A stretch of DNA of 64,000 nucleotides from Pseudarthrobacter sp. fls2-241-R2A-127. Lineage in GTDB: Bacteria; Actinomycetota; Actinomycetes; Actinomycetales; Micrococcaceae. Location: assembly GCF_030209355.1 (NCBI RefSeq), contig NZ_JARVSF010000012.1, positions 124,001 through 188,000 on the forward strand. Direction: 5' to 3'. The position numbers were made by a program, and so were the translations under genes. A model generated the notes under the pieces. The model was given only the letters and a program-made list of their open reading frames with translations. It was not told the DNA's origin and ran no database searches. Shown piece after piece: positions 1 through 64,000 of the stretch; the stretch's first letter is position 1; the number at the start of each line of letters is the position of its first letter.

Positions 1-136
1 TTTGGAAGATCCGCCCTCGTGCCCGGACCGAACTGGCAAGGCAGGGGCTCAGGCGGCTGCAGTAATATCCGTCAGTACGGTCGGGCGGAAACGCTCCGGC
101 AGGAACGCGATCATTAACGGCGGAAGGGAGGCGGGC

Positions 137-649
137 ATGGCAGGACAGACTGCACCCGGTCCACCGCCCTTTCCCCAAGCCGGACCGGAATTCGGGCCGC
201 CGAACCCCCTGATTCGGCTCTTGCAGGAGTTCACCATCGAGGCGAACCGGTACGTGGACGCGGCCGGAGACCGCAAGGACATGCACCGGACGGACATGAA
301 TGCCTTGGCGGTGATCATGCGCCACACCGCCAGGGGCGAAATTGTGACCCCCGGCGTCCTGCGGAAGGAACTGAACCTGAGTTCGCCCGCCACCACGGCA
401 CTGATCGACAGGCTGGACAACTCCGGGCACGTGGTCCGCGAACGGCACGCCACGGACCGCCGCCAGGTCCAGCTGAAGATGACGCCGAAAGCCTTCCGGG
501 ACGGGGGCGCCATCTTCGCACCCCTGGCTCAGCACATGGGCGGCGCCATGGCGGAGTTCTCCCCGGCGGAACTGGAAACGGTCACCCGCTTCATGACCGC
601 GATGATCGAGGCCACCGCCGCGGCCCGGACGGCGTCCGACGACGAGTAG
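137..649 (+). CDS. MarR-family transcriptional regulator
   Basis: Predicted DNA-binding regulator of 170 residues. The winged helix-turn-helix lies at about residues 70-115: an LRKELNLSS recognition-helix region, then LIDRLDNSGHVVRERHATD and the wing with the DRR triplet (107-109) typical of MarR proteins. The ATG was chosen because a GGAAGGGAGG-type ribosome-binding site precedes it; the frame is open further upstream to the window edge, but that part is low complexity and unlike the family. Ligand and targets cannot be told from sequence. The next gene, a methyltransferase on the same strand, is a plausible but unproven target. Confidence 0.85.
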   Translation: MAGQTAPGPPPFPQAGPEFGPPNPLIRLLQEFTIEANRYVDAAGDRKDMHRTDMNALAVIMRHTARGEIVTPGVLRKELNLSSPATTALIDRLDNSGHVVRERHATDRRQVQLKMTPKAFRDGGAIFAPLAQHMGGAMAEFSPAELETVTRFMTAMIEATAAARTASDDE

Positions 650-704
650 TGTTGGCGCCCCGCAGAAGCGGCAACCGCGGCCCGGTTGGGAGTAGCGTTT
701 GGTT

Positions 705-1523
705 ATGAGCGAGCAGCAGCCAGGGGAAGACGTCTACACGCACGGCCACCACGAATCGGTGGTCCGCGCCCATGCCGCCAGGACCGCCGAAAATTCCGCG
801 GCGTTCGTCCTCCCGCACCTCACGCCGGGAACAGCGCTGCTCGACGTCGGCTGCGGGCCGGGCAGCATCACCTGCGACTTTGCGGCACTGGTCAACCCCG
901 GGCACGTCACGGGCCTGGACCGCGCGCCGGACATCATCGCCCAGGCCCAGGCCCTCGCCGTCGAACGCGGCGTGCCCAACGTCGAATTCGTAGCCGGCAA
1001 CATCTACGACCTTGACTTCGCTGATGAAACGTTCGACCTCGTCCACGCCCACCAGGTGCTCCAGCACCTGACGGACCCGGTGGAGGCCCTGCGCGAGATG
1101 CGCCGCGTGGCCAAGCCCGGCGGGATCGTGGCGGTCCGTGATGCGGACTTCCACGGGATGAGCTGGTACCCGGCCATCCCGGAGCTGGATGAATGGATGG
1201 ACCTGTACCAGCGGATCGCCCGCCGCAACGGGGCAGAGCCCGACGCCGGGCGCCGGCTGGTCAGCTGGGCCCAGTCCGCGGGATTCAGCGACGTCGCCCC
1301 CAGCAGCAGCAACTGGTTGTACGCCACGGCCCAGCAGCGCCGCTGGCAGGCCCGGGTCTGGGGTGAGCGGGTGCTGCATTCAGCCTTCGCCGAGCAGGCA
1401 CTGGAATACGGATTCGCCAACCCGGCGGACCTGGCCAGGATTTCCGCCGGCTGGCACCGCTGGGGCTCCACGGACGACGGCTGGTTCCTGATCCCCAACG
1501 GGGAGGTCATCGCCCGCGCCTAG
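705..1523 (+). CDS. class I SAM-dependent methyltransferase
   Basis: 272-residue Rossmann-fold methyltransferase. The SAM-binding motif I LLDVGCGPG is at residues 45-53, an acidic end of strand 2 follows (GLDRAPD), and the post-motif HQVLQHLTDP and the arginine-rich LREMRRVAKPGG segment match the UbiE/Methyltransf_11 group. The substrate is unknown. No Shine-Dalgarno is visible; a TAGCGT -10-like box (693-698) ends 6 nt before the ATG, which suggests a leaderless transcript. An alternative TTG lies two codons upstream. Confidence 0.85.
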   Translation: MSEQQPGEDVYTHGHHESVVRAHAARTAENSAAFVLPHLTPGTALLDVGCGPGSITCDFAALVNPGHVTGLDRAPDIIAQAQALAVERGVPNVEFVAGNIYDLDFADETFDLVHAHQVLQHLTDPVEALREMRRVAKPGGIVAVRDADFHGMSWYPAIPELDEWMDLYQRIARRNGAEPDAGRRLVSWAQSAGFSDVAPSSSNWLYATAQQRRWQARVWGERVLHSAFAEQALEYGFANPADLARISAGWHRWGSTDDGWFLIPNGEVIARA

Positions 1524-1563
1524 CGCTGGAGCCGGGGCGCGCTGGGCGTCCTAGGATTGATGA

Positions 1564-2187
1564 GTGCAATTTTCCTTGTGGCTGGCACTTGCCGGTGCCG
1601 GCGCCCTCATCAGCTTCACCCCCGGTGCCGGGGCCATCAACACCATGAGCAACTCGCTGAATGCAGGGTTCCGCCGGTCCATTTGGGGAATCCTGGGCCA
1701 GCAGGCGGCCCTGGTGGTGCACGTGCTGATTGTGGCCCTGGGGGTTGGAGTGCTGGTGGCAAGCTCGCCCGTGGCCTTCAACGTGATCCGTTACGCCGGC
1801 GCCGCCTACCTGGTCTACCTGGGCATCCGCCAGTTCCTGAGCAAGCCCACGGCCGCCCGGGAAGAGGCCGCCGCCCTGCGCAATGAGCCGACGTGGTCCA
1901 TCTTCAGGCGCGGATTCTGGGTCAACCTGCTGAACCCGAAGGCAATCGTGTTCTTCTTGGCGTTCACTCCACAGTTCATCCGGCCGGAGCAGCCCCTGTT
2001 CACGCAATACGCGGTGCTCACCGCCACGATCGTGGTGATCGACATCCTGGTGATGTGGTTCTTCTTCGCCGCGGCGGCCCGGTCCTTCCAGCGGTTCACC
2101 AGCACCGAGCGGGGCCAGCTGGTCCTGAGCAGGGTGTTCGGCGCGCTGTTCGTTGGCGTTGGAATCCTGTTGGCCCTGATCCACTAA
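1564..2187 (+). CDS. LysE/RhtB-family amino-acid exporter
   Basis: 207-residue inner-membrane protein with about six hydrophobic segments. The N-terminal motif TPGAGAINTMSNSLNAG and the central WVNLLNPKAIVFFLAF stretch are diagnostic of the LysE/RhtB translocator family, which exports amino acids or related small metabolites by proton exchange. Substrate is not predictable. The GTG start directly follows TAGGAT with 6 nt between (1552-1557), another leaderless-type start. The gene stands alone: the methyltransferase ends 40 nt upstream and the phosphatase downstream has its own upstream region. Confidence 0.88.
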   Translation: MQFSLWLALAGAGALISFTPGAGAINTMSNSLNAGFRRSIWGILGQQAALVVHVLIVALGVGVLVASSPVAFNVIRYAGAAYLVYLGIRQFLSKPTAAREEAAALRNEPTWSIFRRGFWVNLLNPKAIVFFLAFTPQFIRPEQPLFTQYAVLTATIVVIDILVMWFFFAAAARSFQRFTSTERGQLVLSRVFGALFVGVGILLALIH

Positions 2188-2239
2188 CGGCCGGGTACCA
2201 GGTTCAACGGCAACGCAAGGCCTACCTGTATGACAGCCC

Positions 2240-2269
2240 GTAATGCATCTTTACAAATCAGTAATGCAT
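2240..2269 (+). promoter_or_regulatory. direct repeat GTAATGCAT with 21-bp period, possible operator
   Basis: GTAATGCAT occurs at 2240-2248 and again at 2261-2269, that is exactly two helical turns apart and on the same face of the DNA, upstream of the phosphatase gene. The ATGCAT core is itself palindromic. The stretch is clearly more A/T-rich than its surroundings. This arrangement is typical of a regulator site, but no regulator is identified. Confidence 0.35.
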
Positions 2270-2308
2270 TGTGAACGGTGCGCTAGCCAAGAGAGGCAAC
2301 CAGCGCGC

Positions 2309-2860
2309 ATGCTTAGCATCATGAACTCAACGTCGAGCCCATACCGTGTCATCACCGTCTGCACCGGCAACATCTGCCGGTCCCCCATGGCCGAGCTCAT
2401 GCTCGCGGCGGCGCTGGAACGCGAAGGACTGGACGGGCTGGTGGAGGTGGACTCCGCCGGCACCACCGGATACGAGGCCGGCAGGCCCATCGATCCCCGG
2501 GCGGCCCGCCGGCTTGCGGCAGCACAGGTGGCCTCCGAAAACCACGTCGCCCGGGAATGGGACCGCCGGTGGTTCAGCGAGCGCGACCTGATCCTGGCCC
2601 TGGACATCGACCACTACGCCTGGCTCACCGAGGCGGCACCGGACCAGGACGCCCTGAACAAGATCCGGATGCTCCGCAGCTTCGATCCCTCCAGGGCCGG
2701 CCGCGACCGGCTGGACCAGGGCATCGAGGACCCGTGGTACGGCGGCCACGCCGATTTCGACGCCGTCTGGCACCAGATTCATTCCGCCCTTCCCGGGATC
2801 GTGGACCACATCAAGGCTGAAGCCCTGCGGAACACTGAACTGCAGCGGCAGGCACGCTGA
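2309..2860 (+). CDS. low-molecular-weight protein-tyrosine phosphatase
   Basis: 183-residue cytosolic phosphatase of the LMW-PTP family. The P-loop CTGNICRS (residues 18-25) gives the C-x5-R signature, with nucleophile Cys18 and Arg24, and the general-acid loop EDPWYGG lies near the C-terminus. Such enzymes dephosphorylate tyrosine on capsule kinases, or arginine/low-Mr substrates; the target here is unknown and there is no adjacent tyrosine kinase. Start: the ATG at 2309 has a GAGAGG site 12 nt upstream; another in-frame ATG at 2321 is possible. Confidence 0.88.
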   Translation: MLSIMNSTSSPYRVITVCTGNICRSPMAELMLAAALEREGLDGLVEVDSAGTTGYEAGRPIDPRAARRLAAAQVASENHVAREWDRRWFSERDLILALDIDHYAWLTEAAPDQDALNKIRMLRSFDPSRAGRDRLDQGIEDPWYGGHADFDAVWHQIHSALPGIVDHIKAEALRNTELQRQAR

Positions 2861-2879
2861 AAACGGTACGCTCTAGTCC

Positions 2880-4967
2880 ATGAGCCCAGCCCCCGTCATC
2901 ATCGCCATCGACGGGCGCTCCGGCGCAGGGAAAACCACCCTCGCAGTCGAACTCGCAGCCCTGCTCCGCGCCCACCACAAGGTGTCCCTGTTCCACCTCG
3001 AGGACATCTACCCGGGCTGGGACGGGCTCGCGGCCGGCGTCGAACGGTATGTCTCCACGGTCCTCACGCCGCTGAGCCGGGGCGAGGCCGCCACCTGGAC
3101 CAGCTGGGACTGGGCCAAACATTACGACGGCGACGCCCGGGTCACGCTGCCCGCCGAGATCGTCATCGTGGAGGGGGTGGGCGCGGCGTCCGAGCCTGCC
3201 CGCCCGTTCCTGGGCGCCGTGATCTGGGCCGAGTCACCGGACGACGTCCGCCGGACCCGGGCGCTGGACCGCGACGGCGACACCTACACCCCGTTCTGGG
3301 ACCAGTGGGCGGCCCAGGAAGAAGAATGGCTGGCCGGCGACGATGTGCCGGGCCACGCGGACCTGCGCGTCAACAACCTCGCCGACGGCTCCGCGCCCAT
3401 TGACCTGTTGCGGCTGCTTCCGTACCTCCCTGCGCTGGCCCCGGTCCTCGCCCCCGAACTGTCTGCCCGCCGCGGGCTCCGCCTGCACGCCGAACGCCTG
3501 GACCTGGCACCGGACGCACCGGCCCTGTTCGAGTCCCTGTATGGCCGCTCCGCCAACGCCGTCTGGCTGGACTCCTCCAACCACCGGGACGCACCGGCCG
3601 GCTCCGGGCAGCAGGTGACCGGTCAGGAAACTTCTGCCGCCGAACGCAGCCGGTTCAGCATCATGGCGGACGACGCCGGAACGTTCGGGCAGTTTGTGAC
3701 GCACCGCGCAGGGGTGAGCCTGGTCAGCGCCGGCTCTTCCGTAGCCAAGGTTCCGGGCCCGTTTTTCCGCTGGCTCAATACCGTCTGGGGCCGGCGGGCT
3801 GTCCGGACCCCCGAGGGATACCCCGGCGGGTTCACCCTGGGTTGGCTGGGCTGCCTGGGCTACGAGCTCAAGCGCGAAACCGGCGGCAGCGACCTTTCCG
3901 CGCCCACCCCGGACGCCGCGCTGATCTTCGCCGGCCGCGCCGTGGTGCTGGACCATAACGAAGGCGCCGCCTGGCTCCTGGCCCTTGACGCGCCGGACGC
4001 CGATGACTGGCTGGCGCAGGCGCGGGCTGCCGTGGAAGCAGCAGCGGATCGGGCCCCGGACGCACCGCAGCCCGGCGGCAGCACCGGCGTCGTCCGTCCT
4101 GCACCTCCTGTTTTCCGCAGCCGGGACACCGGGTCGGAGTACCGGGAGAAGATCGCCGCCGCCCAGCACGAAATCGCGCAGGGAAACACCTACGAAGTCT
4201 GCCTCACCACCACCCTGGAAGCCCGGATCCCCGAGGACACCCTGGATCCCTGGGCAACCTACCTGGCGCTGCGCCGCCGCAACCCGGCCCCGTTCGCCAG
4301 CTACCTGCGGCTGGGGGGCCTCGCCGTCGCCAGCACTTCCCCCGAACGGTTCCTGAAGATAGCGGCCGACGGCGGAATGCGCGCCGAACCGATCAAGGGC
4401 ACCCGCCGCCGGGCCGCCGATCCACAGGAAGACGCGCAACTGCGCGAGGACCTGGCCACATCCCTGAAGGACCGGGCCGAGAACATCATGATCGTTGACC
4501 TGCTCCGCAACGACCTCAGCCACTTTGCGGTGCCCGGCTCCGTGACGGTCAGCCGGCTCTGCGCGATCGAAAGCTACGCCACCGTCCACCAGATGGTCAG
4601 CACCATCGACGCCAGGCTGCTCCCCGGTGCGTCGCGGGCACAGGCGGTGGCGGCCTGCTTCCCCGCAGGCTCCATGACCGGTGCCCCCAAGATCAGCACC
4701 ATGGCCATCCTGGACCGGTTGGAGGCAGGCCCTCGCGGACTCTATTCGGGCGCCATCGGCTACTTCTCGCTCAACTCGGCGACCGACCTCGCCGTGGCCA
4801 TCCGGACCCTGGTGATCGATTCCTCCGGCGACGGGGCCGCGGACCTGACCCTCGGCGTCGGCGGGGCCATTACCTCGGACTCCGTGGCGGAGGACGAGTA
4901 CGACGAGATCCGCACCAAAGCCTTCGGCGTGCTGTCAACCTTGGGGGCGGAGTTCCCGGACCGCTGA
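2880..4967 (+). CDS. pabB: P-loop kinase domain fused to aminodeoxychorismate synthase component I (PabB)
   Basis: 695-residue two-part protein. Residues 1-185 form a uridine-kinase-like P-loop NTPase (Walker A GRSGAGKT at 12-19, then the DIYPGWDGL and DWAKHYDGD segments seen in phosphoribulokinase/uridine kinase relatives). Residues 215-695 are a chorismate-binding domain: PIKGTRRR at 504-511, IVDLLRNDLS at 538-547, PAGSMTGAPK at 595-604. The lysine in PIKGT (Lys506) is characteristic of PabB; TrpE has PIAGT. So the enzyme should convert chorismate plus ammonia to 4-amino-4-deoxychorismate for folate. No glutaminase (PabA) domain is present; it must be elsewhere. PabC follows about 1.6 kb downstream. 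TACGCT ends 7 nt before the ATG, with no obvious Shine-Dalgarno. Confidence 0.9.
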   Translation: MSPAPVIIAIDGRSGAGKTTLAVELAALLRAHHKVSLFHLEDIYPGWDGLAAGVERYVSTVLTPLSRGEAATWTSWDWAKHYDGDARVTLPAEIVIVEGVGAASEPARPFLGAVIWAESPDDVRRTRALDRDGDTYTPFWDQWAAQEEEWLAGDDVPGHADLRVNNLADGSAPIDLLRLLPYLPALAPVLAPELSARRGLRLHAERLDLAPDAPALFESLYGRSANAVWLDSSNHRDAPAGSGQQVTGQETSAAERSRFSIMADDAGTFGQFVTHRAGVSLVSAGSSVAKVPGPFFRWLNTVWGRRAVRTPEGYPGGFTLGWLGCLGYELKRETGGSDLSAPTPDAALIFAGRAVVLDHNEGAAWLLALDAPDADDWLAQARAAVEAAADRAPDAPQPGGSTGVVRPAPPVFRSRDTGSEYREKIAAAQHEIAQGNTYEVCLTTTLEARIPEDTLDPWATYLALRRRNPAPFASYLRLGGLAVASTSPERFLKIAADGGMRAEPIKGTRRRAADPQEDAQLREDLATSLKDRAENIMIVDLLRNDLSHFAVPGSVTVSRLCAIESYATVHQMVSTIDARLLPGASRAQAVAACFPAGSMTGAPKISTMAILDRLEAGPRGLYSGAIGYFSLNSATDLAVAIRTLVIDSSGDGAADLTLGVGGAITSDSVAEDEYDEIRTKAFGVLSTLGAEFPDR

Positions 4968-4968
4968 T

Positions 4969-4986
4969 CCCCGCGTGCCGGCGGGG
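4969..4986. terminator. GC-rich hairpin between convergent genes
   Basis: CCCCGC-6 nt-GCGGGG stem-loop filling the 19-nt gap between the convergent pabB and cardiolipin synthase genes. There is no T-run on either side, so it may be a weak bidirectional terminator or simply an RNA end-protecting stem. Confidence 0.4.
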
Positions 4987-6462
4987 CTACTGCACCGTTG
5001 CGGTCAGCCGGGCCACGTTGTCCACGTAGCGCGCGGCAAGCGGCCGGGTGAGCCAGTCAGCGAGCTTCAGTTCGTGGGAGATGTCCCGGTAGGTGTCTTC
5101 CACCGCCCGCATCTTGTTCACGATGTCCTCGCCCAGGAGCATCACGGAGACCTCGAGGTTCAGCGAGAACGAGCGCATGTCCATGTTGCTGGAGCCCAGG
5201 ACGGCCACCTCGTCGTCGATGGTGAAGTGCTTGGCGTGCAGCACGAACGGCGCCTTGTACAGGTAGATGCGCACGCCCGCCTCCAGGAGGGCCTCGTAGT
5301 AGGACCGCTGCGCGTGGTGGACCAGGAACTGGTCGCCCTTCTCCGAGACGAACAGTTCCACGTCAACGCCGCGCTGCGCCGCCGTGGTGATGGCGTACAG
5401 CAGGGAATCGTCCGGGACGAAGTACGGGCTGCAGATGGAAATCCGGTGTTGCGCCGAGTAGATGAGCGTGTTGAAGAGCCGCAGGTTGTTTTCCGTAATG
5501 AACCCGGGACCGCTGGGCACCACCTGGGCCGTGACGTTGCCGGGTTCCGGATTGGCCGGAAGCTGCAACTGGTGCTCCAGCGACTCGTCGGTCTCGGTCA
5601 GCCAGTCGGTGGCGAACACGACGTTCAGGGTGGTCACGATGGGGCCGCGCAGGCATGCCATCAGTTCCACCCACTCGCGGCCCGCCTTGCGGTGGCGCGG
5701 GTTGTTGTAGGAAGGCTCGATCAGGTTCTGCGAGCCCGTGAACGCGATTTCACCGTCCACCACCAGGATCTTGCGGTGGTTGCGCAGGTCCGGCCGGCGC
5801 CACTGGCCGTGGATGGGCAGCAACGGCAGCATCCGCTTCCACTGGATCTTCCCGGCCCGGAGTCGCTTTAGCAGCTTCCGGTAGCCCTTGATCCTGAGCG
5901 TCCCGATGTGGTCGAACAGGAGCCGCACTTCCACGCCCCGCTCGGCGGCTTGCTCCATGGCGGTGAGCAGGTCATTGGTGACGTGGTCCGAGCTCATGAT
6001 GTAGAACTCGGCGTTGACGAATTTTTTCGCCTTCCGCACGGCCTTCGTCATTTCCAGGATGGAATCGGGGTAGCCGGGGATGAGGTCCACGGAGTTCCCG
6101 TCCACCATGGGCAGCGAGCCCAGGGTGCGGTTGAGCTCAGCGGCTGACTTCACCCACTCCGGGCCGGGGTAGTCGCTTTCCACGTCCGAGAGCGCCGTGA
6201 TCCCGGCCCGCACGCGGTCGTTCACCAGCTGCTGCTGCGCCCGGCGGCGGCTGGAGAGCTGGAAGTTGCCGAACAACAGGAACAGGGCGATGCCCAGGAA
6301 CGGGATGAAGAAGATCCCCAGCAACCAGGCCATGGCCGTGGTGGGGCGCCTGTTGCCGGGGATGATGCCCAGGGCCAGGATCCTGATCACCAGGTCGGCA
6401 AAGCCCAGGAGCACCACAACCCACGTCGGCGCGGTGCCAGCAAGCGAAAAAGGCCACAACAC
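4987..6462 (-). CDS. cls: cardiolipin synthase (phospholipase D family)
   Basis: 491-residue membrane enzyme that joins two phosphatidylglycerols, or PG and another phospholipid, into cardiolipin. Two N-terminal transmembrane helices (about residues 13-33 and 42-65) precede two PLD domains, each with an intact HxKxxxxD motif: His229/Lys231/Asp236 and His409/Lys411/Asp416, followed by TGSQN and LGSSNMD. This is the ClsA-like length and layout. GTG start with GGGAG 8 nt upstream; no ATG is available. It sits opposite to and between the pabB and pabC genes and is transcribed alone. Confidence 0.93.
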   Translation of the reverse strand: MLWPFSLAGTAPTWVVVLLGFADLVIRILALGIIPGNRRPTTAMAWLLGIFFIPFLGIALFLLFGNFQLSSRRRAQQQLVNDRVRAGITALSDVESDYPGPEWVKSAAELNRTLGSLPMVDGNSVDLIPGYPDSILEMTKAVRKAKKFVNAEFYIMSSDHVTNDLLTAMEQAAERGVEVRLLFDHIGTLRIKGYRKLLKRLRAGKIQWKRMLPLLPIHGQWRRPDLRNHRKILVVDGEIAFTGSQNLIEPSYNNPRHRKAGREWVELMACLRGPIVTTLNVVFATDWLTETDESLEHQLQLPANPEPGNVTAQVVPSGPGFITENNLRLFNTLIYSAQHRISICSPYFVPDDSLLYAITTAAQRGVDVELFVSEKGDQFLVHHAQRSYYEALLEAGVRIYLYKAPFVLHAKHFTIDDEVAVLGSSNMDMRSFSLNLEVSVMLLGEDIVNKMRAVEDTYRDISHELKLADWLTRPLAARYVDNVARLTATVQ

Positions 6463-6555
6463 GTCAATAACTCCCGGGGAGGTCGGGCTCCGGAGGACGG
6501 TTCCGGCCGGCGCACTCCGCCCAGCTTAGCGGCGCCACCGCACTAAGCTGGTGCC

Positions 6556-7485
6556 ATGAGCTCTCCAGCCCCCGTGGTTCTCGTCTTCCTTGACCCTGCC
6601 TACCCTGACGGCAGGGTGGCCGACGCCGCCAAACCGCAGCTCCTGGTCACGGACCTGGGCGTCACCCGGGGTGACGGGATCTTCGAAACCATGCTCGCCG
6701 TCGGCGGAACGGTCCGGAAAATGCAGGCCCACCTGGACCGGCTCGCAGGCTCCGCCCAGGCGCTGGACCTTGACATCCCTGGACAGGACGCGTGGCAGCG
6801 CGCCATTGCGGGCGCCGTGGCCCGGCACCGCGCCGGGAACCCGCCCTCGGATGCCGACGCCGACGAACTGGTGGTCAAGCTCGTGGTGACACGCGGCGTC
6901 GAGGGCGCCCCCACCCCCACCGCCTGGGTGCAGGTCTCCCCTGCCGGAGCCGCGGGCCGCCGCCAGCGGGAAACCGGCATCGATGTGATCCTGCTGGACC
7001 GGGGCTACGACAGCGACGTGGCCGAACGGGCTCCGTGGCTGCTCCTGGGTGCCAAGACGCTGTCCTACGCCGTCAACATGGCCGCCCTCCGGCACGCCCA
7101 CAAGCAGGGCGCGGACGACGTCATCTTCGTCTCCTCCGACGGCCGCGTCCTGGAAGGCCCCACCTCCACCGTGCTGCTGGCCCACGTAGAGAAGTCCGAC
7201 GACGGCACAGCCGTCAAGCGCCTCATCACGCCGCAGCTGGACAGCGGCATCCTGCCCGGAACATCCCAGGGTGCCCTGTTCGCGGCAGCCAAGGCGGCGG
7301 GCTGGGAGTTGGGGTACGGCCCCCTGGAGCCCCGGGACCTGCTGGACGCGGATGCGGTCTGGCTGATCTCCAGTGTCCGCCTGCTGGCCCCCGTGAACCG
7401 GATCGACGGCAAGGAGATCGGCACGCCGGCCCTGCAAAAGGAGCTGACCGCCGAGCTGAGCGGCTTATTCGCCGGAATCCAGTAA
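6556..7485 (+). CDS. pabC: class IV aminotransferase, 4-amino-4-deoxychorismate lyase (PabC)
   Basis: 309-residue PLP enzyme of fold type IV. Lys167 in LLLGAKTLSYAVNM is the expected Schiff-base lysine, and VLEGPTSTV (Glu200) is the conserved phosphate/cofactor-binding loop. Lyases that release pyruvate from aminodeoxychorismate to give p-aminobenzoate share this fold with branched-chain and D-amino-acid aminotransferases, so sequence alone leaves some doubt; the nearby pabB on the same strand supports PabC. TAAGCT (6544-6549) ends 6 nt before the ATG with no Shine-Dalgarno: leaderless-type start. Confidence 0.82.
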   Translation: MSSPAPVVLVFLDPAYPDGRVADAAKPQLLVTDLGVTRGDGIFETMLAVGGTVRKMQAHLDRLAGSAQALDLDIPGQDAWQRAIAGAVARHRAGNPPSDADADELVVKLVVTRGVEGAPTPTAWVQVSPAGAAGRRQRETGIDVILLDRGYDSDVAERAPWLLLGAKTLSYAVNMAALRHAHKQGADDVIFVSSDGRVLEGPTSTVLLAHVEKSDDGTAVKRLITPQLDSGILPGTSQGALFAAAKAAGWELGYGPLEPRDLLDADAVWLISSVRLLAPVNRIDGKEIGTPALQKELTAELSGLFAGIQ

Positions 7486-7545
7486 CCGCGCAACAGGGCC
7501 ACCGGCCTCTTTTGCCCTCCCGGCTTCACCCGTAAGGTGTGGATC

Positions 7546-8010
7546 ATGGACTCGCACAAGCTGCCGGTCGAAAACCTTTCCTTTGACGACTGCTGGGAAC
7601 TCCTCGCCAATGACACCGTGGGCAGGCTGGCCATTGTGGTGGACGAGCATCCCGAAATCTTTCCCGTGAACTACATCGTCCACCTGCGCAGCATCGTCTT
7701 CCGCACCGCGCCCGGCTCCAAGCTCTGGGGCGCCAAAATGGAGCGGCCGGCCGCACTGGAGATCGACGGCTACGACCCCGCCACCGAAATGGCGTGGAGC
7801 GTCGTGGTTCGCGGCGATACCGGGATCATCGAGGACCAGGCGGTAAAGGACCAAGTGGACGGCCTCGGCCTGGAACCTTGGCAGCCCGGCGAAAAGGCCA
7901 ACTACGTCCGGCTGAACGCCAAGGCCCTGACCGGCCGCAGGTTCCAGGTCAACCGGCCCGACGTCTGGAACACCCGTGTGCAGGACCGCCGCCGGGCCTC
8001 GTTCGAGTAG
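7546..8010 (+). CDS. pyridoxamine 5'-phosphate oxidase-fold flavin-binding protein
   Basis: 154-residue protein of the split-barrel FMN-binding (PNPOx-like) superfamily: LSFDDCWELLANDTVGRLA at the start, then the barrel strands FPVNYIVHLRSIVFRT and LWGAKMERPAALEID. This subgroup includes F420/FMN-binding proteins and Rv1155-like proteins with no settled role, so a specific reaction should not be assigned. TAAGGT (7533-7538) ends 7 nt before the ATG. A GTG nine bases upstream is an alternative start. Confidence 0.8.
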   Translation: MDSHKLPVENLSFDDCWELLANDTVGRLAIVVDEHPEIFPVNYIVHLRSIVFRTAPGSKLWGAKMERPAALEIDGYDPATEMAWSVVVRGDTGIIEDQAVKDQVDGLGLEPWQPGEKANYVRLNAKALTGRRFQVNRPDVWNTRVQDRRRASFE

Positions 8011-8030
8011 GGCTGATTGCTGCTTCCGCG

Positions 8031-8735
8031 CTAACCGAGCGCTGCTGCCGCCTGCCGGGAAAGCTGCGCTTCCAGCCCGGACAAGAGGATGGTGAGCCCC
8101 TGGTCAAGCTCGCTGGCGCCGTCGTAATCCGAAAGTGCCGGCGCCAACGCACGCAGCTTGGGAAATTCCTTGGCGGGCAGGCGGTGGAGCCCCAGGCGGA
8201 GCAGCACCTCGTTCTCTTCCGGGTCCACCACGAACTCCTGCAGTTCGTTGAGGATGTGGCCATACAGGAAGCCGTAGTACACGCGGTAGACGTGCAGCGC
8301 GTCCGACGGCTCGAATCCGGCCGACACCAGCAGGGACAGGATCTGCTCCAGCGGCCGCAACGTGCCCAGCGGGCGCAGGCCAAGGGGGGTGGACAGCGGC
8401 CGGGTGACCAGCAGCGGCACGACGTTGGGGTGGCGCAGCGCCAGCATCCGCAAGTTGTGCGCGATCTTCCGCAACTGGGCTTTCCAGTCCGGGTCCTCCG
8501 GTTGGATGGTGAGCTGGTCCAGCACCAGTTCCGTCACCCCGTCCAGCAAGGCGGCCCGGTTTTCCGCGTAACGGTAAAGGCTCATCGGGTCCCGCCCGAG
8601 TTCCTGGCCCAGGCGGCGCATGGTCAGCGCGTCCAGGCCCTCTGCGTCCACCATTTCCAGCGCTTTCGCCAGCACAATATCCCTGCTGAGCTTCGTTTTG
8701 GACTTGCCGGCGCCGGAGGGATTGGGGGTGGTCAT
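8031..8735 (-). CDS. TetR-family transcriptional regulator (TetR_C type)
   Basis: 234-residue repressor. The N-terminal helix-turn-helix (about residues 16-62) contains LSRDIVLAKALEMVDAEG and LGQELGRDPMSLYRYAENR, the latter being the recognition helix. The long C-terminal domain resembles that of the tetracycline-repressor subgroup, which binds diverse drugs. AAGGA precedes the ATG. No efflux gene is adjacent, so besides itself its target is unknown; a perfect 15-bp palindrome lies upstream, in the space shared with the divergent small gene. Confidence 0.87.
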   Translation of the reverse strand: MTTPNPSGAGKSKTKLSRDIVLAKALEMVDAEGLDALTMRRLGQELGRDPMSLYRYAENRAALLDGVTELVLDQLTIQPEDPDWKAQLRKIAHNLRMLALRHPNVVPLLVTRPLSTPLGLRPLGTLRPLEQILSLLVSAGFEPSDALHVYRVYYGFLYGHILNELQEFVVDPEENEVLLRLGLHRLPAKEFPKLRALAPALSDYDGASELDQGLTILLSGLEAQLSRQAAAALG

Positions 8736-8791
8736 TGATTTGTCCTTGCCGTGGGGCGCCTGTCCGAAATTTTCCGAGAGGGTTGCCCCTG

Positions 8792-8824
8792 ATGTAGTCT
8801 ACGAGTAAAGTCTACAGTGTAGAC
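8792..8824. promoter_or_regulatory. palindromic operator for the adjacent TetR regulator
   Basis: GTCTACAGTGTAGAC at 8810-8824 is a perfect inverted repeat (GTCTACA, one central base, TGTAGAC), and GTAGTCTAC just upstream (8794-8802) is a second, shorter palindrome with the same CTAC/GTAG arms. The pair lies between the divergent TetR gene and an 84-residue ORF. TetR_C regulators commonly bind such TCTACA/TGTAGA palindromes, so autoregulation is likely; this is inferred, not shown. Confidence 0.65.
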
Positions 8825-8961
8825 GGGCGTTGACGGCGCTAACGGTCCCAGTTCTTTTTGCCGGGATCCAATCTATGGACGCGATTGCCACCAGTGCAGG
8901 GCTTCGAGTCCGCTGCTGTAGCCGAACGGCGGCGCCACGCACTTAGCGAAGGGACGCCCTC

Positions 8962-9216
8962 ATGGCACATTCCCAGTTTGATCTCTTTCTCCAAGATGCC
9001 ACCTACTTCGACCAAACATCCGACTCCACACTGGAACGCGACCGCTTCTACGGCCTCTACATGAGCTGGTGCTTTATCAACCAGCACCTGCCGGGAACGG
9101 AAACGACGTTCTGGGCAGCCATGAAGGACCGGCTGCCGGGAAGCCGCAAGGGCCTGCGCATGAAGGGTGCGGCAGCTGCCGACTACATTGTGTCGTCCTA
9201 CCCCGAACTGGTCTAA
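8962..9216 (+). CDS. small hypothetical protein (84 residues)
   Basis: I do not recognise this protein with confidence. It is acidic-to-neutral, has no signal peptide or membrane span, and its core (FYGLYMSWCFINQHLP then FWAAMKDRLPG) has the spacing of the small winged-helix seen at the C-terminus of phage/plasmid primases (xYxxWCxxN...FxxxLxxRL), which is only a weak resemblance. Good start context: a GAAGGGA-type site before the ATG. It is divergent from the TetR gene and shares its palindrome-bearing upstream region, so it may be a target of that repressor. A terminator follows. Confidence 0.6.
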   Translation: MAHSQFDLFLQDATYFDQTSDSTLERDRFYGLYMSWCFINQHLPGTETTFWAAMKDRLPGSRKGLRMKGAAAADYIVSSYPELV

Positions 9217-9264
9217 GGCACCGGGGCTGCGGGACTTTTCCTGTCATCACCTGGCACGTGACGT

Positions 9265-9299
9265 AAATGCTGTGGCACCAAGTGTGCCGCAGCATTTTT
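9265..9299. terminator. bidirectional rho-independent terminator
   Basis: AAATGCTGTGGCAC pairs with GTGCCGCAGCATTT around a 5-nt loop, one mismatch in the stem, followed by T5 on the plus strand and preceded by a short A-run. It separates the convergent 84-residue gene and the GH26/OpgC gene. Confidence 0.8.
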
Positions 9300-9319
9300 C
9301 TTGCCCGGACAACCGGGGC

Positions 9320-11785
9320 CTAGGTGGGAATGATCCGGAACAGGAACCTGGTGCGCACCATCACCCACAGCAGTCCCAGCACCACGGCGTACGCCGCAGT
9401 GTTGAGGAAGATGCTCTCCTGCTGGAGTGCCGGGATATTGGCCACGACGGCGATCAGCACCACATGCATGATGAAGACATAGAGCGTTGCCCGGCCGAGC
9501 GGGATCAGGAACCAGCCCAGGACCCGCTCCACCGGTTTCCAGTAGGCACTGAGGAACGCGTACGCCGCCACCACCAGGAAAACGACGTTGAGCAGCCGCC
9601 CGGGGGCCAGGTAGGTCCGGCCAAAGAGGGCGTCATACATGGCCCGGTAGGTGGCGTCCGGCATCAGCGCCAGCCGGACATCGTAATTGTTGGCCAGGTA
9701 GGGGTTGCCCCAGGACAGGAACGCCAGGGCGAATGCGGCGACAGTGCAGGCCGCCACCACCCAGGCATGCGCGGACAACCACGCGATGATGCTGCGCCGG
9801 TGGTATCCCACCACCAGGCCGAGCACGAACAGGACCTGCCACACCAGCAGCGGGAACGAGTCCTCGAACTGGGACGGCAGGATCCGGAACCTGGTTCCGG
9901 CGCCCACGGCGTACACCGCCAGCGATGCCGCCAGGACCCACACGGCCTTCCCACGGTTCAGGAGCGCAAGGATCAGGGGGCTGGCCAGGAGAAGCACCAC
10001 GTACAAGCCCATGACGTTGAACTGCCAGGGCCCGAACTGCAGCAGCAGGATGGCCGGCAGCACCTGGGGCGGCACCGGGAACTGGAACAGCGACGACATC
10101 CCGGCGTAGAGGTCGTACGTCCGGCCGGCCCCGTTGTGCCCGGCGCCGCCGGTCCCCTGGTCCACGAACGTGGTCAGGGCCTCGGTGTGGAAGAACGGAA
10201 GCTGGGCGATGAGGAAGACGCCGATCAGCACCGCCAGGGCGGTCACGTACAGTTTCCCGGCACGGCGGGAGGTAAGGTCCACAACCTTGCCAAAGTCCGT
10301 CCTGGCCTTGGGCCCGTAGACCATGCCCACCACCAGGCCGGAGAACAGCACGAACAGTTCGGCGCCCGAGACGAAGCCCACGGCTTCCTGGGTGAGCAGC
10401 TGGAACAGCGATACCAGGCCCAGGTGGTTGACCACCACGAAGACAATGGCCATCCCGCGCAGCAAATCCACGCGTGAGTCCCTGGCGCCCGGGTCCTGGT
10501 AGCTCCAGGCGGTCGCAGCGGGGAAGCGGCGGGGAACCTGCCACAGCGCCGCCAGGAGGATGGCCATCGCCACGGCCACGGTCCAGACGGCCGCCCCGGA
10601 CAGGGTGTTGGCCCGGACGTATGCTCCATCCGCGGCAACGTCGGTGACCGGGCCGGTCACCATGGCAGAGGATTGAAGCCGGTCATGCGCAGCCTTGGCG
10701 ATGGCGGGGTTCCCGGTGAGCAGCCAGTCGATGCTGGCCACGCCCGTATCCCTGGTGCTGGTGCGCTCATCCCACACCACCGCAGCCGTCCTGGCGAAAG
10801 TGGACGAGGTGGCAGTACCCACCACTTGGTCCCACCATGCCACCTTGATGTCCGCCTCCGGCGGTCCGCCCGCGGCAGGGCTGTAGAACGCCGAAGTCTG
10901 GAGCAGGAACGGCTTCTTGCGCCCCTCAGCGTAGGTGCCATAGAAGTTTTCGCCGCCGGATCCGGTCAGCATTTCCGGCAGTTCACCGGGGCGCGGCGCG
11001 GTGTTGACGGCGGCCCCGCCGGCGGTGTCGTCATGGTAGGCAGTCAGGCCCACCCAGTCCACGGCGTCGTCGCCCGGGTAATACGGGGCGTAGGCGGCAT
11101 CGGAGCCGTTCCAGGCGCCGTCGCCATTGGTGTCCAGGAGCGCGAAGCCGTCACTTCCCGGCTGCGGCGCATTCCGGCTCCGGTCAAAGGGGTAGTCCTT
11201 GCCCAGGTACGGCGCCCAGACCATGGCGGCCCGGCCGCCGTCGTCCTTCCTGACCGCCGCCGCGACGGACTTGAAAGCCTCCCGGTAGGCAGCCGGCTGC
11301 TGGCCCCAGGCCACCCAGCTTGCGTTCATGTCCGGGGCGAAACGGATCAACAGCTGGCCCTTGAACCCGGACGCCAAGTCGCGGACTTTGCCGGCGAAGG
11401 CTTCCGCTTCAGTGCCGCCGATCTGGTCAAGCGGCACGGTGGGCTTCACGGTGAGCATGGCGTGGGCGCCCTTGGCGGCGGCCTGCTGAAGGAAGCCCTC
11501 AATGTTGTTGCGGTCCGAGTCGCGGAACGGCAAGGCGATGTCGTGGCCAAACACGGCCGGGGCCGCCCCCAGCCGGTCGGAGAACCCCGCGGCCGTGTCC
11601 CCGCCCCATTCAAGGACGGCCCCCAGCCAGGGCTTGCCCTGGTCCGGTACGGCGGAGTCCGCCAGCGCCGCACCGGCAGGCGCCAGGAGAGTCATGAGGA
11701 CCACGACGGCGGCCAGAAAGGCCCCGAAGGAACGTTGACGGGCACGACGACGGGCGGCCTGGTGGTGCGATGTAGCTGCTCGCAT
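9320..11785 (-). CDS. GH26-like domain fused to OpgC-type membrane acyltransferase
   Basis: 821 residues. A signal/anchor helix (about 18-42) leads to an extracellular GH26 (mannanase-like) domain, roughly 50-370 (LIRFAPDMNASWVAWG, MVWAPY, PYYPGDDAVDWVGLTAY). A transmembrane helix (396-417) follows, then an OpgC_C domain from about 436 (SRVDLLRGMAIVFVVVNH) with about ten membrane spans; OpgC proteins transfer acyl groups such as succinyl to periplasmic glucans. In the GH26 part the usual HEMN acid/base site reads PDMN (151-154) and the expected nucleophile region reads FLLQTSAF, so both glutamates seem missing: glycan binding rather than hydrolysis is more likely. An EF-hand-like loop DTNGDGAWNGSD spans 218-229. 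ATG preferred over an in-frame GTG at 11812. Confidence 0.8.
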   Translation of the reverse strand: MRAATSHHQAARRRARQRSFGAFLAAVVVLMTLLAPAGAALADSAVPDQGKPWLGAVLEWGGDTAAGFSDRLGAAPAVFGHDIALPFRDSDRNNIEGFLQQAAAKGAHAMLTVKPTVPLDQIGGTEAEAFAGKVRDLASGFKGQLLIRFAPDMNASWVAWGQQPAAYREAFKSVAAAVRKDDGGRAAMVWAPYLGKDYPFDRSRNAPQPGSDGFALLDTNGDGAWNGSDAAYAPYYPGDDAVDWVGLTAYHDDTAGGAAVNTAPRPGELPEMLTGSGGENFYGTYAEGRKKPFLLQTSAFYSPAAGGPPEADIKVAWWDQVVGTATSSTFARTAAVVWDERTSTRDTGVASIDWLLTGNPAIAKAAHDRLQSSAMVTGPVTDVAADGAYVRANTLSGAAVWTVAVAMAILLAALWQVPRRFPAATAWSYQDPGARDSRVDLLRGMAIVFVVVNHLGLVSLFQLLTQEAVGFVSGAELFVLFSGLVVGMVYGPKARTDFGKVVDLTSRRAGKLYVTALAVLIGVFLIAQLPFFHTEALTTFVDQGTGGAGHNGAGRTYDLYAGMSSLFQFPVPPQVLPAILLLQFGPWQFNVMGLYVVLLLASPLILALLNRGKAVWVLAASLAVYAVGAGTRFRILPSQFEDSFPLLVWQVLFVLGLVVGYHRRSIIAWLSAHAWVVAACTVAAFALAFLSWGNPYLANNYDVRLALMPDATYRAMYDALFGRTYLAPGRLLNVVFLVVAAYAFLSAYWKPVERVLGWFLIPLGRATLYVFIMHVVLIAVVANIPALQQESIFLNTAAYAVVLGLLWVMVRTRFLFRIIPT

Positions 11786-11922
11786 GCTGGCAAGACCCCC
11801 CGGTACTCCCACTGTGACGGCACGGCGGTGCCTCCGGTAGAGACTTTATCGGTCCGGCCGCCCTGCCGCGTTCCCGTGACGCGGGGAGGGCAAGCTCTCA
11901 ATTACGGAACATGACGACGCCG

Positions 11923-11942
11923 GCCGTGCGGCTCGGCACGGC
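11923..11942. promoter_or_regulatory. inverted repeat upstream of the SAM-IV riboswitch
   Basis: GCCGTGC-6 nt-GCACGGC, a perfect 7-bp inverted repeat just before the riboswitch, in the region where the promoter of the sulfur operon must lie. It could be an operator or a hairpin; nothing identifies a binding protein. Confidence 0.3.
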
Positions 11943-11957
11943 AGGTGTTACTTTTTT

Positions 11958-12043
11958 GGGGAGTAATGAGTACCGGCGCCAAGCCCTGACTGGCCGGTCG
12001 GCAACCCTCCTATCGCGGCGGGGTGCCTCAGGTGAATACTCGG
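11958..12043 (+). promoter_or_regulatory. SAM-IV riboswitch
   Basis: The RNA has the features of the actinobacterial SAM-IV class: P1 closed by GAGTA/TACTC, the CAAGCCC segment, P2 arms CCGGC/GCCGG, the conserved CGGCAACCCTCC block, GCGG, GGGGTGCC and GGTGA near the 3' end. SAM-IV shares the SAM-I binding core but lacks its kink-turn arm. It lies about 46 nt before the first gene of the DUF1737-rhodanese-metZ operon, so high S-adenosylmethionine should turn off this methionine-related operon. Assignment is by recognition of the consensus, not by a covariance search. Confidence 0.82.
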
Positions 12044-12089
12044 CATATCGACCGATTCGAGCTGCAAGCGTGAAAGAAGGAGATCCGTC

Positions 12090-12353
12090 GTGTCTGACGC
12101 ACCCGCCCCTGACGAAAAATTGTCCTACCGCCTGATTACCGGCGCGGACAACCGAGAATTCTGCGAGCGGATCTCGGCCGCCCTCGCAGACGGCTACGTG
12201 CTGCACGGGAGCCCGGCAGCAACCTTCAACGGCACCACGGTGATCGTGGCGCAGGCCATTGTCCTTCCGGCCGCGATCGCCTCTGCGGATGCCGCCGTGG
12301 CCACTGCGGTTGACGAGCTTGAGGGCGAGTTCGAGGGCGAGGGCCACGCATGA
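12090..12353 (+). CDS. DUF1737 family protein
   Basis: 87-residue protein with the DUF1737 core: LSYRLITGADNREFCERISAA, then LADGYVLHGSPAATFNG and VIVAQAIVLP. The family is small, soluble and of unknown biochemical role. GTG start with a strong AAGAAGGAGA site. It is the first gene of a three-gene operon behind a SAM-IV riboswitch and its stop overlaps the start of the rhodanese gene by 4 nt (ATGA), so it is translationally coupled to sulfur metabolism. Function beyond that is not known. Confidence 0.85.
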   Translation: MSDAPAPDEKLSYRLITGADNREFCERISAALADGYVLHGSPAATFNGTTVIVAQAIVLPAAIASADAAVATAVDELEGEFEGEGHA

Positions 12354-12760
12354 GCTACGCAGGAGACCTGACGCCGCAGGAAGCATGGGCGAAGCTGGAA
12401 CAGGGCGCCATCCTGGTGGATGTCCGCACCGAAGGCGAATGGGCCCACATCGGCATCCCGGACACCAAGGCAACGGACAACGATCCCCTCTTCATCCAGT
12501 GGACCTTCCCCGGCGGCATCCCCAACCCCGATTTCGTGAAGGACCTCACGGAGCAGGCGCCCGAGGACCCGGGCGCGGAACTGGTGTTCCTGTGCCGCTC
12601 GGGCCAGCGCTCCATCGCCGCCGCCATCGCAGCCACCCAGGCCGGATTCACCTCGTACAACGTCCTGGAGGGCTTCGAAGGAGAACCGGACCGCTATGGC
12701 GAACGGACCGTCAACGGCTGGAAAAACCGCGGCCTGCCCACCAACCTCGGAAAGAACTAA
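12350..12760 (+). CDS. rhodanese-like sulfurtransferase
   Basis: 136-residue single-domain rhodanese. The active-site loop CRSGQRS starts at Cys82, and VDVRTEGEW (23-31) is the conserved N-terminal CH2A-like motif. Such proteins carry a persulfide on the loop cysteine and pass sulfane sulfur to acceptors. It overlaps DUF1737 upstream and its TAA is directly followed by the GTG of metZ. This suggests that it delivers or detoxifies sulfide/persulfide for direct sulfhydrylation of homoserine esters. That link is inferred from operon structure. Confidence 0.9.
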   Translation: MSYAGDLTPQEAWAKLEQGAILVDVRTEGEWAHIGIPDTKATDNDPLFIQWTFPGGIPNPDFVKDLTEQAPEDPGAELVFLCRSGQRSIAAAIAATQAGFTSYNVLEGFEGEPDRYGERTVNGWKNRGLPTNLGKN

Positions 12761-13969
12761 GTGACTTTCAATCAAGACGCCCCCGGCTGGAACCCCGATA
12801 CCCAGGCAGTCCGCGGCGGGCTGGACCGCACCAACTTCCAGGAAACCTCCGAGGCCATCTTCCTGAACTCGGGGTTCGTCTACGAATCCGCGGCCGCGGC
12901 CGAACGCGCCTTCACCGGCGAGGACGAGCGCTTTGTGTACTCGCGCTACGGCAACCCGTCCGTGGCCACGTTCCAGGAACGGCTCAGGCTGCTGGAAGGC
13001 ACCGAGGCGTGCTTTGCGACGGCGTCGGGCATGTCCGCGGTGTTCACGGCCCTGGGCGCGCTGCTCGCCGCCGGCGACCGCGTGGTGGCCGCCCGCTCGC
13101 TGTTCGGTTCGTGCTTTGTGATCCTGAACGAAATCCTTCCCCGGTGGGGCGTGGAGACCGTCTTCGTGGACGGCCCGGACCTGGACCAATGGCGTGAGGC
13201 CCTGTCCAAGCCCACCACCGCCGTCTTCTTCGAATCCCCGTCCAACCCGATGCAGGAAATCGTGGACATCGCGGCGGTAAGTGAACTCGCGCATGCCGCC
13301 GGCGCCAAGGTGGTTGCGGACAACGTCTTCGCCACTCCCCTGCTGCAGCGTTGCGGGGACCTCGGCGCGGACGTGATCGTGTACTCCGGCACCAAGCACA
13401 TCGACGGGCAGGGCCGGGTCCTGGGCGGCGCCATCCTGGGCACCAAGGAATTCATCGATGGGCCGGTCAAGCAGCTGATGCGCCACACCGGTCCGGCGCT
13501 GTCCGCGTTCAACGCCTGGGTCCTGACCAAGGGCCTGGAAACCATGAGCCTGCGCGTCCGGCACTCCTCGGCCACCGCCCTGCGGCTCGCTGAATGGCTC
13601 GAAGAGCAGCCGGCCGTGAGCTGGGTGAAGTACCCGCTGCTGAAGTCGCACCCGCAGTATGGGCTGGCAGCGAAGCAGATGAGTGCCGGCGGCACGGTCC
13701 TCACCCTTGAACTGGCGCCATCCGGCGGACGCTCCGGCAAGGAGGCTGCCTTCGCATTGCTGGACGGGCTGCGGATCATCGACATCTCCAACAACCTTGG
13801 CGACTCGAAGTCCCTCATCACCCACCCCGCCACCACCACGCACCGCGCCATGGGGCCGGAGGGCCGCGCCGCCATTGGCCTGAGCGACGGCGTGGTCCGG
13901 CTCTCCGTGGGGCTCGAGGACCCGGAGGACCTCATCCGCGACCTGGAACAGGCCCTCAAGCAGATCTAG
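12761..13969 (+). CDS. metZ: O-succinylhomoserine sulfhydrylase
   Basis: 402-residue PLP enzyme of the Cys/Met metabolism (gamma) family. Lys212 in YSGTKHIDGQGR binds PLP; SRYGNPS (61-67) and ASGMSAVF (88-95) line the cofactor site. MetZ makes homocysteine from O-succinylhomoserine and sulfide in the cytosol, the direct-sulfhydrylation route to methionine. Family members also include cystathionine gamma-synthase and MetY, but the YSGTKHIDGQGR signature, the length and the partner rhodanese favour MetZ. GTG start with GGAAAG just upstream; last gene of the SAM-IV operon. Confidence 0.9.
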   Translation: MTFNQDAPGWNPDTQAVRGGLDRTNFQETSEAIFLNSGFVYESAAAAERAFTGEDERFVYSRYGNPSVATFQERLRLLEGTEACFATASGMSAVFTALGALLAAGDRVVAARSLFGSCFVILNEILPRWGVETVFVDGPDLDQWREALSKPTTAVFFESPSNPMQEIVDIAAVSELAHAAGAKVVADNVFATPLLQRCGDLGADVIVYSGTKHIDGQGRVLGGAILGTKEFIDGPVKQLMRHTGPALSAFNAWVLTKGLETMSLRVRHSSATALRLAEWLEEQPAVSWVKYPLLKSHPQYGLAAKQMSAGGTVLTLELAPSGGRSGKEAAFALLDGLRIIDISNNLGDSKSLITHPATTTHRAMGPEGRAAIGLSDGVVRLSVGLEDPEDLIRDLEQALKQI

Positions 13970-14176
13970 CCGCGCTGGACGTCCAGCCGGACCTGGACCC
14001 AGTCACGGGCGCTGAGACGCGCCTGTTCCCTCACCGCCTTTTTGACGGGCAGCAGATATGAGGCGCTCCTGCTGTCGGGGAACAACGAGGTCTGCCATGC
14101 ATGCCCGTTGGCCTGCGCGCGCTGCCTGCCGGCCTGCCAGCGCCTCGTTGTCAGACCCTCATTGGATGATTTGAGT

Positions 14177-15670
14177 ATGGAAATCGGGACAGGCGGAACA
14201 GCGGTTGTGGAGGGACTTGAGTCCTCCATGTCTGCCTTCCGCAGGCTCGTTCAGGAAGACACAGCCCTTGCATCGAGTGCCTGTGTTGGCGCTGGTGTGG
14301 ATGTGTTGCAGCGGCGGTATGAGCTCCGGCTGACCCGGTTGGAGGTGGTGAAGCGGCTGGAGGCCCAGCTCGCCGCCGTAAAGGCCCGCGACGTTGCCGA
14401 CGCCCTCGACATCCAGCACGCCCTGCTTGCCCCGGACGCCCCGGTGCACGAGCACACCTACGCGGAGATGTCAGCCGTGGAGGAAATCGCCGGGATCCTG
14501 ACCATCAGCTCCCCAGCGGCCAGCGCGTTAGCGGACCAGTCCCGCCGGGTCTGCTCCCTGCCGCCGGTGATCGAGGCCCTGGCCGCGGGTGCCGTGTCCT
14601 GGCAGCACGCGAGAATTGTCGCCGACGAAACCGAAGGCCTTGATGCGACCGGTGCCGCCGGGTTGGTGGCGCACTTCTTCGACCCTTCTGCCCCCAACCC
14701 GGCCCGCGGAGCCGCCCCCGGCGACCTCGTACCCTCCCGGTTCCGGGCCAAGGTCCGTTCCTGGCGGGAACGCCATCACCCCGACACCATCGAGAAACGC
14801 CATGCCAAGGGGGCCGCGGACCGGCGGATGGAATACACTCCGGACCGGGACGGCATGGCCTGGCTCTCGCTCTACCTGCCCGGGAACACCGCATCGGCCA
14901 TCTGGAACCGCACCACCGCCAGCGCCCGCGGCCTCCAAGGCCCGGACGAACCACGCACCCTCACCCAACTCCGCCCCGACGTCGCCGCGAGCCTCCTCCT
15001 GGGCGCCGGAGCGCTGGCGGGTGGCGGAAACACCACCGGCGCCGGCGCAGCTTCGGGAAACCCTGCGGGTGAGGCTGCCGGGAACACGGCTGAGCTTGGC
15101 AAAGTTCCCGCCCCGCGGGCGGATGTCCTGGTCACGGTCCCGGTCTTCTCCCTCCTTGGCCTCACAGACGAGCCAGCAGTGCTGGACGGGTTCGGCCCGA
15201 TCCCGGCCTCCATGGCCCGCAGGCTCGTTACCGACGGCGCCGAATCCTTCTACCGGGTCCTGGTCGACCCCCGCGACGGGGCACCCCTTCAGATCGGCCG
15301 CACCCGCTACCGGCTCACCGAGACCATCAAGAAATGGATCCGGATGCGGGACGCCAAATGCACCTTCCCCGGCTGCACCAACCACACCCCCGACAACGAC
15401 ACCGACCACCTCACCGCCTGGCAACACGGCGGCACAACAGACGTCGCCAACCTGGCACAGCTCTGCCCGAAACATCACCGGCTTAAACACAACTCCCGGT
15501 GGATCCCCGACACCGCAACCCGCAATGAACCACCCGGCTGGACCTCACCCACCGGCCGGCACTACAAACCCGAACACCCAGACCCCCAACCACCCCACTG
15601 GCCACAATGGCTCATGCCCGGGCAACGAAGTCTTCTGGAGGAAGCACTTTTGGATCTCCTCAGCGCTTGA
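14177..15670 (+). CDS. DUF222 / HNH endonuclease-signature protein (13E12 type)
   Basis: 497 residues. An alpha-helical DUF222 region (about 40-330) is followed by a C-terminal HNH finger: CTFPGC, DTDHLTAWQHGG, then LCPKHHRLKH, with the zinc-binding cysteines and the HNH His/Asn/His in place. These proteins occur in many copies in arthrobacters and mycobacteria (13E12 repeat family); their biological role, possibly in recombination or a mobile-intron-like process, is unsettled. An insert rich in Gly/Ala/Asn lies around 280-315. The ATG was chosen over upstream in-frame starts because conserved sequence begins after it; no convincing Shine-Dalgarno. Confidence 0.82.
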   Translation: MEIGTGGTAVVEGLESSMSAFRRLVQEDTALASSACVGAGVDVLQRRYELRLTRLEVVKRLEAQLAAVKARDVADALDIQHALLAPDAPVHEHTYAEMSAVEEIAGILTISSPAASALADQSRRVCSLPPVIEALAAGAVSWQHARIVADETEGLDATGAAGLVAHFFDPSAPNPARGAAPGDLVPSRFRAKVRSWRERHHPDTIEKRHAKGAADRRMEYTPDRDGMAWLSLYLPGNTASAIWNRTTASARGLQGPDEPRTLTQLRPDVAASLLLGAGALAGGGNTTGAGAASGNPAGEAAGNTAELGKVPAPRADVLVTVPVFSLLGLTDEPAVLDGFGPIPASMARRLVTDGAESFYRVLVDPRDGAPLQIGRTRYRLTETIKKWIRMRDAKCTFPGCTNHTPDNDTDHLTAWQHGGTTDVANLAQLCPKHHRLKHNSRWIPDTATRNEPPGWTSPTGRHYKPEHPDPQPPHWPQWLMPGQRSLLEEALLDLLSA

Positions 15671-15707
15671 GGTTCGAGAGGCAAATGCCCGCGTGCAAAT
15701 TATGCAT

Positions 15708-15725
15708 CTGAGACTGCCGTCTCAG
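15708..15725. terminator. hairpin between convergent genes
   Basis: CTGAGAC-TGCC-GTCTCAG perfect stem-loop, spanning the stop codon of the minus-strand GCS2 gene and lying 38 nt past the HNH gene. No T-run follows, so termination is uncertain. Confidence 0.35.
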
Positions 15726-16948
15726 GCCTGCCGGACCCGCAGGAGTTCCGGGGTGTCCTCCACGTCTGAAAGCTCCACTGCGCCGCGCATGGTGACATCC
15801 ACGGCGTGCCGGACCACTGCGCCGAAACCCATGTCCTCCGGAGGCTGTCCGGCCAGCGCCCTGTCGCGGGCCCGGCGCTGCTCGGCGGCACCCGTACCGC
15901 GGGCGATGATGTGCTCCACGCCCTGCCGGGCCAAGGCCAGTTCGCCATTTTCCTGCAAGACGGGCGCCAGGTAATCCACCAGGGAACGGGCAACGTCCGC
16001 GGCCGGGGCCGGGCGGAAGTTCCCAAAGTCCAGGAGTTCCCCACTGAGTCCCGAGCTGCTGGCCTGCCACGAGGCCATCCGCAGCAGGACCGTGGGCACG
16101 GGCGCCGGATCCACGCCTTCGCTCCATTCCCTGCTGGCTGACTCCACCAGGGCACGGACAAGCACGGCGATTAGTGCTGCGTCCTCGGCACGGAGGCACA
16201 CGTCCGCCACCCGCACCTCCACGGTGGGGTGGTTGCGGGAAAGCCGGGCGTCGAAATACAGCATTCCCTCGTCGAGCATCACACCCGTGTCCAGCAGCCG
16301 GGTGACCACCCGCCGGTAGGCGGGGTACGTCCCGTAGATCGCGGCCGGGCCCGCAGTCGGCCACCGGTTCCAGGCCTGGGTGCGGTAGCTTTCGAAACCG
16401 GTGGGAACGCCATTCCAGTACGGCGAATTGGCGCTCAGCGCCGTCAGCACCGCCAGCTTGTCGCGGATCCGGTCCAGGACCGCCACGCCTTCTTCCGGTG
16501 ATTCGATATACGTGTGCACGTGGAAACCGCAGGTCAGCTGCTCCTGCGCCGTGAGGCCAAAACGCTCCAGCATCCTGGCGTAGCGCGGGTCCGGCGTCGT
16601 GTGGCTGGTGGATGCCAGCGGCGACGTGGCAAGGGCAGCCACCCTGGCGCCGTGTTTGGCGGCCGCCTGGTTGGCCATTGCCCGGCCGGCCCTGATCTGC
16701 TCGAGCAGGGCCTCGGACTCCAGGCAGGGCTTGGTCTGGGTCTCGATCTGCTCAAGCTTCAGCTCGGCACTCAAGCCCATCTCGTCGTCGTGATCCGCCT
16801 GCTTCCCCGGGTGGCGGAGGTCCGGGTCCACTGGGAGATCGTCCGCGACCACACGGTGTCCGGCGAGGAGGGCGTCAGCCAGGGCAAGCGGCTCGCCGGA
16901 CTCCGGATGAACAATCAGGAGTTCTTCCTCGACGCCGAAAGTACGCAT
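15722..16948 (-). CDS. glutamate-cysteine ligase family 2 (YbdK-type carboxylate-amine ligase)
   Basis: 408-residue GCS2 enzyme. The N-terminus [18 protein letters not shown] is the family hallmark, with VEEE binding metal/substrate; FHVHTYI (near 130) and the internal R-rich [12 protein letters not shown] stretch complete the active site. Enzymes of this group form gamma-glutamyl-cysteine or other gamma-glutamyl amides with ATP. Actinobacteria use mycothiol rather than glutathione, so the true amine substrate is open. An in-frame upstream ATG exists but adds 17 residues that do not resemble the family. Confidence 0.87.
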
Positions 16949-17015
16949 ACGAACATTCTGCGTCAGGGGTCGGAAATTGCGGACGCCGCCACAGATCATG
17001 ACGAAGCATGAACGC

Positions 17016-18539
17016 CTAGTCCTGGAAGTACTCCACCCTGGCGCCGATGGTGTTCAGTCGCTCCGCCAGGTCCTCGTAGCCGCGCTCAATCACGTAGATG
17101 TTGCGCAGCTCGGAGATGCCCCGCGCCGCAAGCATGGCCAGCAGCAGGCAGGCAGCGGGCCGGAGCGCCGGCGGGCAGCCCACCTCCGCGGCACGCCACT
17201 TGGTGGGCCCGTTGACGTAGATCCGGTGCGGGTCCAGCAGCTGCACCTGCGCGCCGAGCCGGTTGAGCTCGGTCAGGTAGATGGCCCGGTTCTCGTACAC
17301 CCAGTCGTGGATCATGGTCTGCCCGTGGGCGTTCGCGGCGATGACGGCGAAGAACGGCAGGTTGTCGATGTTCAGCCCGGGGAACGGCATGGGGTGGATC
17401 TTGTCCTCCGGGGCGCGCAGCTCGGAGGGCTTGGTGGTGACGTCCACCAGGCGGGTGCGGCCGTTGCGGGCCATGTACTCGCCGGAGATTTCGAGCTTCT
17501 GGCCCATCTGTTCCAGCGTGGCCAGTTCGATTTCCATGAACTCGATGGGGACGCGGCGGACTGCGACCTCGGAGTTGGTGACGATGCCGGCCGTGATCAG
17601 GCTCATGGCCTCGATGGGGTCCTCGGAGGGGAAGTACTCGATCTCGGCGTCAATCACGGGCCGGCCGGTGATCCGGAGCGTGGTGGTTCCCACGCCCTCG
17701 ATGGTCACGCCGAGCATCTGCAGGTAGAAGCAAAGGTCCTGCACCATGTAGTTGGGGCTGGCGTTGCGGATCACGGTTGTTCCGGGCCGGTGTGCCGCCG
17801 CCATGATCGCGTTCTCGGTGACGGTGTCCCCCCGTTCGGTGAGGACGAAGGAACGGTCCTCGGCGTCCGCGGGCGGGGCCTGGACGGTGTAGAAACCGGC
17901 AGTGGCCTCCACCGACAGGCCGAACTCACGCAAAGCCTGCATGTGGGGCTCCACGGTGCGGGTGCCCAGATCGCAGCCGCCGGCGTAGGGCAGGCGGTAC
18001 TCCCGCGACTCGTCCAGCAGGGGGCCGAGCAGCATGATGACGCTGCGGGTCCGGCGGGCAGCGTCCACGTCCATGGCATCCAGGTCCAGGACGGCGGGCC
18101 GGCGCAGGCGGAGATCGGTGTCGTTAAGCCAGGTGCACTCCACGCCGATGCTAGTGAGCACCTCGACGATGCGGTTGACTTCCTCGATCCGGGCCAGCCG
18201 GCGGAGCACGGTGGTGCCACGATTGATCAGGCTGGCGCACAGCAGGGCCACACCGGCGTTCTTGCTGCTGTTGACGTCCACGGCGCCGGAGAGGGTGCGG
18301 CCGCCCTCCACCCGCAGGTGCGTCATCTTCGGCTTGCCCACGTTCACGATGCTGCGGTCAAAGATGTTTTCCAGCCGCTGGATCATTTTCAGGCTCAGGT
18401 TCTGCTTGCCCTGTTCCATCCGGGCCACGGCGCTTTGGCTGGTGCCGAGTTCGGAGGCCAGTTGGCCCTGGGTCCACCCCTTCTCGCTCCGGGCGTCCCT
18501 CAGCATGGCGGCAACGTGTTCAGCGGTTTCCTGGGTCAT
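17016..18539 (-). CDS. XRE helix-turn-helix fused to MurA-like enolpyruvyl transferase
   Basis: 507 residues. Residues 6-62 are a Cro/C1-type HTH ([33 protein letters not shown]). The rest is an EPSP-synthase/MurA fold: SSKNAG (Lys93-Asn94, equal to MurA Lys22-Asn23), GGCDLGTR with Cys189 at the place of the fosfomycin-target cysteine, and the C-terminal repeats [19 protein letters not shown] and [13 protein letters not shown]. Catalytic residues therefore look intact, so transfer of enolpyruvate to a UDP-sugar is likely, perhaps under or with direct DNA binding. It would be a paralogue of the housekeeping MurA (not in this window). A TATGAT box lies 11 nt before the ATG and no Shine-Dalgarno is visible; the HTH may autoregulate at this A/T-rich site. 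Confidence 0.85.
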
Positions 18540-18646
18540 ACCGCAAATATATCATAAATGAGTTAGGGAACCGGGGCGCTTGCGGGGAAGCGGCCCTTCT
18601 AGTCTCCCCTACCCGCTACGTGCGATAGTACCCGCCGGTAACCTCA

Positions 18647-19447
18647 CTAGCTGCCAAGCCACACCATATTCCAGCTGCCCGTGGCGAGCGCCGCCCCAAG
18701 GGCAAGCCCGGCCATCAGGAGGCCGCCGCCCACCACCCACAGGTCCAGCACACTGAACGTGGATTCGCGGGCCCAGGTCCGCTGCCCGCCGCCAAAGCCC
18801 CGCGCTTCCATGGTCACGGCAAGCCTCGACGCCCGGCGGATCGCCTGCACCAGGAGCCCAAAACTCTGCCCCAGCGTCGCCTTCACCCGCTGGACCACGT
18901 TTCCGCGCGAACCCACACCGCGGGCACGCCGGGCCATGCCGATCGTCTGCCATTCCTCGGCCATAAGCCCCACCAGGCGCATCGCCGCCAGGGTTCCCAG
19001 GACAAACCGGTGCGGCAGGCGCGCCTTCTGCGCCAGCGCATCCGCCAGGTCGGTGGGATCGGTACAGCTCATCAGCAGCACCGCCGGGAGGGCGATCGCG
19101 AAGCCGCGCAGCAGGAAGCCGATGCCCAGCTGGAGGGACCCCTCGCTCATGGTCCAGATGCCGGCGTCGAGCAGGATCCTTCCCCTGTCCGGCGCCAGGA
19201 TGGCGGTGCTCCATCCGCCGATGGCGGCCGCGAGGATCAGCGGCCAGCCCCGCTGCCAGAGCAGGGACAGGGTGAGGCCCGCCAGGGGAAACAGCATCAG
19301 TTCGAAGACCAGGGCCACGGATGCGGACACCCAGTCGATGGACAGCGCCAGGACCGCGGTGATGAGCACGACGGCGGCGAATTTGCTCAGCGGATTGGCC
19401 CGGGCCAGGAGTGCCCGGTTGCCGTCCAGGGTCAGCTGCTGCCTCAT
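18647..19447 (-). CDS. ykoC: ECF transporter transmembrane T component (YkoC/EcfT type)
   Basis: 266-residue membrane protein of the CbiQ/EcfT family. Several membrane spans are visible in the first 190 residues. The coupling-helix Ala-Arg-Gly-type motif is present as MARRARGVG (about 173-181), followed by the second coupling segment MEARGFGGG. It transmits ATP hydrolysis from the ATPase to the S component. It overlaps the ATPase gene by 4 nt and is the last gene of a riboswitch-controlled ykoEDC-like operon for a thiamine precursor. Confidence 0.88.
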   Translation of the reverse strand: MRQQLTLDGNRALLARANPLSKFAAVVLITAVLALSIDWVSASVALVFELMLFPLAGLTLSLLWQRGWPLILAAAIGGWSTAILAPDRGRILLDAGIWTMSEGSLQLGIGFLLRGFAIALPAVLLMSCTDPTDLADALAQKARLPHRFVLGTLAAMRLVGLMAEEWQTIGMARRARGVGSRGNVVQRVKATLGQSFGLLVQAIRRASRLAVTMEARGFGGGQRTWARESTFSVLDLWVVGGGLLMAGLALGAALATGSWNMVWLGS

Positions 19448-20991
19448 GGCGCCACCGTTTCCGCTGCGGACATCCGCAACTCGGCCCCGCCCAGGGCAGC
19501 GGTGAATTCGGCGTCATGGGTTACGGACACCACGGCCGTGCCGGCGTCCAGGAGCTCGGACAGGAACGAGGCCAGCTCCGCCCAGGTGTTGGCGTCCTGC
19601 CCGAACGTGGGCTCGTCCAGGACCAGCACCTGCGGACTGGCGGCCAGGACCGTGGCCACGGACAGCCGCCGCTTCTCTCCGCCGGACAATGTGTAGGGGT
19701 TGGCGTCCACCAGCTGGGTGAGCCGCAGCCGCTCCAGCAGTTCCTCCACCCGGTCCTCGCCGTGGCCCAGGTGACGGGGTCCGAACAGCAGCTCATCGAG
19801 CACCTTGCCGGTCACGAACTGGTGCTCAGGCTCCTGGAACACCGTTCCCACCCGCGAGATCAGCTGCTCGGCCTTCCACGTGTAGGGGTCGATCCCGGCA
19901 CCGCGGCTGAGGTCCACCGTGGCGGACACTTTCCCGGACACCGGCTCGAGGAGCCCCGCAAGGGTCAGCGCAAAGGTTGATTTCCCGGCGCCATTCGGGC
20001 CCGTGACGGCCAGCGCCCGGCCGGCCCGCACCTGCGCGGCAACACCCTCCTGGACTGGAACCGGCGGGATCTTCCGGAAGCCCTTGCGGCGGGGACGCTC
20101 GCGGGACACGCCCAGTCCTTCGGCTGCCAGCAGGAGGTTGCCGGTCCCGGCAGCCCGGATATCGGCACGGCGGCGGGTGGCCGGCACATATCCCGGCACC
20201 CAGACTCCGGCAGCCGTCAACATGTCCCGGGCCTCGCTGAGGACCCGGTCCGGGGGGCCGTCCAGGAGCACGGCAGGATCTGAGGCGGTGCCCGGCTGCA
20301 GGACCACGATCCGGTCCACCAGGTCCTTCCACACGGAAACCCGGTGCTCCACCACCACCAGGGTGGCTCCGGTCTTGTCCAGGCAGCGCGCCACGGCGTC
20401 GCGGACCTCCAGCACGCCGTCCGGGTCCAGGTTGGCGGTGGGCTCGTCCAGCAGGATCAGCCCAGGACGCATCGCCAGGATGCCCGCCAGCGCCAGGCGC
20501 TGTTTCTGCCCGCCGGAGAGGGCCGACGTCGGGTGGTCCAGCGGCAGGTGGGACAGGCCGACGTCGGCAAGCGCCTCGTGCACGCGCGCCCAGATGGCGT
20601 CGCGGGGCACGGCGAGGTTCTCGGCGCCGAAGGCGACGTCGTCCCCGACCCGCGAGAGGACCACCTGTGTCTCCGGGTCCTGCTGCATGAGGCCGGACCG
20701 GCCGCGACGCTCGCGGGGCGGGGCACCATCAACCAGCAAGGAGCCCGACTCGTCCGCGTCGCCGGACTCGCCGTCGTCGTTGATATCGCCCAGCACCCCG
20801 GCGAGGGCATGCAAGAGCGTCGATTTCCCGGCACCCGAGGGGCCGAGCAGGAGCACCCGCTCGCCGGGGCTGATATCCACGTCCAGGGCATGGACGGCAG
20901 GTTTTGCCCTGCCGGCATGCCGCCAGCCCCAGCCGCGGGCCGTGACGGCGGCCGGGCGTACGCCTCCTGCGGCGTCCTGGGAGGGGGCCAT
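19444..20991 (-). CDS. ykoD: ECF transporter duplicated ATPase (YkoD type)
   Basis: 515 residues containing two complete ABC cassettes in one chain. Cassette 1: Walker A GPSGAGKST at 50-58, signature LSGGQKQR, Walker B LILLDEPT. Cassette 2: Walker A GPNGAGKST at about 331-339, signature LSGGEKRR, Walker B VLVLDEPT. One polypeptide thus replaces the usual EcfA/EcfA' pair. It overlaps the S gene by one base (ATGA junction) and the T gene by four, consistent with a single transcript. A longer frame exists upstream but runs through the S gene. Confidence 0.92.
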   Translation of the reverse strand: MAPSQDAAGGVRPAAVTARGWGWRHAGRAKPAVHALDVDISPGERVLLLGPSGAGKSTLLHALAGVLGDINDDGESGDADESGSLLVDGAPPRERRGRSGLMQQDPETQVVLSRVGDDVAFGAENLAVPRDAIWARVHEALADVGLSHLPLDHPTSALSGGQKQRLALAGILAMRPGLILLDEPTANLDPDGVLEVRDAVARCLDKTGATLVVVEHRVSVWKDLVDRIVVLQPGTASDPAVLLDGPPDRVLSEARDMLTAAGVWVPGYVPATRRRADIRAAGTGNLLLAAEGLGVSRERPRRKGFRKIPPVPVQEGVAAQVRAGRALAVTGPNGAGKSTFALTLAGLLEPVSGKVSATVDLSRGAGIDPYTWKAEQLISRVGTVFQEPEHQFVTGKVLDELLFGPRHLGHGEDRVEELLERLRLTQLVDANPYTLSGGEKRRLSVATVLAASPQVLVLDEPTFGQDANTWAELASFLSELLDAGTAVVSVTHDAEFTAALGGAELRMSAAETVAP

Positions 20992-21614
20992 CAGGAGAAG
21001 ACAGGCTCCGTTGCAGCCTTGCGGGACGCGAAGGAGCTCAGCACCCCGGTGCGGGCCAGGCCGCGGGTGGCGAGCCAGGACAGGGCGCCTGCCAGCACGG
21101 CACCGGACACGGTGGTGAGGACGATGTAGGCAAGCTTGTCCGCGCCCAAGTAGGCGATGTTCCAGCCCCACGGCGCGAACGAGTCATTCAGGCCGCAGAA
21201 GAAGCCCGCAGCCGCACCGGCCAGGAGGGAGACGGGCAGGTTGAACTTGCGGTAGACGAACACCGCGAAGATGATTTCCGCGCCCAGGCCCTGGATGAAG
21301 CCGGAGAACAGGACGGAGGCGCCATACTGGGAACCCATCAGGAGCTCGCCAGTCGCCGCCACGGTTTCGCAGAACAGCGCGGCGCCGGGTTTGCGGATGA
21401 TGAGCATTCCCAGTACGCCGGGAATCATCCATCCGCCGGCCAGCAGCCCGGTCAAGGGCGGGTAGGCGGCGTTCATGGGGGCGGACAGGGCAGCGGCACC
21501 CTGGTCCCAGGCCCAGAAAATGACTCCGCCGGCGATGGCCACCAGGGCCGCCACCACGATGTCGACGACGCGCCAGGACCTGTTGGTGGTCTTCTTGATT
21601 GCTGCAGTACTCAT
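20991..21614 (-). CDS. ykoE: ECF transporter S component, YkoE family (thiamine or HMP uptake)
   Basis: 207-residue integral membrane substrate-binding subunit with about six helices; PPLTGLLAGGWMIPGVLGM, LMGSQYGASVLFSGFIQGLGAE and FFCGLNDSFAPWGWNIAY match the YkoE family, which captures thiamine or hydroxymethylpyrimidine/precursors. First gene of the operon, preceded by a TPP riboswitch. A strong AGGAGG ribosome-binding site sits 6 nt before the ATG but is paired in a perfect hairpin, which should make translation depend on the riboswitch state. Confidence 0.92.
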   Translation of the reverse strand: MSTAAIKKTTNRSWRVVDIVVAALVAIAGGVIFWAWDQGAAALSAPMNAAYPPLTGLLAGGWMIPGVLGMLIIRKPGAALFCETVAATGELLMGSQYGASVLFSGFIQGLGAEIIFAVFVYRKFNLPVSLLAGAAAGFFCGLNDSFAPWGWNIAYLGADKLAYIVLTTVSGAVLAGALSWLATRGLARTGVLSSFASRKAATEPVFS

Positions 21615-21619
21615 GTGAT

Positions 21620-21638
21620 CCTCCTGGGTAACAGGAGG
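21620..21638 (-). promoter_or_regulatory. hairpin sequestering the ykoE ribosome-binding site
   Basis: In the mRNA, CCTCCTG pairs perfectly with CAGGAGG across a 5-nt loop, and the 3' arm is the Shine-Dalgarno of ykoE. It lies about 60 nt behind the TPP aptamer and is the expected OFF-state expression platform of a translation-controlling riboswitch. Predicted by eye from complementarity. Confidence 0.75.
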
Positions 21639-21697
21639 GGAAAGTGGCTCCGGCTGGCGGACTGTTGCCGGTCCGGCCGGACACTTTGAGAACTCGA

Positions 21698-21816
21698 CTC
21701 CCTTGCGCCGGTACTAACCGGATCAGGTTCGAGGGTCTGCGGCTGTCCCGCACTCTCAGCGCCCACCTGCGGCTCCCGGCATGGCCAGGTGGTCCGACGG
21801 CGGCGCTCCCCTGTCG
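21698..21816 (-). promoter_or_regulatory. TPP (THI-box) riboswitch
   Basis: On the minus strand the element runs from ACAGGGGAGC through the conserved GCTGAGAGTGCGG (pyrimidine-sensor helix) to CCTCGAACCTGATCCGGTTAGTACCGGCG, the THI-box 3' block. The variable P3 arm is present between them (CCACCTGGCCATGCCGGGAGCC region). The element binds thiamine pyrophosphate and represses the downstream YkoEDC transporter. The remaining 175 bases up to DUF4235 hold the presumed operon promoter but no other gene. Confidence 0.95.
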
Positions 21817-21992
21817 TTTTTAAGTGTTGTTTTTCGGTGGGTAAAGCGTGTCAATACTGCCCGGATTGGGCGTGGTCAAGTTTACACCCGGCAGGGGCCG
21901 AACGGCGGCCATGACGGCTCCTGGACCGGATGTGACCGGGTGTACGGCTAGGCTGGAGGCAGTTCGTTTTCCGCGCGCAAGGAGTACTAGGA

Positions 21993-22256
21993 ATGAACCT
22001 TCTCATCAAGCTGCTCGGTACCGGGGTGAGCCTGGGCGCAGGCCTGGTCGGCACCAAGCTGGTCAACACCATCTGGGAGAAGACCACGGGGCAGAAGCCG
22101 CCCAGCGGCAAGGGCGAGGACGTGCCCACCAGCCTGCGGTCGGCGTTGACCTTCGCATTGATCTCCGCCTCCGTCAGCGCGATCATCCAGGTCCTGGCCA
22201 ACCGGGGCACCCAGCGCGCCATCACCCGGTTCGCCAAGACGGAGGACATCGTCTAG
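21993..22256 (+). CDS. DUF4235 membrane-associated protein
   Basis: 87 residues. Hydrophobic N-terminal helix (KLLGTGVSLGAGLVGTKLVN), a short polar linker with WEKTTGQKPP, and a second helix (ALTFALISASVSAIIQVLANRG) followed by TQRAITRF: the DUF4235 pattern, widespread in actinobacteria and of unknown function. AAGGAG precedes the ATG at suitable spacing. Its stop abuts the stop of mrpG on the other strand, so the two convergent genes share no terminator space. Confidence 0.85.
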   Translation: MNLLIKLLGTGVSLGAGLVGTKLVNTIWEKTTGQKPPSGKGEDVPTSLRSALTFALISASVSAIIQVLANRGTQRAITRFAKTEDIV

Positions 22257-22670
22257 CTACTGGTGGTTTTCGCCGTCGTCGTGGTTGTCCCTCCGGGCAG
22301 CCTCGGCGGCGGCTTTCTGCACCACGGCCTCCAGCTCATCCGCTGCGAGCAGTTCCCGGTGCAGGTGCTTGGTGCGGTAGCCGGCCCTGCCCACCATGTG
22401 CGCGGACACCGGCACCGTGAGCAACTGGAAGATCCAGGCAACCGCCAGGACCGGCCACACCCACCAGGTGCGCATTTGGAGCCCAATGGCTGCCAGCAGC
22501 AGGAACAAACCCAGGACCTGCGGCTTGGTGGCGGCATGCATGCGGCTCATCAGGTCCGGGAAGCGGAGCAGGCCGATGGCGGCCCCCAGGGACAGCAGCG
22601 CGCCCACCACCATGAACACGGCGGAGGCCAGGTCGATCCACGCGTCGCCGCCGGAGAAGTCAGGATTCAT
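22257..22670 (-). CDS. mrpG: Na+/H+ antiporter subunit G
   Basis: 137-residue small subunit of the Mrp (Mnh/Sha) antiporter: three helices with the MrpG motif LRFPDLMSRMHAATKPQVLG (about residues 35-54). The polar C-terminal tail (EAVVQKAAAEAARRDNHDDGE) is longer than in many homologues. Overlaps mrpF by 11 nt and ends the mrpACDEFG operon. Confidence 0.92.
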   Translation of the reverse strand: MNPDFSGGDAWIDLASAVFMVVGALLSLGAAIGLLRFPDLMSRMHAATKPQVLGLFLLLAAIGLQMRTWWVWPVLAVAWIFQLLTVPVSAHMVGRAGYRTKHLHRELLAADELEAVVQKAAAEAARRDNHDDGENHQ

Positions 22671-22938
22671 GGGGGTTCACCCTCCGGTCCGCGACGAACC
22701 GGGCCACGGTCACCGACCCGATGAATCCGATAATCGAGATGGCCACCACCAGCATCAGGTTGTTCAGGTGCCGGTTCACCGCCATGTCGACGCACAGGGC
22801 CCCGCCCAGGATGGCCAGCAGGACATCGGCCGCGAGGACCCGGTCCAACAGCGAAGGTCCGCGGGCAATCCTGATGATGGCGCCGCCGGCAGCGAGCGAG
22901 AAGATGACGGCCGTGACGGCCAGGACAACGGGCATCAT
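22660..22938 (-). CDS. mrpF: Na+/H+ antiporter subunit F
   Basis: 92 residues, three membrane helices; RIARGPSLLDRVLAADVL and NHL/NLMLVVAI match MrpF. It belongs to the membrane module of the hetero-oligomeric Mrp complex. Two ATGs lie in tandem; the upstream one overlaps the mrpE stop (TGA inside the ATGATG), the usual coupling in this operon. Confidence 0.9.
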   Translation of the reverse strand: MMPVVLAVTAVIFSLAAGGAIIRIARGPSLLDRVLAADVLLAILGGALCVDMAVNRHLNNLMLVVAISIIGFIGSVTVARFVADRRVNPHES

Positions 22939-23480
22939 GCGGATGCCTCCATTCGGACGGCTTCGAGTTCTTCGGCGGAGCCCATGATGCGGATCAGGCC
23001 GGCCTCGATGGACCTCACCTCTTTCCGCAGGCCCTCGATGTCCTGCTTCGAGGTGATGTTGAGTGCGTGCAGGTACAAGGTGGAGGCCGGGCGGTCCACC
23101 TCCACCACCAGGGAGCCGGGAATCAGGGAGATCACGTGCCCGGTGGCGGTGACAATCAGGTCCTGGTGGCTCCGGAGCTTCACCGCGACGACGGCGTTGG
23201 TCACCTTGGGTCCGCGGACGATGGCCAGGTACAGGACCTGGCCGCTGGCCACCACCACTTTCCCCAGGAAGGCAAAGGCGAAGGGCACGGCGTACAGGAT
23301 GTTGAACCGGCCGCTGAGTTCCACCGGCGGAAGGTAGAACAACCGGGCAACGCCCACCGCCAGCAGGGCGCCAAAGAGCAGGTTCCCGGGGCTGAAGTCC
23401 TGCCACAGGGCACCCCACACGATTACCAGCCACACCAGGAGGGGAAGCTCCTGACGCAGCGAAATCCGTTTGCGGCTCAT
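22935..23480 (-). CDS. mrpE: Na+/H+ antiporter subunit E
   Basis: 181 residues. Two to three membrane helices (LPLLVWLVIVWGALW; FAFAFLGKVVVASGQVLYLA) followed by a cytoplasmic domain with the MrpE motif VISLIPGSLVVEVD and LYLHALNI. Part of the Mrp complex that expels Na+ against protons; start overlaps the mrpD stop by 4 nt. Confidence 0.92.
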   Translation of the reverse strand: MSRKRISLRQELPLLVWLVIVWGALWQDFSPGNLLFGALLAVGVARLFYLPPVELSGRFNILYAVPFAFAFLGKVVVASGQVLYLAIVRGPKVTNAVVAVKLRSHQDLIVTATGHVISLIPGSLVVEVDRPASTLYLHALNITSKQDIEGLRKEVRSIEAGLIRIMGSAEELEAVRMEASA

Positions 23481-25078
23481 CGTCCTCCTCCCGTCACGGT
23501 GGCCGGGACGGCGGTATCGCTGCCCAGGACCGACTGGATGTACGGGGCCCGGTCAAGCATGTCCCGTGCGGCCTGGTCGGAGAGTCCGAACAGCGGCCCG
23601 GCGAACACGGTGAGGGCCACGCCGAGGACCACCAGGCCAAGGGTTGATCCCACCATGGTGCGGGGCAGGAGCGTGACCGTGTTGATTTTGGCGCCCGGCC
23701 CGGCGGCCCGCCCCGAGGGGCCGGCCAGGAGCACGGGGTCCGGATGTTCCGCGTCTTCCGGCTTCCGCCAGAAGGCGCGGTTCCACACGCGGGCAATGGC
23801 CAGCAGCGTCAGGAGGCTGGTGACCACCCCGCCGATCACCAGCGCGTAGGCCAGCGGGGTCCCCAGCTCGATGCCGGCCTGGAGCAGGCCAACCTTGCCG
23901 AGGAATCCGGAGAACGGCGGGATGCCGGCCAGGTTCATGCCGGGGATGAAGAACAGCAGCGCCAGCAGGGGCGAGAGCTTGGCCAGGCCGCCTAGCCGGT
24001 CCACGGAGGAGCTGCCGCCGCGGCGTTCAATGAGGCCGGTCACCAGGAACAGGCTGGTCTGGATGGTGATGTGGTGGGCCACGTAGAAGACCGCCGCGGC
24101 CAGCCCGGCCACCGAGGACATGGCCAGCCCGAACACCATGTAGCCGATGTGGCTGACCAGGGTGAACGAAAGCAGACGCTTGATGTCGCTTTGCGCCAGG
24201 GCACCAAGGATTCCCACCACCATGGTCAGCAGCGCCACCACCATCAGGGGCGTGTTCAGGGTGTCGCCGGGGAACAGCAGCGTCTCGGTCCTGACCATCG
24301 CGTACACACCCACCTTGGTCAACAGGCCGGCGAACACGGCCGTGACGGGTGCCGGCGCCGTGGGGTAGGAGTCGGGAAGCCAGAAGGACAGCGGGAAGAC
24401 GGCGGCCTTGATGCCGAAGGCCACCAGCAGCATGACGTGCAGCAAGGTCCTGGTGCCTTGGTCCAGGTCGCCCAGCTTGAGGGCGAGGTCGGCCATGTTC
24501 ACTGTGCCCGTTGCGCCGAACACCATGGCGATGGCGATCAGGAACAGCACCGAGGACACCACGGACACCACCACGTAGGTGACGCCCGCACGGATCCGCG
24601 GCCCGGTGCCGCCCAGGGTCATCAGCACGTAGCTTGCGGTCAGGAGGATTTCGAAGCCGACGTAGAGGTTGAAGAGGTCCCCGGAGAGGAACGCGTTGGA
24701 CACTCCTGCCACCAGGATCAGGTAGGTGGGGTGGAAGATCGAAACCGGGGCGTCCTCGTCGCCGTCGGCCATGCCCTGCCCGGTGGCGTACACCAGCACG
24801 GCAAGGCTGACCGCGGAGGACACCACCAGCATCAGTGACGAGAACTGGTCCACCACCATCACGATGCCCCACGGCGGCAGCCAGCCGCCGATGGTTACCG
24901 CAGCGGTTCCGCTGTTCCATGCGGATGCCAGCAGCAGGCATTCGAGGGCCAGGGTGAGCGACAACAGTCCGATGCTCACCGCCCGCTGGGCCCGGGAGTG
25001 CCGGATCAGGAGGAAGGTGAGGGCGGCGCCCAGGATGGGAAGGACGACGGCGAGCGGGGCCAGGCTGGCGATGTTCAC
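23477..25078 (-). CDS. mrpD: Na+/H+ antiporter subunit D
   Basis: 533-residue NuoN/NuoM-like proton-channel subunit with about 14 membrane helices. The conserved transmembrane Glu (NLYVGFEILLTASY) and Lys in IKAAVFPLSFWLPDSYP, plus the second Lys in SDIKRLLSFTLVSHIGY, mark the ion path. A Gly/Ala/Pro-rich insert (VLLAGPSGRAAGPGAK) lies near residue 460. Overlaps mrpC and mrpE by 4 nt each. Confidence 0.93.
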   Translation of the reverse strand: MNIASLAPLAVVLPILGAALTFLLIRHSRAQRAVSIGLLSLTLALECLLLASAWNSGTAAVTIGGWLPPWGIVMVVDQFSSLMLVVSSAVSLAVLVYATGQGMADGDEDAPVSIFHPTYLILVAGVSNAFLSGDLFNLYVGFEILLTASYVLMTLGGTGPRIRAGVTYVVVSVVSSVLFLIAIAMVFGATGTVNMADLALKLGDLDQGTRTLLHVMLLVAFGIKAAVFPLSFWLPDSYPTAPAPVTAVFAGLLTKVGVYAMVRTETLLFPGDTLNTPLMVVALLTMVVGILGALAQSDIKRLLSFTLVSHIGYMVFGLAMSSVAGLAAAVFYVAHHITIQTSLFLVTGLIERRGGSSSVDRLGGLAKLSPLLALLFFIPGMNLAGIPPFSGFLGKVGLLQAGIELGTPLAYALVIGGVVTSLLTLLAIARVWNRAFWRKPEDAEHPDPVLLAGPSGRAAGPGAKINTVTLLPRTMVGSTLGLVVLGVALTVFAGPLFGLSDQAARDMLDRAPYIQSVLGSDTAVPATVTGGGR

Positions 25079-25596
25079 TTAGTGCCGCCTTCCGGGCCGG
25101 ATTCAAGGTTGAGGGAGCCGGGTTGTTCTTCCGCAGCTGCGAGTTCGGCCGGCATTTCCCGTCCTCCCGCGGTGACGGTGGTGAGCGGAAACTCGGAGGT
25201 TTCGGCAGGGATTTCGGCGTCGTCCTCTGCGTCGAAGCTGGGGGTTTCCGCCACCCGGAGGTCCTCCACGTCGTCCTGGATATCGTCCTGGCGTGCCAGC
25301 ACCCAGGTGCGGTAGATGATGCCGAGCATGAACGCGGTGACGGCGAAGGAGATCACGATCGAGGTCAGGATCAGGGCCTGCGGGAGGGGGTCGTTGTAGT
25401 CTGCGGCCGGGGTGTCCTTGGTGAAGAAGGGAGCCAGGCCGGCGTATCCCCCGGTGGAGAGGATCAGCAGGTTGGTGGCGTTGGCCAGCAGCATCAGCCC
25501 CAGCAGGACACGCGTCAGGCTGCGTTCGAGGATCAGGTAGATGCCGCAGGCATAGAGGGCGCCCATGACGATCAGCAGGGTCAGGTTGACGCTCAT
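25075..25596 (-). CDS. mrpC: Na+/H+ antiporter subunit C
   Basis: 173 residues: three helices homologous to NuoK (LYACGIYLILERSLTRVLLGLMLLANATNLLI; PLPQALILTSIVISFAVTAF), then an unusual acidic C-terminal extension of about 65 residues (DDIQDDVEDLR onward) that the roughly 110-residue classical MrpC lacks. Such tails are common in arthrobacters; role unknown. Overlaps both neighbours by 4 nt. Confidence 0.93.
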   Translation of the reverse strand: MSVNLTLLIVMGALYACGIYLILERSLTRVLLGLMLLANATNLLILSTGGYAGLAPFFTKDTPAADYNDPLPQALILTSIVISFAVTAFMLGIIYRTWVLARQDDIQDDVEDLRVAETPSFDAEDDAEIPAETSEFPLTTVTAGGREMPAELAAAEEQPGSLNLESGPEGGTK

Positions 25597-28500
25597 GCGT
25601 TGCCCTTTGCGGTGGTCTCGGCAGGAATACGTTCCGCTTCCTGGTCCTGCTGTGCCGGTTGGGGCCCGGCCGCCGCGGACCGTTCTTCCATGTGTTCGTC
25701 GATCTCGGCGCCGAGGCTGCGCAGCACGTCGAGCACCAGGCCCACCACCACCACGTACACGCCGATATCGAAAATAGTTGAGGTGACGAACTTGATGTCA
25801 CCAAACACGGGCAGCCACACCTCGATGATGGCGGACTGGAACACCTGGCCGCCCAGCAGCAGGGGTGTCACGCCGGAGGCGGCGGCAAGGGCCAGGCCCG
25901 TGCCCAGCAACGCACCGGCGCTCAGCGGTGCGGCTTCCCGCAGTTCGAACCGCCCGCCGGCCAGGTAACGGATGGTCAGCGCCAGGCCGGCGGTGAGGCC
26001 ACCGGCGAAGCCGCCGCCGGGCAGGTTGTGGCCCGCCAGGAGCAGGTAGAGCGAGAAGATGATCATCGAGTGGAAGATCAGGCGGGTGACCACCTCGAAG
26101 ATGATGGAACGGCGCTCCGGGGCGAGGGTCCTGCCGGCCACGATCCAAGCATCCCGGGCGGAAGCGGCGAACTTGCGGCTGATGGCAAGCGCCGCGCCGT
26201 CGCGGGACCCGGGGTCCACACCGTGGTACCGCCCCACGGTGCCCGCGGCAACGGATGCGGACCGTTGCAGGCGGTCGCCGCGGCCGCGCACGAAGATCAG
26301 GCTGGCCACGCCGGTGGCGGCCAGGGCGAGGACACTGATCTCACCGAACGTGTCCCAGGCCCGGATGTCCACGAGGGTCACGTTGACCACGTTCAGGCCG
26401 CCGCCGCCCTCGTAGGCGAGCTGCGGGAACTGCAGGGACACCGGGAGGGCGGTCCGGGCTCCCATGGCGAAGATCGCGGCGAACACCATGGTCACGCCGA
26501 ACCCCAGCCCGATGATGACGCGCAGCACCCGGTATTTTCCGCCGGTCCGGTCACGCAGCTCGGGGGGTAGGCTGCGCATGGCCAGGACGAATGCCACCAG
26601 GATGATGGTTTCCACCAGCATCTGGGTCAAGGCAAGGTCGGGGGCGCCCTGCAGGGCGAACATGAGGGCGATGCCGTACCCGGTGACGGAGACCATGAGT
26701 ACCGCCAGGAAGCGCTTGTTGGCCTTGACGGCAGCAAGGGCGCCAATCACGATGCCCACCCCGGCCACCAGTTGCAGCGGGGAGTGCGGGTCCACGAGGT
26801 AGATGTCCTGCGGCAGCGCATTGCCGCTGAGCAGGATGGCCGTGAGCGGAAGGACGAATGCCACGCTGAGGATCACGGCGAGGTAGAAGTAGAGGGAACC
26901 GCGCTGGGTCCGGCCCGTGATCCAGACGGCGGCATCGTCCAGGGCACCGATGGTGAGCTGGTAGCCCCGGTCGCCGTCCACCCAGGCAGGAACCAGGGAC
27001 TGGGCCCTGGCCACGGCGTTGCGGCCGAAGTACATGGCCAGGCCGAGGACAAACGTGACGGCGGTCAGTCCAAGCGCCGGGGTGAAACCGTGCCACAGCG
27101 CCAGGTGCCCGGCCTGCTCAGCGGGCGTGCCGGCGTCGGACGCTGTGGACGCGAACAGTGCCGCGTAGGGCTGGATCCAGGCATCCACCGGAACCGGCCA
27201 CAGCCCGTAGGCGATGGTCAGCAGGCTCAGGACCGCGGGGGCGGCAAGGAAGGAAGGCCGGATGGCCTTGAACGGGGTGGGCTCAACGCCGGGCTTTGCC
27301 GCGAACGCGCCCCACATAAACCGGGCGCTGTAGGCGAACGTCAGGATGGATCCGACCACCAGGCCGGCCAGCACCACCATTCCCCAAGGACCGGCATGCG
27401 GGCCGGTGGCGTGGTGCACAAACGCTTCGAGCACCGATTCCTTGGCCACGAACCCGGCAAGCAGCGGCACCCCGGCCATGGAGGCCGCGCCGATGCCTGC
27501 CACGACGGCCAGCGCGCGCGAGGACCGGAAGACGCCGGAGAGTTTCCGCACATCGCGGGTACCGGACTGGTGGTCGATGATACCCACCACCAGGAAGAGG
27601 GTGGCCTTGAACAGGCCGTGCGCCAGCAGCATGGCCAGGCCGGCCAGGGCGGCGTCGGGCGTCCCCAGCCCCACCACCATGGTGAGGAAGCCCAGCTGGC
27701 TGACAGTGCCGTACGCCAGGATCAGCTTGATGTCGGTCTGCCGGAGCGCACGGTAGCCTCCCACCAGCATGGTGGCCAGGCCCAGCCCCAGGACCACGGG
27801 CTGCCAGTACGCCGTCTCGGCAAAGCCGGGGGCCAGGCGGGCCACCAGGTAGATGCCCGCCTTCACCATCGCGGCGGCGTGCAGGTAGGCGCTGACGGGT
27901 GTGGGGGCAGCCATGGCGCCAGGCAGCCAGAAGTGGAAGGGGACCAGCGCGGATTTGGTGATGGCGCCCACCAGGATGAGGACGACGGCGGCACTCACCG
28001 TGGCGCCCGAGGGTCCGGAAACCAGCGCCGCTGCCTGTTCCAGGATGCTGGAGACACGGTAGGTGCCTGCGGTGAAGCCGAGCATGATCAGGCCCACCAG
28101 CATGGCCAGGCCTCCGGCCGTGGTGACCATGAGGGCCTGCAGCGCAGACCGGCGGGCCGCGAGCCGGGTCCTGGCAAAACCGATCAGGAGGTAGGACAGG
28201 ATGGTGGTGAGTTCCCAGAAAATGAACAACAGCAGCAGGTCATCGGCCAGCACCAGGCCGAACATGGCGCCCGCGAACGCCAGCAGCTGCGCGCCGAAGG
28301 CCCCGAGGCCCTGGTCTTTTTGCTTGAAGTACCGGGCGCAATAGAGCAACACCAGCGCACCGACGCCCAGGACCAGCAGGGACATCACCCACGCCAGCGC
28401 GTCCATCCGGAAGGCAAACTCAAGATGGAGGCCGGGAATCCATTCGAAGACTTCGGAGACCGCACCGGGACCGGAATAGACCTCGCCGTGCTGCGAGACC

Positions 28501-28622
28501 AACCAGGCGAAGGAAACAGCCGGGACGGCAGCCAGTGCATAGAACGCGTTCCGGCCCCAGGCCCTGAAGAGGAAAGGCGCCAGGACAGCCACCGAAAAGT
28601 GCACGGCAAGGACTGTTATCAC
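25593..28622 (-). CDS. mrpA: Na+/H+ antiporter subunit A fused to B
   Basis: 1009 residues. Residues 1-700 resemble NuoL/MrpA (LLLFIFWELTTILSYLLIGF with the key Glu; SALVPFHFWLPGAMAAPTPVSAYLHAAAMVKAG; TDIKLILAYGTVSQLGF), then the MrpA C-terminal part and, at about 860-1000, a fused MrpB domain (VTRLIFHSMIIFSLYLLLAGHNLPGGGFAGGL). This explains why no separate mrpB is present. First gene of the operon. The GTG start has GGAG 6 nt upstream; a longer frame adds 18 residues without support. Confidence 0.92.
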   Translation of the reverse strand: MITVLAVHFSVAVLAPFLFRAWGRNAFYALAAVPAVSFAWLVSQHGEVYSGPGAVSEVFEWIPGLHLEFAFRMDALAWVMSLLVLGVGALVLLYCARYFKQKDQGLGAFGAQLLAFAGAMFGLVLADDLLLLFIFWELTTILSYLLIGFARTRLAARRSALQALMVTTAGGLAMLVGLIMLGFTAGTYRVSSILEQAAALVSGPSGATVSAAVVLILVGAITKSALVPFHFWLPGAMAAPTPVSAYLHAAAMVKAGIYLVARLAPGFAETAYWQPVVLGLGLATMLVGGYRALRQTDIKLILAYGTVSQLGFLTMVVGLGTPDAALAGLAMLLAHGLFKATLFLVVGIIDHQSGTRDVRKLSGVFRSSRALAVVAGIGAASMAGVPLLAGFVAKESVLEAFVHHATGPHAGPWGMVVLAGLVVGSILTFAYSARFMWGAFAAKPGVEPTPFKAIRPSFLAAPAVLSLLTIAYGLWPVPVDAWIQPYAALFASTASDAGTPAEQAGHLALWHGFTPALGLTAVTFVLGLAMYFGRNAVARAQSLVPAWVDGDRGYQLTIGALDDAAVWITGRTQRGSLYFYLAVILSVAFVLPLTAILLSGNALPQDIYLVDPHSPLQLVAGVGIVIGALAAVKANKRFLAVLMVSVTGYGIALMFALQGAPDLALTQMLVETIILVAFVLAMRSLPPELRDRTGGKYRVLRVIIGLGFGVTMVFAAIFAMGARTALPVSLQFPQLAYEGGGGLNVVNVTLVDIRAWDTFGEISVLALAATGVASLIFVRGRGDRLQRSASVAAGTVGRYHGVDPGSRDGAALAISRKFAASARDAWIVAGRTLAPERRSIIFEVVTRLIFHSMIIFSLYLLLAGHNLPGGGFAGGLTAGLALTIRYLAGGRFELREAAPLSAGALLGTGLALAAASGVTPLLLGGQVFQSAIIEVWLPVFGDIKFVTSTIFDIGVYVVVVGLVLDVLRSLGAEIDEHMEERSAAAGPQPAQQDQEAERIPAETTAKGNA

Positions 28623-28819
28623 TGGTATCTCCGCAACGTCAGGGATTCGATTGTCAAAAGTTGGAGCAGGCGGCAAAACTAGTTAGATCCGGGAGGCTCC
28701 AGTTTACCAAGGCCCCGGCTCCCCCTTTTCTGATCGGTGGGGGCGCTGACGGCGAATTCCCCCACGTCACAGGGCCGTGCTCCGCCGGGTGTTCGCCACG
28801 GGCGGATACGATTCAACGT

Positions 28820-30223
28820 ATGAACAGCGCCAGCGCTCAGGGGGCAATGCGGCCTGCCTCGGAACTTGAAACCGGCACCCGGACCTCCAGCAAGCGCCGC
28901 ATCCTGGCATGGGCCTCCTGGGACTGGGGCTCGGCGGCCTTCAACGCGGTCATGACCACGTTCGTGTTCACCGTCTACCTGACGTCCAAGGCCTTCGGCG
29001 GAGAGGACAGTGCCTCCGCGGTCCTGGGGGCCGCCCTGTCCGTGGGAGGCTTCGCCATCGCGCTGCTGGCGCCGGTCACCGGCCAGCGCTCGGATGCCGG
29101 CGGACGCCGCAAGCTGTGGCTGGGAGTGAACTCGGCCGCCGTCGCCATCCTGACCGCTCTGTGCTTCTTCGTGTTTCCGCACCCGGAATTCCTGCTCCTT
29201 GGCGCGTGCCTGATTGCGCTGGGCAATGTGTTCTTCGAGTTCGCCGGGGTGAACTACAACGCCATGCTCGCCCAGGTCTCCACGCCGCAGAACATCGGGA
29301 AGGTCAGCGGGTTCGGCTGGGGCGCCGGCTACCTCGGCGGAATCGTGGCCCTCCTGATCGTCCTGCAACTGTTCGTCCAACCGGCTTTCGACTGGTTCGG
29401 GTCATCCACCGCGGACAGCCTCAACATCCGGCTGGTGGCCGTCTTCTCAGCCCTCTGGTTCTTCGTCTTCGCCCTTCCGGTGCTGTTCGCCGTCCCGGAA
29501 CTGCCCCGCACCGCGCAGGCCGGACGCCTGGGCTTCCTTGCCAGCTACGGTTTGCTGCTCCGGCGCATCAAGGCCATCTACGCCACCAGCCCGCACACCA
29601 TCTACTTCCTGCTCGCCAGCGCCGTCTTCCGGGATGGCCTGGCCGCCGTCTTCACCTTTGGCGGCATCATCGCGGCCGGGACGTTCGGCTTCACCTTGTC
29701 CCAGGTCATCTTCTTCGCCATCTTCGGAAACGTGGTGGCGGCCATCGGCGCCGTGATCGGCGGCTTCCTGGATGACAAGGTGGGGCCCAAGGCCGTCATC
29801 ACGGCTTCCCTGGTGGGGCTCCTGATCGCCGGGACCGCCATCCTGGTCCTGGGTAACGGAAACTATTCCTTCTTCGGCATGGATTGGGCGGGGAGCACCA
29901 CGTTCTGGGTGTTCGGACTGTTCCTCTGCCTGTTCGTGGGGCCGGCCCAATCCTCGTCCCGCGCCTACCTGGCCAGGCTGGCGCCGCACGGCGAATCGGG
30001 AGAGCTCTTCGGCCTGTACGCCACCACCGGACGCGCCGTCAGCTTCCTGGCGCCAGCCCTCTTCACCTTGTGCATCACGGTGGCCACCCCGCTGGTGCCC
30101 GCCGGGCAGGCCCAACGCTGGGGCATCTTGGGCATCATGGTGGTGCTCTTGGCCGGACTCCTGGTCCTGCTGCCGGTGAAGTCTCCGGACAAGGCCCCCA
30201 TCGCCGTGGTCCCTGCGGCCTGA
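28820..30223 (+). CDS. MFS transporter, Atg22/UMF1-like
   Basis: 467-residue permease with about 12 helices. WASWDWGSAAFNAVMTTFVFTVYL at the first helix and GFGWGAGYLGGIVALL mark the Atg22-like UMF1 group of the major facilitator superfamily, for which bacterial substrates are unknown. The ATG is preceded by TACGAT (28807-28812) at 7 nt, a leaderless-type start. Divergent from mrpA, so the 197-bp spacer carries both promoters. Confidence 0.87.
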   Translation: MNSASAQGAMRPASELETGTRTSSKRRILAWASWDWGSAAFNAVMTTFVFTVYLTSKAFGGEDSASAVLGAALSVGGFAIALLAPVTGQRSDAGGRRKLWLGVNSAAVAILTALCFFVFPHPEFLLLGACLIALGNVFFEFAGVNYNAMLAQVSTPQNIGKVSGFGWGAGYLGGIVALLIVLQLFVQPAFDWFGSSTADSLNIRLVAVFSALWFFVFALPVLFAVPELPRTAQAGRLGFLASYGLLLRRIKAIYATSPHTIYFLLASAVFRDGLAAVFTFGGIIAAGTFGFTLSQVIFFAIFGNVVAAIGAVIGGFLDDKVGPKAVITASLVGLLIAGTAILVLGNGNYSFFGMDWAGSTTFWVFGLFLCLFVGPAQSSSRAYLARLAPHGESGELFGLYATTGRAVSFLAPALFTLCITVATPLVPAGQAQRWGILGIMVVLLAGLLVLLPVKSPDKAPIAVVPAA

Positions 30224-30286
30224 CGCGCCCTCCGGCACCGCTCAGGGCCCCGGCCCAGGTGTTGCCAGGCAGACTAGGCTTGAACC

Positions 30287-30769
30287 ATGAACGTGGACGA
30301 AACCAACCTGCCCGGCCTGGGCCGCCGGAAGGATTTCATGACGGCATCGGGACGCCGCATCGGCGTCGTGGAGCTGCGCGAAGGCCAGACCGAACTCATC
30401 GTTTCCACCTGGGACGATCCCGATACCTGCCAGGCCTCGATTCCGCTGACCAGCGATGAAGCCGCCACCCTGGGCAACCTCCTGGGCGGCACGCACCTGG
30501 CCATGAAGCTCGCCGAGGAACACAAGGACGTCCCGGGCATCGTCACCCGCCAGTTCTCCATCGCCGCGGACTCCCCGTTCCAGAACCAGCCCATGGGCAA
30601 GGCCTGTATCCGCACCCGGTGCGGCGTCTCCATCGTGGCCATCATGCGTGAAGGTGAGGTGCTGCCCTCGCCCGGGCCCGACGTCGTCCTCCACGCCGGC
30701 GACCTGCTGGTGGCAGTGGGCACCCAGAAAGGCCTGGACTCGGCGGCCAATATCCTGCGCCACGGTTAA
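30287..30769 (+). CDS. khtT: K+/H+ antiporter regulatory subunit, KhtT-like (TrkA-C domain)
   Basis: 160 residues. The C-terminal half (about 75-158) is an RCK_C/TrkA-C domain (GKACIRTRCGVSIVAIMREGE, LHAGDLLVAVGTQKG) that binds nucleotide-type ligands such as c-di-AMP in KhtT homologues; the N-terminal half (LPGLGRRKDFMTASGRRIGVVE) is the KhtT-specific part. It lies 5 nt before the transporter gene, so the two form a regulator-transporter pair. TAGGCT (30275-30280) ends 6 nt before the ATG. Confidence 0.85.
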   Translation: MNVDETNLPGLGRRKDFMTASGRRIGVVELREGQTELIVSTWDDPDTCQASIPLTSDEAATLGNLLGGTHLAMKLAEEHKDVPGIVTRQFSIAADSPFQNQPMGKACIRTRCGVSIVAIMREGEVLPSPGPDVVLHAGDLLVAVGTQKGLDSAANILRHG

Positions 30770-30774
30770 GTCGA

Positions 30775-31956
30775 ATGGACCCGTTGGCCCAGACCCTCAT
30801 TGAGCTGGGGGCCGTTGTGTTCTGCCTCGGGCTGCTGGCCAGGCTGGCCGGCCGGATTGGAATGTCCCCCATCCCGTTCTACCTGCTGGGCGGACTCGCG
30901 TTCGGGGCCGGTGGCGTCGTCAAGCTGGAGGGAATGCACGAGTTCGCCCATCTTTCCGGCGAAATCGGCGTCATCCTGCTGCTGCTTATGCTCGGATTGG
31001 AATATACGGCCGCCGAGCTGTTCACCGGCCTCCGCCGATCATGGCAGGCCGGTGTCCTGGACCTGGTCCTGAACTTCCTCCCCGGTGCCGGGCTGGCGCT
31101 GCTCCTGGGCTGGGGCGGCGTAGGTGCCATGGTGATGGGCGGCGTGACCTACATTTCCTCATCCGGTATTGCCGCCAAGGTCATGACGGACCTGGGCCGG
31201 CTTGGAAACCGCGAAACCCCGGTGGTGCTGTCCATCCTGGTCTTCGAGGACCTCGCCATGGCCGTTTACCTGCCCATCCTCACGGCCACGCTCGCCGGCG
31301 TGAGTTTCCTGGGCGGCCTCACCACCGTGGGGATCGCCCTGGCGGTGGTAAGCCTGGTCCTGATGGTGGCGCTGCGGCACGGGCACCACGTCTCCAAAGC
31401 CGTCCACAGCGAAAACTCCGAAGTCTTCCTGCTCAACGTCCTGGGCGCCGCCCTGCTGGTGGCCGGCGCCGCATCGGCCATGCAGGTGTCCGCGGCGGTG
31501 GGCGCCTTCATGCTGGGCATCGCCATCTCCGGCGCCACGGCCCACAACGCCACCCGCATCCTCGAACCGCTGCGCGACCTCTTCGCCGCCATCTTCTTCG
31601 TAGCGTTCGGGCTCAATACGGATCCCACGTCCATCCCGCCGGTCCTGGGCTGGGCGCTGGTCCTGGCGGCGGCTACCGCGGCCACCAAGATGCTGACGGG
31701 TATCTGGGCGGCCAAACGGGCCGGGATCGCCCGCCCGGGCCGCTTCCGGGCCGGCGCCGCGCTGATCGCCCGCGGCGAATTCTCCATCGTGATCGCCGGC
31801 CTGGCAGTCGCGTCCGGGGCGGTGCCGCACCAGCTGGCGGCACTTGCCACCGCCTATGTATTGCTTATGGCGGTGCTTGGCCCGCTGGCTGCCCGCTATG
31901 TTGAGCCTCTTGCCAAGGCAGCCATCCGGCGGCCCGCCGTCGCACCGCAGGTCTAA
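30775..31956 (+). CDS. khtU: cation:proton antiporter (CPA2, KhtU/KefB-like)
   Basis: 393-residue CPA2 permease with about 12 helices: LLLLMLGLEYTA, TYISSSGIAAKVMTDLGRLGNRETPVVLSILVFEDLAMAVYLP (here the ED pair corresponds to the ion-binding acid), and FAAIFFVAFGLNTDP. It should export K+ (or NH4+) in exchange for H+ when activated by the preceding KhtT-like subunit. Unlike KefB/KefC it has no internal C-terminal RCK domain, consistent with the separate regulator. Weak ribosome site; probably coupled. Confidence 0.87.
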   Translation: MDPLAQTLIELGAVVFCLGLLARLAGRIGMSPIPFYLLGGLAFGAGGVVKLEGMHEFAHLSGEIGVILLLLMLGLEYTAAELFTGLRRSWQAGVLDLVLNFLPGAGLALLLGWGGVGAMVMGGVTYISSSGIAAKVMTDLGRLGNRETPVVLSILVFEDLAMAVYLPILTATLAGVSFLGGLTTVGIALAVVSLVLMVALRHGHHVSKAVHSENSEVFLLNVLGAALLVAGAASAMQVSAAVGAFMLGIAISGATAHNATRILEPLRDLFAAIFFVAFGLNTDPTSIPPVLGWALVLAAATAATKMLTGIWAAKRAGIARPGRFRAGAALIARGEFSIVIAGLAVASGAVPHQLAALATAYVLLMAVLGPLAARYVEPLAKAAIRRPAVAPQV

Positions 31957-31963
31957 GGCTGCC

Positions 31964-31994
31964 GCCCCGCAGCCCGGGGGATCGGCTGCGGGGC
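31964..31994. terminator. GC-rich hairpin between convergent khtU and dcd
   Basis: GCCCCGCAGCC pairs perfectly with GGCTGCGGGGC around a 9-nt loop. No T-run follows on the plus strand, so efficiency is uncertain, but position between convergent genes fits a terminator. Confidence 0.5.
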
Positions 31995-32009
31995 TTCGGG
32001 AAACCGGTG

Positions 32010-32585
32010 CTAGATGCGGGTGCGGTGGAAGTTCAGGTGGCTGCGGCTGGCAGTGGGACCGCGCTGGCCCTGGTACCGGTTGCCGTACTCCCCCTGGCCG
32101 TAGGGGTATTCCGCGGCAGAGCTGAGACGGAAGAAGCAGAGCTGGCCGATCTTCATGCCGGGCCACAGCTTGATGGGCAGCGTTGCCATGTTGGACAGCT
32201 CCAGCGTGACGTGCCCGGAGAAACCGGGGTCGATAAAACCTGCGGTGGAGTGCGTCAGCAGGCCGAGCCTGCCCAGGGATGACTTGCCTTCCAGGCGGGC
32301 TGCGACGTCATCGGGCAGGGTCACGGTTTCATACGTGGACCCCAGGACGAACTCCCCCGGATGGAGGATGAACGCTTCATCCTCCTCCACCTCCACCAGC
32401 CGCGTCAGCTCAGGCTGCTCCAGAGCGGGGTCGATGTGCGCGTACTTGTGGTTGTCGAACAACCTGAAGAATTTGTCGATCCGGACATCCACGGACGATG
32501 GCTGGACCATGGCGGGGTCATAAGGTTCCAGCACGATCCGCTGGGAATCAATTTCGGCACGAATGTCGCGGTCAGAGATCAGCAC
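32010..32585 (-). CDS. dcd: dCTP deaminase (bifunctional dCTP deaminase/dUTPase type)
   Basis: 191-residue homotrimer-forming enzyme of dUMP supply. [53 protein letters not shown] and the C-terminal [13 protein letters not shown] lid are all present. [11 protein letters not shown] is the form found in the mycobacterial enzyme that makes dUMP directly from dCTP, whereas E. coli Dcd has HVTAHRIDPGW, so a bifunctional enzyme is likely. GTG start; a TAATTT box ends 7 nt before it, suggesting leaderless translation. Confidence 0.93.
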
Positions 32586-32717
32586 GGGTCCCAAATTACC
32601 GTATCGGTTATCCACACCCGCACTTTCCCGTTGTTGCTGTGGCCCCGTGGGGCTAATGTTGCGAATGAAAGCCGCCGGAATGGTCTCCCGGGTAGGCATG
32701 ACAGAGCTGGGGATGTT

Positions 32718-34439
32718 GTGAATAAATTGGTGGCACCGTCTTTTCTTGGCATGCTCTGTGCGTTGGCGCTGGTCTCATCGTCCGCCACAGCTCCTCCTGC
32801 GCCACCGTTGGGCCAGGCCGCCGGCACGGCGAGCATCACCCTCGCGTCTCCTTTGGTGCGCGACGCCGGCAGGTCCGCCGGCGCGGATGCAGGCACCGGC
32901 AACCTCACCCCCGCCGTGGATCCGGACATCCGTGCCGCTTCGCCGCTGCCCGCGCCCACCCCGGGGACCACCGCTTCGTCCGGCCCCGCAACGTCATCAA
33001 CAGCTGCGGCTGCCTCCACATCGGCCCCATCCACCGGGCCCCTCCCCGCCACAACTCCCGCAGCGACGGCCGCCGGCGTGCCGTCCATCCCTCCGCTGTG
33101 GGCGCCCGACCAGGAACTTGCCAACCCGTCCGCGGCCGCGCTGGCAGCACCCGAACCGGCCAGCGCGCTTCCGTCCACCGAGGCGCTGGTCCCGGACAGC
33201 AATGCGGCCGCCATCCTCACTGTCTTCACCCGGATCAACGAGTACCGGGTGGCCAACGGCCTGAACAAGGTGAAGTACAACCCCACCGTGGCCAGCATGT
33301 CCCAGGAGTGGTCGGACAACATCGCCACGCGGGAGGTGGTGGAGCACCGGGCCTCCTTCTGGACCGACCCGCGCGCGCTGAACCCCAATAACGGTGCCGG
33401 CGAGATCATCGCCATCCGCACCGACCGCGACGCCGCCCAGCTCGTGGAATGGTGGAAGGGCTCCCCGGGGCACAACGCCATGCTGCTGGACCCCAGGTTC
33501 AACGTCATGGGAGCCGGCATCTCCTACACCAACTCCACCTACCAGATCTGGGGCGTGGTGAACTTCTTCGGTTACACCACGCTGCCCGCCGGCACCCTCG
33601 ATTCCCCGGGCGGTGCAGGCTCAGGCGGGGCGTTCCCGGCACCCCCGCCAAGCCTGTGCGATGCCCCGGTACGGCATATGCCGCCCACCTTGAACCTTTC
33701 CGCCGCCGCCATCACGGGCCCGGCCGACCTCGTGTCGGTCGATTCCGCAGGGCAACTGTTGAACAGGGCCTCCACAGGGTCCCGTACCTATGGCGCAGCG
33801 AAGGTGATCGGTTCCGGGTTCGCCGGTGCCAAGGATGTCTTCGTGACGGACTGGGACCGCGACGGAACCTATGATGTCCTGGTCCAGTGGACCACCGGCA
33901 ACCTGGCCCTCTACCGGGGCATCGCCACCGGTGGATTCCAGGCGCCCATCACGCTGGGCACCGGCGGCTGGAACACCTTGACCCTGGCGGTCGGAGGCTG
34001 GTGCGCCAACAACAGGATGCCCCAGATCCTGGCCCTCGACGGCTCCGGGAACCTGTTCCTCTACCCCAACAAGGGCACCGGGGACATCGCCGACCGCGTC
34101 ACTGTTGCCACAGGTATCTCCGCTTCCCGGCTGGCCATGGTGGACTACGACGCCGACGGTTTCCAGGACATCCTGGCGCTGAAGGCTGACGGCAGTGTCA
34201 CCCTGTACCGCGGGTGGGGCACCACCGCGCTTCGCGCCGAAGCAAGGCCCACCGTGGCCACGGGCTGGACGGACGTTACGGGGATCCGCGCGTTGCGCAA
34301 CGTCACCGGGCTGAACTCCACCGGGGTGGCGCTCCGCCGGGCCAATGACACCGTGCAGTACTGGGACCTGGGCTCCGGAAGCCTCGCGTCGCCGTCGAAC
34401 ATTGCCGGCACGTGGACCGGCCAGCGGTTGGCTCAATAG
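32718..34439 (+). CDS. secreted CAP/SCP-domain protein with FG-GAP (VCBS-like) repeats
   Basis: 573 residues. A signal peptide (about 1-30, ending near ATAPPAPP) is followed by a 120-residue Pro/Thr/Ala/Ser linker. A CAP domain follows at about 155-285 ([57 protein letters not shown]). Residues 320-573 carry repeats of the FG-GAP/VCBS kind ([32 protein letters not shown]) that form calcium-binding beta-propeller blades. Extracellular; bacterial CAP proteins are poorly characterised. No sortase motif or membrane anchor at the C-terminus. GTG start with GGGGA upstream; an upstream in-frame extension is the antisense of dcd. Confidence 0.85.
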
Positions 34440-34474
34440 TCCCGGGATGTCAGCGGTGCCGGCCACCGCCGGTT

Positions 34475-34936
34475 TCAGAGGGCGGGCTGGAGTTCCAAGA
34501 CGTCCTTCAATTGCTCCAGCTGCGCGACGTCGGAGCTGACGCGGCGCTGGAGCATCCCGTCCAGGAGCCCCAGCCGGTTGAGGATGCCGAACCGGCCCAC
34601 GCGTTTGGCTTCCATGGCGAACCGGACGCGGGTGCCCTCACCTTCGGTGCTGAGGTAGTACCCGCCCCACCGGGTGGCGGGGCCGGAAACGATGTGGAAC
34701 TCGATTTCGGCGCCGGGCCGGACGTTGGTGATTTCCAGCTCTGCCGGGATGCTCAGTCCTGACCGGCCGGCCACCATCTTGCGGTAAACGGCCCCCTTGC
34801 TGTCGGCTGGGCCCTGCACGAGCTTGACGCTGCGGACGTCGTGCCGCCAGGAGGGCAGGTTGGTGGCGTCGAGGAGGTACTGGTAGACGGCCATGGCGTC
34901 GCGCCCAATGAGGACCTCATATTCTGCGATTGCCAT
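34475..34936 (-). CDS. SRPBCC (START/Bet v1-like) family protein
   Basis: 153-residue single-domain protein of the polyketide-cyclase/SRPBCC fold: VYQYLLDATNLPSWRHDVRSV at the N-terminus, GAEIEFHIVSGPATRWGGYYLSTEGEGTRVRFAME in the middle, and a long C-terminal helix ending VAQLEQLKDVLE. The fold binds hydrophobic ligands; many members have no known function. Good AGGAA site. Single gene, convergent to the CAP gene. Confidence 0.8.
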   Translation of the reverse strand: MAIAEYEVLIGRDAMAVYQYLLDATNLPSWRHDVRSVKLVQGPADSKGAVYRKMVAGRSGLSIPAELEITNVRPGAEIEFHIVSGPATRWGGYYLSTEGEGTRVRFAMEAKRVGRFGILNRLGLLDGMLQRRVSSDVAQLEQLKDVLELQPAL

Positions 34937-35177
34937 GAAGATTATTCCTGTGGTTGACGTCTGCTGCCGCAGTAGCTGCCTCCCCCAACGTGGCCGCTAC
35001 CCGGATCAGGTTAGCCAGCGCCGGTCCGCCGGACCTAGCCGGCAGGGCCGACGTTATTGAAGAGTTACTGGATGACGCCGGGGGTTTGCAGGACACGGAA
35101 ACGCCCGCTTGCCGGGTTGCCGGGGAGCCCCTCGATCTGCGCTAAGCTAAGTTCTGCCCCGCGCGAGTGGCGGCACT

Positions 35178-35248
35178 GCGGCTGTAGCTCAATGGTAGAG
35201 CGCTAGCTTCCCAAGCTTGATACGCGGGTTCGATTCCCGTCAGCCGCT
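35178..35248 (+). tRNA. tRNA-Gly, anticodon CCC
   Basis: 71-nt cloverleaf: acceptor GCGGCTG pairs perfectly with CAGCCGC; D-arm GCTC/GAGC; anticodon loop TTCCCAA closed by a CTAGC/GCTTG stem with one T-T mismatch; T-arm with TTCGATT. Anticodon CCC reads GGG (glycine). CCA is not encoded, as usual in actinobacteria. Confidence 0.97.
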
Positions 35249-35354
35249 CTCGAACCCCCTCCCCCCACATGTCACAGACTCCCCGGCGACCATTAGGCGC
35301 AGGGGTGTAGGGTCGGTAGCCAGGAACCTTTTCGGTTCCGCTACAGGAGCAATC

Positions 35355-35495
35355 ATGGCTGATAAGTCCCCGCGTCAAACGGCATCAAAAAAGTCCGGTA
35401 AATCCATCAAGGAAAAGCGCGCAGACAAGAAGGCCGCCGCAGCGCCGGCCAGCTCCCTGGACATCACGTCCACCAAGGCCGCAAAGAAGAAGTGA
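35355..35495 (+). CDS. 46-residue lysine/alanine-rich protein
   Basis: Very small, strongly basic protein (about one third Lys+Arg), beginning MADKSPRQTASKKSGKSIKE and ending with a KKK tail. No hydrophobic segment; likely disordered and nucleic-acid or ribosome associated by composition only. A good site (AGGAGC, 7 nt before the ATG) supports translation. The stop overlaps the next start (GTGA, 4 nt), so it is translationally coupled to the dehydrogenase-like gene. I do not recognise a characterised homologue. Confidence 0.7.
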   Translation: MADKSPRQTASKKSGKSIKEKRADKKAAAAPASSLDITSTKAAKKK

Positions 35496-36661
35496 GCGGC
35501 CACGAACCCCGGCTGAGCCTGGGCGTCCTGGCCTCCACGCGCAAACCGGACGAGCGCCGCGTACCCATCCACCCCCTGCACGTCGAACGGATCGCCCCCG
35601 CACTGCGGCAGCGCATCATCCTCGAGCAGGGCTACGGCGAACGCTTCGGCGTCCCGGACAGCCACCTCTCCACGCTGGTGGGACGCATGGCGGCCCGGAA
35701 AGAACTGTTGGCCGCGGCCGACGTCGTCCTCCTGCCCAAACCGCAGCCGGAAGACCTGGCGGACATGCGGGACGGGCAGGTCCTTTGGGGGTGGCCGCAC
35801 TGTGTCCAGGACCGGGCCATCACCCAGCTGGCGATTGACAAGAAACTGACCCTCATCGCGTTTGAGGCCATGAACCACTGGGCCAGCGACGGCGGGTTCG
35901 GCCTGCACGTGTTCCACAAGAACAATGAGCTGGCCGGCTACTGCTCGGTCCTGCACGCGCTGGCGCTGACAGGTTCCACCGGGGACTACGGCCGCCGGCT
36001 GAGCGCCGTCGTGATCGGCTTCGGCGCCACGGCGCGCGGGGCGGTGACGGCGCTGAACGCTCACGGAATCCACGACGTCCAGGTGCTGACCAACCGCGGC
36101 GTGGCAGCGGTTGGCGCCCCCATCCATTCAGTGAACATCGTTCAGTTCGACCACGACGACGAGGCTCCCTTCCTGAGCCAGGTCATCACCGAACGGGGCA
36201 GGGTTCCGCTGGCACCGTTCCTCGCCGAGAGCGACATCGTGGTCAACTGCACCCTGCAGGACCCGAACAGCCCGCTCACGTACCTGCGGACCGAGGACCT
36301 GGCAGCGTTCAGCCCGGGCAGCCTCATCGTGGATGTTTCCTGCGATGACGGCATGGGCTTCAGCTGGGCCAAGTCCACCACGTTTGCGGCCCCGATGATC
36401 ACGGTCGGCGACCACATCAACTACTACGCTGTGGACCACAGCCCGTCCTACCTCTGGAACTCCTCAAGCTGGGAGATCAGCCAGGCGCTCCAGCCGTTCC
36501 TCGAAACAGTCATGGGCGGACCGGCCGCGTGGGACGCGAACGACACCATAGCGCGGGCCATCGAGATCCGCGACGGCGTCATTCGAAACGAGGCTGTGCT
36601 GCAATTCCAGGAGCGCGCCGCGGAGTACCCGCACCGGGCGTTGCACCTGGCAGCTCTTTAG
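35492..36661 (+). CDS. alanine dehydrogenase/PNT-fold oxidoreductase, N5-(carboxyethyl)ornithine synthase-like
   Basis: 389 residues. The N-terminal substrate domain (GVLASTRKPDERRVPIHP; EQGYGERFGV) and the Rossmann nucleotide site (AVVIGFGATARGAVTALNAHG) place it in the AlaDH/PNT family. RDGQVLWGWPH and FHKNNELAGYCSVLHALAL resemble the lactococcal N5-(1-carboxyethyl)ornithine synthase, an opine-type enzyme that reductively joins an amino acid to pyruvate. Sequence identity looks moderate, so substrate is uncertain. Translationally coupled to the 46-residue ORF. Confidence 0.72.
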   Translation: MSGHEPRLSLGVLASTRKPDERRVPIHPLHVERIAPALRQRIILEQGYGERFGVPDSHLSTLVGRMAARKELLAAADVVLLPKPQPEDLADMRDGQVLWGWPHCVQDRAITQLAIDKKLTLIAFEAMNHWASDGGFGLHVFHKNNELAGYCSVLHALALTGSTGDYGRRLSAVVIGFGATARGAVTALNAHGIHDVQVLTNRGVAAVGAPIHSVNIVQFDHDDEAPFLSQVITERGRVPLAPFLAESDIVVNCTLQDPNSPLTYLRTEDLAAFSPGSLIVDVSCDDGMGFSWAKSTTFAAPMITVGDHINYYAVDHSPSYLWNSSSWEISQALQPFLETVMGGPAAWDANDTIARAIEIRDGVIRNEAVLQFQERAAEYPHRALHLAAL

Positions 36662-36675
36662 GCAGCTCCCGCGAA

Positions 36676-36709
36676 GGGCAACCGTGCACGGCACCGCGCC
36701 CGGTTGCCC
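36676..36709. terminator. hairpin after the dehydrogenase-like gene
   Basis: GGGCAACCG and CGGTTGCCC form a perfect 9-bp stem with a 16-nt loop, 15 nt past the stop. No T-run. It lies between convergent genes. Confidence 0.4.
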
Positions 36710-36735
36710 CCGGCGGCGCCGGCTTGCCTTCCCTG

Positions 36736-36777
36736 GGCGCCGGCGGTATTAGGCGCCGGCGGTATTAGGCGCCGGCG
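36736..36777. repeat. 16-bp tandem repeat overlapping a stop codon
   Basis: GGCGCCGGCGGTATTA is repeated exactly (36736-36751 and 36752-36767), followed by a partial third copy. The minus-strand MFS gene ends inside it: each unit supplies a TAA on that strand, so gain or loss of a unit would not change the protein end. Looks like a slippage duplication. Confidence 0.85.
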
Positions 36778-38144
36778 TGCCGGCTGACGATCCGCAGCGG
36801 GCGGCGCCCCTTCAGGTCCATCCGGAGCTGCAGGCCACCCTTGCGGGCCAGCACGGCCCCCACCGAGAGCGCGGCCAGCGCGGGTACGCCACCGGACACC
36901 AACAGCGCGGCGTGAGGGTTCAGATGCTCGGCGATCCAGCCCAGCATGGGCCCGCCCAGCGCCTGCCCGCCGATCAGCACCATGATGTACAGGCTCATGA
37001 CCCGGCCGCGGATGGCCATGTTGGAACTGACCTGCACCAGTTGGTTGGACCCGGTGAGGAACATCAGGCACCAGAACCCGGACAGGACCATCACGGCCCC
37101 GAACGACACCATGGACGGGGCCAGGGCAGCCAGGCAGAGCATCAGGCCGTACATCCCTGCGCAGAACACCACGGACCGCAGGCGGAGCTGCCGGCGCCGG
37201 GTGGACGCCACGGCGCCGGACAGTGCTCCGAGTGCCACCAGGGCGTTGAGGAGTCCATACCCGCCGGCTCCCACCTGGTAGACGTGGTCCGCGAAGGCGG
37301 CAAGCAGCACCGGCAGGCTCATGGCGAACACTGCGATGAACCCGGCCATGAGCCATGGCCAGTAGATGGTGGGCTTGCTCAAGGCGTAGCGCAGTCCCTC
37401 CCGGAGCATCCCTTTGCTCTTGGGCGTCGGGGCGCTGACGAAGAGCTGGTCCTTGCGCAGGAGCAGGAGCATGGTCACCGTCGAGCAGCAGGCCAGCGCG
37501 TTCGCCGCGAACGCCCAGCCGGCCCCCACTGCCGTCAGGAGCAGGCCCGCGATGGCCGGACCGATCAGGCCGCCCAGCTGGAAGGTGGTGGAGTTGACGC
37601 TGATGGCGTTCCGCAAGTACTTCGGGCCCACGAGCTCGTTGACGAACACCTGGCGGGCGGGCTGGTCAAGGACGGTCACCAGGCCCAGGACAAACGCGAT
37701 GACGTAGACGTGCCACACCATGATCACGCCGGTCAGGGCCAGGACGGCCAGCACCGCCGCAAGGATGGCGGCCACACTCTGGCACAGGATAAGGATCTTC
37801 CGTTTGGCGAACCGGTCCGCCATCATCCCGCCCCAGGGGCCAAGAACCAGGGACGGCATGAACTGCAGGGCCACCGTGAACCCCACGGCCGTTACGGATC
37901 CCGAGAGCTGCAGCACCAACCAGTCCTGGGCGATGCGCTGCATCCAGATGGCGATGACGGCGATGAAGTGGCCCATGGCGAAGATCCGGAAGTTGGGCAC
38001 TTTCAGCGAGATGAAGGTGTGCCGCCAAGGGAGTTTTTCAGGGACGACGGCGAGCGGCTGGGTCTGGTTGTCCGGCGGCGCTGAGCCCGCCGCGTCGATA
38101 ACTGGCTGGGTGACGGAGGCCGACGAAGGCGGTGGGGGTGCCAC
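36765..38144 (-). CDS. MFS exporter (MFS_3, enterobactin-exporter-like)
   Basis: 459 residues, about 11-12 membrane helices after a polar 40-residue N-terminus. FRIFAMGHFIAVIAIWMQRIAQDWLVLQLSGS, GGMMADRFAKRKILI and TVLDQPARQVFVNELVG are typical of the MFS_3/TMEM-like exporter group (EntS-related). Substrate unknown. GTG start with GAGGA upstream. Divergent from a LysR gene with a perfect palindrome between the two starts, which suggests LysR-controlled efflux. Confidence 0.87.
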   Translation of the reverse strand: MAPPPPSSASVTQPVIDAAGSAPPDNQTQPLAVVPEKLPWRHTFISLKVPNFRIFAMGHFIAVIAIWMQRIAQDWLVLQLSGSVTAVGFTVALQFMPSLVLGPWGGMMADRFAKRKILILCQSVAAILAAVLAVLALTGVIMVWHVYVIAFVLGLVTVLDQPARQVFVNELVGPKYLRNAISVNSTTFQLGGLIGPAIAGLLLTAVGAGWAFAANALACCSTVTMLLLLRKDQLFVSAPTPKSKGMLREGLRYALSKPTIYWPWLMAGFIAVFAMSLPVLLAAFADHVYQVGAGGYGLLNALVALGALSGAVASTRRRQLRLRSVVFCAGMYGLMLCLAALAPSMVSFGAVMVLSGFWCLMFLTGSNQLVQVSSNMAIRGRVMSLYIMVLIGGQALGGPMLGWIAEHLNPHAALLVSGGVPALAALSVGAVLARKGGLQLRMDLKGRRPLRIVSRHAGA

Positions 38145-38234
38145 AGGTGTGTCCTCAAAATTGCGGGCGGTCTGGGATGTCCTTAACGCTAGGCTGGCGG
38201 AGGCAATTATGGAGCGGTATGGTCCCTATAACTC

Positions 38235-38253
38235 GTATTGCAAAACGCAATAC
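38235..38253. promoter_or_regulatory. LysR-type operator palindrome
   Basis: GTATTGC-AAAAC-GCAATAC is a perfect inverted repeat containing the T-N11-A LysR box (ATTGC/GCAAT arms). It lies 32 nt before the LysR ATG and 91 nt before the divergent MFS start, the usual recognition-site position. Confidence 0.75.
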
Positions 38254-38284
38254 ACGCCAACCTGGATGCCGCGGGAGCCACGAC

Positions 38285-39139
38285 ATGTTTGAACCAGCCC
38301 AGCTGCGCTCCTTCCTGGCGGTGGCCGATACCCTGAGCTTCACCAAGGCCGCCGAACGCCTGGGGCTGGCGCAGCCGACCATCAGCCAGCACATCCGCAA
38401 GCTTGAAACGGCCGCCAAGCGGAGCCTGATCGCCAGGGATACCCGGGACGTGCGGCTCACCGACAACGGCGATGCCATGGCCGGATTTGCCCGGAATATC
38501 CTCGCTGCCCATGACGCCGCCGCCCGCTATTTTTCGGGCTCCGCGATGCGGGGGCGGCTGCGGTTCGGCACGGCGGATGATCTCGCCATCACCGGGCTGC
38601 CGCGGATCCTGCGCGAATTCCGGCAGATCTACCCGCAGATCAACCTGGAACTCACGGTGGGCCAAAGCGACCAGCTGTACCGCAAACTCAATGCAGGCCA
38701 ACTGGACCTGGTCTTCGTGAAGTGGGTGGCAGGGGCCAAGGACGGCACGGTGGTCCAGCATGATTCGTTCTCTTGGGTGGGCCTTGAACAAACCTCACTT
38801 GAACCCGGAACACCCGTGCCATTGATCGCCTACCCGTCGCCGAGCCTCAGCCGGAAACTGGCCATCGATGCGCTGGAAGCCCACGGCCGGACCTGGCGGA
38901 TCACCTGCACCACCCGCCAGATCAGCGGAGTGCTCGCGGCGGTCCGGGCGGGCATCGGCGTTGCCGTCATGCCCACATCGCTGGTCCCCGAAGACCTGAA
39001 GATCATCACCCGGCGCTTCGATCTTCCCGCTGTGGGGGATGTGGATTTCACGTTGATCCGGAACCCGTTGGCGAACTCCGAGGTGATTGACGCCCTCACC
39101 CAATCGATTGTGGGCAGGACCATTAACCGCCAAACTTAA
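38285..39139 (+). CDS. LysR-family transcriptional regulator
   Basis: 284 residues. HTH at 1-60 (LRSFLAVADTLSFTKAAERLGLAQPTISQHIRKLE); the effector-binding domain from about 90 on is intact (LRFGTADDLAITGLPRILREF; GIGVAVMPTSLV). Effector unknown. GGGAG precedes the ATG. It most likely regulates itself and the divergent MFS exporter through the palindrome between them. Confidence 0.9.
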   Translation: MFEPAQLRSFLAVADTLSFTKAAERLGLAQPTISQHIRKLETAAKRSLIARDTRDVRLTDNGDAMAGFARNILAAHDAAARYFSGSAMRGRLRFGTADDLAITGLPRILREFRQIYPQINLELTVGQSDQLYRKLNAGQLDLVFVKWVAGAKDGTVVQHDSFSWVGLEQTSLEPGTPVPLIAYPSPSLSRKLAIDALEAHGRTWRITCTTRQISGVLAAVRAGIGVAVMPTSLVPEDLKIITRRFDLPAVGDVDFTLIRNPLANSEVIDALTQSIVGRTINRQT

Positions 39140-39306
39140 CCCCGCAGCATCCCAAATTCCAGCATTTGGCCGAATTAGGGGGCCCGTGTCCATTGATAGG
39201 GGAGGTGCCATCCCCTATGCTCTATTACCAAGGTCAAGCAGCAGGCCGCGTTCACTCACCACAAACGCGCTGCCGCATGCCGACCCGCGTTTGGGACAGG
39301 CAGCCA

Positions 39307-39621
39307 ATGACGACAGCCAGGAACACCCATCTCAGCTCTGCGCACGCCCGCCCGTACGCCGAACCCCGCCCCGCTACCCGCCAAAACACCCTGGGCAGCG
39401 GACGGGCCTCTGTTGACACCGGATACGTAGGAAAGCCCACCTGCGACAAGTGCCGGACTGACGAATTCGTTTACCTTGAGTCCTATATCCCGCCCACGTA
39501 CCGGCGCGATGGCAGCGTGGCCACACTCGGCGAAGTGGCCTACACCTGCACCCACTGCGAGGAATTCTCGGCCCACAATGTCCCGATCACCTGGTCTCCA
39601 CCCGGCTGGTACCTGGGGTAG
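39307..39621 (+). CDS. small zinc-ribbon-like hypothetical protein
   Basis: 104 residues. Two CxxC knuckles (Cys46/Cys49 in CDKC and Cys81/Cys84 in CTHC) 35 residues apart suggest one zinc ribbon; the N-terminal 40 residues look disordered and the end is SPPGWYLG. No known function recognised. The start was set at an ATG with GGACAGG upstream; an in-frame extension to the left is possible. A strong terminator follows. Confidence 0.65.
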   Translation: MTTARNTHLSSAHARPYAEPRPATRQNTLGSGRASVDTGYVGKPTCDKCRTDEFVYLESYIPPTYRRDGSVATLGEVAYTCTHCEEFSAHNVPITWSPPGWYLG

Positions 39622-39644
39622 CAGCCCAGGCATTTCCCGAAACT

Positions 39645-39692
39645 AAAAGACCGGTGGTGAGCTTGCAGCAGCAAGCTCACCACCGGTCTTTT
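39645..39692. terminator. strong bidirectional rho-independent terminator
   Basis: 22-bp perfect stem (AAAAGACCGGTGGTGAGC... with its exact complement) around a 4-nt loop, A-run on one side and T5 on the other, between the convergent zinc-ribbon gene and putA. Confidence 0.95.
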
Positions 39693-39702
39693 TGTGCCGG
39701 GC

Positions 39703-42700
39703 CTAGATCAGGGCGTCGGAGAGGTGGTTAGGAGTTCCGAACCGGTGCGCGGTGATGCTCACGGCCTGCTCGTGCAGGAACGGCAGCAGCTCCACCCGCC
39801 CGGCTTCCGTGACCGGGTGGGCGTACACCGCAAGGTCGGGCCGTCCGCCCGTCACGTCGGCAAGCGCGGAGGCGTCGCCGCCGATCAGCCGGATCCGGCC
39901 GCCGGACAGCTTGCCCGCGGAGGCGAGGCGTCCTGCCGCAGCCAGCCAGCCGGCGTCGGACTCCACCGTCACGTCAATGTCCTGCGCGGTGAGCACGGCG
40001 CGCAGCCGGGCCGGAAGTTCGACGGCGGTGGAGACGGTGAGTGCCGAGCCTGCCAGCACGCCGGCCGCCACGGTCCGGATGAGGTGCGCCAGCGGGGCAC
40101 CTTCGGAGAGGCGGATGGTGACCGGGAGGTTCCGGTAGCGGAAGATGTTGCGTTCCGCGCTCAAACCCGAGACGTCCTTGGCGGTGCCGAACTCTTCAGC
40201 CCAGGCTGCGGCGTCGGATGCCAAGGCCCGCTGGAGGGACTCCAGCCCGGTGGCCTCGATGGCGCTGCCCGCCGCATCGAGGATCCGGCGCACACCCGGG
40301 TGGGTCACCGAAGCGGTGGCGGTGCTGGTGGCAGGCACCCAGTCGCCCAGGCCGGCCAGGTAGTTGGGGCCCCCCGCCTTGGTGCCGGCGCCCACGGCGG
40401 ATTTCTTCCAGCCGCCGAACGGCTGCCGCTGCACGATCGCGCCGGTGATGCCGCGGTTCACGTAGAGGTTTCCGGCCTGGATGGTGTCCAGCCAGGTGCC
40501 CAGTTCCTCGGAGTTGAGGGAGTGCAAACCCGCGGTGAGGCCGTACTCGATCTGGTTCTGGATGGCGATGGCTTCTTCCAGCGTCGCGGCGGTCATCACG
40601 CCCAGGACGGGCCCGAAGAACTCGGTGAGGTGGAAGTAGGAACCGCGCTTGACGCCGTAGCGCACGCCGGGGCTCCAGAGCCGGCCGGTGTCGTCGAGCT
40701 TTGTCGGTTCCACGGCCCAGCTTTCGCCTTCGCCCAGGGTGGTGAGGGCGTTGAGGAGCTTGCCGTTGGCGGGCTCGATGATCGGACCCATCTGGCTGGT
40801 GGGATCCTGCGGGTAGCCCACCTTGAGTGAGGTCACTGCGTCGATCAGCTGGTTGTGGAAGCGCTTGGACGTGGCCACGGAGCCCACCAGGATCACCAGC
40901 GAGGCCGCGGAGCACTTCTGGCCGGCGTGGCCGAACGCGGAGTAGGCCACGTCCTTGGCGGCCAGGTCCAGGTCGGCGCTGGGGGTAACAATGATGGCGT
41001 TCTTGCCGCTGGTTTCGGCCAGCAGCGGCAGGTCCTTGCGGAAGGAGCGGAACAGCTCGGCGGTCTCGTAGCCGCCGGTGAGGATCACGCGGTCCACGGC
41101 CGGGTGGCTGATCAGCTGCGTTCCCAGTTCGCGCTCCCCCAGCTGCACCATGGTCAGGACGTCCTTGGGGACGCCGGCTTCCCACAGCGCTTCGACCATC
41201 ACGGCACCGCTGCGTGCCGCCTGCTTGGCGGGCTTGATCACGACGGCGGAGCCGGCGGCGAGTGCCGCAAGGGTGGACCCTGCCGGGATGGCCACCGGGA
41301 AGTTCCAGGGCGGGGTGACCACGGTGAGCTTGGCAGGAACGAACGTGGCGCCGTCGATGGTGTCCAGCCTGCGTGCGGACTCGGCGTAGTAGTGGGCGAA
41401 GTCCACGGCTTCGCTGACCTCGGGATCGCCCTGGTCGATGGTCTTGCCGGTCTCGCTGGCCATGACCTCGAGCAGGTCGGCGCGGCGGGCCTCCAGCGCG
41501 TCGCCGGCCCGGTGCAGGATCTCGGCCCGCTCGGCGCCGGACAGCGCACCCCAGGCCTTGCCCTTTTCGACGGCGGTTTCGATGGCCGCATTGAGCTTGG
41601 CTTCATCGTTGATGAACGCGGCCTTGACCGAGGCGTTGCCGAGGGTGGAGGACGGGACCCGGTCCAGGATGGCCCGGCCCCAGTCGCGGTTTGCCGGCAG
41701 GGACGGGTCGGTGTCCGGGGTGTTGTCGAAACCGGTGTGCGGCATCGGCACCGGCGGCAGGCTGCGGTCCTGGCGGCGGTTCGGCAGCGGAACGGTGTTG
41801 TCCAGGGCCTCCAGCGAGGCGAGGAAGCGCTGCTTTTCGCGCTCGAACAGCCCCTCGTTCTCGCTGAGCTCGAACACGGCGGACATGAAGTTGTCCTGGC
41901 TGGCGCCCTCTTCGAGGCGGCGGATCAGGTAGGCGATGGCGACGTCGAACTCGGCCGGGTGCACCACCGGGGTGTAGAGCAGGAGGGAGCCGACGTCCTT
42001 CTTGACGGCCTCGGCCTGGCCCTGCGCCATGCCCAGCAGCATTTCGAACTCGATGTTCTGCTGTGCGGTATCCGCAATGCCGCGCTGCTTGGCCAACAAC
42101 CAGGCGAAGGCGATGTCGAACAGGTTGTGGCCGGCCACGCCGATCCGGATGTTCTTGATGCGGTCCGGGTGCAGTGCGTAGTTGATGACCCGCTTGTAGC
42201 TGGTGTCCGAGTCCTGCTTGGAGCCCCAAGTGGCCAGCGGCCAGTCGTGGAGGGACGATTCCACCTGCTCCATGGGAAGGTTGGCGCCCTTGACCACGCG
42301 GACCTTGATGCCGGCCCCGCCCTTGGCGCGGCGCCCGGCGGCCCAGTCCTGCAGGCGGATCATGGCGGACAGGGCGTCCGGGAGGTAGGCCTGCAGCACA
42401 ATGCCGGCTTCGAGGTCCTTGAACTCCGGCTTGTCCAGGATCCTGGTGAAGACCGCGATGGTCATGTCCAGGTCCTTGTACTCCTCCATGTCCAGGTTGA
42501 TGAATTTGGCCTTCTTGCCCGGGCCGGCGAAGGAGGCAGCGCGCTGGAACAGCGGGGTGAGCTTTTCGACGACGTGTTCCACGGCCTCGTCGAAGGCCCA
42601 GGCGGAATGCGGTGCCACGGTGGAGGAAACCTTGATGGAGACGTAGTCGACGTCGGGGCGGGCCAGCAGCGTGTGCGTGCCCTCGAGCCGGCGGGAGGCT

Positions 42701-43221
42701 TCGTGCTCGCCGAGGACGGCCTCGCCCAGGAGGTTGACGTTGAGCTTGATGCCGTCCTTCTTAATCTTGGCGATGGCGGGGCCCAGCTTGGCGTCGGTGG
42801 CGTCAACGATCAGGTGGCCCACCATTTCCCGCAGGACCTTGCGGGCGATCGGAATGACCACCTGGGGCAGGGCGGGGGCCATGGTGCCGCCGAGGGCCAC
42901 GGCGCTGCGCATGTACCAGGGCAGGAAGGCCGGAACCTTCGGCGCCAGCTTGGCAAGGTTCCGGGCGGCAACGTTCAGGTCTTCGGGACGGACTACGCCG
43001 TCCACGAACCCGACGGTGAATTCCAGGCCGTTGGGGTCCTTCAGGACGCCGGCGAGCTGCTCGGCAGAAGGGTCAACGGGAACCTTTGAGGCTTCCGTCA
43101 GCCAGCGGCGCACCAAGGCGACCGCTTCGTCGGCGAGAGCCTTCGCCTGGGGGACATCGACGTCGACCGTCTGCGGCGTGGCAGGGACTGAGACTGCCGG
43201 TTCCATTGCAACGTGGGTCAT
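39703..43221 (-). CDS. putA: bifunctional proline dehydrogenase / P5C dehydrogenase
   Basis: 1172 residues. Proline dehydrogenase (FAD) spans about 60-500 (YISIKVSST, LQAYLPDALS, GANLPMEQVESSLHDWP, GVAGHNLFDIAFAWLL); L-glutamate-gamma-semialdehyde dehydrogenase (NAD) about 530-1010 (VVTPPWNFPVAIPAG, LLAETSGKNAIIV, FGHAGQKCSAAS with the catalytic Cys); a C-terminal PutA-associated region follows. It oxidises proline to glutamate and channels P5C. No ribbon-helix-helix domain is present, so unlike E. coli PutA it does not repress itself. Its promoter nearly duplicates that of the APC permease upstream, pointing to a shared regulator. Confidence 0.95.
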   Translation of the reverse strand: MTHVAMEPAVSVPATPQTVDVDVPQAKALADEAVALVRRWLTEASKVPVDPSAEQLAGVLKDPNGLEFTVGFVDGVVRPEDLNVAARNLAKLAPKVPAFLPWYMRSAVALGGTMAPALPQVVIPIARKVLREMVGHLIVDATDAKLGPAIAKIKKDGIKLNVNLLGEAVLGEHEASRRLEGTHTLLARPDVDYVSIKVSSTVAPHSAWAFDEAVEHVVEKLTPLFQRAASFAGPGKKAKFINLDMEEYKDLDMTIAVFTRILDKPEFKDLEAGIVLQAYLPDALSAMIRLQDWAAGRRAKGGAGIKVRVVKGANLPMEQVESSLHDWPLATWGSKQDSDTSYKRVINYALHPDRIKNIRIGVAGHNLFDIAFAWLLAKQRGIADTAQQNIEFEMLLGMAQGQAEAVKKDVGSLLLYTPVVHPAEFDVAIAYLIRRLEEGASQDNFMSAVFELSENEGLFEREKQRFLASLEALDNTVPLPNRRQDRSLPPVPMPHTGFDNTPDTDPSLPANRDWGRAILDRVPSSTLGNASVKAAFINDEAKLNAAIETAVEKGKAWGALSGAERAEILHRAGDALEARRADLLEVMASETGKTIDQGDPEVSEAVDFAHYYAESARRLDTIDGATFVPAKLTVVTPPWNFPVAIPAGSTLAALAAGSAVVIKPAKQAARSGAVMVEALWEAGVPKDVLTMVQLGERELGTQLISHPAVDRVILTGGYETAELFRSFRKDLPLLAETSGKNAIIVTPSADLDLAAKDVAYSAFGHAGQKCSAASLVILVGSVATSKRFHNQLIDAVTSLKVGYPQDPTSQMGPIIEPANGKLLNALTTLGEGESWAVEPTKLDDTGRLWSPGVRYGVKRGSYFHLTEFFGPVLGVMTAATLEEAIAIQNQIEYGLTAGLHSLNSEELGTWLDTIQAGNLYVNRGITGAIVQRQPFGGWKKSAVGAGTKAGGPNYLAGLGDWVPATSTATASVTHPGVRRILDAAGSAIEATGLESLQRALASDAAAWAEEFGTAKDVSGLSAERNIFRYRNLPVTIRLSEGAPLAHLIRTVAAGVLAGSALTVSTAVELPARLRAVLTAQDIDVTVESDAGWLAAAGRLASAGKLSGGRIRLIGGDASALADVTGGRPDLAVYAHPVTEAGRVELLPFLHEQAVSITAHRFGTPNHLSDALI

Positions 43222-43265
43222 GGTTTTCCCGATCTTTCCTGGGGTTGGGAGGAGGTCTTTCCACC

Positions 43266-43303
43266 AGTATGAGCTTCGAATCACATAAGATAAAGCGATC
43301 TTT
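43266..43303 (-). promoter_or_regulatory. putA promoter with box shared with the permease gene
   Basis: Read on the minus strand: TTTATC, 17 nt, CATACT (plausible -35 and -10), directly preceded by GAAAAGATCGC. The same hexamers with the same 17-nt spacing and the same flanking TT(G/A)GAA..GAT..C occur before the APC permease. The -10 ends about 45 nt before the putA ATG. Confidence 0.65.
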
Positions 43304-43346
43304 TCCAACGTATACAGGTTAGAAAAACCAATGCTTTTCGCGTCGC

Positions 43347-43490
43347 CGAACGCCCCACCACCTGACGCCGCCAAACACCCGACGCGCCATCACCTGACGC
43401 CACCCAACACCCGACGCCCCACCACCCGATGCGCACAAACACCCAACGCGCCATCACCTGACGCCAGCCAACACCCGACGCGCCATCACC
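43347..43490. repeat. imperfect 32-bp tandem repeat array
   Basis: Four and a half units with an exact 32-bp period (starts at 43370, 43402, 43434, 43466). The core of each is AACACCCGACGCGCCATCACC followed by TGACGCC, with substitutions but no length change. It lies in the 423-bp gap between putA and the permease and has no coding signal. Confidence 0.85.
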
Positions 43491-43506
43491 TTCTATCGGA
43501 AGCAGC

Positions 43507-43539
43507 GAACCCTCCCCCACGGAATGTGGGAGAGGGTTC
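43507..43539 (-). terminator. hairpin between inverted repeat arrays
   Basis: GAACCCTCCCCCAC and GTGGGAGAGGGTTC form a 14-bp stem with one C-A mismatch around a 5-nt loop. Lies about 105 nt past the permease stop (minus strand); no T-run on that strand. Probably a terminator or RNA-stabilising stem. Confidence 0.5.
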
Positions 43540-43576
43540 GGCAGGACGCCGCGTCACCTGATAACGCGTTGTAGGA

Positions 43577-43640
43577 AAACGTGCGGTAGGTGATGGGGCG
43601 TGGGGGGGAAACGTGCGGTAGGTGATGGCGCGTCGGGGGC
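43577..43640. repeat. two 32-bp units inverted relative to the main array
   Basis: AAACGTGCGGTAGGTGATGG recurs at exactly 32 bp (43577 and 43609). The shared part GGTGATGGCGCGTCGGG is the reverse complement of the core of the 43347-43490 array, so the two arrays face each other around the hairpin. Confidence 0.8.
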
Positions 43641-43644
43641 GGGG

Positions 43645-45105
43645 TCAGGTGAGGGGGCGGTGCATGTCCGCGAGTTCCTGGTGGCGCGGGCTGTTGGGGT
43701 TCATCAGCGAGTGCTTGCGGCCGTAACCGAAGTAAATCACCAAGCCGATGATGAGCCACACCACGAACCGCAGCCAGGTTTCCCAGTGCAACTGCAGCAT
43801 CAGGAAGGCCGAGGCCAGGACACCGAACGCCGGGATCACGGGCATCAGGGGCAGCCGGAAGGTGCGGGGGGCATCGGGCCGCTTGTAACGGAAGATGATC
43901 ACGGACAGGCAGACGACGACGAACGCGGCCAGGATGCCGATGTTGGTCAGGTCGGCCACCGCCTTGATGGGGAAGACTCCGGCCAGGAACGCGGACGCGA
44001 TGCCGCCGATCCAGGTGACGCGCTGGGGCGTGCCGTTGCGGTCCGTCTTCGCGAACCAGCCCGGGAGCAGGCCGTCGCGGCTCATGGAGAACCAGACGCG
44101 GGTCACGCCCAGGAGGAAGGTGAGCATCACGGTGAGGATGGACAGCACGGCGAACACCGAAATGATCGTGGCAATGACCGGCAGCCCCACGGACGTGAAG
44201 GCCGACGCGAAGCCAGCCTTGGGGTCGATGTCCTTGTAGTTCTGCATGCCCGTGAGGACAAGCGTGGCGGCGACATAAAGCAGCATGGCAATGATGAGCG
44301 AGAGCACGATGGCCTTGGGCATGTGCTTCTTGCCGTCCTTGGCTTCCTCGGCCGCGGTGCTCATGGCGTCATAGCCGAACACGGCGAAGAAGACCGTGGC
44401 GGAGCCGGCAACCACGGGGCCGAACCCGCTGGGCATGAACGGGTTGTAGTTGTTGGTGTCGATGTAGAACACGCCCAGGCCGATGATGAAGAGGATCAGC
44501 ACCACCTTGATGCCCACAGCCACGAGTTCGAACCGGCCGAACGCCTTGGTGCCGCGGGACAGGATCCAGGTGACCAAGAGGCAGACCAGAATGGCGGGGA
44601 CATTGATAATGCCGCCCTTGCCTTCGTCAAAGGTGGAGGTCATCCAGGCCGGCAGGTGGATGCCGATGCCGGCGAGGAAGGCGTCCAGGTAGCCGGAGAT
44701 GCCGATGGCCACCACAGCGACGATCGCGATGTATTCCAGCAGCAGGTCCCAGCCGATGAACCAGCCAATGACCTCGCCGAGGGCAACATACCCATAGGTG
44801 TAGGCGGAGCCGGCGCGGGGGATCATGCCGGCGAATTCCGCGTACGAGAGTGCCGCAGCCGCGGAGGCGAGGCCTGCGATCAGGAAGGAGATCAGTACCG
44901 CGGGCCCCACCCCGGGAGTTCCTTCGCTGCCGGCCGCCACCAGTCCCGCGAGGGAGAAGATGCCGACGCCGATAATGCCGCCAACACCGATGGCGGTGAG
45001 CTGCCACAGCCCGAGGGACTTGAAAAGGCCGCTGTGCTTGCTTTCTTCTTCGATGTCGTCGATGGGCTTGCGCCGCATAATCGACTGGGTCATGTCTCTA
45101 CTCAT
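43645..45105 (-). CDS. APC-family amino-acid permease (cationic-type/YfnA-like)
   Basis: 486 residues with 12-13 helices: LTAIGVGGIIGVGIFSLAGLVAA at helix 1, FAGMIPRAGSAYTYGYVALGEV, VFFAVFGYDAMSTAAEEAKD, and TRVWFSMSRDGLLPGWFAK are hallmarks of the APC superfamily CAT/YfnA group. Substrate not certain; because its promoter matches that of putA and both are next to a LysR gene, proline or a related amino acid is a reasonable guess. ATG with GGAG upstream; a second in-frame ATG lies 12 nt downstream. Confidence 0.87.
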   Translation of the reverse strand: MSRDMTQSIMRRKPIDDIEEESKHSGLFKSLGLWQLTAIGVGGIIGVGIFSLAGLVAAGSEGTPGVGPAVLISFLIAGLASAAAALSYAEFAGMIPRAGSAYTYGYVALGEVIGWFIGWDLLLEYIAIVAVVAIGISGYLDAFLAGIGIHLPAWMTSTFDEGKGGIINVPAILVCLLVTWILSRGTKAFGRFELVAVGIKVVLILFIIGLGVFYIDTNNYNPFMPSGFGPVVAGSATVFFAVFGYDAMSTAAEEAKDGKKHMPKAIVLSLIIAMLLYVAATLVLTGMQNYKDIDPKAGFASAFTSVGLPVIATIISVFAVLSILTVMLTFLLGVTRVWFSMSRDGLLPGWFAKTDRNGTPQRVTWIGGIASAFLAGVFPIKAVADLTNIGILAAFVVVCLSVIIFRYKRPDAPRTFRLPLMPVIPAFGVLASAFLMLQLHWETWLRFVVWLIIGLVIYFGYGRKHSLMNPNSPRHQELADMHRPLT

Positions 45106-45182
45106 CAGAAACTCCTGCTTTGGGGCGACCCCGCCGCGGCACGCCAAGTGATTGGCTGTGACGGGGGTAACTCGGTTCCAAC

Positions 45183-45220
45183 AGTATGCGTGGGCACTTG
45201 CATTAGATAAAGTGAATCCT
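45183..45220 (-). promoter_or_regulatory. permease promoter, twin of the putA promoter
   Basis: Minus strand: TTTATC, 17 nt, CATACT, preceded by TTAGAAGGATTCAC. It corresponds position by position to the putA promoter, and lies between the permease and the divergent LysR gene. The -35 side is followed by A/T-rich sequence (ATTCATTAGTTTCAGTTAGG) where LysR could bind. Confidence 0.65.
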
Positions 45221-45258
45221 TCTAACCAATATTCATTAGTTTCAGTTAGGAATCCGCT

Positions 45259-46173
45259 ATGCTTGACGTCCGCCGGCTGCGGCTCCTGCGCGAATTGAGC
45301 ATCCGCGGAACCCTCGCGGAGGTGGCCGAGGCACTCCAGTACAGCCCGTCGTCGGTGTCTCAGCAGCTGGCGCTCCTGGAGAAGGAAGTTGGCGTCGAGC
45401 TGCTCCGGAAAACCGGTCGCCGCGTGCAGCTCACGCCCCAGGCCGAGGTGCTCGTGGCACACACCGCGCAACTGCTCGAAACCATGGAACAGGCCGAAGC
45501 GGACCTGGCCGCATCCTTGACCACGGTGACCGGCACGGTACGGATCGCAGTTTTCCAATCGGCGGCGCTGGCGCTGATGCCGGACACCTTGACGCGCATG
45601 GCCGCCGCCTACCCCGAGGTGCGGATCGAGATGATCCAGCGGGAGCCGGAGACGGCGCTGCACGAGACGTGGGCGCGGGACTTCGACCTGGTCATCGCGG
45701 AGCAGTACCCGGGCCACGCCGCACCGCGCTACCCCGAACTGGACCGGGTAAAGCTGACCACCGATGCCATCCGGCTGGCAGTTCCCCCTGCGTCCGACGG
45801 CGGCCCGGCCATCCGTTCGCTGGCGGACACGGCGGACCTCGCCTGGGTCATGGAACCGCGGGGTGCCGCGTCCCGCCACTGGGCGGAGCAGGCCTGCCGC
45901 AGCGCCGGGTTCGAGCCCGACGTCCGCTTTGAAACCGCCGACCTGCAGGCCCAGGCCCGCCTGATCGAGTCCGGCAACGCCGTGGCGCTGATGCCGGACC
46001 TGGTGTGGACCGGCCGTGGCACCACCGCCCAACTCCTGGAGCTTCCCGGCAAGCCCCACCGCACCATCTTCACCTCGGTCCGCCGTTCCAGCACGCAGCG
46101 CCCGGCCATCCTGGCTGCGAGGGAGACCCTTGCTGCAGCAGCCGCAGCGGTGGCGGGGAACGACGCCCGGTGA
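45259..46173 (+). CDS. LysR-family regulator, candidate proline-catabolism regulator
   Basis: 304 residues. N-terminal HTH (LRLLRELSIRGTLAEVAEALQYSPSSVSQQLALLEKE, residues 5-45), effector domain from about 90 (GTVRIAVFQSAALALMP). The family includes ArgP/LysG-type amino-acid sensors. Divergent from the permease and near putA; both of these carry the same promoter, so it is the best local candidate to control both. AGGAA precedes the ATG. Confidence 0.88.
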   Translation: MLDVRRLRLLRELSIRGTLAEVAEALQYSPSSVSQQLALLEKEVGVELLRKTGRRVQLTPQAEVLVAHTAQLLETMEQAEADLAASLTTVTGTVRIAVFQSAALALMPDTLTRMAAAYPEVRIEMIQREPETALHETWARDFDLVIAEQYPGHAAPRYPELDRVKLTTDAIRLAVPPASDGGPAIRSLADTADLAWVMEPRGAASRHWAEQACRSAGFEPDVRFETADLQAQARLIESGNAVALMPDLVWTGRGTTAQLLELPGKPHRTIFTSVRRSSTQRPAILAARETLAAAAAAVAGNDAR

Positions 46174-46270
46174 CCCGCCGTCGTCGTCCGCGTACTTGCA
46201 GGCGTCCGTGACTGATGTGTTTCCTGCGTCACTGCGGGGTGAGGGGGCACAGGTCTAGACTGGATCCGTT

Positions 46271-46696
46271 ATGAATCGAACAATGTTCAAGTCCAAAATC
46301 CACCGGGCCACCGTCACGCACGCCGACCTGCACTACGTCGGTTCGGTCACCGTTGACCTTGACCTGCTTGAGGCTGCGGACATCCTTCCCGGCGAGCTGG
46401 TGTCCATCGTGGACGTCACCAACGGGGCACGGCTGGAGACCTACACCATTGCCGGTGAACGCGGCTCCGGCGTGATCGGCATCAATGGTGCAGCGGCGCA
46501 CCTCATGCACGAGAACGACATTGTTATCCTGATCACCTATGCCCAGATGACCACCCAGGAAGCCAAGGCGTACGAGCCCCGCGTGGTCCACGTGGACCGG
46601 GACAACCGGATCATCCAGCTGGGCAACGATCCCGCCGAGGGCCTCACCGCCGGCATGATGCGTCCGCCGTTCGCGCTGAACAACGCCACCCTCTGA
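46271..46696 (+). CDS. panD: aspartate 1-decarboxylase
   Basis: 141-residue pro-enzyme. Gly24-Ser25 in HYVGSVTVD is the self-cleavage site that creates the pyruvoyl cofactor; RATVTHADL and the ITYAQM strand are conserved. Converts aspartate to beta-alanine for pantothenate and CoA. No other pan gene is near. TAGACT lies 9 nt before the ATG without a Shine-Dalgarno, so leader length is nearly zero. Confidence 0.96.
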
Positions 46697-46746
46697 ACCC
46701 GGAGCGTGAAGTCCGGTAGACGCTCCCGCCGCCGCGGAGGGATCCC

Positions 46747-47673
46747 GTGCTAGGGGTCCTGGCAGGATTTTTCGTGGTCTGGTGCATCATCCTGGTGGGA
46801 TGGTTTGTCGGCCGGCAAAAGATCCTCGGCGAGAACGCCCGCCCGGTGCTGAGCGGCCTCACCTTCTTTGTGGCCAGCCCGGCGCTGCTCTTTGAAACCC
46901 TGAGCAAGGCGCGCCTCCAGGAAGTCTTTGCCCAGCCTCTGCTGGTGACGGCGGTGGCCGCGATCACCACGGCCTCAATCTTCTTCCTGGTTGCCCGGTT
47001 CTGGCTCAAACGCGCCCTCCCGGAATCGCTGATGTCCGCCATGTCCGCCTCGCTGGCGAACTCCGCCAACCTGGGTATTCCCATCGCGGTATATGTCTTG
47101 GGTGATGCCAGTTATGTGGCACCGCTGCTGATCTTCCAGTTGGCTTTCTTCACCCCGATGTTCCTGATGGTCCTGGATTCAAGCACCAGCGCCCACCGCA
47201 CTACCCCCCTGCGGTTTGTGCTGATGATCCTGCGGAACCCGATGATCGTCGGTTCCGCGCTGGGCCTGGTGGTGGCCGGCACCGGATTCCAGGTCCCGGC
47301 GCTGGTAATGGAACCCATCCACCTGATTGGGGGTGCCGCGATTCCCGCGATGCTGATCGCCTTCGGGATGAGCCTGAACGGCACCCGCCCCCTGCAGGCT
47401 TCCGCCGGGCGCCGGGTGGACACCCTGCTGGCGAGTGCTTTCAAGCTCGCCGTCCAGCCGGCCCTTGCCTACGTTTTCGCCCGCTTCGCGCTGGGAATGG
47501 ACGGCCATGCCCTGTTCGCGGTGGTGGTCACCTCGTCGCTCCCCACAGCCCAGAACGTGTTCGTCGCTGCCAGCCGTTACAAGACCGGGCTCACCGTGGC
47601 CAAGGACACCGTGCTGATCACCACCGTGGTGGCGGTGCCGGCGATGATCGGCGTCGCGCTCCTGTTGGCGTAG
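46747..47673 (+). CDS. AEC-family (auxin efflux carrier-like) transporter
   Basis: 308 residues, ten membrane helices in two five-helix halves; GWFVGRQKILGENARPVLSGLTFFVASPALLFETL and ANLGIPIAVYVLGD are typical of the AEC/BASS-fold carriers (malonate, malate and other substrates). GTG start with GGAGGG. It lies 33 nt before an N-methyl amino-acid oxidase gene on the same strand, so it may import that enzyme's substrate; this is inference. Confidence 0.82.
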   Translation: MLGVLAGFFVVWCIILVGWFVGRQKILGENARPVLSGLTFFVASPALLFETLSKARLQEVFAQPLLVTAVAAITTASIFFLVARFWLKRALPESLMSAMSASLANSANLGIPIAVYVLGDASYVAPLLIFQLAFFTPMFLMVLDSSTSAHRTTPLRFVLMILRNPMIVGSALGLVVAGTGFQVPALVMEPIHLIGGAAIPAMLIAFGMSLNGTRPLQASAGRRVDTLLASAFKLAVQPALAYVFARFALGMDGHALFAVVVTSSLPTAQNVFVAASRYKTGLTVAKDTVLITTVVAVPAMIGVALLLA

Positions 47674-47706
47674 CTTTTGATCGCATGACCCCAGCTTGGA
47701 GGGCTG

Positions 47707-48843
47707 ATGAATACCATTCTTGACACCGTGGTGATCGGCGGCGGCGCCATGGGCTCGGCCGCCGCCTGGGCGCTCTCACGCCGCGGCCGCCAGGTGACGC
47801 TGGTGGAGCAGTTCGGTCCCGGGCACAAGATCGGCGCCTCGCATGGCGCCACCCGGAACCTGAATCCGGGCTACCACCAGCCGGACTACGTGGCCATGCT
47901 GGCTGAGGGTTTGTCGCTGTGGGAGGAGCTGGAGCAGGAGAGCGGCGAGCAGTTGCTGGCGCGCACGGGCATCGTCAACCACGGCCCGGGCTTCGACCCG
48001 CAGCAGGTGGCCGCGGCGCTTGAGTCGGCCGGGATCCGCGCCGAGTTCCTGGTGCCGGCGGAAGCCGGTGAGCGGTGGCGCGGCATCCGCTTCGACCGGC
48101 AGGTCCTGCACATGCCGGACGGCGGCCAGCTTAATCCGGAGGCCGCCCTGCCCGCGTTCCAGCGGCTGGCAGCGGCCCGGGGCGCGGACATCAGGCACCA
48201 CACCAAGGTGGCGGACTTCAAGGTGTTCGACGACGGCGTGCGGCTGACGCTCGAATCCGGCGCGGGCACCGAGGTGGTCACCGCAGTCCAGGCCGTGGTG
48301 ACTGCCGGCGGCTGGACGGAGAAGCTGCTGGGCAGGCTTGCCGGGACGGAGCGCATCCGGATCCCGACGCTGCGGGTCACGCAGGAGCAGCCGGCGCATT
48401 TCCGGGTGGCAGACGCCGGGGCAGTGTGGCCGGGATTCAACCATTACCCGGGCGCGGACTACCAGGGCTGGTACTCCCCCGTTTACGGCATGCAGACTCC
48501 CGGTGAGGGCATCAAGGCCGGCTGGCATGGTGTTGGCCCGGTGGTGGACCCGGACCGCCGGGATTTCCTGCCGGAGCCGACCCAGCTCGCCGCCTTGCAG
48601 GCGTACGCGCGGGAGTGGCTCCCGGGGGTTGATGCCGACCGGTTCGAGGCCATCAGCTGCACCTACACCACCACCCCGGACGAGGATTTCGTCCTGGACC
48701 GGGTGGGGCCAGTGGTGATCGGGGCAGGGTTCTCCGGCCACGGCTTCAAGTTCACGCCGGTAATCGGCCGGATCCTCGCGGACCTTGCCACCGGGACGCA
48801 GGACGCCCCCGCCATCTTCAGGGCATCCCGCCAGCGGCACTGA
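47707..48843 (+). CDS. FAD-dependent N-methyl amino-acid oxidase (SolA/MSOX-like)
   Basis: 378 residues of the monomeric sarcosine oxidase / N-methyltryptophan oxidase family. FAD site GGGAMG (11-16); HGATR with Arg49 as in monomeric sarcosine oxidase; CTYTTTPDEDF with Cys318, the residue that links covalently to FAD in this family. It oxidises an N-methyl or secondary amine to an imine, making H2O2. Exact substrate is open. Strong GGAGG site. Confidence 0.85.
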   Translation: MNTILDTVVIGGGAMGSAAAWALSRRGRQVTLVEQFGPGHKIGASHGATRNLNPGYHQPDYVAMLAEGLSLWEELEQESGEQLLARTGIVNHGPGFDPQQVAAALESAGIRAEFLVPAEAGERWRGIRFDRQVLHMPDGGQLNPEAALPAFQRLAAARGADIRHHTKVADFKVFDDGVRLTLESGAGTEVVTAVQAVVTAGGWTEKLLGRLAGTERIRIPTLRVTQEQPAHFRVADAGAVWPGFNHYPGADYQGWYSPVYGMQTPGEGIKAGWHGVGPVVDPDRRDFLPEPTQLAALQAYAREWLPGVDADRFEAISCTYTTTPDEDFVLDRVGPVVIGAGFSGHGFKFTPVIGRILADLATGTQDAPAIFRASRQRH

Positions 48844-48908
48844 AGGAAACAGGGGGCTCCCATGGTGCGTCAACGGGCGCTGCCCGACCTAGAGAAAGAG
48901 AACCAGTG

Positions 48909-50006
48909 ATGACAATCCCAGAAGAAGTCGACACTCCAGAGATCCTGGTGGACAGGGATGTGCTCCAGCGGAACATCGACCGCATGGCCGCTGCCGTCCA
49001 CGCGAAAGGCTTGAGCCTCCGGCCCCACGTGAAAACCCACAAGGTGCCCGAAATCGCGCAACTGCAACTGGCGGCCGGTGCAGTCGGCATCACTGTAGCG
49101 ACCCTCGGGGAGGCTGAAGTGTTTGCAGAACACGGAGCTGCCGACATCTTCATCGCCTACCCCATCTGGGTGGGTCCCCGCCAAGCCGAACGCCTGCGCC
49201 GGCTTGCCGGCACCACAAAGATCTCAGTAGGGCTGGATTCACCGGAGGCCGCCCAAGCTATGGGAGCGTCCTTGGAAGACGCAGCCGGCGACTTTGACGT
49301 GCTGCTGGAAATCGACAGCGGCCATCACCGAAGCGGAATCGCACCCGGTGCGGTGGTTGACGTGGCCCACGCCGCGGCACGCGCCGGCCTGAGGGTCAGC
49401 GGCGTCTTCACCTTCCCGGGCCACAGCTACGCCCCCGGGATGCCCCTGAAAGCAACCCAAGAAGAACAGTCGGCACTCGAACAGGCCTCGGACCTGCTCA
49501 CACAAGCAGGATTCGACATCCGGCACCGCAGCGGCGGTTCAACTCCCACCGCCACCATCACCGGTGATTCCGTAGCCACCGAGGTCCGGCCAGGAGTCTA
49601 CGTCTTCGGGGACGCCCAGCAGCTGGAACTGGAACGATGCGCCCCTGAAGACATCGCACTGACCGTCGCCGCAACAGTGGTAAGCCGGCATGAGGGCGAC
49701 GACGTCATACCACGAAGGATCGTCCTGGACTCCGGCAGCAAAATCCTGGGCGGCGACAGACCTGCGTGGGCCACCGGCTTTGGACGGCTGCTCGACTTTC
49801 CCGAAGCACGCATCACCGCCCTCTCCGAACATCACGCGACCGTGGTCTGGCCGGCAGACGCGGAGCTCCCGGCTCTGGGACAGCGGTTACGGGTCATACC
49901 GAACCACGTATGCGTGGCGGTGAATCTCGTTGACGACCTTACTGTCGTCAGCGGCGGCAGGATCGTGGACCGCTGGCGCGTAGCCGCGCGCGGAAAGAAC
50001 AAATAG
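48909..50006 (+). CDS. D-serine/D-threonine lyase-like PLP enzyme (alanine racemase fold)
   Basis: 365 residues of the D-threonine aldolase / D-serine dehydratase (DSD1) family. The PLP-binding lysine is in RPHVKTHK (Lys42), and the C-terminal metal-binding pair appears in NHVCVAVNL (His and Cys). Such enzymes cleave or dehydrate D-hydroxy amino acids. Downstream of the amine oxidase on the same strand, 65 nt apart. Codon use looks slightly less GC-biased than its neighbours. Start context is GAGAAAGAGAACC; an adjacent upstream GTG is possible. Confidence 0.84.
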   Translation: MTIPEEVDTPEILVDRDVLQRNIDRMAAAVHAKGLSLRPHVKTHKVPEIAQLQLAAGAVGITVATLGEAEVFAEHGAADIFIAYPIWVGPRQAERLRRLAGTTKISVGLDSPEAAQAMGASLEDAAGDFDVLLEIDSGHHRSGIAPGAVVDVAHAAARAGLRVSGVFTFPGHSYAPGMPLKATQEEQSALEQASDLLTQAGFDIRHRSGGSTPTATITGDSVATEVRPGVYVFGDAQQLELERCAPEDIALTVAATVVSRHEGDDVIPRRIVLDSGSKILGGDRPAWATGFGRLLDFPEARITALSEHHATVVWPADAELPALGQRLRVIPNHVCVAVNLVDDLTVVSGGRIVDRWRVAARGKNK

Positions 50007-50013
50007 GACCCAC

Positions 50014-51513
50014 TTAGGGCTTGTCTACGGGAACATCTCCGCGGGCGGAAGCCTGGCTGGAGCTCCCTTCCGCCTGGGTGGCTGGCTCCGCATCGGGTGT
50101 GCCGCCGTCTTCGGCCTTCATGGCGGGCATGGACAGCACCGCGGCCACCGTGAGCAGGCCGGCCACGAGCGCGGCAAGGAACACGGCTCCGGACGCGCTG
50201 ATCACCGTGGCAGGATCGGCGTCGCCGCCGCCGCTCCCGCCGTAGATGGAGTTGGCAACGGCACCGAAGACGGCCACGCCCAGGGCGCTGCCGATGGACC
50301 GGGCAAACATGTTTGTGCTGGTCACCACGCCGCGTTGGTTCCACGGCACGCTGGACTGGGCGGAGATCAGGGTGGGGGTGGCCAGCAGGCCCAGGCCAAG
50401 GCCCACCACGAAGCAGCTGACCGCGATCAGCGCCACATTGGGCGAGGCGGCAGTCAGCGACAGGATCAGCAGGCCCGCCACCGCGATGGCAATGCCGATC
50501 AGGGCGGTGGATTTGAAGCCGATCCGCAGGTAGAACTTCCCGGCCTGCGAGGCACTGAGCGGCCAACCGAGGGTCAACGCGGCGAGCGCCAGGCCGGCCA
50601 CCAGCGGCGAGGAGGACAGCGCGCCTTCCAGGAAGGTGGGCACGTAGGAAGTCAGCCCGATCATCATCGCTCCGACGCCGAAGGAGACCAGCGCGGTGGT
50701 GGCCAGCAGGCGGCGGGAGACCACCCAGGCTGGGAGGATAGGTTCCGCCGCGCGCCGCTCCACGAGGAGGAATGCCACCAGCAGCACGCCGCCGACCACG
50801 AACACGCCAATGCTGATGGGCGAGTTCCACGCCCATGCCTGGCCGCCCTGCAGGGCGCCAAGGATGAGCAGGCCCAAGGATCCGGCCAGCAGCACGGCGC
50901 CGGCATAATCCACCTTGTGCTTGGCACGTTCCACGTTTTCGTGCAGGGTGCGGACCAGCATCCAGCCGGCCAACAGGCAGAGCGGGACGTTGACCAGGAA
51001 GATGCCGCGCCAGATGCCGAGCGCGGAGAAGATGCCGCCCAGGCTGGGGCCTACCACCGAGGAAACGGCCCACACGCTGGCCAGGTAGCCCTGGACCTTG
51101 GCGCGTTCCTGCAGGGTGTAGATGTCACCGGCGATGGTCACGGAAACCGGCAGCACCGCCCCGGCGCCGAGTCCCTGCAGGGCCCGGAAGGCAATCAGCG
51201 AAGGCATGCTCCATGCCAGGCCGCAGAGGACCGAGCCAAGCAGGAACAAGCCGATGCCGGTGAGGATGATCGGCTTGCGGCCGGCCATGTCGGAGAGCTT
51301 GCCGTAGATGGGCACGGAGACCGCCTGCGCCAGCAGGTAGGCGGAGAAGAGCCAGGGGAAGGAGGAGAAGCCGCCCACGTCACGGACGATCGACGGCACT
51401 GCGGTGGCGACGATGGTGGAGTCGATGGCCACCAGTCCGGTGGACAGCATGAGGGCAATGAGGATGGGGCCCCGTTCAGAACGGAACCCGACTCCCTGGG
51501 CGCGGGCGGTCAT
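50014..51513 (-). CDS. DHA2-family (EmrB/QacA-like) MFS drug exporter
   Basis: 499 residues with 14 predicted membrane helices. Motif LDSTIV is here AIDSTIVATAVPSI (helix 1), motif A appears as KLSDMAGRKPIIL, and the antiporter motif C as VVGPSLGG. Long polar C-terminal tail (about 40 residues). Likely extrudes hydrophobic cations or antibiotics with protons. No regulator gene directly next to it. Convergent with the D-amino-acid enzyme, 7 nt apart, no terminator visible. Confidence 0.88.
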   Translation of the reverse strand: MTARAQGVGFRSERGPILIALMLSTGLVAIDSTIVATAVPSIVRDVGGFSSFPWLFSAYLLAQAVSVPIYGKLSDMAGRKPIILTGIGLFLLGSVLCGLAWSMPSLIAFRALQGLGAGAVLPVSVTIAGDIYTLQERAKVQGYLASVWAVSSVVGPSLGGIFSALGIWRGIFLVNVPLCLLAGWMLVRTLHENVERAKHKVDYAGAVLLAGSLGLLILGALQGGQAWAWNSPISIGVFVVGGVLLVAFLLVERRAAEPILPAWVVSRRLLATTALVSFGVGAMMIGLTSYVPTFLEGALSSSPLVAGLALAALTLGWPLSASQAGKFYLRIGFKSTALIGIAIAVAGLLILSLTAASPNVALIAVSCFVVGLGLGLLATPTLISAQSSVPWNQRGVVTSTNMFARSIGSALGVAVFGAVANSIYGGSGGGDADPATVISASGAVFLAALVAGLLTVAAVLSMPAMKAEDGGTPDAEPATQAEGSSSQASARGDVPVDKP

Positions 51514-51582
51514 CAGTGGTCTCGTTTCGGTGTTTGGTGCCTGGTACCTCCACTCTAGCCACCCGTCCGGGGCGCGTACCGG

Positions 51583-54213
51583 CTAGCGCCTGCCCTGGTG
51601 TGCGTCCAGGAGCCGGGCGCAGCGGATGAAGCCCAGGTGCGAGTAGGCCTGCGGGTGGTTGCCGAGGTGGGTTTCGGTGCCCGGATCGTATTCTTCCGGG
51701 AGCAGTCCGGTGGGGCCGAAGAGGTTCACCAGCTGGTCGAACAGGTCCCAGGCCTCGTCGATGCGGCCCACGGCCACGTAGGCCTCGATCAGCCAGGTGG
51801 TGCAGATGTGGAACCCGCCCTCCAGGCCCGGCAGGCCGTCGTCGTACCGGTAACGGAACACGGTGGGGCCCACCCGCAGTTCCCGTTCGACGGCGGTGAC
51901 GGTGTCCAGGAAGCGCTGGTCGGTGACCTCCAGCAGGCCGGAGAGTCCGATGTGCAGGACGGCGGCGTCAAGGTCCGGGCTGTCGTAGGCCACGGTGTAG
52001 GACCTGGCCGATTCGTCCCAGCCCTCGCGGAGCACCTCATCGCGGATGGTTGCCGCCGTGGGCGCCCAGGCCGGGTCCGGCTGGCGGCCGTGGCGCGCTG
52101 CCGTCCGCAGTGCCCGGTCCAGGGTGACCCAGCACATCACTTTCGAGTAGACGTGGTGGCGGGCTGCGCGCCGGGCCTCCCAGATCCCGTGGTCCGGTTC
52201 GTGCCAGCGGGCCAGGACGGCCGATGCCATCTGCACCATCAGGTCCCAGTGGGCGTCGTCCAGCGAGCCCTCACGCCCGCTGAGCGCGTGGATCAGTTCG
52301 GCGACGGGCCCAAAGACGTCCAGCTGGACCTGGTGGTCGGCCGCATTGCCGATCCGCACCGGGCGGGACCCCGCGTACCCCGGCAGGCTGTCGACGACGG
52401 CCTCCGTGGAGAGCGGTGCGCCGGTTACCGAGTACAGGGGGTGCAGCCATTCGGGGCCCGGGGCGTGTTCGAGGATGCGGCCCAGCCAGTCCAGGAAGCC
52501 CGCGGCCTCGGCAGTGGAACCCAGGTCCACCAGCGCGTTGACTGTCATGGAGCCATCGCGCAGCCAGCAGTACCGGTAGTCCCAGTTCCGTGTCCCGCCG
52601 ATGCCCTCGGGCAGGGACGTGGTGGGTGCGGCGAGGACGGCGCCCGTGGGCTGGTGCACCAGGGCACGGAGTACCAGCGCGGATCGTCGCACCAGGGAGG
52701 GTTTGACGGAGGGCAGGTCGAGGTCCTGCACCCACTGCCGCGAGTGCAGGGCAACCGCGGCCCGACGCTCCGTTTCCCCGCCGGGATCCGCGGGCTGCGG
52801 TTCGGTATCGCCGCAGCGCAGGTTCAACACCACGGGGCCGTCCTGCAGGTTCACCGACGCCGTGGCCGTGGCGTGGATGCCGTCCGAGGCGATGCTGAAG
52901 GTCACCCCCGGCGCGAACAGGATGATTGGCTCGGACGTGCCCACCACATGCAGTTCCTCGCCGCGGGCTTCCATGCTGAACGGGGCGTTGGCGTAGTCCG
53001 GCCGGGGCGCGAAGGTGATCCTCGCGGCGCCGTGGCCGGAGAGCACCCGCACCAGGCTGGTGATGCCGTCCGGGGCGGGCTCCAGGTAGTCGGTTACCGT
53101 CACGTCCGCCCACCGGGTTTCGACGATCATGGTGCTGTCCACGTACCGTTGGCCCAGCACCTGGGAGGCTTTGACCGGTTCCACGGAGAAGTGGCCGGCA
53201 GCGTCGCCACCCAGGATGTGGGCAAACAGGGATCCGGAGTCCGGCAGCGGGTGGCTCATCCAGCAGATCTTCGCGTCCGGGGTCAGCAGCGCGGTGGAGG
53301 AGCCGTTGCCGATCATCGAGTGCCGTTCCAGGCCGACGGCGTCCTCCCCGAACAGCCAGGCCCGGCGCAGTTCGAAGAGGAGGGCCAGGACGCGGGCGAA
53401 GGCTTCGGGGTCCCGGACGCGGTGGGCGGCGGCGGTCTCCCCGGGCCCGACCCGCAGCCCCAGGTCCGGTCCGCGGAGGGTGGCGATGGCCAGTTCGTCG
53501 CTGTAGGCGTCACCGGCGAACATGGCGGCGCTGGCGCCGAGCCGGGAGCGGAGGCTTTCCAGTGCTTCCGCCTTGGACGGCTCCACCACGGAGAGGTCCA
53601 GCACGGAGCCGTCCACGATGAAGAACAGGCCATGGAGGCGGGCGATTTCCCGGGCGGTTTCCGTGACCGATTCGACCACCTCCGGCGGCGCGGGCCGGGT
53701 GTGGACGGAAACGGCCACGGGCTTGCGTTCGATCCAGATGCCCTCTTGGAAGCCCACGGCCTCGTTGAGCGCGGCGTTGACCTTGAGCAGGACGGATTCG
53801 GTGGCCAGGCTCTGGGCATGCGCGAAGCCCATGTCCGACTCCGCACCGTGCGACCCGATCAGGTGGACCTCCACGGGCAGCCGGGACACCGCCGCCAGGT
53901 CGCGCAGGGACCGGCCGGAAATGATCGCCGCATGCGTGTTGGGCAAGGCTGCCAGGGCGCGGAGTGCGATGGCCGCGTTGCCCAGGGGCAGGATCTCCGT
54001 GGAGATTCCTTCGGCCTCGCAGAGGGTCCCGCCGTAGTTGCAGGCCACCAAAAGGGAGGGCACGCGGGCCAGTACTTTGAGTTCGGCCAGCAGTGCGGGG
54101 GTGAGCCCGTTGTCCGCGGCATCCGACTGGATGAAGGCGCGGAGCATTTCCAGCGGGAGCGAACGGGTGAGCAGCGCGGATTCCGCCACGCTTTGGTTCA
54201 ACGGCGTAGGCAT
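51583..54213 (-). CDS. pseudo-trehalose-phosphatase domain fused to GH15 trehalase/glucoamylase-like domain
   Basis: 876 residues. Residues 45-270 follow the HAD trehalose-6-phosphate phosphatase pattern: motif II Ser99 (IISGRS), motif III Lys214, motif IV GDAYSDE (Asp235, Asp239). But motif I, normally DFDGT, reads NYGGT at 59-63: the nucleophile Asp is Asn59 and the acid/base Asp is Gly61. Residues 290-870 are a GH15 alpha/alpha barrel with GGTRNWDYRYCWLRD, the GIWEARR acid and PEEYDPGTETHLGNHPQAYSHL (Glu841 base) intact. GH15 relatives in mycobacteria hydrolyse trehalose. Hence probably an active trehalase or glucoamylase tethered to a non-catalytic, possibly T6P-sensing domain. Shine-Dalgarno AAGGGG. 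Confidence 0.86.
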   Translation of the reverse strand: MPTPLNQSVAESALLTRSLPLEMLRAFIQSDAADNGLTPALLAELKVLARVPSLLVACNYGGTLCEAEGISTEILPLGNAAIALRALAALPNTHAAIISGRSLRDLAAVSRLPVEVHLIGSHGAESDMGFAHAQSLATESVLLKVNAALNEAVGFQEGIWIERKPVAVSVHTRPAPPEVVESVTETAREIARLHGLFFIVDGSVLDLSVVEPSKAEALESLRSRLGASAAMFAGDAYSDELAIATLRGPDLGLRVGPGETAAAHRVRDPEAFARVLALLFELRRAWLFGEDAVGLERHSMIGNGSSTALLTPDAKICWMSHPLPDSGSLFAHILGGDAAGHFSVEPVKASQVLGQRYVDSTMIVETRWADVTVTDYLEPAPDGITSLVRVLSGHGAARITFAPRPDYANAPFSMEARGEELHVVGTSEPIILFAPGVTFSIASDGIHATATASVNLQDGPVVLNLRCGDTEPQPADPGGETERRAAVALHSRQWVQDLDLPSVKPSLVRRSALVLRALVHQPTGAVLAAPTTSLPEGIGGTRNWDYRYCWLRDGSMTVNALVDLGSTAEAAGFLDWLGRILEHAPGPEWLHPLYSVTGAPLSTEAVVDSLPGYAGSRPVRIGNAADHQVQLDVFGPVAELIHALSGREGSLDDAHWDLMVQMASAVLARWHEPDHGIWEARRAARHHVYSKVMCWVTLDRALRTAARHGRQPDPAWAPTAATIRDEVLREGWDESARSYTVAYDSPDLDAAVLHIGLSGLLEVTDQRFLDTVTAVERELRVGPTVFRYRYDDGLPGLEGGFHICTTWLIEAYVAVGRIDEAWDLFDQLVNLFGPTGLLPEEYDPGTETHLGNHPQAYSHLGFIRCARLLDAHQGRR

Positions 54214-54338
54214 CCAGGTACCCCTTCGAGGCAGAACCAGGCCGGGAACTCAGCCGCTGGATCGCCTGCGGACTACCGGTTGGTGCCCCGCCCGGAAATC
54301 CCAGCAATCCCTGACGGGGCAGTATCCATCTTCAGCCG

Positions 54339-54353
54339 CGGGGGTTTCCCCCG
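54339..54353. other. short GC hairpin in the 197-bp gap
   Basis: CGGGGG-TTT-CCCCCG perfect hairpin downstream of the minus-strand LLM gene and upstream of the trehalase fusion. No T-run; could end LLM transcripts weakly. The gap shows no gene. Confidence 0.3.
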
Positions 54354-54410
54354 AAAGTCGCTTTTATTGCGTCCGTGTAAAAGCAGCGCACCGGCCCGGC
54401 GGCGAAAGCC

Positions 54411-55406
54411 TCAGGCGCCCACCCGGGCCAGTCCGGCGGCTTCGGCCAGCAACTCGACGGAGCGCAGCCGCGCCTCGGTACCGGTGCTCTGGTGCGCCAC
54501 GATGAGTTCGTCGGCGTCGGCGTGCTTGCCGAAATCAGCCAGGTAGTCCACCACGGCGTCCGGCGTGCCCACGGCGGAGTAGCGCATCATCTGGGCGACG
54601 TGCTGGCCCTGCGGGGAGTCCAGGACCATGTCCGCTTCGTCGTCGGTGAACTCGCGGCCGCCGCCGAAGAACAGCGAGACGCGTGCGCGCTTGGTGGCCT
54701 GGAACATGGCTTGGGCCTCGGACGCCGAGTCGGCGGCGATCACGTTGACGCCGGCGATCACGTGCGGCGCGTCGAGCTGGGCTGAGGGCTTGAACTCGCG
54801 GCGGTAGATGGCCACGGCGTCCTGCAGGGCGGCCGGGGCAAAGTGCGAGGCGAACGCGTACGGGAGGCCCAGCTGCGCGGCGAGCCGGGCGCCAAACAGG
54901 GATGATCCCAGGATGTAGAGCGGAACGTTGGTCCCCTTGCCCGGGGTGGCCTCGACGCCCTGGATGCGGGTGGGGCCGGTCAGGTAGCCCTGCAGTTCCA
55001 GGACATCCTGCGGGAAGCTGTCCGCGGACATCGGGTCCCGGCGCAGGGCGCGCATGGTGTTCTGGTCACTGCCGGGTGCCCGCCCCAGGCCCAGGTCGAT
55101 CCGGCCCGGGTGAAGGGTTTCCAGGGTGCCGAACTGTTCGGCGATGGTCAGCGGCGAGTGGTTGGGCAGCATGATGCCGCCGGCGCCCAGCCGGATGCTT
55201 TCGGTGTGCGCGGCCACGTGGGCAATCAGCACGCTGGTGGCGGAGGAGGCGATGGAGGACATGTTGTGGTGCTCCGCGTACCAGACCCGCCGGTACCCCA
55301 GCTTCTCGGCGCTTTGCGCCATGGCCACGCTGCCCGCGAAACTCTCCGACGCCGTCTGGCCTTTGCCGATGGTTGCCAGGTCAAGGATGGAGAGGGGAAG
55401 AGTCAC
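54411..55406 (-). CDS. LLM-class flavin-dependent oxidoreductase
   Basis: 331 residues of the bacterial luciferase-like superfamily (MsnO8 group): [74 protein letters not shown], and [17 protein letters not shown]. Uses FMN or F420 to hydroxylate or reduce an unknown small molecule. GTG start. Divergent from the aldo-keto reductase gene. Confidence 0.88.
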
Positions 55407-55548
55407 GTCAGGTGCCGGCCTTTCAAAAACGTTGCGTAGGGTGGTGCCGGCCGGATTGCGGCGGGCACTTGGTGCATAACGACGGCGGCCCCCGGCTTAT
55501 TTCTTCGGCCTGCGGAATACTCAGCACACTTATGAGGTTGCCGCCCCT

Positions 55549-56421
55549 ATGAGCCAAGATTCAACGAAGCAGCTGGAACTGTCCGCAACGATCGACCTCA
55601 AGGACGTGGGAACCGTGCACCGGCTCGGTTTCGGTGCCATGCGCATCGTCGGTGACGGGGTGTGGGGTGAGCCCGCAGACCGCGCCGCTGCCGTGGCCGT
55701 GCTGCGCCGCGCCGTCGAGCTCGGCGTGGATTTCATCGACACCGCCGACTCCTACGGCCCCAACATCAGCGAGGAAATCATCGCGGAGGCCCTGCACCCG
55801 TACAAGGAGGGACTGAAGGTCGCCACCAAGGTGGGCTTCACCCGCACCGGGCCCAACAAGTGGATCCCGGTGGGCCGCCCCGAATACCTGCGCCAGCAGA
55901 CGGAACTGAGCCTGCGGAAGCTGAAGGTGGACACCTTGGACCTGCTGCAGCTGCACAGGATCGATCCCAAGGTGGACGCCGAGGAGCAGTTCGGCGTGCT
56001 GCGCGAACTCCAGGACGAGGGCAAGGTCCGTGCCCTGGGCCTGTCGCAGGTGAGCGTCGCGGAGTTGGAAGCGGCCGGGAAGCACTTCACCGTGTCCACG
56101 GTCCAGAACCGTTACAACCTGACCGACCGGTCCTCCGAGGACGTCCTGCGGTACTCGGAGGAAAACGGCATCGGGTTCATCCCGTGGGCACCCATTTCCG
56201 CGGGCGAGCTCGCCAAGCCGGGCGGCCCGCTGGATGAAGCCGCCAAGCGCCTGGGCGCCACCACCTCCCAGGTGGCCCTGTCCTGGCTGCTGCGCCGCTC
56301 CCCCGTGATGATGCCCATCCCCGGCACCGGTTCCATTCCCCACCTCGAAGAAAACATGGCCGCCGCCGGCCTCACGCTCGACGACGATACGTACGCCGAG
56401 CTCGAAGCCGCCGGCAAGTAG
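55549..56421 (+). CDS. aldo/keto reductase
   Basis: 290-residue TIM-barrel NADPH-dependent reductase. Catalytic tetrad: Asp64 ([10 protein letters not shown]), Tyr69, Lys94 (VATKVGF) and His of LQLHRID; cofactor site near [16 protein letters not shown]. Reduces aldehydes or ketones; substrate unknown. Directly followed (24 nt) by a DJ-1-like gene, so the two may work on reactive carbonyl compounds. No clear ribosome site. Confidence 0.9.
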
Positions 56422-56445
56422 AAACCCAACGACAGGAGAAACACC

Positions 56446-57144
56446 ATGGCAAACATCCTGATGGTCGTCTCGGCCGCCGATTCCCTCACCATGAAGGACG
56501 GCAGCGAACACCCCACCGGCTACTGGGCGGAGGAGCTGGTGGTCTCCCACCAGACCCTGACCGATGCCGGTAACACCGTCCACATCGCCACCCCCGGCGG
56601 CAGGAAGCCCACCGTGGACCAGGTAAGCCTGGCCCCCGAATCGGCAGGCGGCGAGGACCGCGCGCAGGGTTTCCGCGACTACCTGGCCAAGATCGACGGC
56701 GAGCTGGCGCACCCGCTGGTCCTCGCCGACGTCGACATCAACGGCTATGACGCCGTGGTGATGCCCGGCGGCCACGGCCCCATGGCCGACCTGTTCAAGG
56801 ACGCGGACCTGGGCCGCCTGCTGGTGGCAGCCAACAAGGACGGGAAGGTCATTGCACCGTTCTGCCACGGTCCCGCGGGGCTGCTGAGCGCAACGGACGA
56901 CGACGGCGGGTTCGCTTTCAAGGGCCGGCGCCTGACGGTCTTCACCAACGAGGAAGAGCTCGGCGGCGGAACGGGCGAGAACACCCCGTGGCTGGTGGAG
57001 GACGCGCTCAAGGAGAAGGGTGCCGTCGTCGAAAACGGCGCGGCCTGGTCCTCCAACGTGGTGCGCGACGGCAACCTCATCACCGGGCAGAACCCGCAGT
57101 CCAGCGAGGACGTGGCCAAGGAAGTCCTGGCCGCGCTGAGCTAG
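56446..57144 (+). CDS. DJ-1/PfpI superfamily protein (Hsp31/glyoxalase III-like)
   Basis: 232 residues. Nucleophile elbow APFCHGPAGLL with Cys140-His141, and HPTGYWAEEL (Glu near 29) complete the expected catalytic triad. VVMPGGHGPMADL is the oxyanion loop. Members act as methylglyoxalases, deglycases or chaperones; a reactive-carbonyl role fits the neighbouring reductase. Good AGGAGA site. Ends with a strong terminator. Confidence 0.88.
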   Translation: MANILMVVSAADSLTMKDGSEHPTGYWAEELVVSHQTLTDAGNTVHIATPGGRKPTVDQVSLAPESAGGEDRAQGFRDYLAKIDGELAHPLVLADVDINGYDAVVMPGGHGPMADLFKDADLGRLLVAANKDGKVIAPFCHGPAGLLSATDDDGGFAFKGRRLTVFTNEEELGGGTGENTPWLVEDALKEKGAVVENGAAWSSNVVRDGNLITGQNPQSSEDVAKEVLAALS

Positions 57145-57168
57145 GCGGCAACAGTTCCGAGGCAACGG

Positions 57169-57208
57169 AAGAGGGGACCAGTTCACACACTGAACTGGTC
57201 CCCTCTTT
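57169..57208. terminator. rho-independent terminator
   Basis: GAGGGGACCAGTTCA pairs exactly with TGAACTGGTCCCCTC across a 5-nt loop (CACAC), then TTT. Ends the aldo-keto reductase/DJ-1 operon. Confidence 0.9.
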
Positions 57209-57385
57209 GCCGTATTCCGGCCGTGTCACCTGCCGCAAAATATGACCCCGCCGGTCCTCCGGTGAACCGCCGTTACTCCCCGTATCCCAGGGTTTCGCGG
57301 GCCTTTGATTCCCCCTCCGAAGCTGCCGGATAGTTGCTGCAACGCGCACTCCCGCCGCATCTTTCGGCCCCTTCCAGGAGGAACT

Positions 57386-58362
57386 ATGCCCATCAAACCA
57401 AGCCTGCCGCCGTCGCGGCCCTTGCCGTCTCGGCCCTGCTGGGACTGGCTGCCTGCTCCGATCCGGGCGCTTCGGCGGCGACAGCACCGTCGTCGTCCAC
57501 CGCCAGCGCCGCGGGCAGGACCTTCAACCTGTCACCGCAGCAGGACCGCTTCCCGGTGGCCAAGGACGCCGCCGCGGCGGCCCTGGTGCCTGAGGCCATC
57601 AAGGCCGACGGCAAGCTCACGGTGGTGACCACGGGCGGCGCCGCGCCGTTGAGCCTGTTCGCCACGGACAACAAAACCCTGATCGGCAGCGAGGTTGACA
57701 TCGCCTACGCCGTGGGCGGGGCCCTGGGACTGGACGTCGAGGTCCTGCCCGTCGCCTGGGCGGACTGGCCGCTGGGCATCGAATCCTCCAAGTACGAGGC
57801 CGTGCTGTCCAACGTGACCGTCACCGAGGCGCGCAAGGAAAAGTTCGATTTCGCCACCTACCGCAACGACCTCCTGGGCTTCTACGCCAAGAGCGACTCC
57901 GATATCGGGGAGGTCAAGGAAGCCAAGGACGTGGCGGGCAAGCGGATCATCGTGGGCTCGGGCACCAACCAGGAAGCGATCCTGGTGCGCTGGGACGAGG
58001 AGAACAAGAAGAACGGCCTGGCGCCGGTCCAGTTCCAGTATTACGACGACGATTCCGCCTCCAGCCTGGCCCTCCAGTCCGGACGTGCGGACCTGACGTT
58101 CGGACCCAACGCCGCTGCGGCGTACAAGGCAGCGCAGGACGGGAAGACCAAGCAGGTGGGCACGCTGAACGGCGGCTGGCCACTGACGGCGCAGATCGCC
58201 TTCACCACCAAGAAGGGCAACGGGCTGGCAGTTGCTGCGCAGGCAGCCCTGAACCACCTGATTGACGACGGCACCTACGCCAAAATCCTGGACCGCTGGG
58301 GCCTCTCCTCCGAGGCCGTGCAAAAGTCCGAACTGAACCCGGCGGGCCTGCCTAAAAAATAG
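57386..58362 (+). CDS. amino-acid-type ABC substrate-binding lipoprotein, apparent start frameshift
   Basis: Solute-binding protein of the SBP_bac_3 family: lipobox LLGLAAC (anchor Cys), then VVTTGGAAPLSLFATDNKTLIGSEVDIAYAVGGALGL and VTVTEARKEKFDFATYRNDLLGFYAKSD, EVKEAKDVAGKRIIVGSGTNQEA. The only ATG with a good ribosome site (AGGAGG just before it) is one base out of frame with the protein. In the reading frame a TTG lies 52 bases upstream with a poor leader. If the AAA after ATGCCCATC were AAAA, the protein would begin MPIKTKPAAVAALAV, an ideal lipoprotein signal. So there is a probable 1-nt deletion (mutation or sequencing error). No permease or ATPase is adjacent: orphan binding protein. 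Confidence 0.75.
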
Positions 58363-58380
58363 GCGGCCTGCCGACGAAGG

Positions 58381-58416
58381 AATCCCCGCCCGAAGACCTG
58401 CCCGGCGGGGATTTTT
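58381..58416 (+). terminator. rho-independent terminator
   Basis: AATCCCCGCC pairs exactly with GGCGGGGATT across a 13-nt loop, followed by T5. Ends the binding-protein gene. Confidence 0.88.
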
Positions 58417-58497
58417 CTGTGGCGCCGCAGGCTGGTTTCAACCGCCCGTGGGCCCGGCAAAGTGCGCTCCGGACCGGTTAGGCAATAGTCTGGCCCG

Positions 58498-59124
58498 ATG
58501 GGGACCAGTGCCGTGAACTCCGGCGAACAGATGGACAGGCAGACCCGCATCCTTGATGCGGCGATGGATTTGCTGTCCCGCCACGGCATCTCGGGCGTGA
58601 GCATGCGCGCCGTGGCACGCGAGGCCGGCGTGGCGCTGGGCCTGGTCAACTACTACTACGACGACAAGACCACCCTGATCCGGGCTGCCCTTCGCCGGGT
58701 GGATGAGCATGACGTTGCGCTCGTCGCCCCGGACCCGTCGCTGGCCCCCGATGAACGGTTGCGCCAAGCACTGCGGCAGGTGGCGGGCGCAGATTTACTG
58801 ACCACCCGCTACCTGTCACTGCGCTTGCACCTGTGGGCCCTGGCCCGGGCCGACGAGGATTACGCCCAGATCAACGCCGCCGCGTTCGACCGGTACCTGG
58901 ACGGGCTCGCCACACTGGTGTCCAATGCGATTCCCGAACTCCCGTGGAAGGCGTGCAGGGATCGGGCCGCGGATATTGTCGTCATCCAAAACGGGATGTG
59001 GTTGACCGCCCTCCTCGGCGTGGACCGCGCTGCCACCCAGCGGAGCATTGCCCGTACGGAGGAGATCGCCTTCGCGCCGGTTCCGGACGACACAGGGACC
59101 TCCCCGGAACCCGGCCTGGCCTGA
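58498..59124 (+). CDS. TetR-family repressor (BetI-like) of the betaine operon
   Basis: 208 residues. HTH at about 12-60 (TRILDAAMDLLSRHGISGVSMRAVAREAGVALGLVNYYYDDKTTLI), matching the BetI/TetR_C_6 group. It is followed on the same strand, after 100 nt containing a twin palindrome, by betaine aldehyde dehydrogenase and choline oxidase genes, so repression relieved by choline is the likely role. TAGTCT ends 6 nt before the ATG: leaderless-type start. An internal in-frame ATG (MDRQTR) is an alternative. Confidence 0.88.
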   Translation: MGTSAVNSGEQMDRQTRILDAAMDLLSRHGISGVSMRAVAREAGVALGLVNYYYDDKTTLIRAALRRVDEHDVALVAPDPSLAPDERLRQALRQVAGADLLTTRYLSLRLHLWALARADEDYAQINAAAFDRYLDGLATLVSNAIPELPWKACRDRAADIVVIQNGMWLTALLGVDRAATQRSIARTEEIAFAPVPDDTGTSPEPGLA

Positions 59125-59164
59125 GGCTACCGGCCCTGCCACGCGGGCAGTGCCGGGCGTAGCA

Positions 59165-59204
59165 TTGAACGACTGTTCAAGAAAAGTATTGAACAGTCGT
59201 TCAA
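59165..59204. promoter_or_regulatory. twin TetR operator of the betaine operon
   Basis: TTGAACGACTGTTCAA (59165-59180) and TTGAACAGTCGTTCAA (59189-59204) are each TTGAAC-N4-GTTCAA palindromes and are exact reverse complements of each other, 24 bp centre to centre. The second overlaps the proposed -35. Two repressor dimers could bind on nearly the same face. Confidence 0.85.
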
Positions 59205-59217
59205 TCTCCATTACTGT
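59189..59217 (+). promoter_or_regulatory. betB promoter overlapping the operator
   Basis: TTGAAC, 17 nt, TACTGT; the -10 ends 7 nt before the betB ATG, placing the expected start site on or next to the start codon, and no Shine-Dalgarno is seen. So a leaderless transcript is predicted, blocked by repressor on the -35. Confidence 0.65.
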
Positions 59218-59224
59218 GCTCGGT

Positions 59225-60763
59225 ATGACTTACGCCACAGCAGACGGAGACGCCGCCGCACGCGCCCTCCCCGACACGCCCCGCACCCTGTTCATCAACG
59301 GCCGCTGGGAACCGGCAGCCTCCGGCGCCGCCCGGGAGATCCGCAACCCCGCCGACGGCGAAGTAGTCGCCATGGTGTCCGAAGGCGACCGCGAGGACGC
59401 CGAACGCGCCATTGCCGCGGCCCGGGCAGCCTTCGACTCCGGAGTGTGGTCTTCCGTCCCGGCCCCCGAGCGCGGCACGTTCCTGCTCAAGGTTGCCGCC
59501 GGCCTGCGGGAGCACCGGGAAAAGTTTGCCCGCGCCGAGTCGCTGGACACCGGTAAGCGCATGGTGGAAAGCCGCATCGACATCGATGACATCGCCGCCT
59601 GCTTCGAGTACTTCGGCAGGCTCGCGGGCCAGCAGCCGGGCCGCGTTGTGGACGCCGGGAATCAGGACGTCGTCAGCCGGATCGTCTATGAACCGGTCGG
59701 CGTCTGCGGCCTCATCACACCGTGGAACTACCCCCTCCTCCAGGCCGCCTGGAAGATCGCACCCGCGCTGGCAGCCGGCTGCACCTTCGTCCTCAAGCCG
59801 GCCGAATTAACCCCCTCCACCAGCATCCTGTGCATGCAGCTCATGCAGGACCTGGGCCTGCCCGACGGTGTCGCGAACCTTCTCACCGGACCCGGCACCA
59901 AGGTTGGGGCACCGCTGTCCGAACACCCCGACGTCGACCTCATCTCGTTTACCGGCGGACTGGAAACAGGCAAGCGCATCGCCGCCACCGCCGCCGCCAC
60001 CGTCAAGAAAATTGCGCTTGAACTGGGCGGCAAGAACCCGAACGTCATCTTCGCCGACGCCGACTTCGATGCCGCCGTGGACAACGCGCTCAACGGTGCC
60101 TTCGTCCACTCCGGCCAGGTCTGCTCCGCAGGCGCCCGCCTGGTGGTGGAGGAATCCATCGCCGAACGCTTCGTGGATGAACTGGTGCGCCGCGCTGAGG
60201 GCATCCGCCTGGGCGGCCCCTTCGACGACGACGCCGAGACCGGCCCGCTGATCTCGGCAGGACACCGCGACAGTGTCCACGAATACGTCCAGCGCGGCAT
60301 CGCCGAAGGCGCCCGGCTGAGGACCGGCGGCTCGGCGCCTTCCGGGGAGAAATACGACGCCGGGTTCTACTACCTGCCCACCATCCTGGACCAGGTGCAG
60401 CGCGGCATGTCAGTGGTCACCGACGAGGCGTTCGGCCCGGTGGTGACGGTGGAAACCTTCCGAACCGAGGATGAGGCCGTGGCAATCGCCAACGACACCA
60501 TCTACGGCCTGGCCGGGGCCGTCTGGACGCAGGACGCCGGGAAGGCCCAGCGGGTGGCGGGCAGGCTGCGGCACGGCACCATCTGGATCAACGACTACCA
60601 CCCCTACCTCCCCCAGGCCGAGTGGGGCGGCTTCGGCCAGTCCGGCGTCGGCCGCGAGCTGGGCCCCACCGGCCTGGCCGAATACCAGGAAGCCAAGCAC
60701 ATCTACCAGAACACCAGCCCGCAGGTTACCGGCTGGTTTGCTGACCACGGCAAGGAGAACTAG
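59225..60763 (+). CDS. betB: betaine-aldehyde dehydrogenase
   Basis: 512-residue NAD(P)-dependent aldehyde dehydrogenase. Asn168 (PWNYP), Glu266 (LELGGKN) and nucleophile Cys300 (SGQVCSAG) are all in place; the fold is complete to the C-terminal KHIYQN end. With choline oxidase directly behind it (start of codA follows the stop at once) it completes choline to glycine betaine, an osmoprotectant. The substrate is inferred from context and similarity. The choice of ATG excludes an upstream in-frame stretch that overlaps the operator. Confidence 0.92.
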
Positions 60764-62404
60764 ATGCACTACGACAACATTGAGGACGTGAGCGACCGCG
60801 GGTTCGACTACGTCGTGATCGGCGGCGGGTCCGCTGGCGCCGCCGTCGCCGCACGGCTCAGCGAAGACCCGGAGGTCACCGTCGCCCTCGTCGAGGCAGG
60901 CCCGGACGACCGCAACCTTCCCGAGATCCTCCAGTTGGACCGCTGGATGGAGCTGCTGGAATCCGGCTACGACTGGGACTACCCCATCGAGCCGCAGGAG
61001 AACGGCAACTCCTTCATGCGGCACGCCCGCGCCAAGGTGATGGGCGGCTGCTCCAGCCACAATTCCTGCATCGCCTTCTGGGCTCCGCGCGAGGACCTGG
61101 ACGAGTGGGAGTCCAAGTACGGCGCCACCGGGTGGAACGCGGACGCCGCGTGGCCGCTGTACAAGCGGCTGGAAACCAACGAGGACGCCGGACCTGACGC
61201 ACCCCACCACGGGGGCTCAGGCCCGGTGCACCTGATGAACGTGCCCCCGGCGGATCCTGCCGGCGTCGCGCTTTTGGACGCCTGCGAGCAGGCAGGCATT
61301 CCCCGCGCGAAGTTCAACACCGGCACCACCGTGGTCAACGGCGCCAACTTCTTCCAGATCAACCGGCAGGCGGACGGCACCCGCGCCTCCAGCTCGGTCT
61401 CCTACATCCACCCCATCGTGGACCGCGCCAACTTCACCCTGCTGACCGGGCTGCGCGCCCGCCAGCTGGTGTTCGACGCGGACAAGCGCTGCACCGGCGT
61501 GGACGTGGTGGACGGAGCCTTCGGCCGCACCCACCGGCTCACCGCCCACCGGGAAGTCATCGTGTCCACCGGCGCCATCGACTCCCCCAAGCTGCTCATG
61601 CTCTCCGGCATCGGCCCGGCTGAACACCTCACCGCGCACGGCATCGAGGTGCTGGTGGACTCCCCCGGCGTGGGCGAGCACCTGCAGGACCACCCCGAGG
61701 GCGTGGTGCAGTTCGAGGCGAAGCAGCCGATGGTGCAGACCTCCACGCAGTGGTGGGAAATCGGCATCTTCACCCCCACCGAGGAAGGCCTGGACCGCCC
61801 CGACCTGATGATGCACTACGGCTCCGTCCCGTTCGACATGAACACCCTTCGGCACGGCTACCCCACCACCGAGAACGGCTTCAGCCTGACCCCGAACGTC
61901 ACCCATGCCCGCTCCCGCGGCACGGTGCGGCTGCGCAGCCGCGACTTCCGCGACAAGCCCATGGTGGACCCGCGCTACTTCACGGATCCGGACGGCCACG
62001 ACATGCGCGTCATGGTGGCCGGCATCCGCAAGGCCCGCGAGATCGCCGCCCAGCCCGTCATGGCGGAATGGACCGGCCGCGAACTCTCGCCCGGCATCGA
62101 GGCGCAGACGGACGAGGAACTGCAGGACTACATCCGCAAGACCCACAACACCGTCTACCACCCGGTCGGGACCGTCCGCCTGGGCCCGGCCGACGACGAC
62201 ATGTCGCCGCTGGACCCCGAGCTGCGGGTCAAGGGCGTCACCGGGCTCCGGGTGGCCGATGCATCTGTCATGCCCGAACACGTCACCGTAAACCCCAACA
62301 TCACCGTCATGATGATCGGCGAGCGCTGTGCCGACCTGATCCGTGCCGGACGCACCGGCGCCGATGGAACGAATGACAAGGAGCTGACCTCAGCCCTCGC
62401 CTGA
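60764..62404 (+). CDS. codA: choline oxidase
   Basis: 546-residue GMC flavoprotein with the same length and numbering as Arthrobacter globiformis choline oxidase: FAD site GGGSAG (20-25), His99 for covalent FAD linkage in GGCSSHNS, Ser101, Glu312 that binds the trimethylammonium head, His351, Val464, His466 in NTVYHPVGT, and Asn510. It oxidises choline to betaine aldehyde and then, through the hydrate, to glycine betaine with two O2 and release of two H2O2. Immediately follows betB. No catalase in the window. Confidence 0.97.
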   Translation: MHYDNIEDVSDRGFDYVVIGGGSAGAAVAARLSEDPEVTVALVEAGPDDRNLPEILQLDRWMELLESGYDWDYPIEPQENGNSFMRHARAKVMGGCSSHNSCIAFWAPREDLDEWESKYGATGWNADAAWPLYKRLETNEDAGPDAPHHGGSGPVHLMNVPPADPAGVALLDACEQAGIPRAKFNTGTTVVNGANFFQINRQADGTRASSSVSYIHPIVDRANFTLLTGLRARQLVFDADKRCTGVDVVDGAFGRTHRLTAHREVIVSTGAIDSPKLLMLSGIGPAEHLTAHGIEVLVDSPGVGEHLQDHPEGVVQFEAKQPMVQTSTQWWEIGIFTPTEEGLDRPDLMMHYGSVPFDMNTLRHGYPTTENGFSLTPNVTHARSRGTVRLRSRDFRDKPMVDPRYFTDPDGHDMRVMVAGIRKAREIAAQPVMAEWTGRELSPGIEAQTDEELQDYIRKTHNTVYHPVGTVRLGPADDDMSPLDPELRVKGVTGLRVADASVMPEHVTVNPNITVMMIGERCADLIRAGRTGADGTNDKELTSALA

Positions 62405-62419
62405 GCGGCAGGACTTACG

Positions 62420-62451
62420 GGGGGCCGTCCTCCCCAAAGGCAACGGCCCCC
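62420..62451 (+). other. intercistronic hairpin codA/permease
   Basis: GGGGGCCGT pairs perfectly with ACGGCCCCC across 14 nt, 15 nt after codA. No T-run, so more likely an RNA-processing or stability stem within the operon than a full terminator. Confidence 0.45.
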
Positions 62452-62516
62452 ACACACGTCATTCCGCCGCACCCCAGGGCGGCCTTCCATCGTGCTTTCT
62501 GATCCAGGAGTCCAAT

Positions 62517-64000
62517 TTGGAACCCAGCAAGAGTATTGATTCAAGCGGCATGGACGAATTCGGCTACACCCAGACCCTGGACCGGAGCATCGGCAAATTT
62601 GCCAGCTTCGCCGCGGGTGTCAGCTACATCTCCATCCTCACCGGTGTTTTCCAACTGTTCTACTTTGGCTTTTCCATGGCCGGCCCGGCGTACGCCTGGT
62701 CGTGGCCCATCGTGTTCGTCGGCCAGCTGATGGTGGCCCTGTGCTTCGCGGAGCTGGCAGGCCGCTACCCGGTTGCCGGCTCGGTTTACAACTGGGCCAA
62801 GCGGTTGTCCTCCGGGACCTCGTCCTGGCTGGCCGGCTGGCTGCTGCTGCTCTCCTCCATCATGGCGCTGGGCTCCGTGGCCCTGGCCCTGCAGATCACC
62901 CTGCCGCAGCTCTGGTCCGGCTTCCAGTTCGTGGGCGACGGCACGGGCCCCTATGACTTCGCCATGAACGGCGTTGTGCTGGCCACCATCATGATCACCA
63001 TCTCCACCCTCGTCAACGCGTTCGGCGTGAAGCTGATGACCCGGATCAACAGCATCGGCGTCTTCGTTGAGCTGATCGCAGCGGTGTTGCTGATCCTGGC
63101 CCTGGCCTGGCACGTGGTCCGCGGGCCGGAGGTCTTCTTCCAGACCAACGGCTTCGGCGAAGGCAAGGATCTTGGCTTCTTCGGCGTCTTCCTGATCGGC
63201 GCCATGGCCTCCGGCTACGTCATGTACGGCTTCGACACCGCCAGCTCGCTCGGCGAGGAAACCAAGGATCCCAAGAAGACCGCGCCCAAGGCCATCCTGC
63301 GGGCTGTCACGGCGTCCTTCCTGCTGGGCGGGGGAATCCTGCTGTTCGGCATCCTGGCAGCGCCGGACCTCACGGACCCGCAGATTGGTTCCCCCGACGG
63401 CGGCCTGCAGCACATCGTGCTCTCCGTCCTGGGCGGCCCGTTCGGCAAGGCCTTCCTGGCCTGCATCGTGGTGGCCGTGGTGGTGTGCACCCTGGCCGTG
63501 CACGCCGCCGCCATCCGGATGATGTTCGCCATGGCGCGGGATAACAACCTGCCCTTCAGCCGTCAGCTCAGCAAGGTCGATCCGGTCCGCCGGACCCCCA
63601 CGGTCGCGGCGATCGTCATCGGCGTCCTGGCCGTGATCCCGCTGCTGGTGAACGTGATGCAGCCGGCTATCTTCACCATCCTGTCCAGCATCAGCATCGT
63701 GCTGATCTACCTGTCCTACCTCCTGGTCACGGTTCCCCTGCTGCGCAAGCGCCTCCTGGGGAAATGGCCGCTCGTTGCGGACGGTTCCGAGCCAGGGTTC
63801 TCCATGGGCAAGTGGGGCCTTCCCGTGAACATCCTCGCCGTCCTGTGGGGCGCCGCCATGACGGTGAACCTGGTGTGGCCCCGCCCGGAGATCTACAACT
63901 CGGTTCCGCCGTTCGAGTGGTACCTGCAGTGGGGCGGGGTGTTCTTCGTGGCCGCCGTCATCATCGGCGGGACCCTGCTTTACCGGCTGAAGATCCGCCA
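62517..64000 (+). CDS. APC/ACT-type permease, candidate choline transporter (3' end outside window)
   Basis: 494 codons without a stop before the window ends, so nearly complete. At least 11 membrane helices. FASFAAGVSYISILTGVFQLFYFGFSMAGP, LMVALCFAELAGRYPVAGSVYNWAKRL and YGFDTASSLGEETKDPKKTAPKAIL are typical of the amino-acid/choline transporter branch of the APC superfamily (yeast Hnm1 relatives). Position behind betB-codA suggests choline uptake. TTG start with CAGGAG 6 nt before; a later in-frame ATG (62550) is the alternative. Confidence 0.82.
   Translation, partial: MEPSKSIDSSGMDEFGYTQTLDRSIGKFASFAAGVSYISILTGVFQLFYFGFSMAGPAYAWSWPIVFVGQLMVALCFAELAGRYPVAGSVYNWAKRLSSGTSSWLAGWLLLLSSIMALGSVALALQITLPQLWSGFQFVGDGTGPYDFAMNGVVLATIMITISTLVNAFGVKLMTRINSIGVFVELIAAVLLILALAWHVVRGPEVFFQTNGFGEGKDLGFFGVFLIGAMASGYVMYGFDTASSLGEETKDPKKTAPKAILRAVTASFLLGGGILLFGILAAPDLTDPQIGSPDGGLQHIVLSVLGGPFGKAFLACIVVAVVVCTLAVHAAAIRMMFAMARDNNLPFSRQLSKVDPVRRTPTVAAIVIGVLAVIPLLVNVMQPAIFTILSSISIVLIYLSYLLVTVPLLRKRLLGKWPLVADGSEPGFSMGKWGLPVNILAVLWGAAMTVNLVWPRPEIYNSVPPFEWYLQWGGVFFVAAVIIGGTLLYRLKIR

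Follow-up and report, generated by a model that had tools for sequence, protein, structure and literature searches.

A predicted pseudo-phosphatase domain is retained on a trehalase-like GH15 protein in the Arthrobacter group

A fusion gene with a degenerate phosphatase domain

The window analysed (the whole stretch, 64,000 nucleotides of Pseudarthrobacter sp. fls2-241-R2A-127, contig NZ_JARVSF010000012.1) carries on its minus strand a gene in which a trehalose-phosphatase-like domain of the HAD type is fused to a trehalase-like protein of family GH15. The features of the gene are:

51583..54213, minus strand: whole gene, putative pseudo-OtsB (HAD) domain, trehalase-like N-domain and GH15 barrel; 876 amino acids, ATG start (ORF call and Pfam)
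53353..54081, minus strand: HAD (trehalose-phosphatase-like) domain, residues 45-287 (PF02358, TIGR00685, Foldseek)
54025..54039, minus strand: degenerate motif I, N59-Y60-G61-G62-T63 (57/57 NYGGT-clade proteins)
53911..53919, minus strand: motif II, S99-G-R101, kept (alignment)
53590..53826, minus strand: cap domain, approximately residues 130-208, including E162, K164, H171, R173 and D206 (alignment)
53572..53574, minus strand: motif III, K214, kept (alignment)
53494..53514, minus strand: motif IV, G234-D235-A236-x-x-D239-E240, second Asp of GDD lost (alignment)
52753..53373, minus strand: TREH_N, trehalase-like N-terminal domain, residues 281-487 (Pfam PF19291, 297 bits)
51616..52698, minus strand: GH15 (alpha/alpha)6 barrel, residues 506-866 (PF00723, 190 bits; VIA-align)
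52177..52179, minus strand: E679 (GIWE), predicted general acid, kept in 167/167 fusions
51694..51696, minus strand: E840 (PEEYD), predicted general base, kept in 167/167 fusions

A plus strand ORF of 982 amino acids (51598-54546) overlaps the fusion gene and was taken for a high-GC antisense frame; that the fusion ORF is instead the artefact was rejected, as homology spans its 876 amino acids. An explanation of the fusion's role from its neighbourhood was likewise rejected: over 23 loci compared (flanks of 1.5-4 kb) the most frequent neighbour was a luciferase-like gene (11/23), and no trehalose gene was found among the Pfam-scanned neighbours of the fusion in the window.

The initial annotation had motif I as NYGGT, with both aspartates replaced (Asn59 and Gly61), and Ser99, Lys214, Asp235 and Asp239 as kept; all of this could be read directly in the sequence, and a further loss had been overlooked, as D236 of the GDD is Ala in this protein. 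The D-x-D-x-T of trehalose-6-phosphate (T6P) phosphatases is thus absent at motif I, and S99, K214, D235 and D239 supply the S/T, K and GDxxxD of motifs II, III and IV. The domain matches Pfam Trehalose_PPase (PF02358) over residues 60-242 with 47.6 bits (cut-off 27), and scores 58.5 bits against the TIGR00685 T6P phosphatase (T6PP) profile, under the cut-off of 68.05, which was passed by 7/7 intact fusions scored (98-133 bits), by one of the nine NYGGT proteins scored (L044, 70.9 bits) and not by the one DYDGA protein scored. Its predicted model (pLDDT 82) has the HAD core and C2B cap fold, and Foldseek comparison with solved T6PPs gave best TM-scores, by target length, of 0.80 (1u02) and 0.78 (6upb), with other T6PPs at 0.49-0.74.

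Judged from its sequence, the fused domain has lost its predicted nucleophile (D59N), its general acid/base (D61G) and D236, and is presumably without phosphatase activity. Continued catalysis, either of another phosphoryl reaction or of weak T6P hydrolysis by way of other residues, would accord with the remaining K214, D235, D239 and S99, with the L044 score, and with a genome paper that lists a very probable NYGGT copy as EC 3.1.3.12 (PMC8171050), but we give this hardly any credence with nucleophile and general acid/base both gone, as replacing either motif-I Asp of the Brugia T6PP left no detectable activity (PMC4081830).

The altered motif is fixed among the fusions of the genus. A DNA pattern for V-A-C-N-Y-G-G was found in 120 of 150 genomes of the genus (a reversed control pattern in 2) and the same 120 carry the fusion by homology search, 115 in one piece and 5 in pieces. 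The remaining 30 genomes reach, among the matches listed, only the level of stand-alone GH15 proteins (best E 1e-99 to 7e-91), two of them being weaker (best E 2e-38 and 1e-36). A single match to the canonical motif pattern was found in each of 143/150 genomes, and in the window's genome this match belongs to the otsB directly behind otsA. A sequencing error or lone mutation was rejected, the motif being present in all 120 fusion-bearing genomes.

Intact and degenerate forms of the fusion

The initial annotation knew of no description of a sensor-enzyme fusion of this kind. The layout as such is frequent in Actinomycetes, and the intact version often serves as the OtsB of an otsA operon. We collected 167 distinct fusions, of which 99 are intact (D-x-D in 99/99), 57 have NYGGT and 11, forming a Nocardiopsis clade, have DYDGA; these counts leave out 9 exact duplicates, 8 stand-alone GH15 loci, L166 and the later-found L194-L203, and the sample is skewed towards close relatives because searches return the best matches first. 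L166 has motif I DYDGC with GDD. By record titles the intact fusions span the Actinomycetes (Saccharopolyspora, Amycolatopsis, Nocardia, Rhodococcus, Micromonospora, Brevibacterium), and they were also found in some Acidimicrobiia and Planctomycetota MAGs; a lineage-specific invention was rejected, given how widespread they are. In 36 of 80 named loci otsA lies directly upstream of the fusion, and a single OtsA-OtsB-GH15 frame was found twice.

Intact fusions share the layout of the window protein, are 41-57% identical to it and conserve the GH15 Glu pair, but unlike it they retain the motifs D-x-D-G-[TC] and GDDxxD. When motif I was aligned across the homologues, as had been suggested for the initial annotation, it was intact in 99/167, yet the window copy is not alone, since the mutation is clade-wide: all 57 NYGGT forms fall in one clade (Arthrobacter and kin; SH-aLRT 100) nested inside the intact forms, in a quick tree with SH-aLRT support only and without the exact duplicates L142, L123 and L144. 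In the tree the degeneration of the Nocardiopsis clade is independent. The same domain of the same fusion has degenerated in these 11 proteins, but they keep the motif-I Asps, with Thr changed to Ala, and have lost the motif-IV Asps (GGxxE) and the cap.

Apart from the fusion itself, all 20 tested genomes with a degenerate copy carry another OtsB-type domain, and 13 of 28 genomes with an intact fusion had no other such domain, a comparison of 48 genomes that covers two or three independent events and is a pattern rather than a test; G979 and G435 (2/48) were placed by kinship and not by a motif I reading, and the extra domains (beyond the window's genome) were counted as presence, irrespective of motif or otsA adjacency. 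Redundancy alone does not force loss, because the intact fusions of a Brevibacterium-like genus coexist with a second OtsB-type domain in 10/10 genomes. One genome also holds a broken second copy of the fusion (L196).

The GH15 half

The claim that the GH15 acid and base are kept stood up, E679 and E840 being present here and the pair in 167/167 fusions; we take E679 to be the acid and E840 the base from alignment and GH15 motifs. The (alpha/alpha)6 barrel with a Glu acid and Glu base of family GH15, and the TREH_N domain of GH15 alpha,alpha-trehalases, are both present. PDB sequence searches with this part returned mostly fortuitous pentatricopeptide-repeat matches near residues 806-830, and VIA-align gave Z 37 to isomaltose glucohydrolase (5z3c/5z3a), the closest solved GH15 protein after a dextran dextrinase. 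The window protein falls under the NCBIfam cut-offs for TreH1 and TreH2 (346 vs 820 and 292 vs 1000 bits), and the fusions scored against these archaeal trehalase models reached 250-353 bits; because the models are archaeal, this shortfall does not exclude trehalase activity. The GH15 part is a putative trehalase. That it is some other enzyme, such as another alpha-glucosidase, and that the HAD domain senses something besides T6P, would suit the sub-cut-off matches and the likeness to isomaltose glucohydrolase, but we consider it improbable in view of TREH_N, of otsA directly upstream in those 36 named loci, of the OtsA-OtsB-GH15 single frames and of the published Ramlibacter cluster of otsB, a candidate GH15 trehalase and otsA, itself a prediction (PMC3164672).

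Selection on the domain and loss of its cap

In the NYGGT clade dN/dS was 0.084 for the HAD core and 0.074 for GH15, the two core parts separately giving 0.05 and 0.13 (rough values, by Nei-Gojobori on GC-rich pairs), and the core-to-GH15 distance ratio was 1.30; the intact sister group gave 1.77 and the remaining intact forms 1.07. The HAD core thus combines lost catalytic residues with purifying selection over speciation, as expected of a pseudo-enzyme, and the cap evolves fast. Between the 99 intact and 55 capped NYGGT proteins, residues 45-289 hold 4 fixed differences (D59N, D61G, D236A, G201D) and 46 conserved positions common to both, and residues 290-869 hold one (I295L) and 149; if only the 22 proteins of the sister group are compared, the fixed HAD differences number 10, not 4.

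S99, K164, H171, D206, K214, D235 and D239 are kept in 55/55 capped NYGGT proteins, R173 in 54/55 and E162 in 50/55 (Val in the other 5); predicted ligand contacts are therefore kept in 50-55 of the 55 and are absent from cap-less proteins. E123, K125 and E167, contact residues of the Salmonella T6PP, align with E162, K164 and D206. Of 79 cap positions, 12 are invariant in the capped NYGGT proteins, and G201D with a changed GK loop may alter the pocket. In the NYGGT clade the cap also outpaces the N-terminal tail, which is probably disordered (cap vs tail: distance ratio to GH15 2.81 vs 2.41, dN/dS 0.19 vs 0.14), a hint of relaxed constraint because this does not hold in the two intact groups (ratios 3.28 vs 3.40; 2.16 vs 2.70).

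The cap is deleted in two NYGGT proteins (L067 and L068; genus code g85) and in 11/11 DYDGA proteins of the Nocardiopsis clade (including L101-L109), with HAD core and GH15 kept in both lineages. In the predicted model of cap-less L101 the core is an ordered set of alternating strands and helices (block pLDDT ~66-90), apart from a disordered loop (129-144) where the cap would sit. A T6P sensor as the general function of the domain is weakened because two lineages deleted the cap yet kept core and GH15; these 13 proteins speak against a universal sensor.

Such deletions, the fast cap, the broken copy L196 and the occurrence of degenerate forms only alongside another OtsB-type domain (20/20 genomes) could be those of a relic, relaxed after a second OtsB appeared and on its way to loss without present function. 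We hold this to be very unlikely: the core parts (dN/dS 0.05 and 0.13) are set against 0.074 for GH15, N59 and G61 show no drift within the clade, and the motif is kept in every fusion-bearing genome of the genus.

At 42 HAD positions conservation across the 167 fusions reaches 95% or more, and among the conserved positions unlike the genome's own OtsB (the one OtsB compared) 6/11 lie at 105-115, where the segment RDLAxxSRLPxE beside motif II is a candidate interface. The domain may accordingly be only a scaffold, against which GH15/TREH_N folds or assembles with no T6P binding and the cap residues leftover or structural, as the loss of the cap with the core kept in two lineages, the ordered L101 core, the NYGGT cap outpacing the tail and the conserved positions would fit; this is a real possibility, if short of probable, and it leaves unexplained why K164, H171, D206, K214, D235 and D239 are kept in 55/55 capped NYGGT proteins.

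Discussion

The initial proposal of a pseudo-phosphatase domain fused to GH15 is supported at the level of sequence, with the putative dead domain conserved across the clade and both predicted GH15 catalytic Glu kept. Most likely the domain gave up phosphatase catalysis and was retained in a trehalase for ligand binding, as a scaffold, or both. Our tentative main reading, to which we give a probability of roughly 0.44, is that T6P binding was retained and the binding state is passed to GH15.

The tree suggests as ancestral state an intact protein with two activities, often encoded behind otsA, whose OtsB half would have dephosphorylated T6P and whose GH15 half could have hydrolysed trehalose. 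In this reading the phosphatase job of the Arthrobacter group falls to a separate OtsB, and the fused domain then lost D59, D61 and D236 with most phosphate and sugar contacts retained. Asn in place of the HAD nucleophile Asp is the classical way to make a substrate trap, which makes it probable that the capped domain still binds T6P (or phosphate) without turnover. Its binding state would be relayed to the GH15 trehalase, and this putative allosteric control would couple trehalose breakdown to the T6P level. A more specific proposal, in which the protein of the Arthrobacter clade would act as a natural substrate trap and T6P receptor, its Mg-T6P-binding domain switching the attached trehalase, is doubtful.

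TreR repressors are T6P-responsive proteins of bacteria. In Arthrobacter A3, T6P stands at ~2 mM and falls by ~40% under salt stress, and T6P promotes assembly of Arthrobacter OtsA (PMC5685639). Eukaryotic TPS proteins (AtTPS1-4, yeast Tps3 and Tsl1) likewise bear a TPP domain without catalytic residues on a trehalose-pathway protein, and Tps3 and Tsl1 are described as regulatory subunits (PMC1769515), but these domains are fused to TPS (GT20) and not to a GH15 hydrolase. Mycobacterial OtsB1 (Rv2006) resembles the window protein in having a TPP domain on a large protein, but is 1327 amino acids long. Its partner domain is GH65-like, not GH15. For mycobacteria, T6PP activity is reported for OtsB2 only (PMC11046441). 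GH15 trehalases (the M. smegmatis enzyme, archaeal TreH1/TreH2) share the TREH_N and GH15 layout, and the archaeal TreH1 model matches the window protein over residues 298-864. We know of no HAD domain in these enzymes.

Among the full-text literature results viewed, we found no trehalase with its own T6P-binding pseudo-phosphatase; the window protein is a concrete candidate for one and its intact sister proteins are matched controls. For annotation, a phosphatase that the fusion gene does not provide may be attributed to genomes of the group, and the intact fusions raise the question of why a trehalose-making enzyme bears a trehalase-like domain on one chain. The results suggest that the putatively dead domain, kept by selection in the Arthrobacter group, now senses the phosphorylated sugar or serves to hold the partner enzyme together. 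If the receptor reading is true, the pool of T6P, the precursor of trehalose, would set whether the sugar is degraded or spared, which would be the bacterial analogue of the Tps3/Tsl1 logic in yeast, and the intact fusions and OtsA-OtsB-GH15 single chains would represent the ancestral machine for synthesis and breakdown.

Domain structure of the window protein

The fusion gene encodes a trehalose-phosphatase (OtsB-type, HAD) domain joined to a trehalase-like domain and a GH15 barrel:

51583-54213, minus strand: fusion gene, an ORF of 876 aa
Residues 60-242 of the window protein: trehalose-phosphatase domain
Residues 281-487: trehalase-like N-domain (TREH_N)
Residues 506-866: GH15 barrel

Motif I reads N59-Y-G61-G-T and S99, K214, D235 and D239 are kept, as the initial annotation had it in calling both motif-I aspartates replaced and the other four residues present; D236 has also become alanine. 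The protein scores 58.5 bits against the NCBI curated trehalose-6-phosphate phosphatase (T6PP) model, below its cut-off of 68.05. A canonical otsB (DFDGT, 278 aa) lies directly behind otsA on another contig of this genome, and the fused domain is 36% identical to that otsB product over 260 columns. The genome has five GH15 hits besides the fusion, one of which (L038) contains an internal stop codon.

AlphaFold models were obtained for the window protein (pLDDT 82, pTM 0.71) and for L101, a fusion lacking the cap (pLDDT 80, pTM 0.72), in which the core is ordered and a disordered loop occupies the former cap site. Foldseek matches included GH15 enzymes and solved T6PPs, and residues 501-871 aligned by VIA-align to a GH15 isomaltose glucohydrolase with Z 37. 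Conservation across the 167 fusions reaches 95% or more at 42 HAD positions, of which 11 differ in the genome's own OtsB (the one OtsB compared), six of them at 105-115 beside motif II; this segment is a candidate contact with GH15.

Distribution of the fusion

The fusion is present in 120 of 150 genus genomes (unbroken in 115, split into pieces in 5), and the V-A-C-N-Y-G-G pattern was found in those very 120. The canonical V-A-x-D-[FY]-D-G-T pattern occurs once each in 143 of the 150, and was absent at the fusion in the five genomes compared (G000, G042, G094, G080, G147). In two genus genomes an additional, diverged NYGGT fusion (L194 and L195, 77 and 74% identical) has GDG rather than GDA at motif IV, and another genome of the genus has a broken second copy (L196) matching in three frames with stops inside, the breaks falling near residues 36 and 796. 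More fusions were recovered by searching 245 genomes of the family, 297 of the order and 394 of the class, with identity down to 44% among the matches listed. A scan of named genomes produced 592 matches, and the best 80 included Arthrobacter, Paenarthrobacter, Saccharopolyspora, Nocardia, Rhodococcus, Micromonospora, Brevibacterium and Nocardiopsis, along with Acidimicrobiia and Planctomycetota MAGs. The fusion of a record titled Glycomyces fuscus (L182) falls inside the Nocardiopsis clade and that of a Candidatus Melainabacteria contig (L125) among rows with Pseudonocardiales titles; these genomes are possibly mislabelled or misbinned.

The phosphatase motifs have degenerated at least twice

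The 167 distinct fusion proteins fall into three states. The intact form (D-x-D-G-[TC], GDDxxD, full cap) accounts for 99 of them. Another 57 carry NYGGT, of which 55 retain the cap together with GDAxxD and two, L067 and L068, have lost the cap. The remaining 11, from the Nocardiopsis clade, combine DYDGA with GGxxE and are likewise cap-less. Intact homologues do exist, but the window copy is not alone in being mutated, since the whole NYGGT clade shares the change; the initial annotation had named a lone mutated copy among intact relatives as a refutation. The predicted GH15 acid and base, which the same annotation had described as kept, are conserved as E679/E840 in all 167.

A quick tree, with SH-aLRT as its only branch support, was built from the TREH_N-GH15 region by itself and had 86 rows, made up of 78 fusions and 8 stand-alone GH15 proteins. 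In it, all 17 NYGGT rows form one clade (SH-aLRT 100) adjoining the intact Brevibacterium-like clade (SH-aLRT 100), and the 9 DYDGA rows form a separate clade (SH-aLRT 100) among intact Pseudonocardiales-titled rows. Among the fusions, the branches lying deepest in the tree carry intact forms. With separate NYGGT and DYDGA clades amid intact forms, the motifs have therefore degenerated at least twice, through different changes, and the cap has been deleted at least twice, this domain having degenerated a second time, independently, in the Nocardiopsis clade. Members of that clade (L101-L109, L178, L179, L182) have lost the cap and the motif-IV aspartates and retain DYDG.

Selection on the degenerate domain

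The HAD core of the capped NYGGT clade is not decaying: over 300 close pairs, dN/dS was about 0.084 in the core and 0.074 in GH15, with higher values in the cap (residues ~130-208; 0.19) and the N-terminal tail (0.14), and the core-to-GH15 distance ratio was 1.30, compared with 1.77 in intact Brevibacterium-like and 1.07 in other intact fusions. The NYGGT cap evolves somewhat faster than the tail (2.81 vs 2.41 times GH15), whereas in neither intact group is it faster (3.28 vs 3.40 and 2.16 vs 2.70), which hints at relaxed constraint on the NYGGT cap.

When the 99 intact and 55 capped NYGGT proteins were compared over HAD residues 45-289, 50 positions were conserved within both sets and four of these were fixed differently: D59N and D61G (the motif-I aspartates), G201D, and D236A, the second aspartate of GDD, which is not among the Mg ligands named in passages on the Brugia T6PP structure (PMC4081830). 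When only the 22 proteins of the sister group served as the intact reference, ten positions were fixed differently and 66 were shared; residues 290-869, compared with all intact proteins, gave one fixed difference (I295L) and 149 shared positions. There has been a fixed, selected loss of the motif-I residues in a fusion whose GH15 pair is intact. The fast-evolving cap has 79 positions, 12 of which are invariant in the NYGGT clade, K164, H171 and D206 among them, with R173 in 54/55 and E162 in 50/55. By alignment, E162, K164 and D206 correspond to E123, K125 and E167 of Salmonella T6PP, which we take to be sugar contacts.

A second OtsB and the otsA context

Forty-eight genomes were searched with the T6PP family, 28 of them with an intact fusion (G979 and G435 placed by kinship). 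A further T6PP-family domain outside the fusion was found in 11/11 NYGGT and 9/9 DYDGA genomes; among the 28, 13 had no extra domain and 13 had one (all 10 Brevibacterium-like and 3 others), while in the other 2 such domains sat only on ORFs 1387-1457 aa long. As all 20 degenerate genomes but also 13 of 28 intact ones have it, a second OtsB looks necessary but not sufficient for loss, judged over no more than two or three independent events. The top scores of this search were domains on ORFs of ~1400 aa in G683 and G980, perhaps, at a guess, OtsB1/Rv2006-like; in mycobacteria, T6PP activity is reported for OtsB2 only, not OtsB1 (PMC11046441).

In many cases an otsA operon has the intact fusion as its OtsB. 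Among the best 80 named loci, otsA lay directly upstream on the same strand at 36, none of them among the 5 NYGGT or 3 DYDGA loci, and in the genome searches it turned up at 8 of 105 loci, every one with an intact fusion. A Ramlibacter gene cluster made up of otsB, a candidate GH15 trehalase and otsA has been described (PMC3164672). Two same-class genomes (2.6 and 1.5 Mb) encode OtsA, intact OtsB and GH15 in one stop-free frame, so that a single polypeptide combines trehalose synthesis with a trehalase-like domain:

L199:245-4261, plus strand: OtsA-OtsB-GH15 single reading frame (1339 aa)
L200:1216-5169, plus strand: OtsA-OtsB-GH15 single reading frame (1318 aa)

Possible role of the degenerate domain

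A full-text literature search, with most subscription papers beyond its reach, found no account of a dead TPP domain fused to GH15. In the sources found, GH15 trehalases are reviewed in PMC10969515, plant and yeast TPS proteins have TPP domains without catalytic residues (PMC1769515), and a gene at 943180-945807 in Arthrobacter PAMC25564 stands in a GH15 list as trehalose-6-phosphate phosphatase, EC 3.1.3.12 (PMC8171050). An NYGGT fusion at G047:C1:943180-945792 agrees in coordinates, and therefore this gene is very probably that fusion, G047 being inferred to be PAMC25564.

In Brugia T6PP, substitution of either motif-I aspartate left no detectable activity and the cap lysine change K334A lowered kcat 400-fold (PMC4081830). 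The capped NYGGT domain may bind trehalose-6-phosphate (T6P) without turnover and would then act on the GH15 trehalase, a sensor reading to which we give a probability of roughly 0.44. That the HAD domain is purely a scaffold seems a little less probable; the absence of the cap from 13 proteins and its rapid evolution favour this, at least in those cases, and count against a universal T6P sensor. For T6P sensing a physiological reason exists, since in Arthrobacter A3 T6P stands at ~2 mM, salt stress lowers it by ~40%, and depleting it experimentally alters morphology (PMC5685639).
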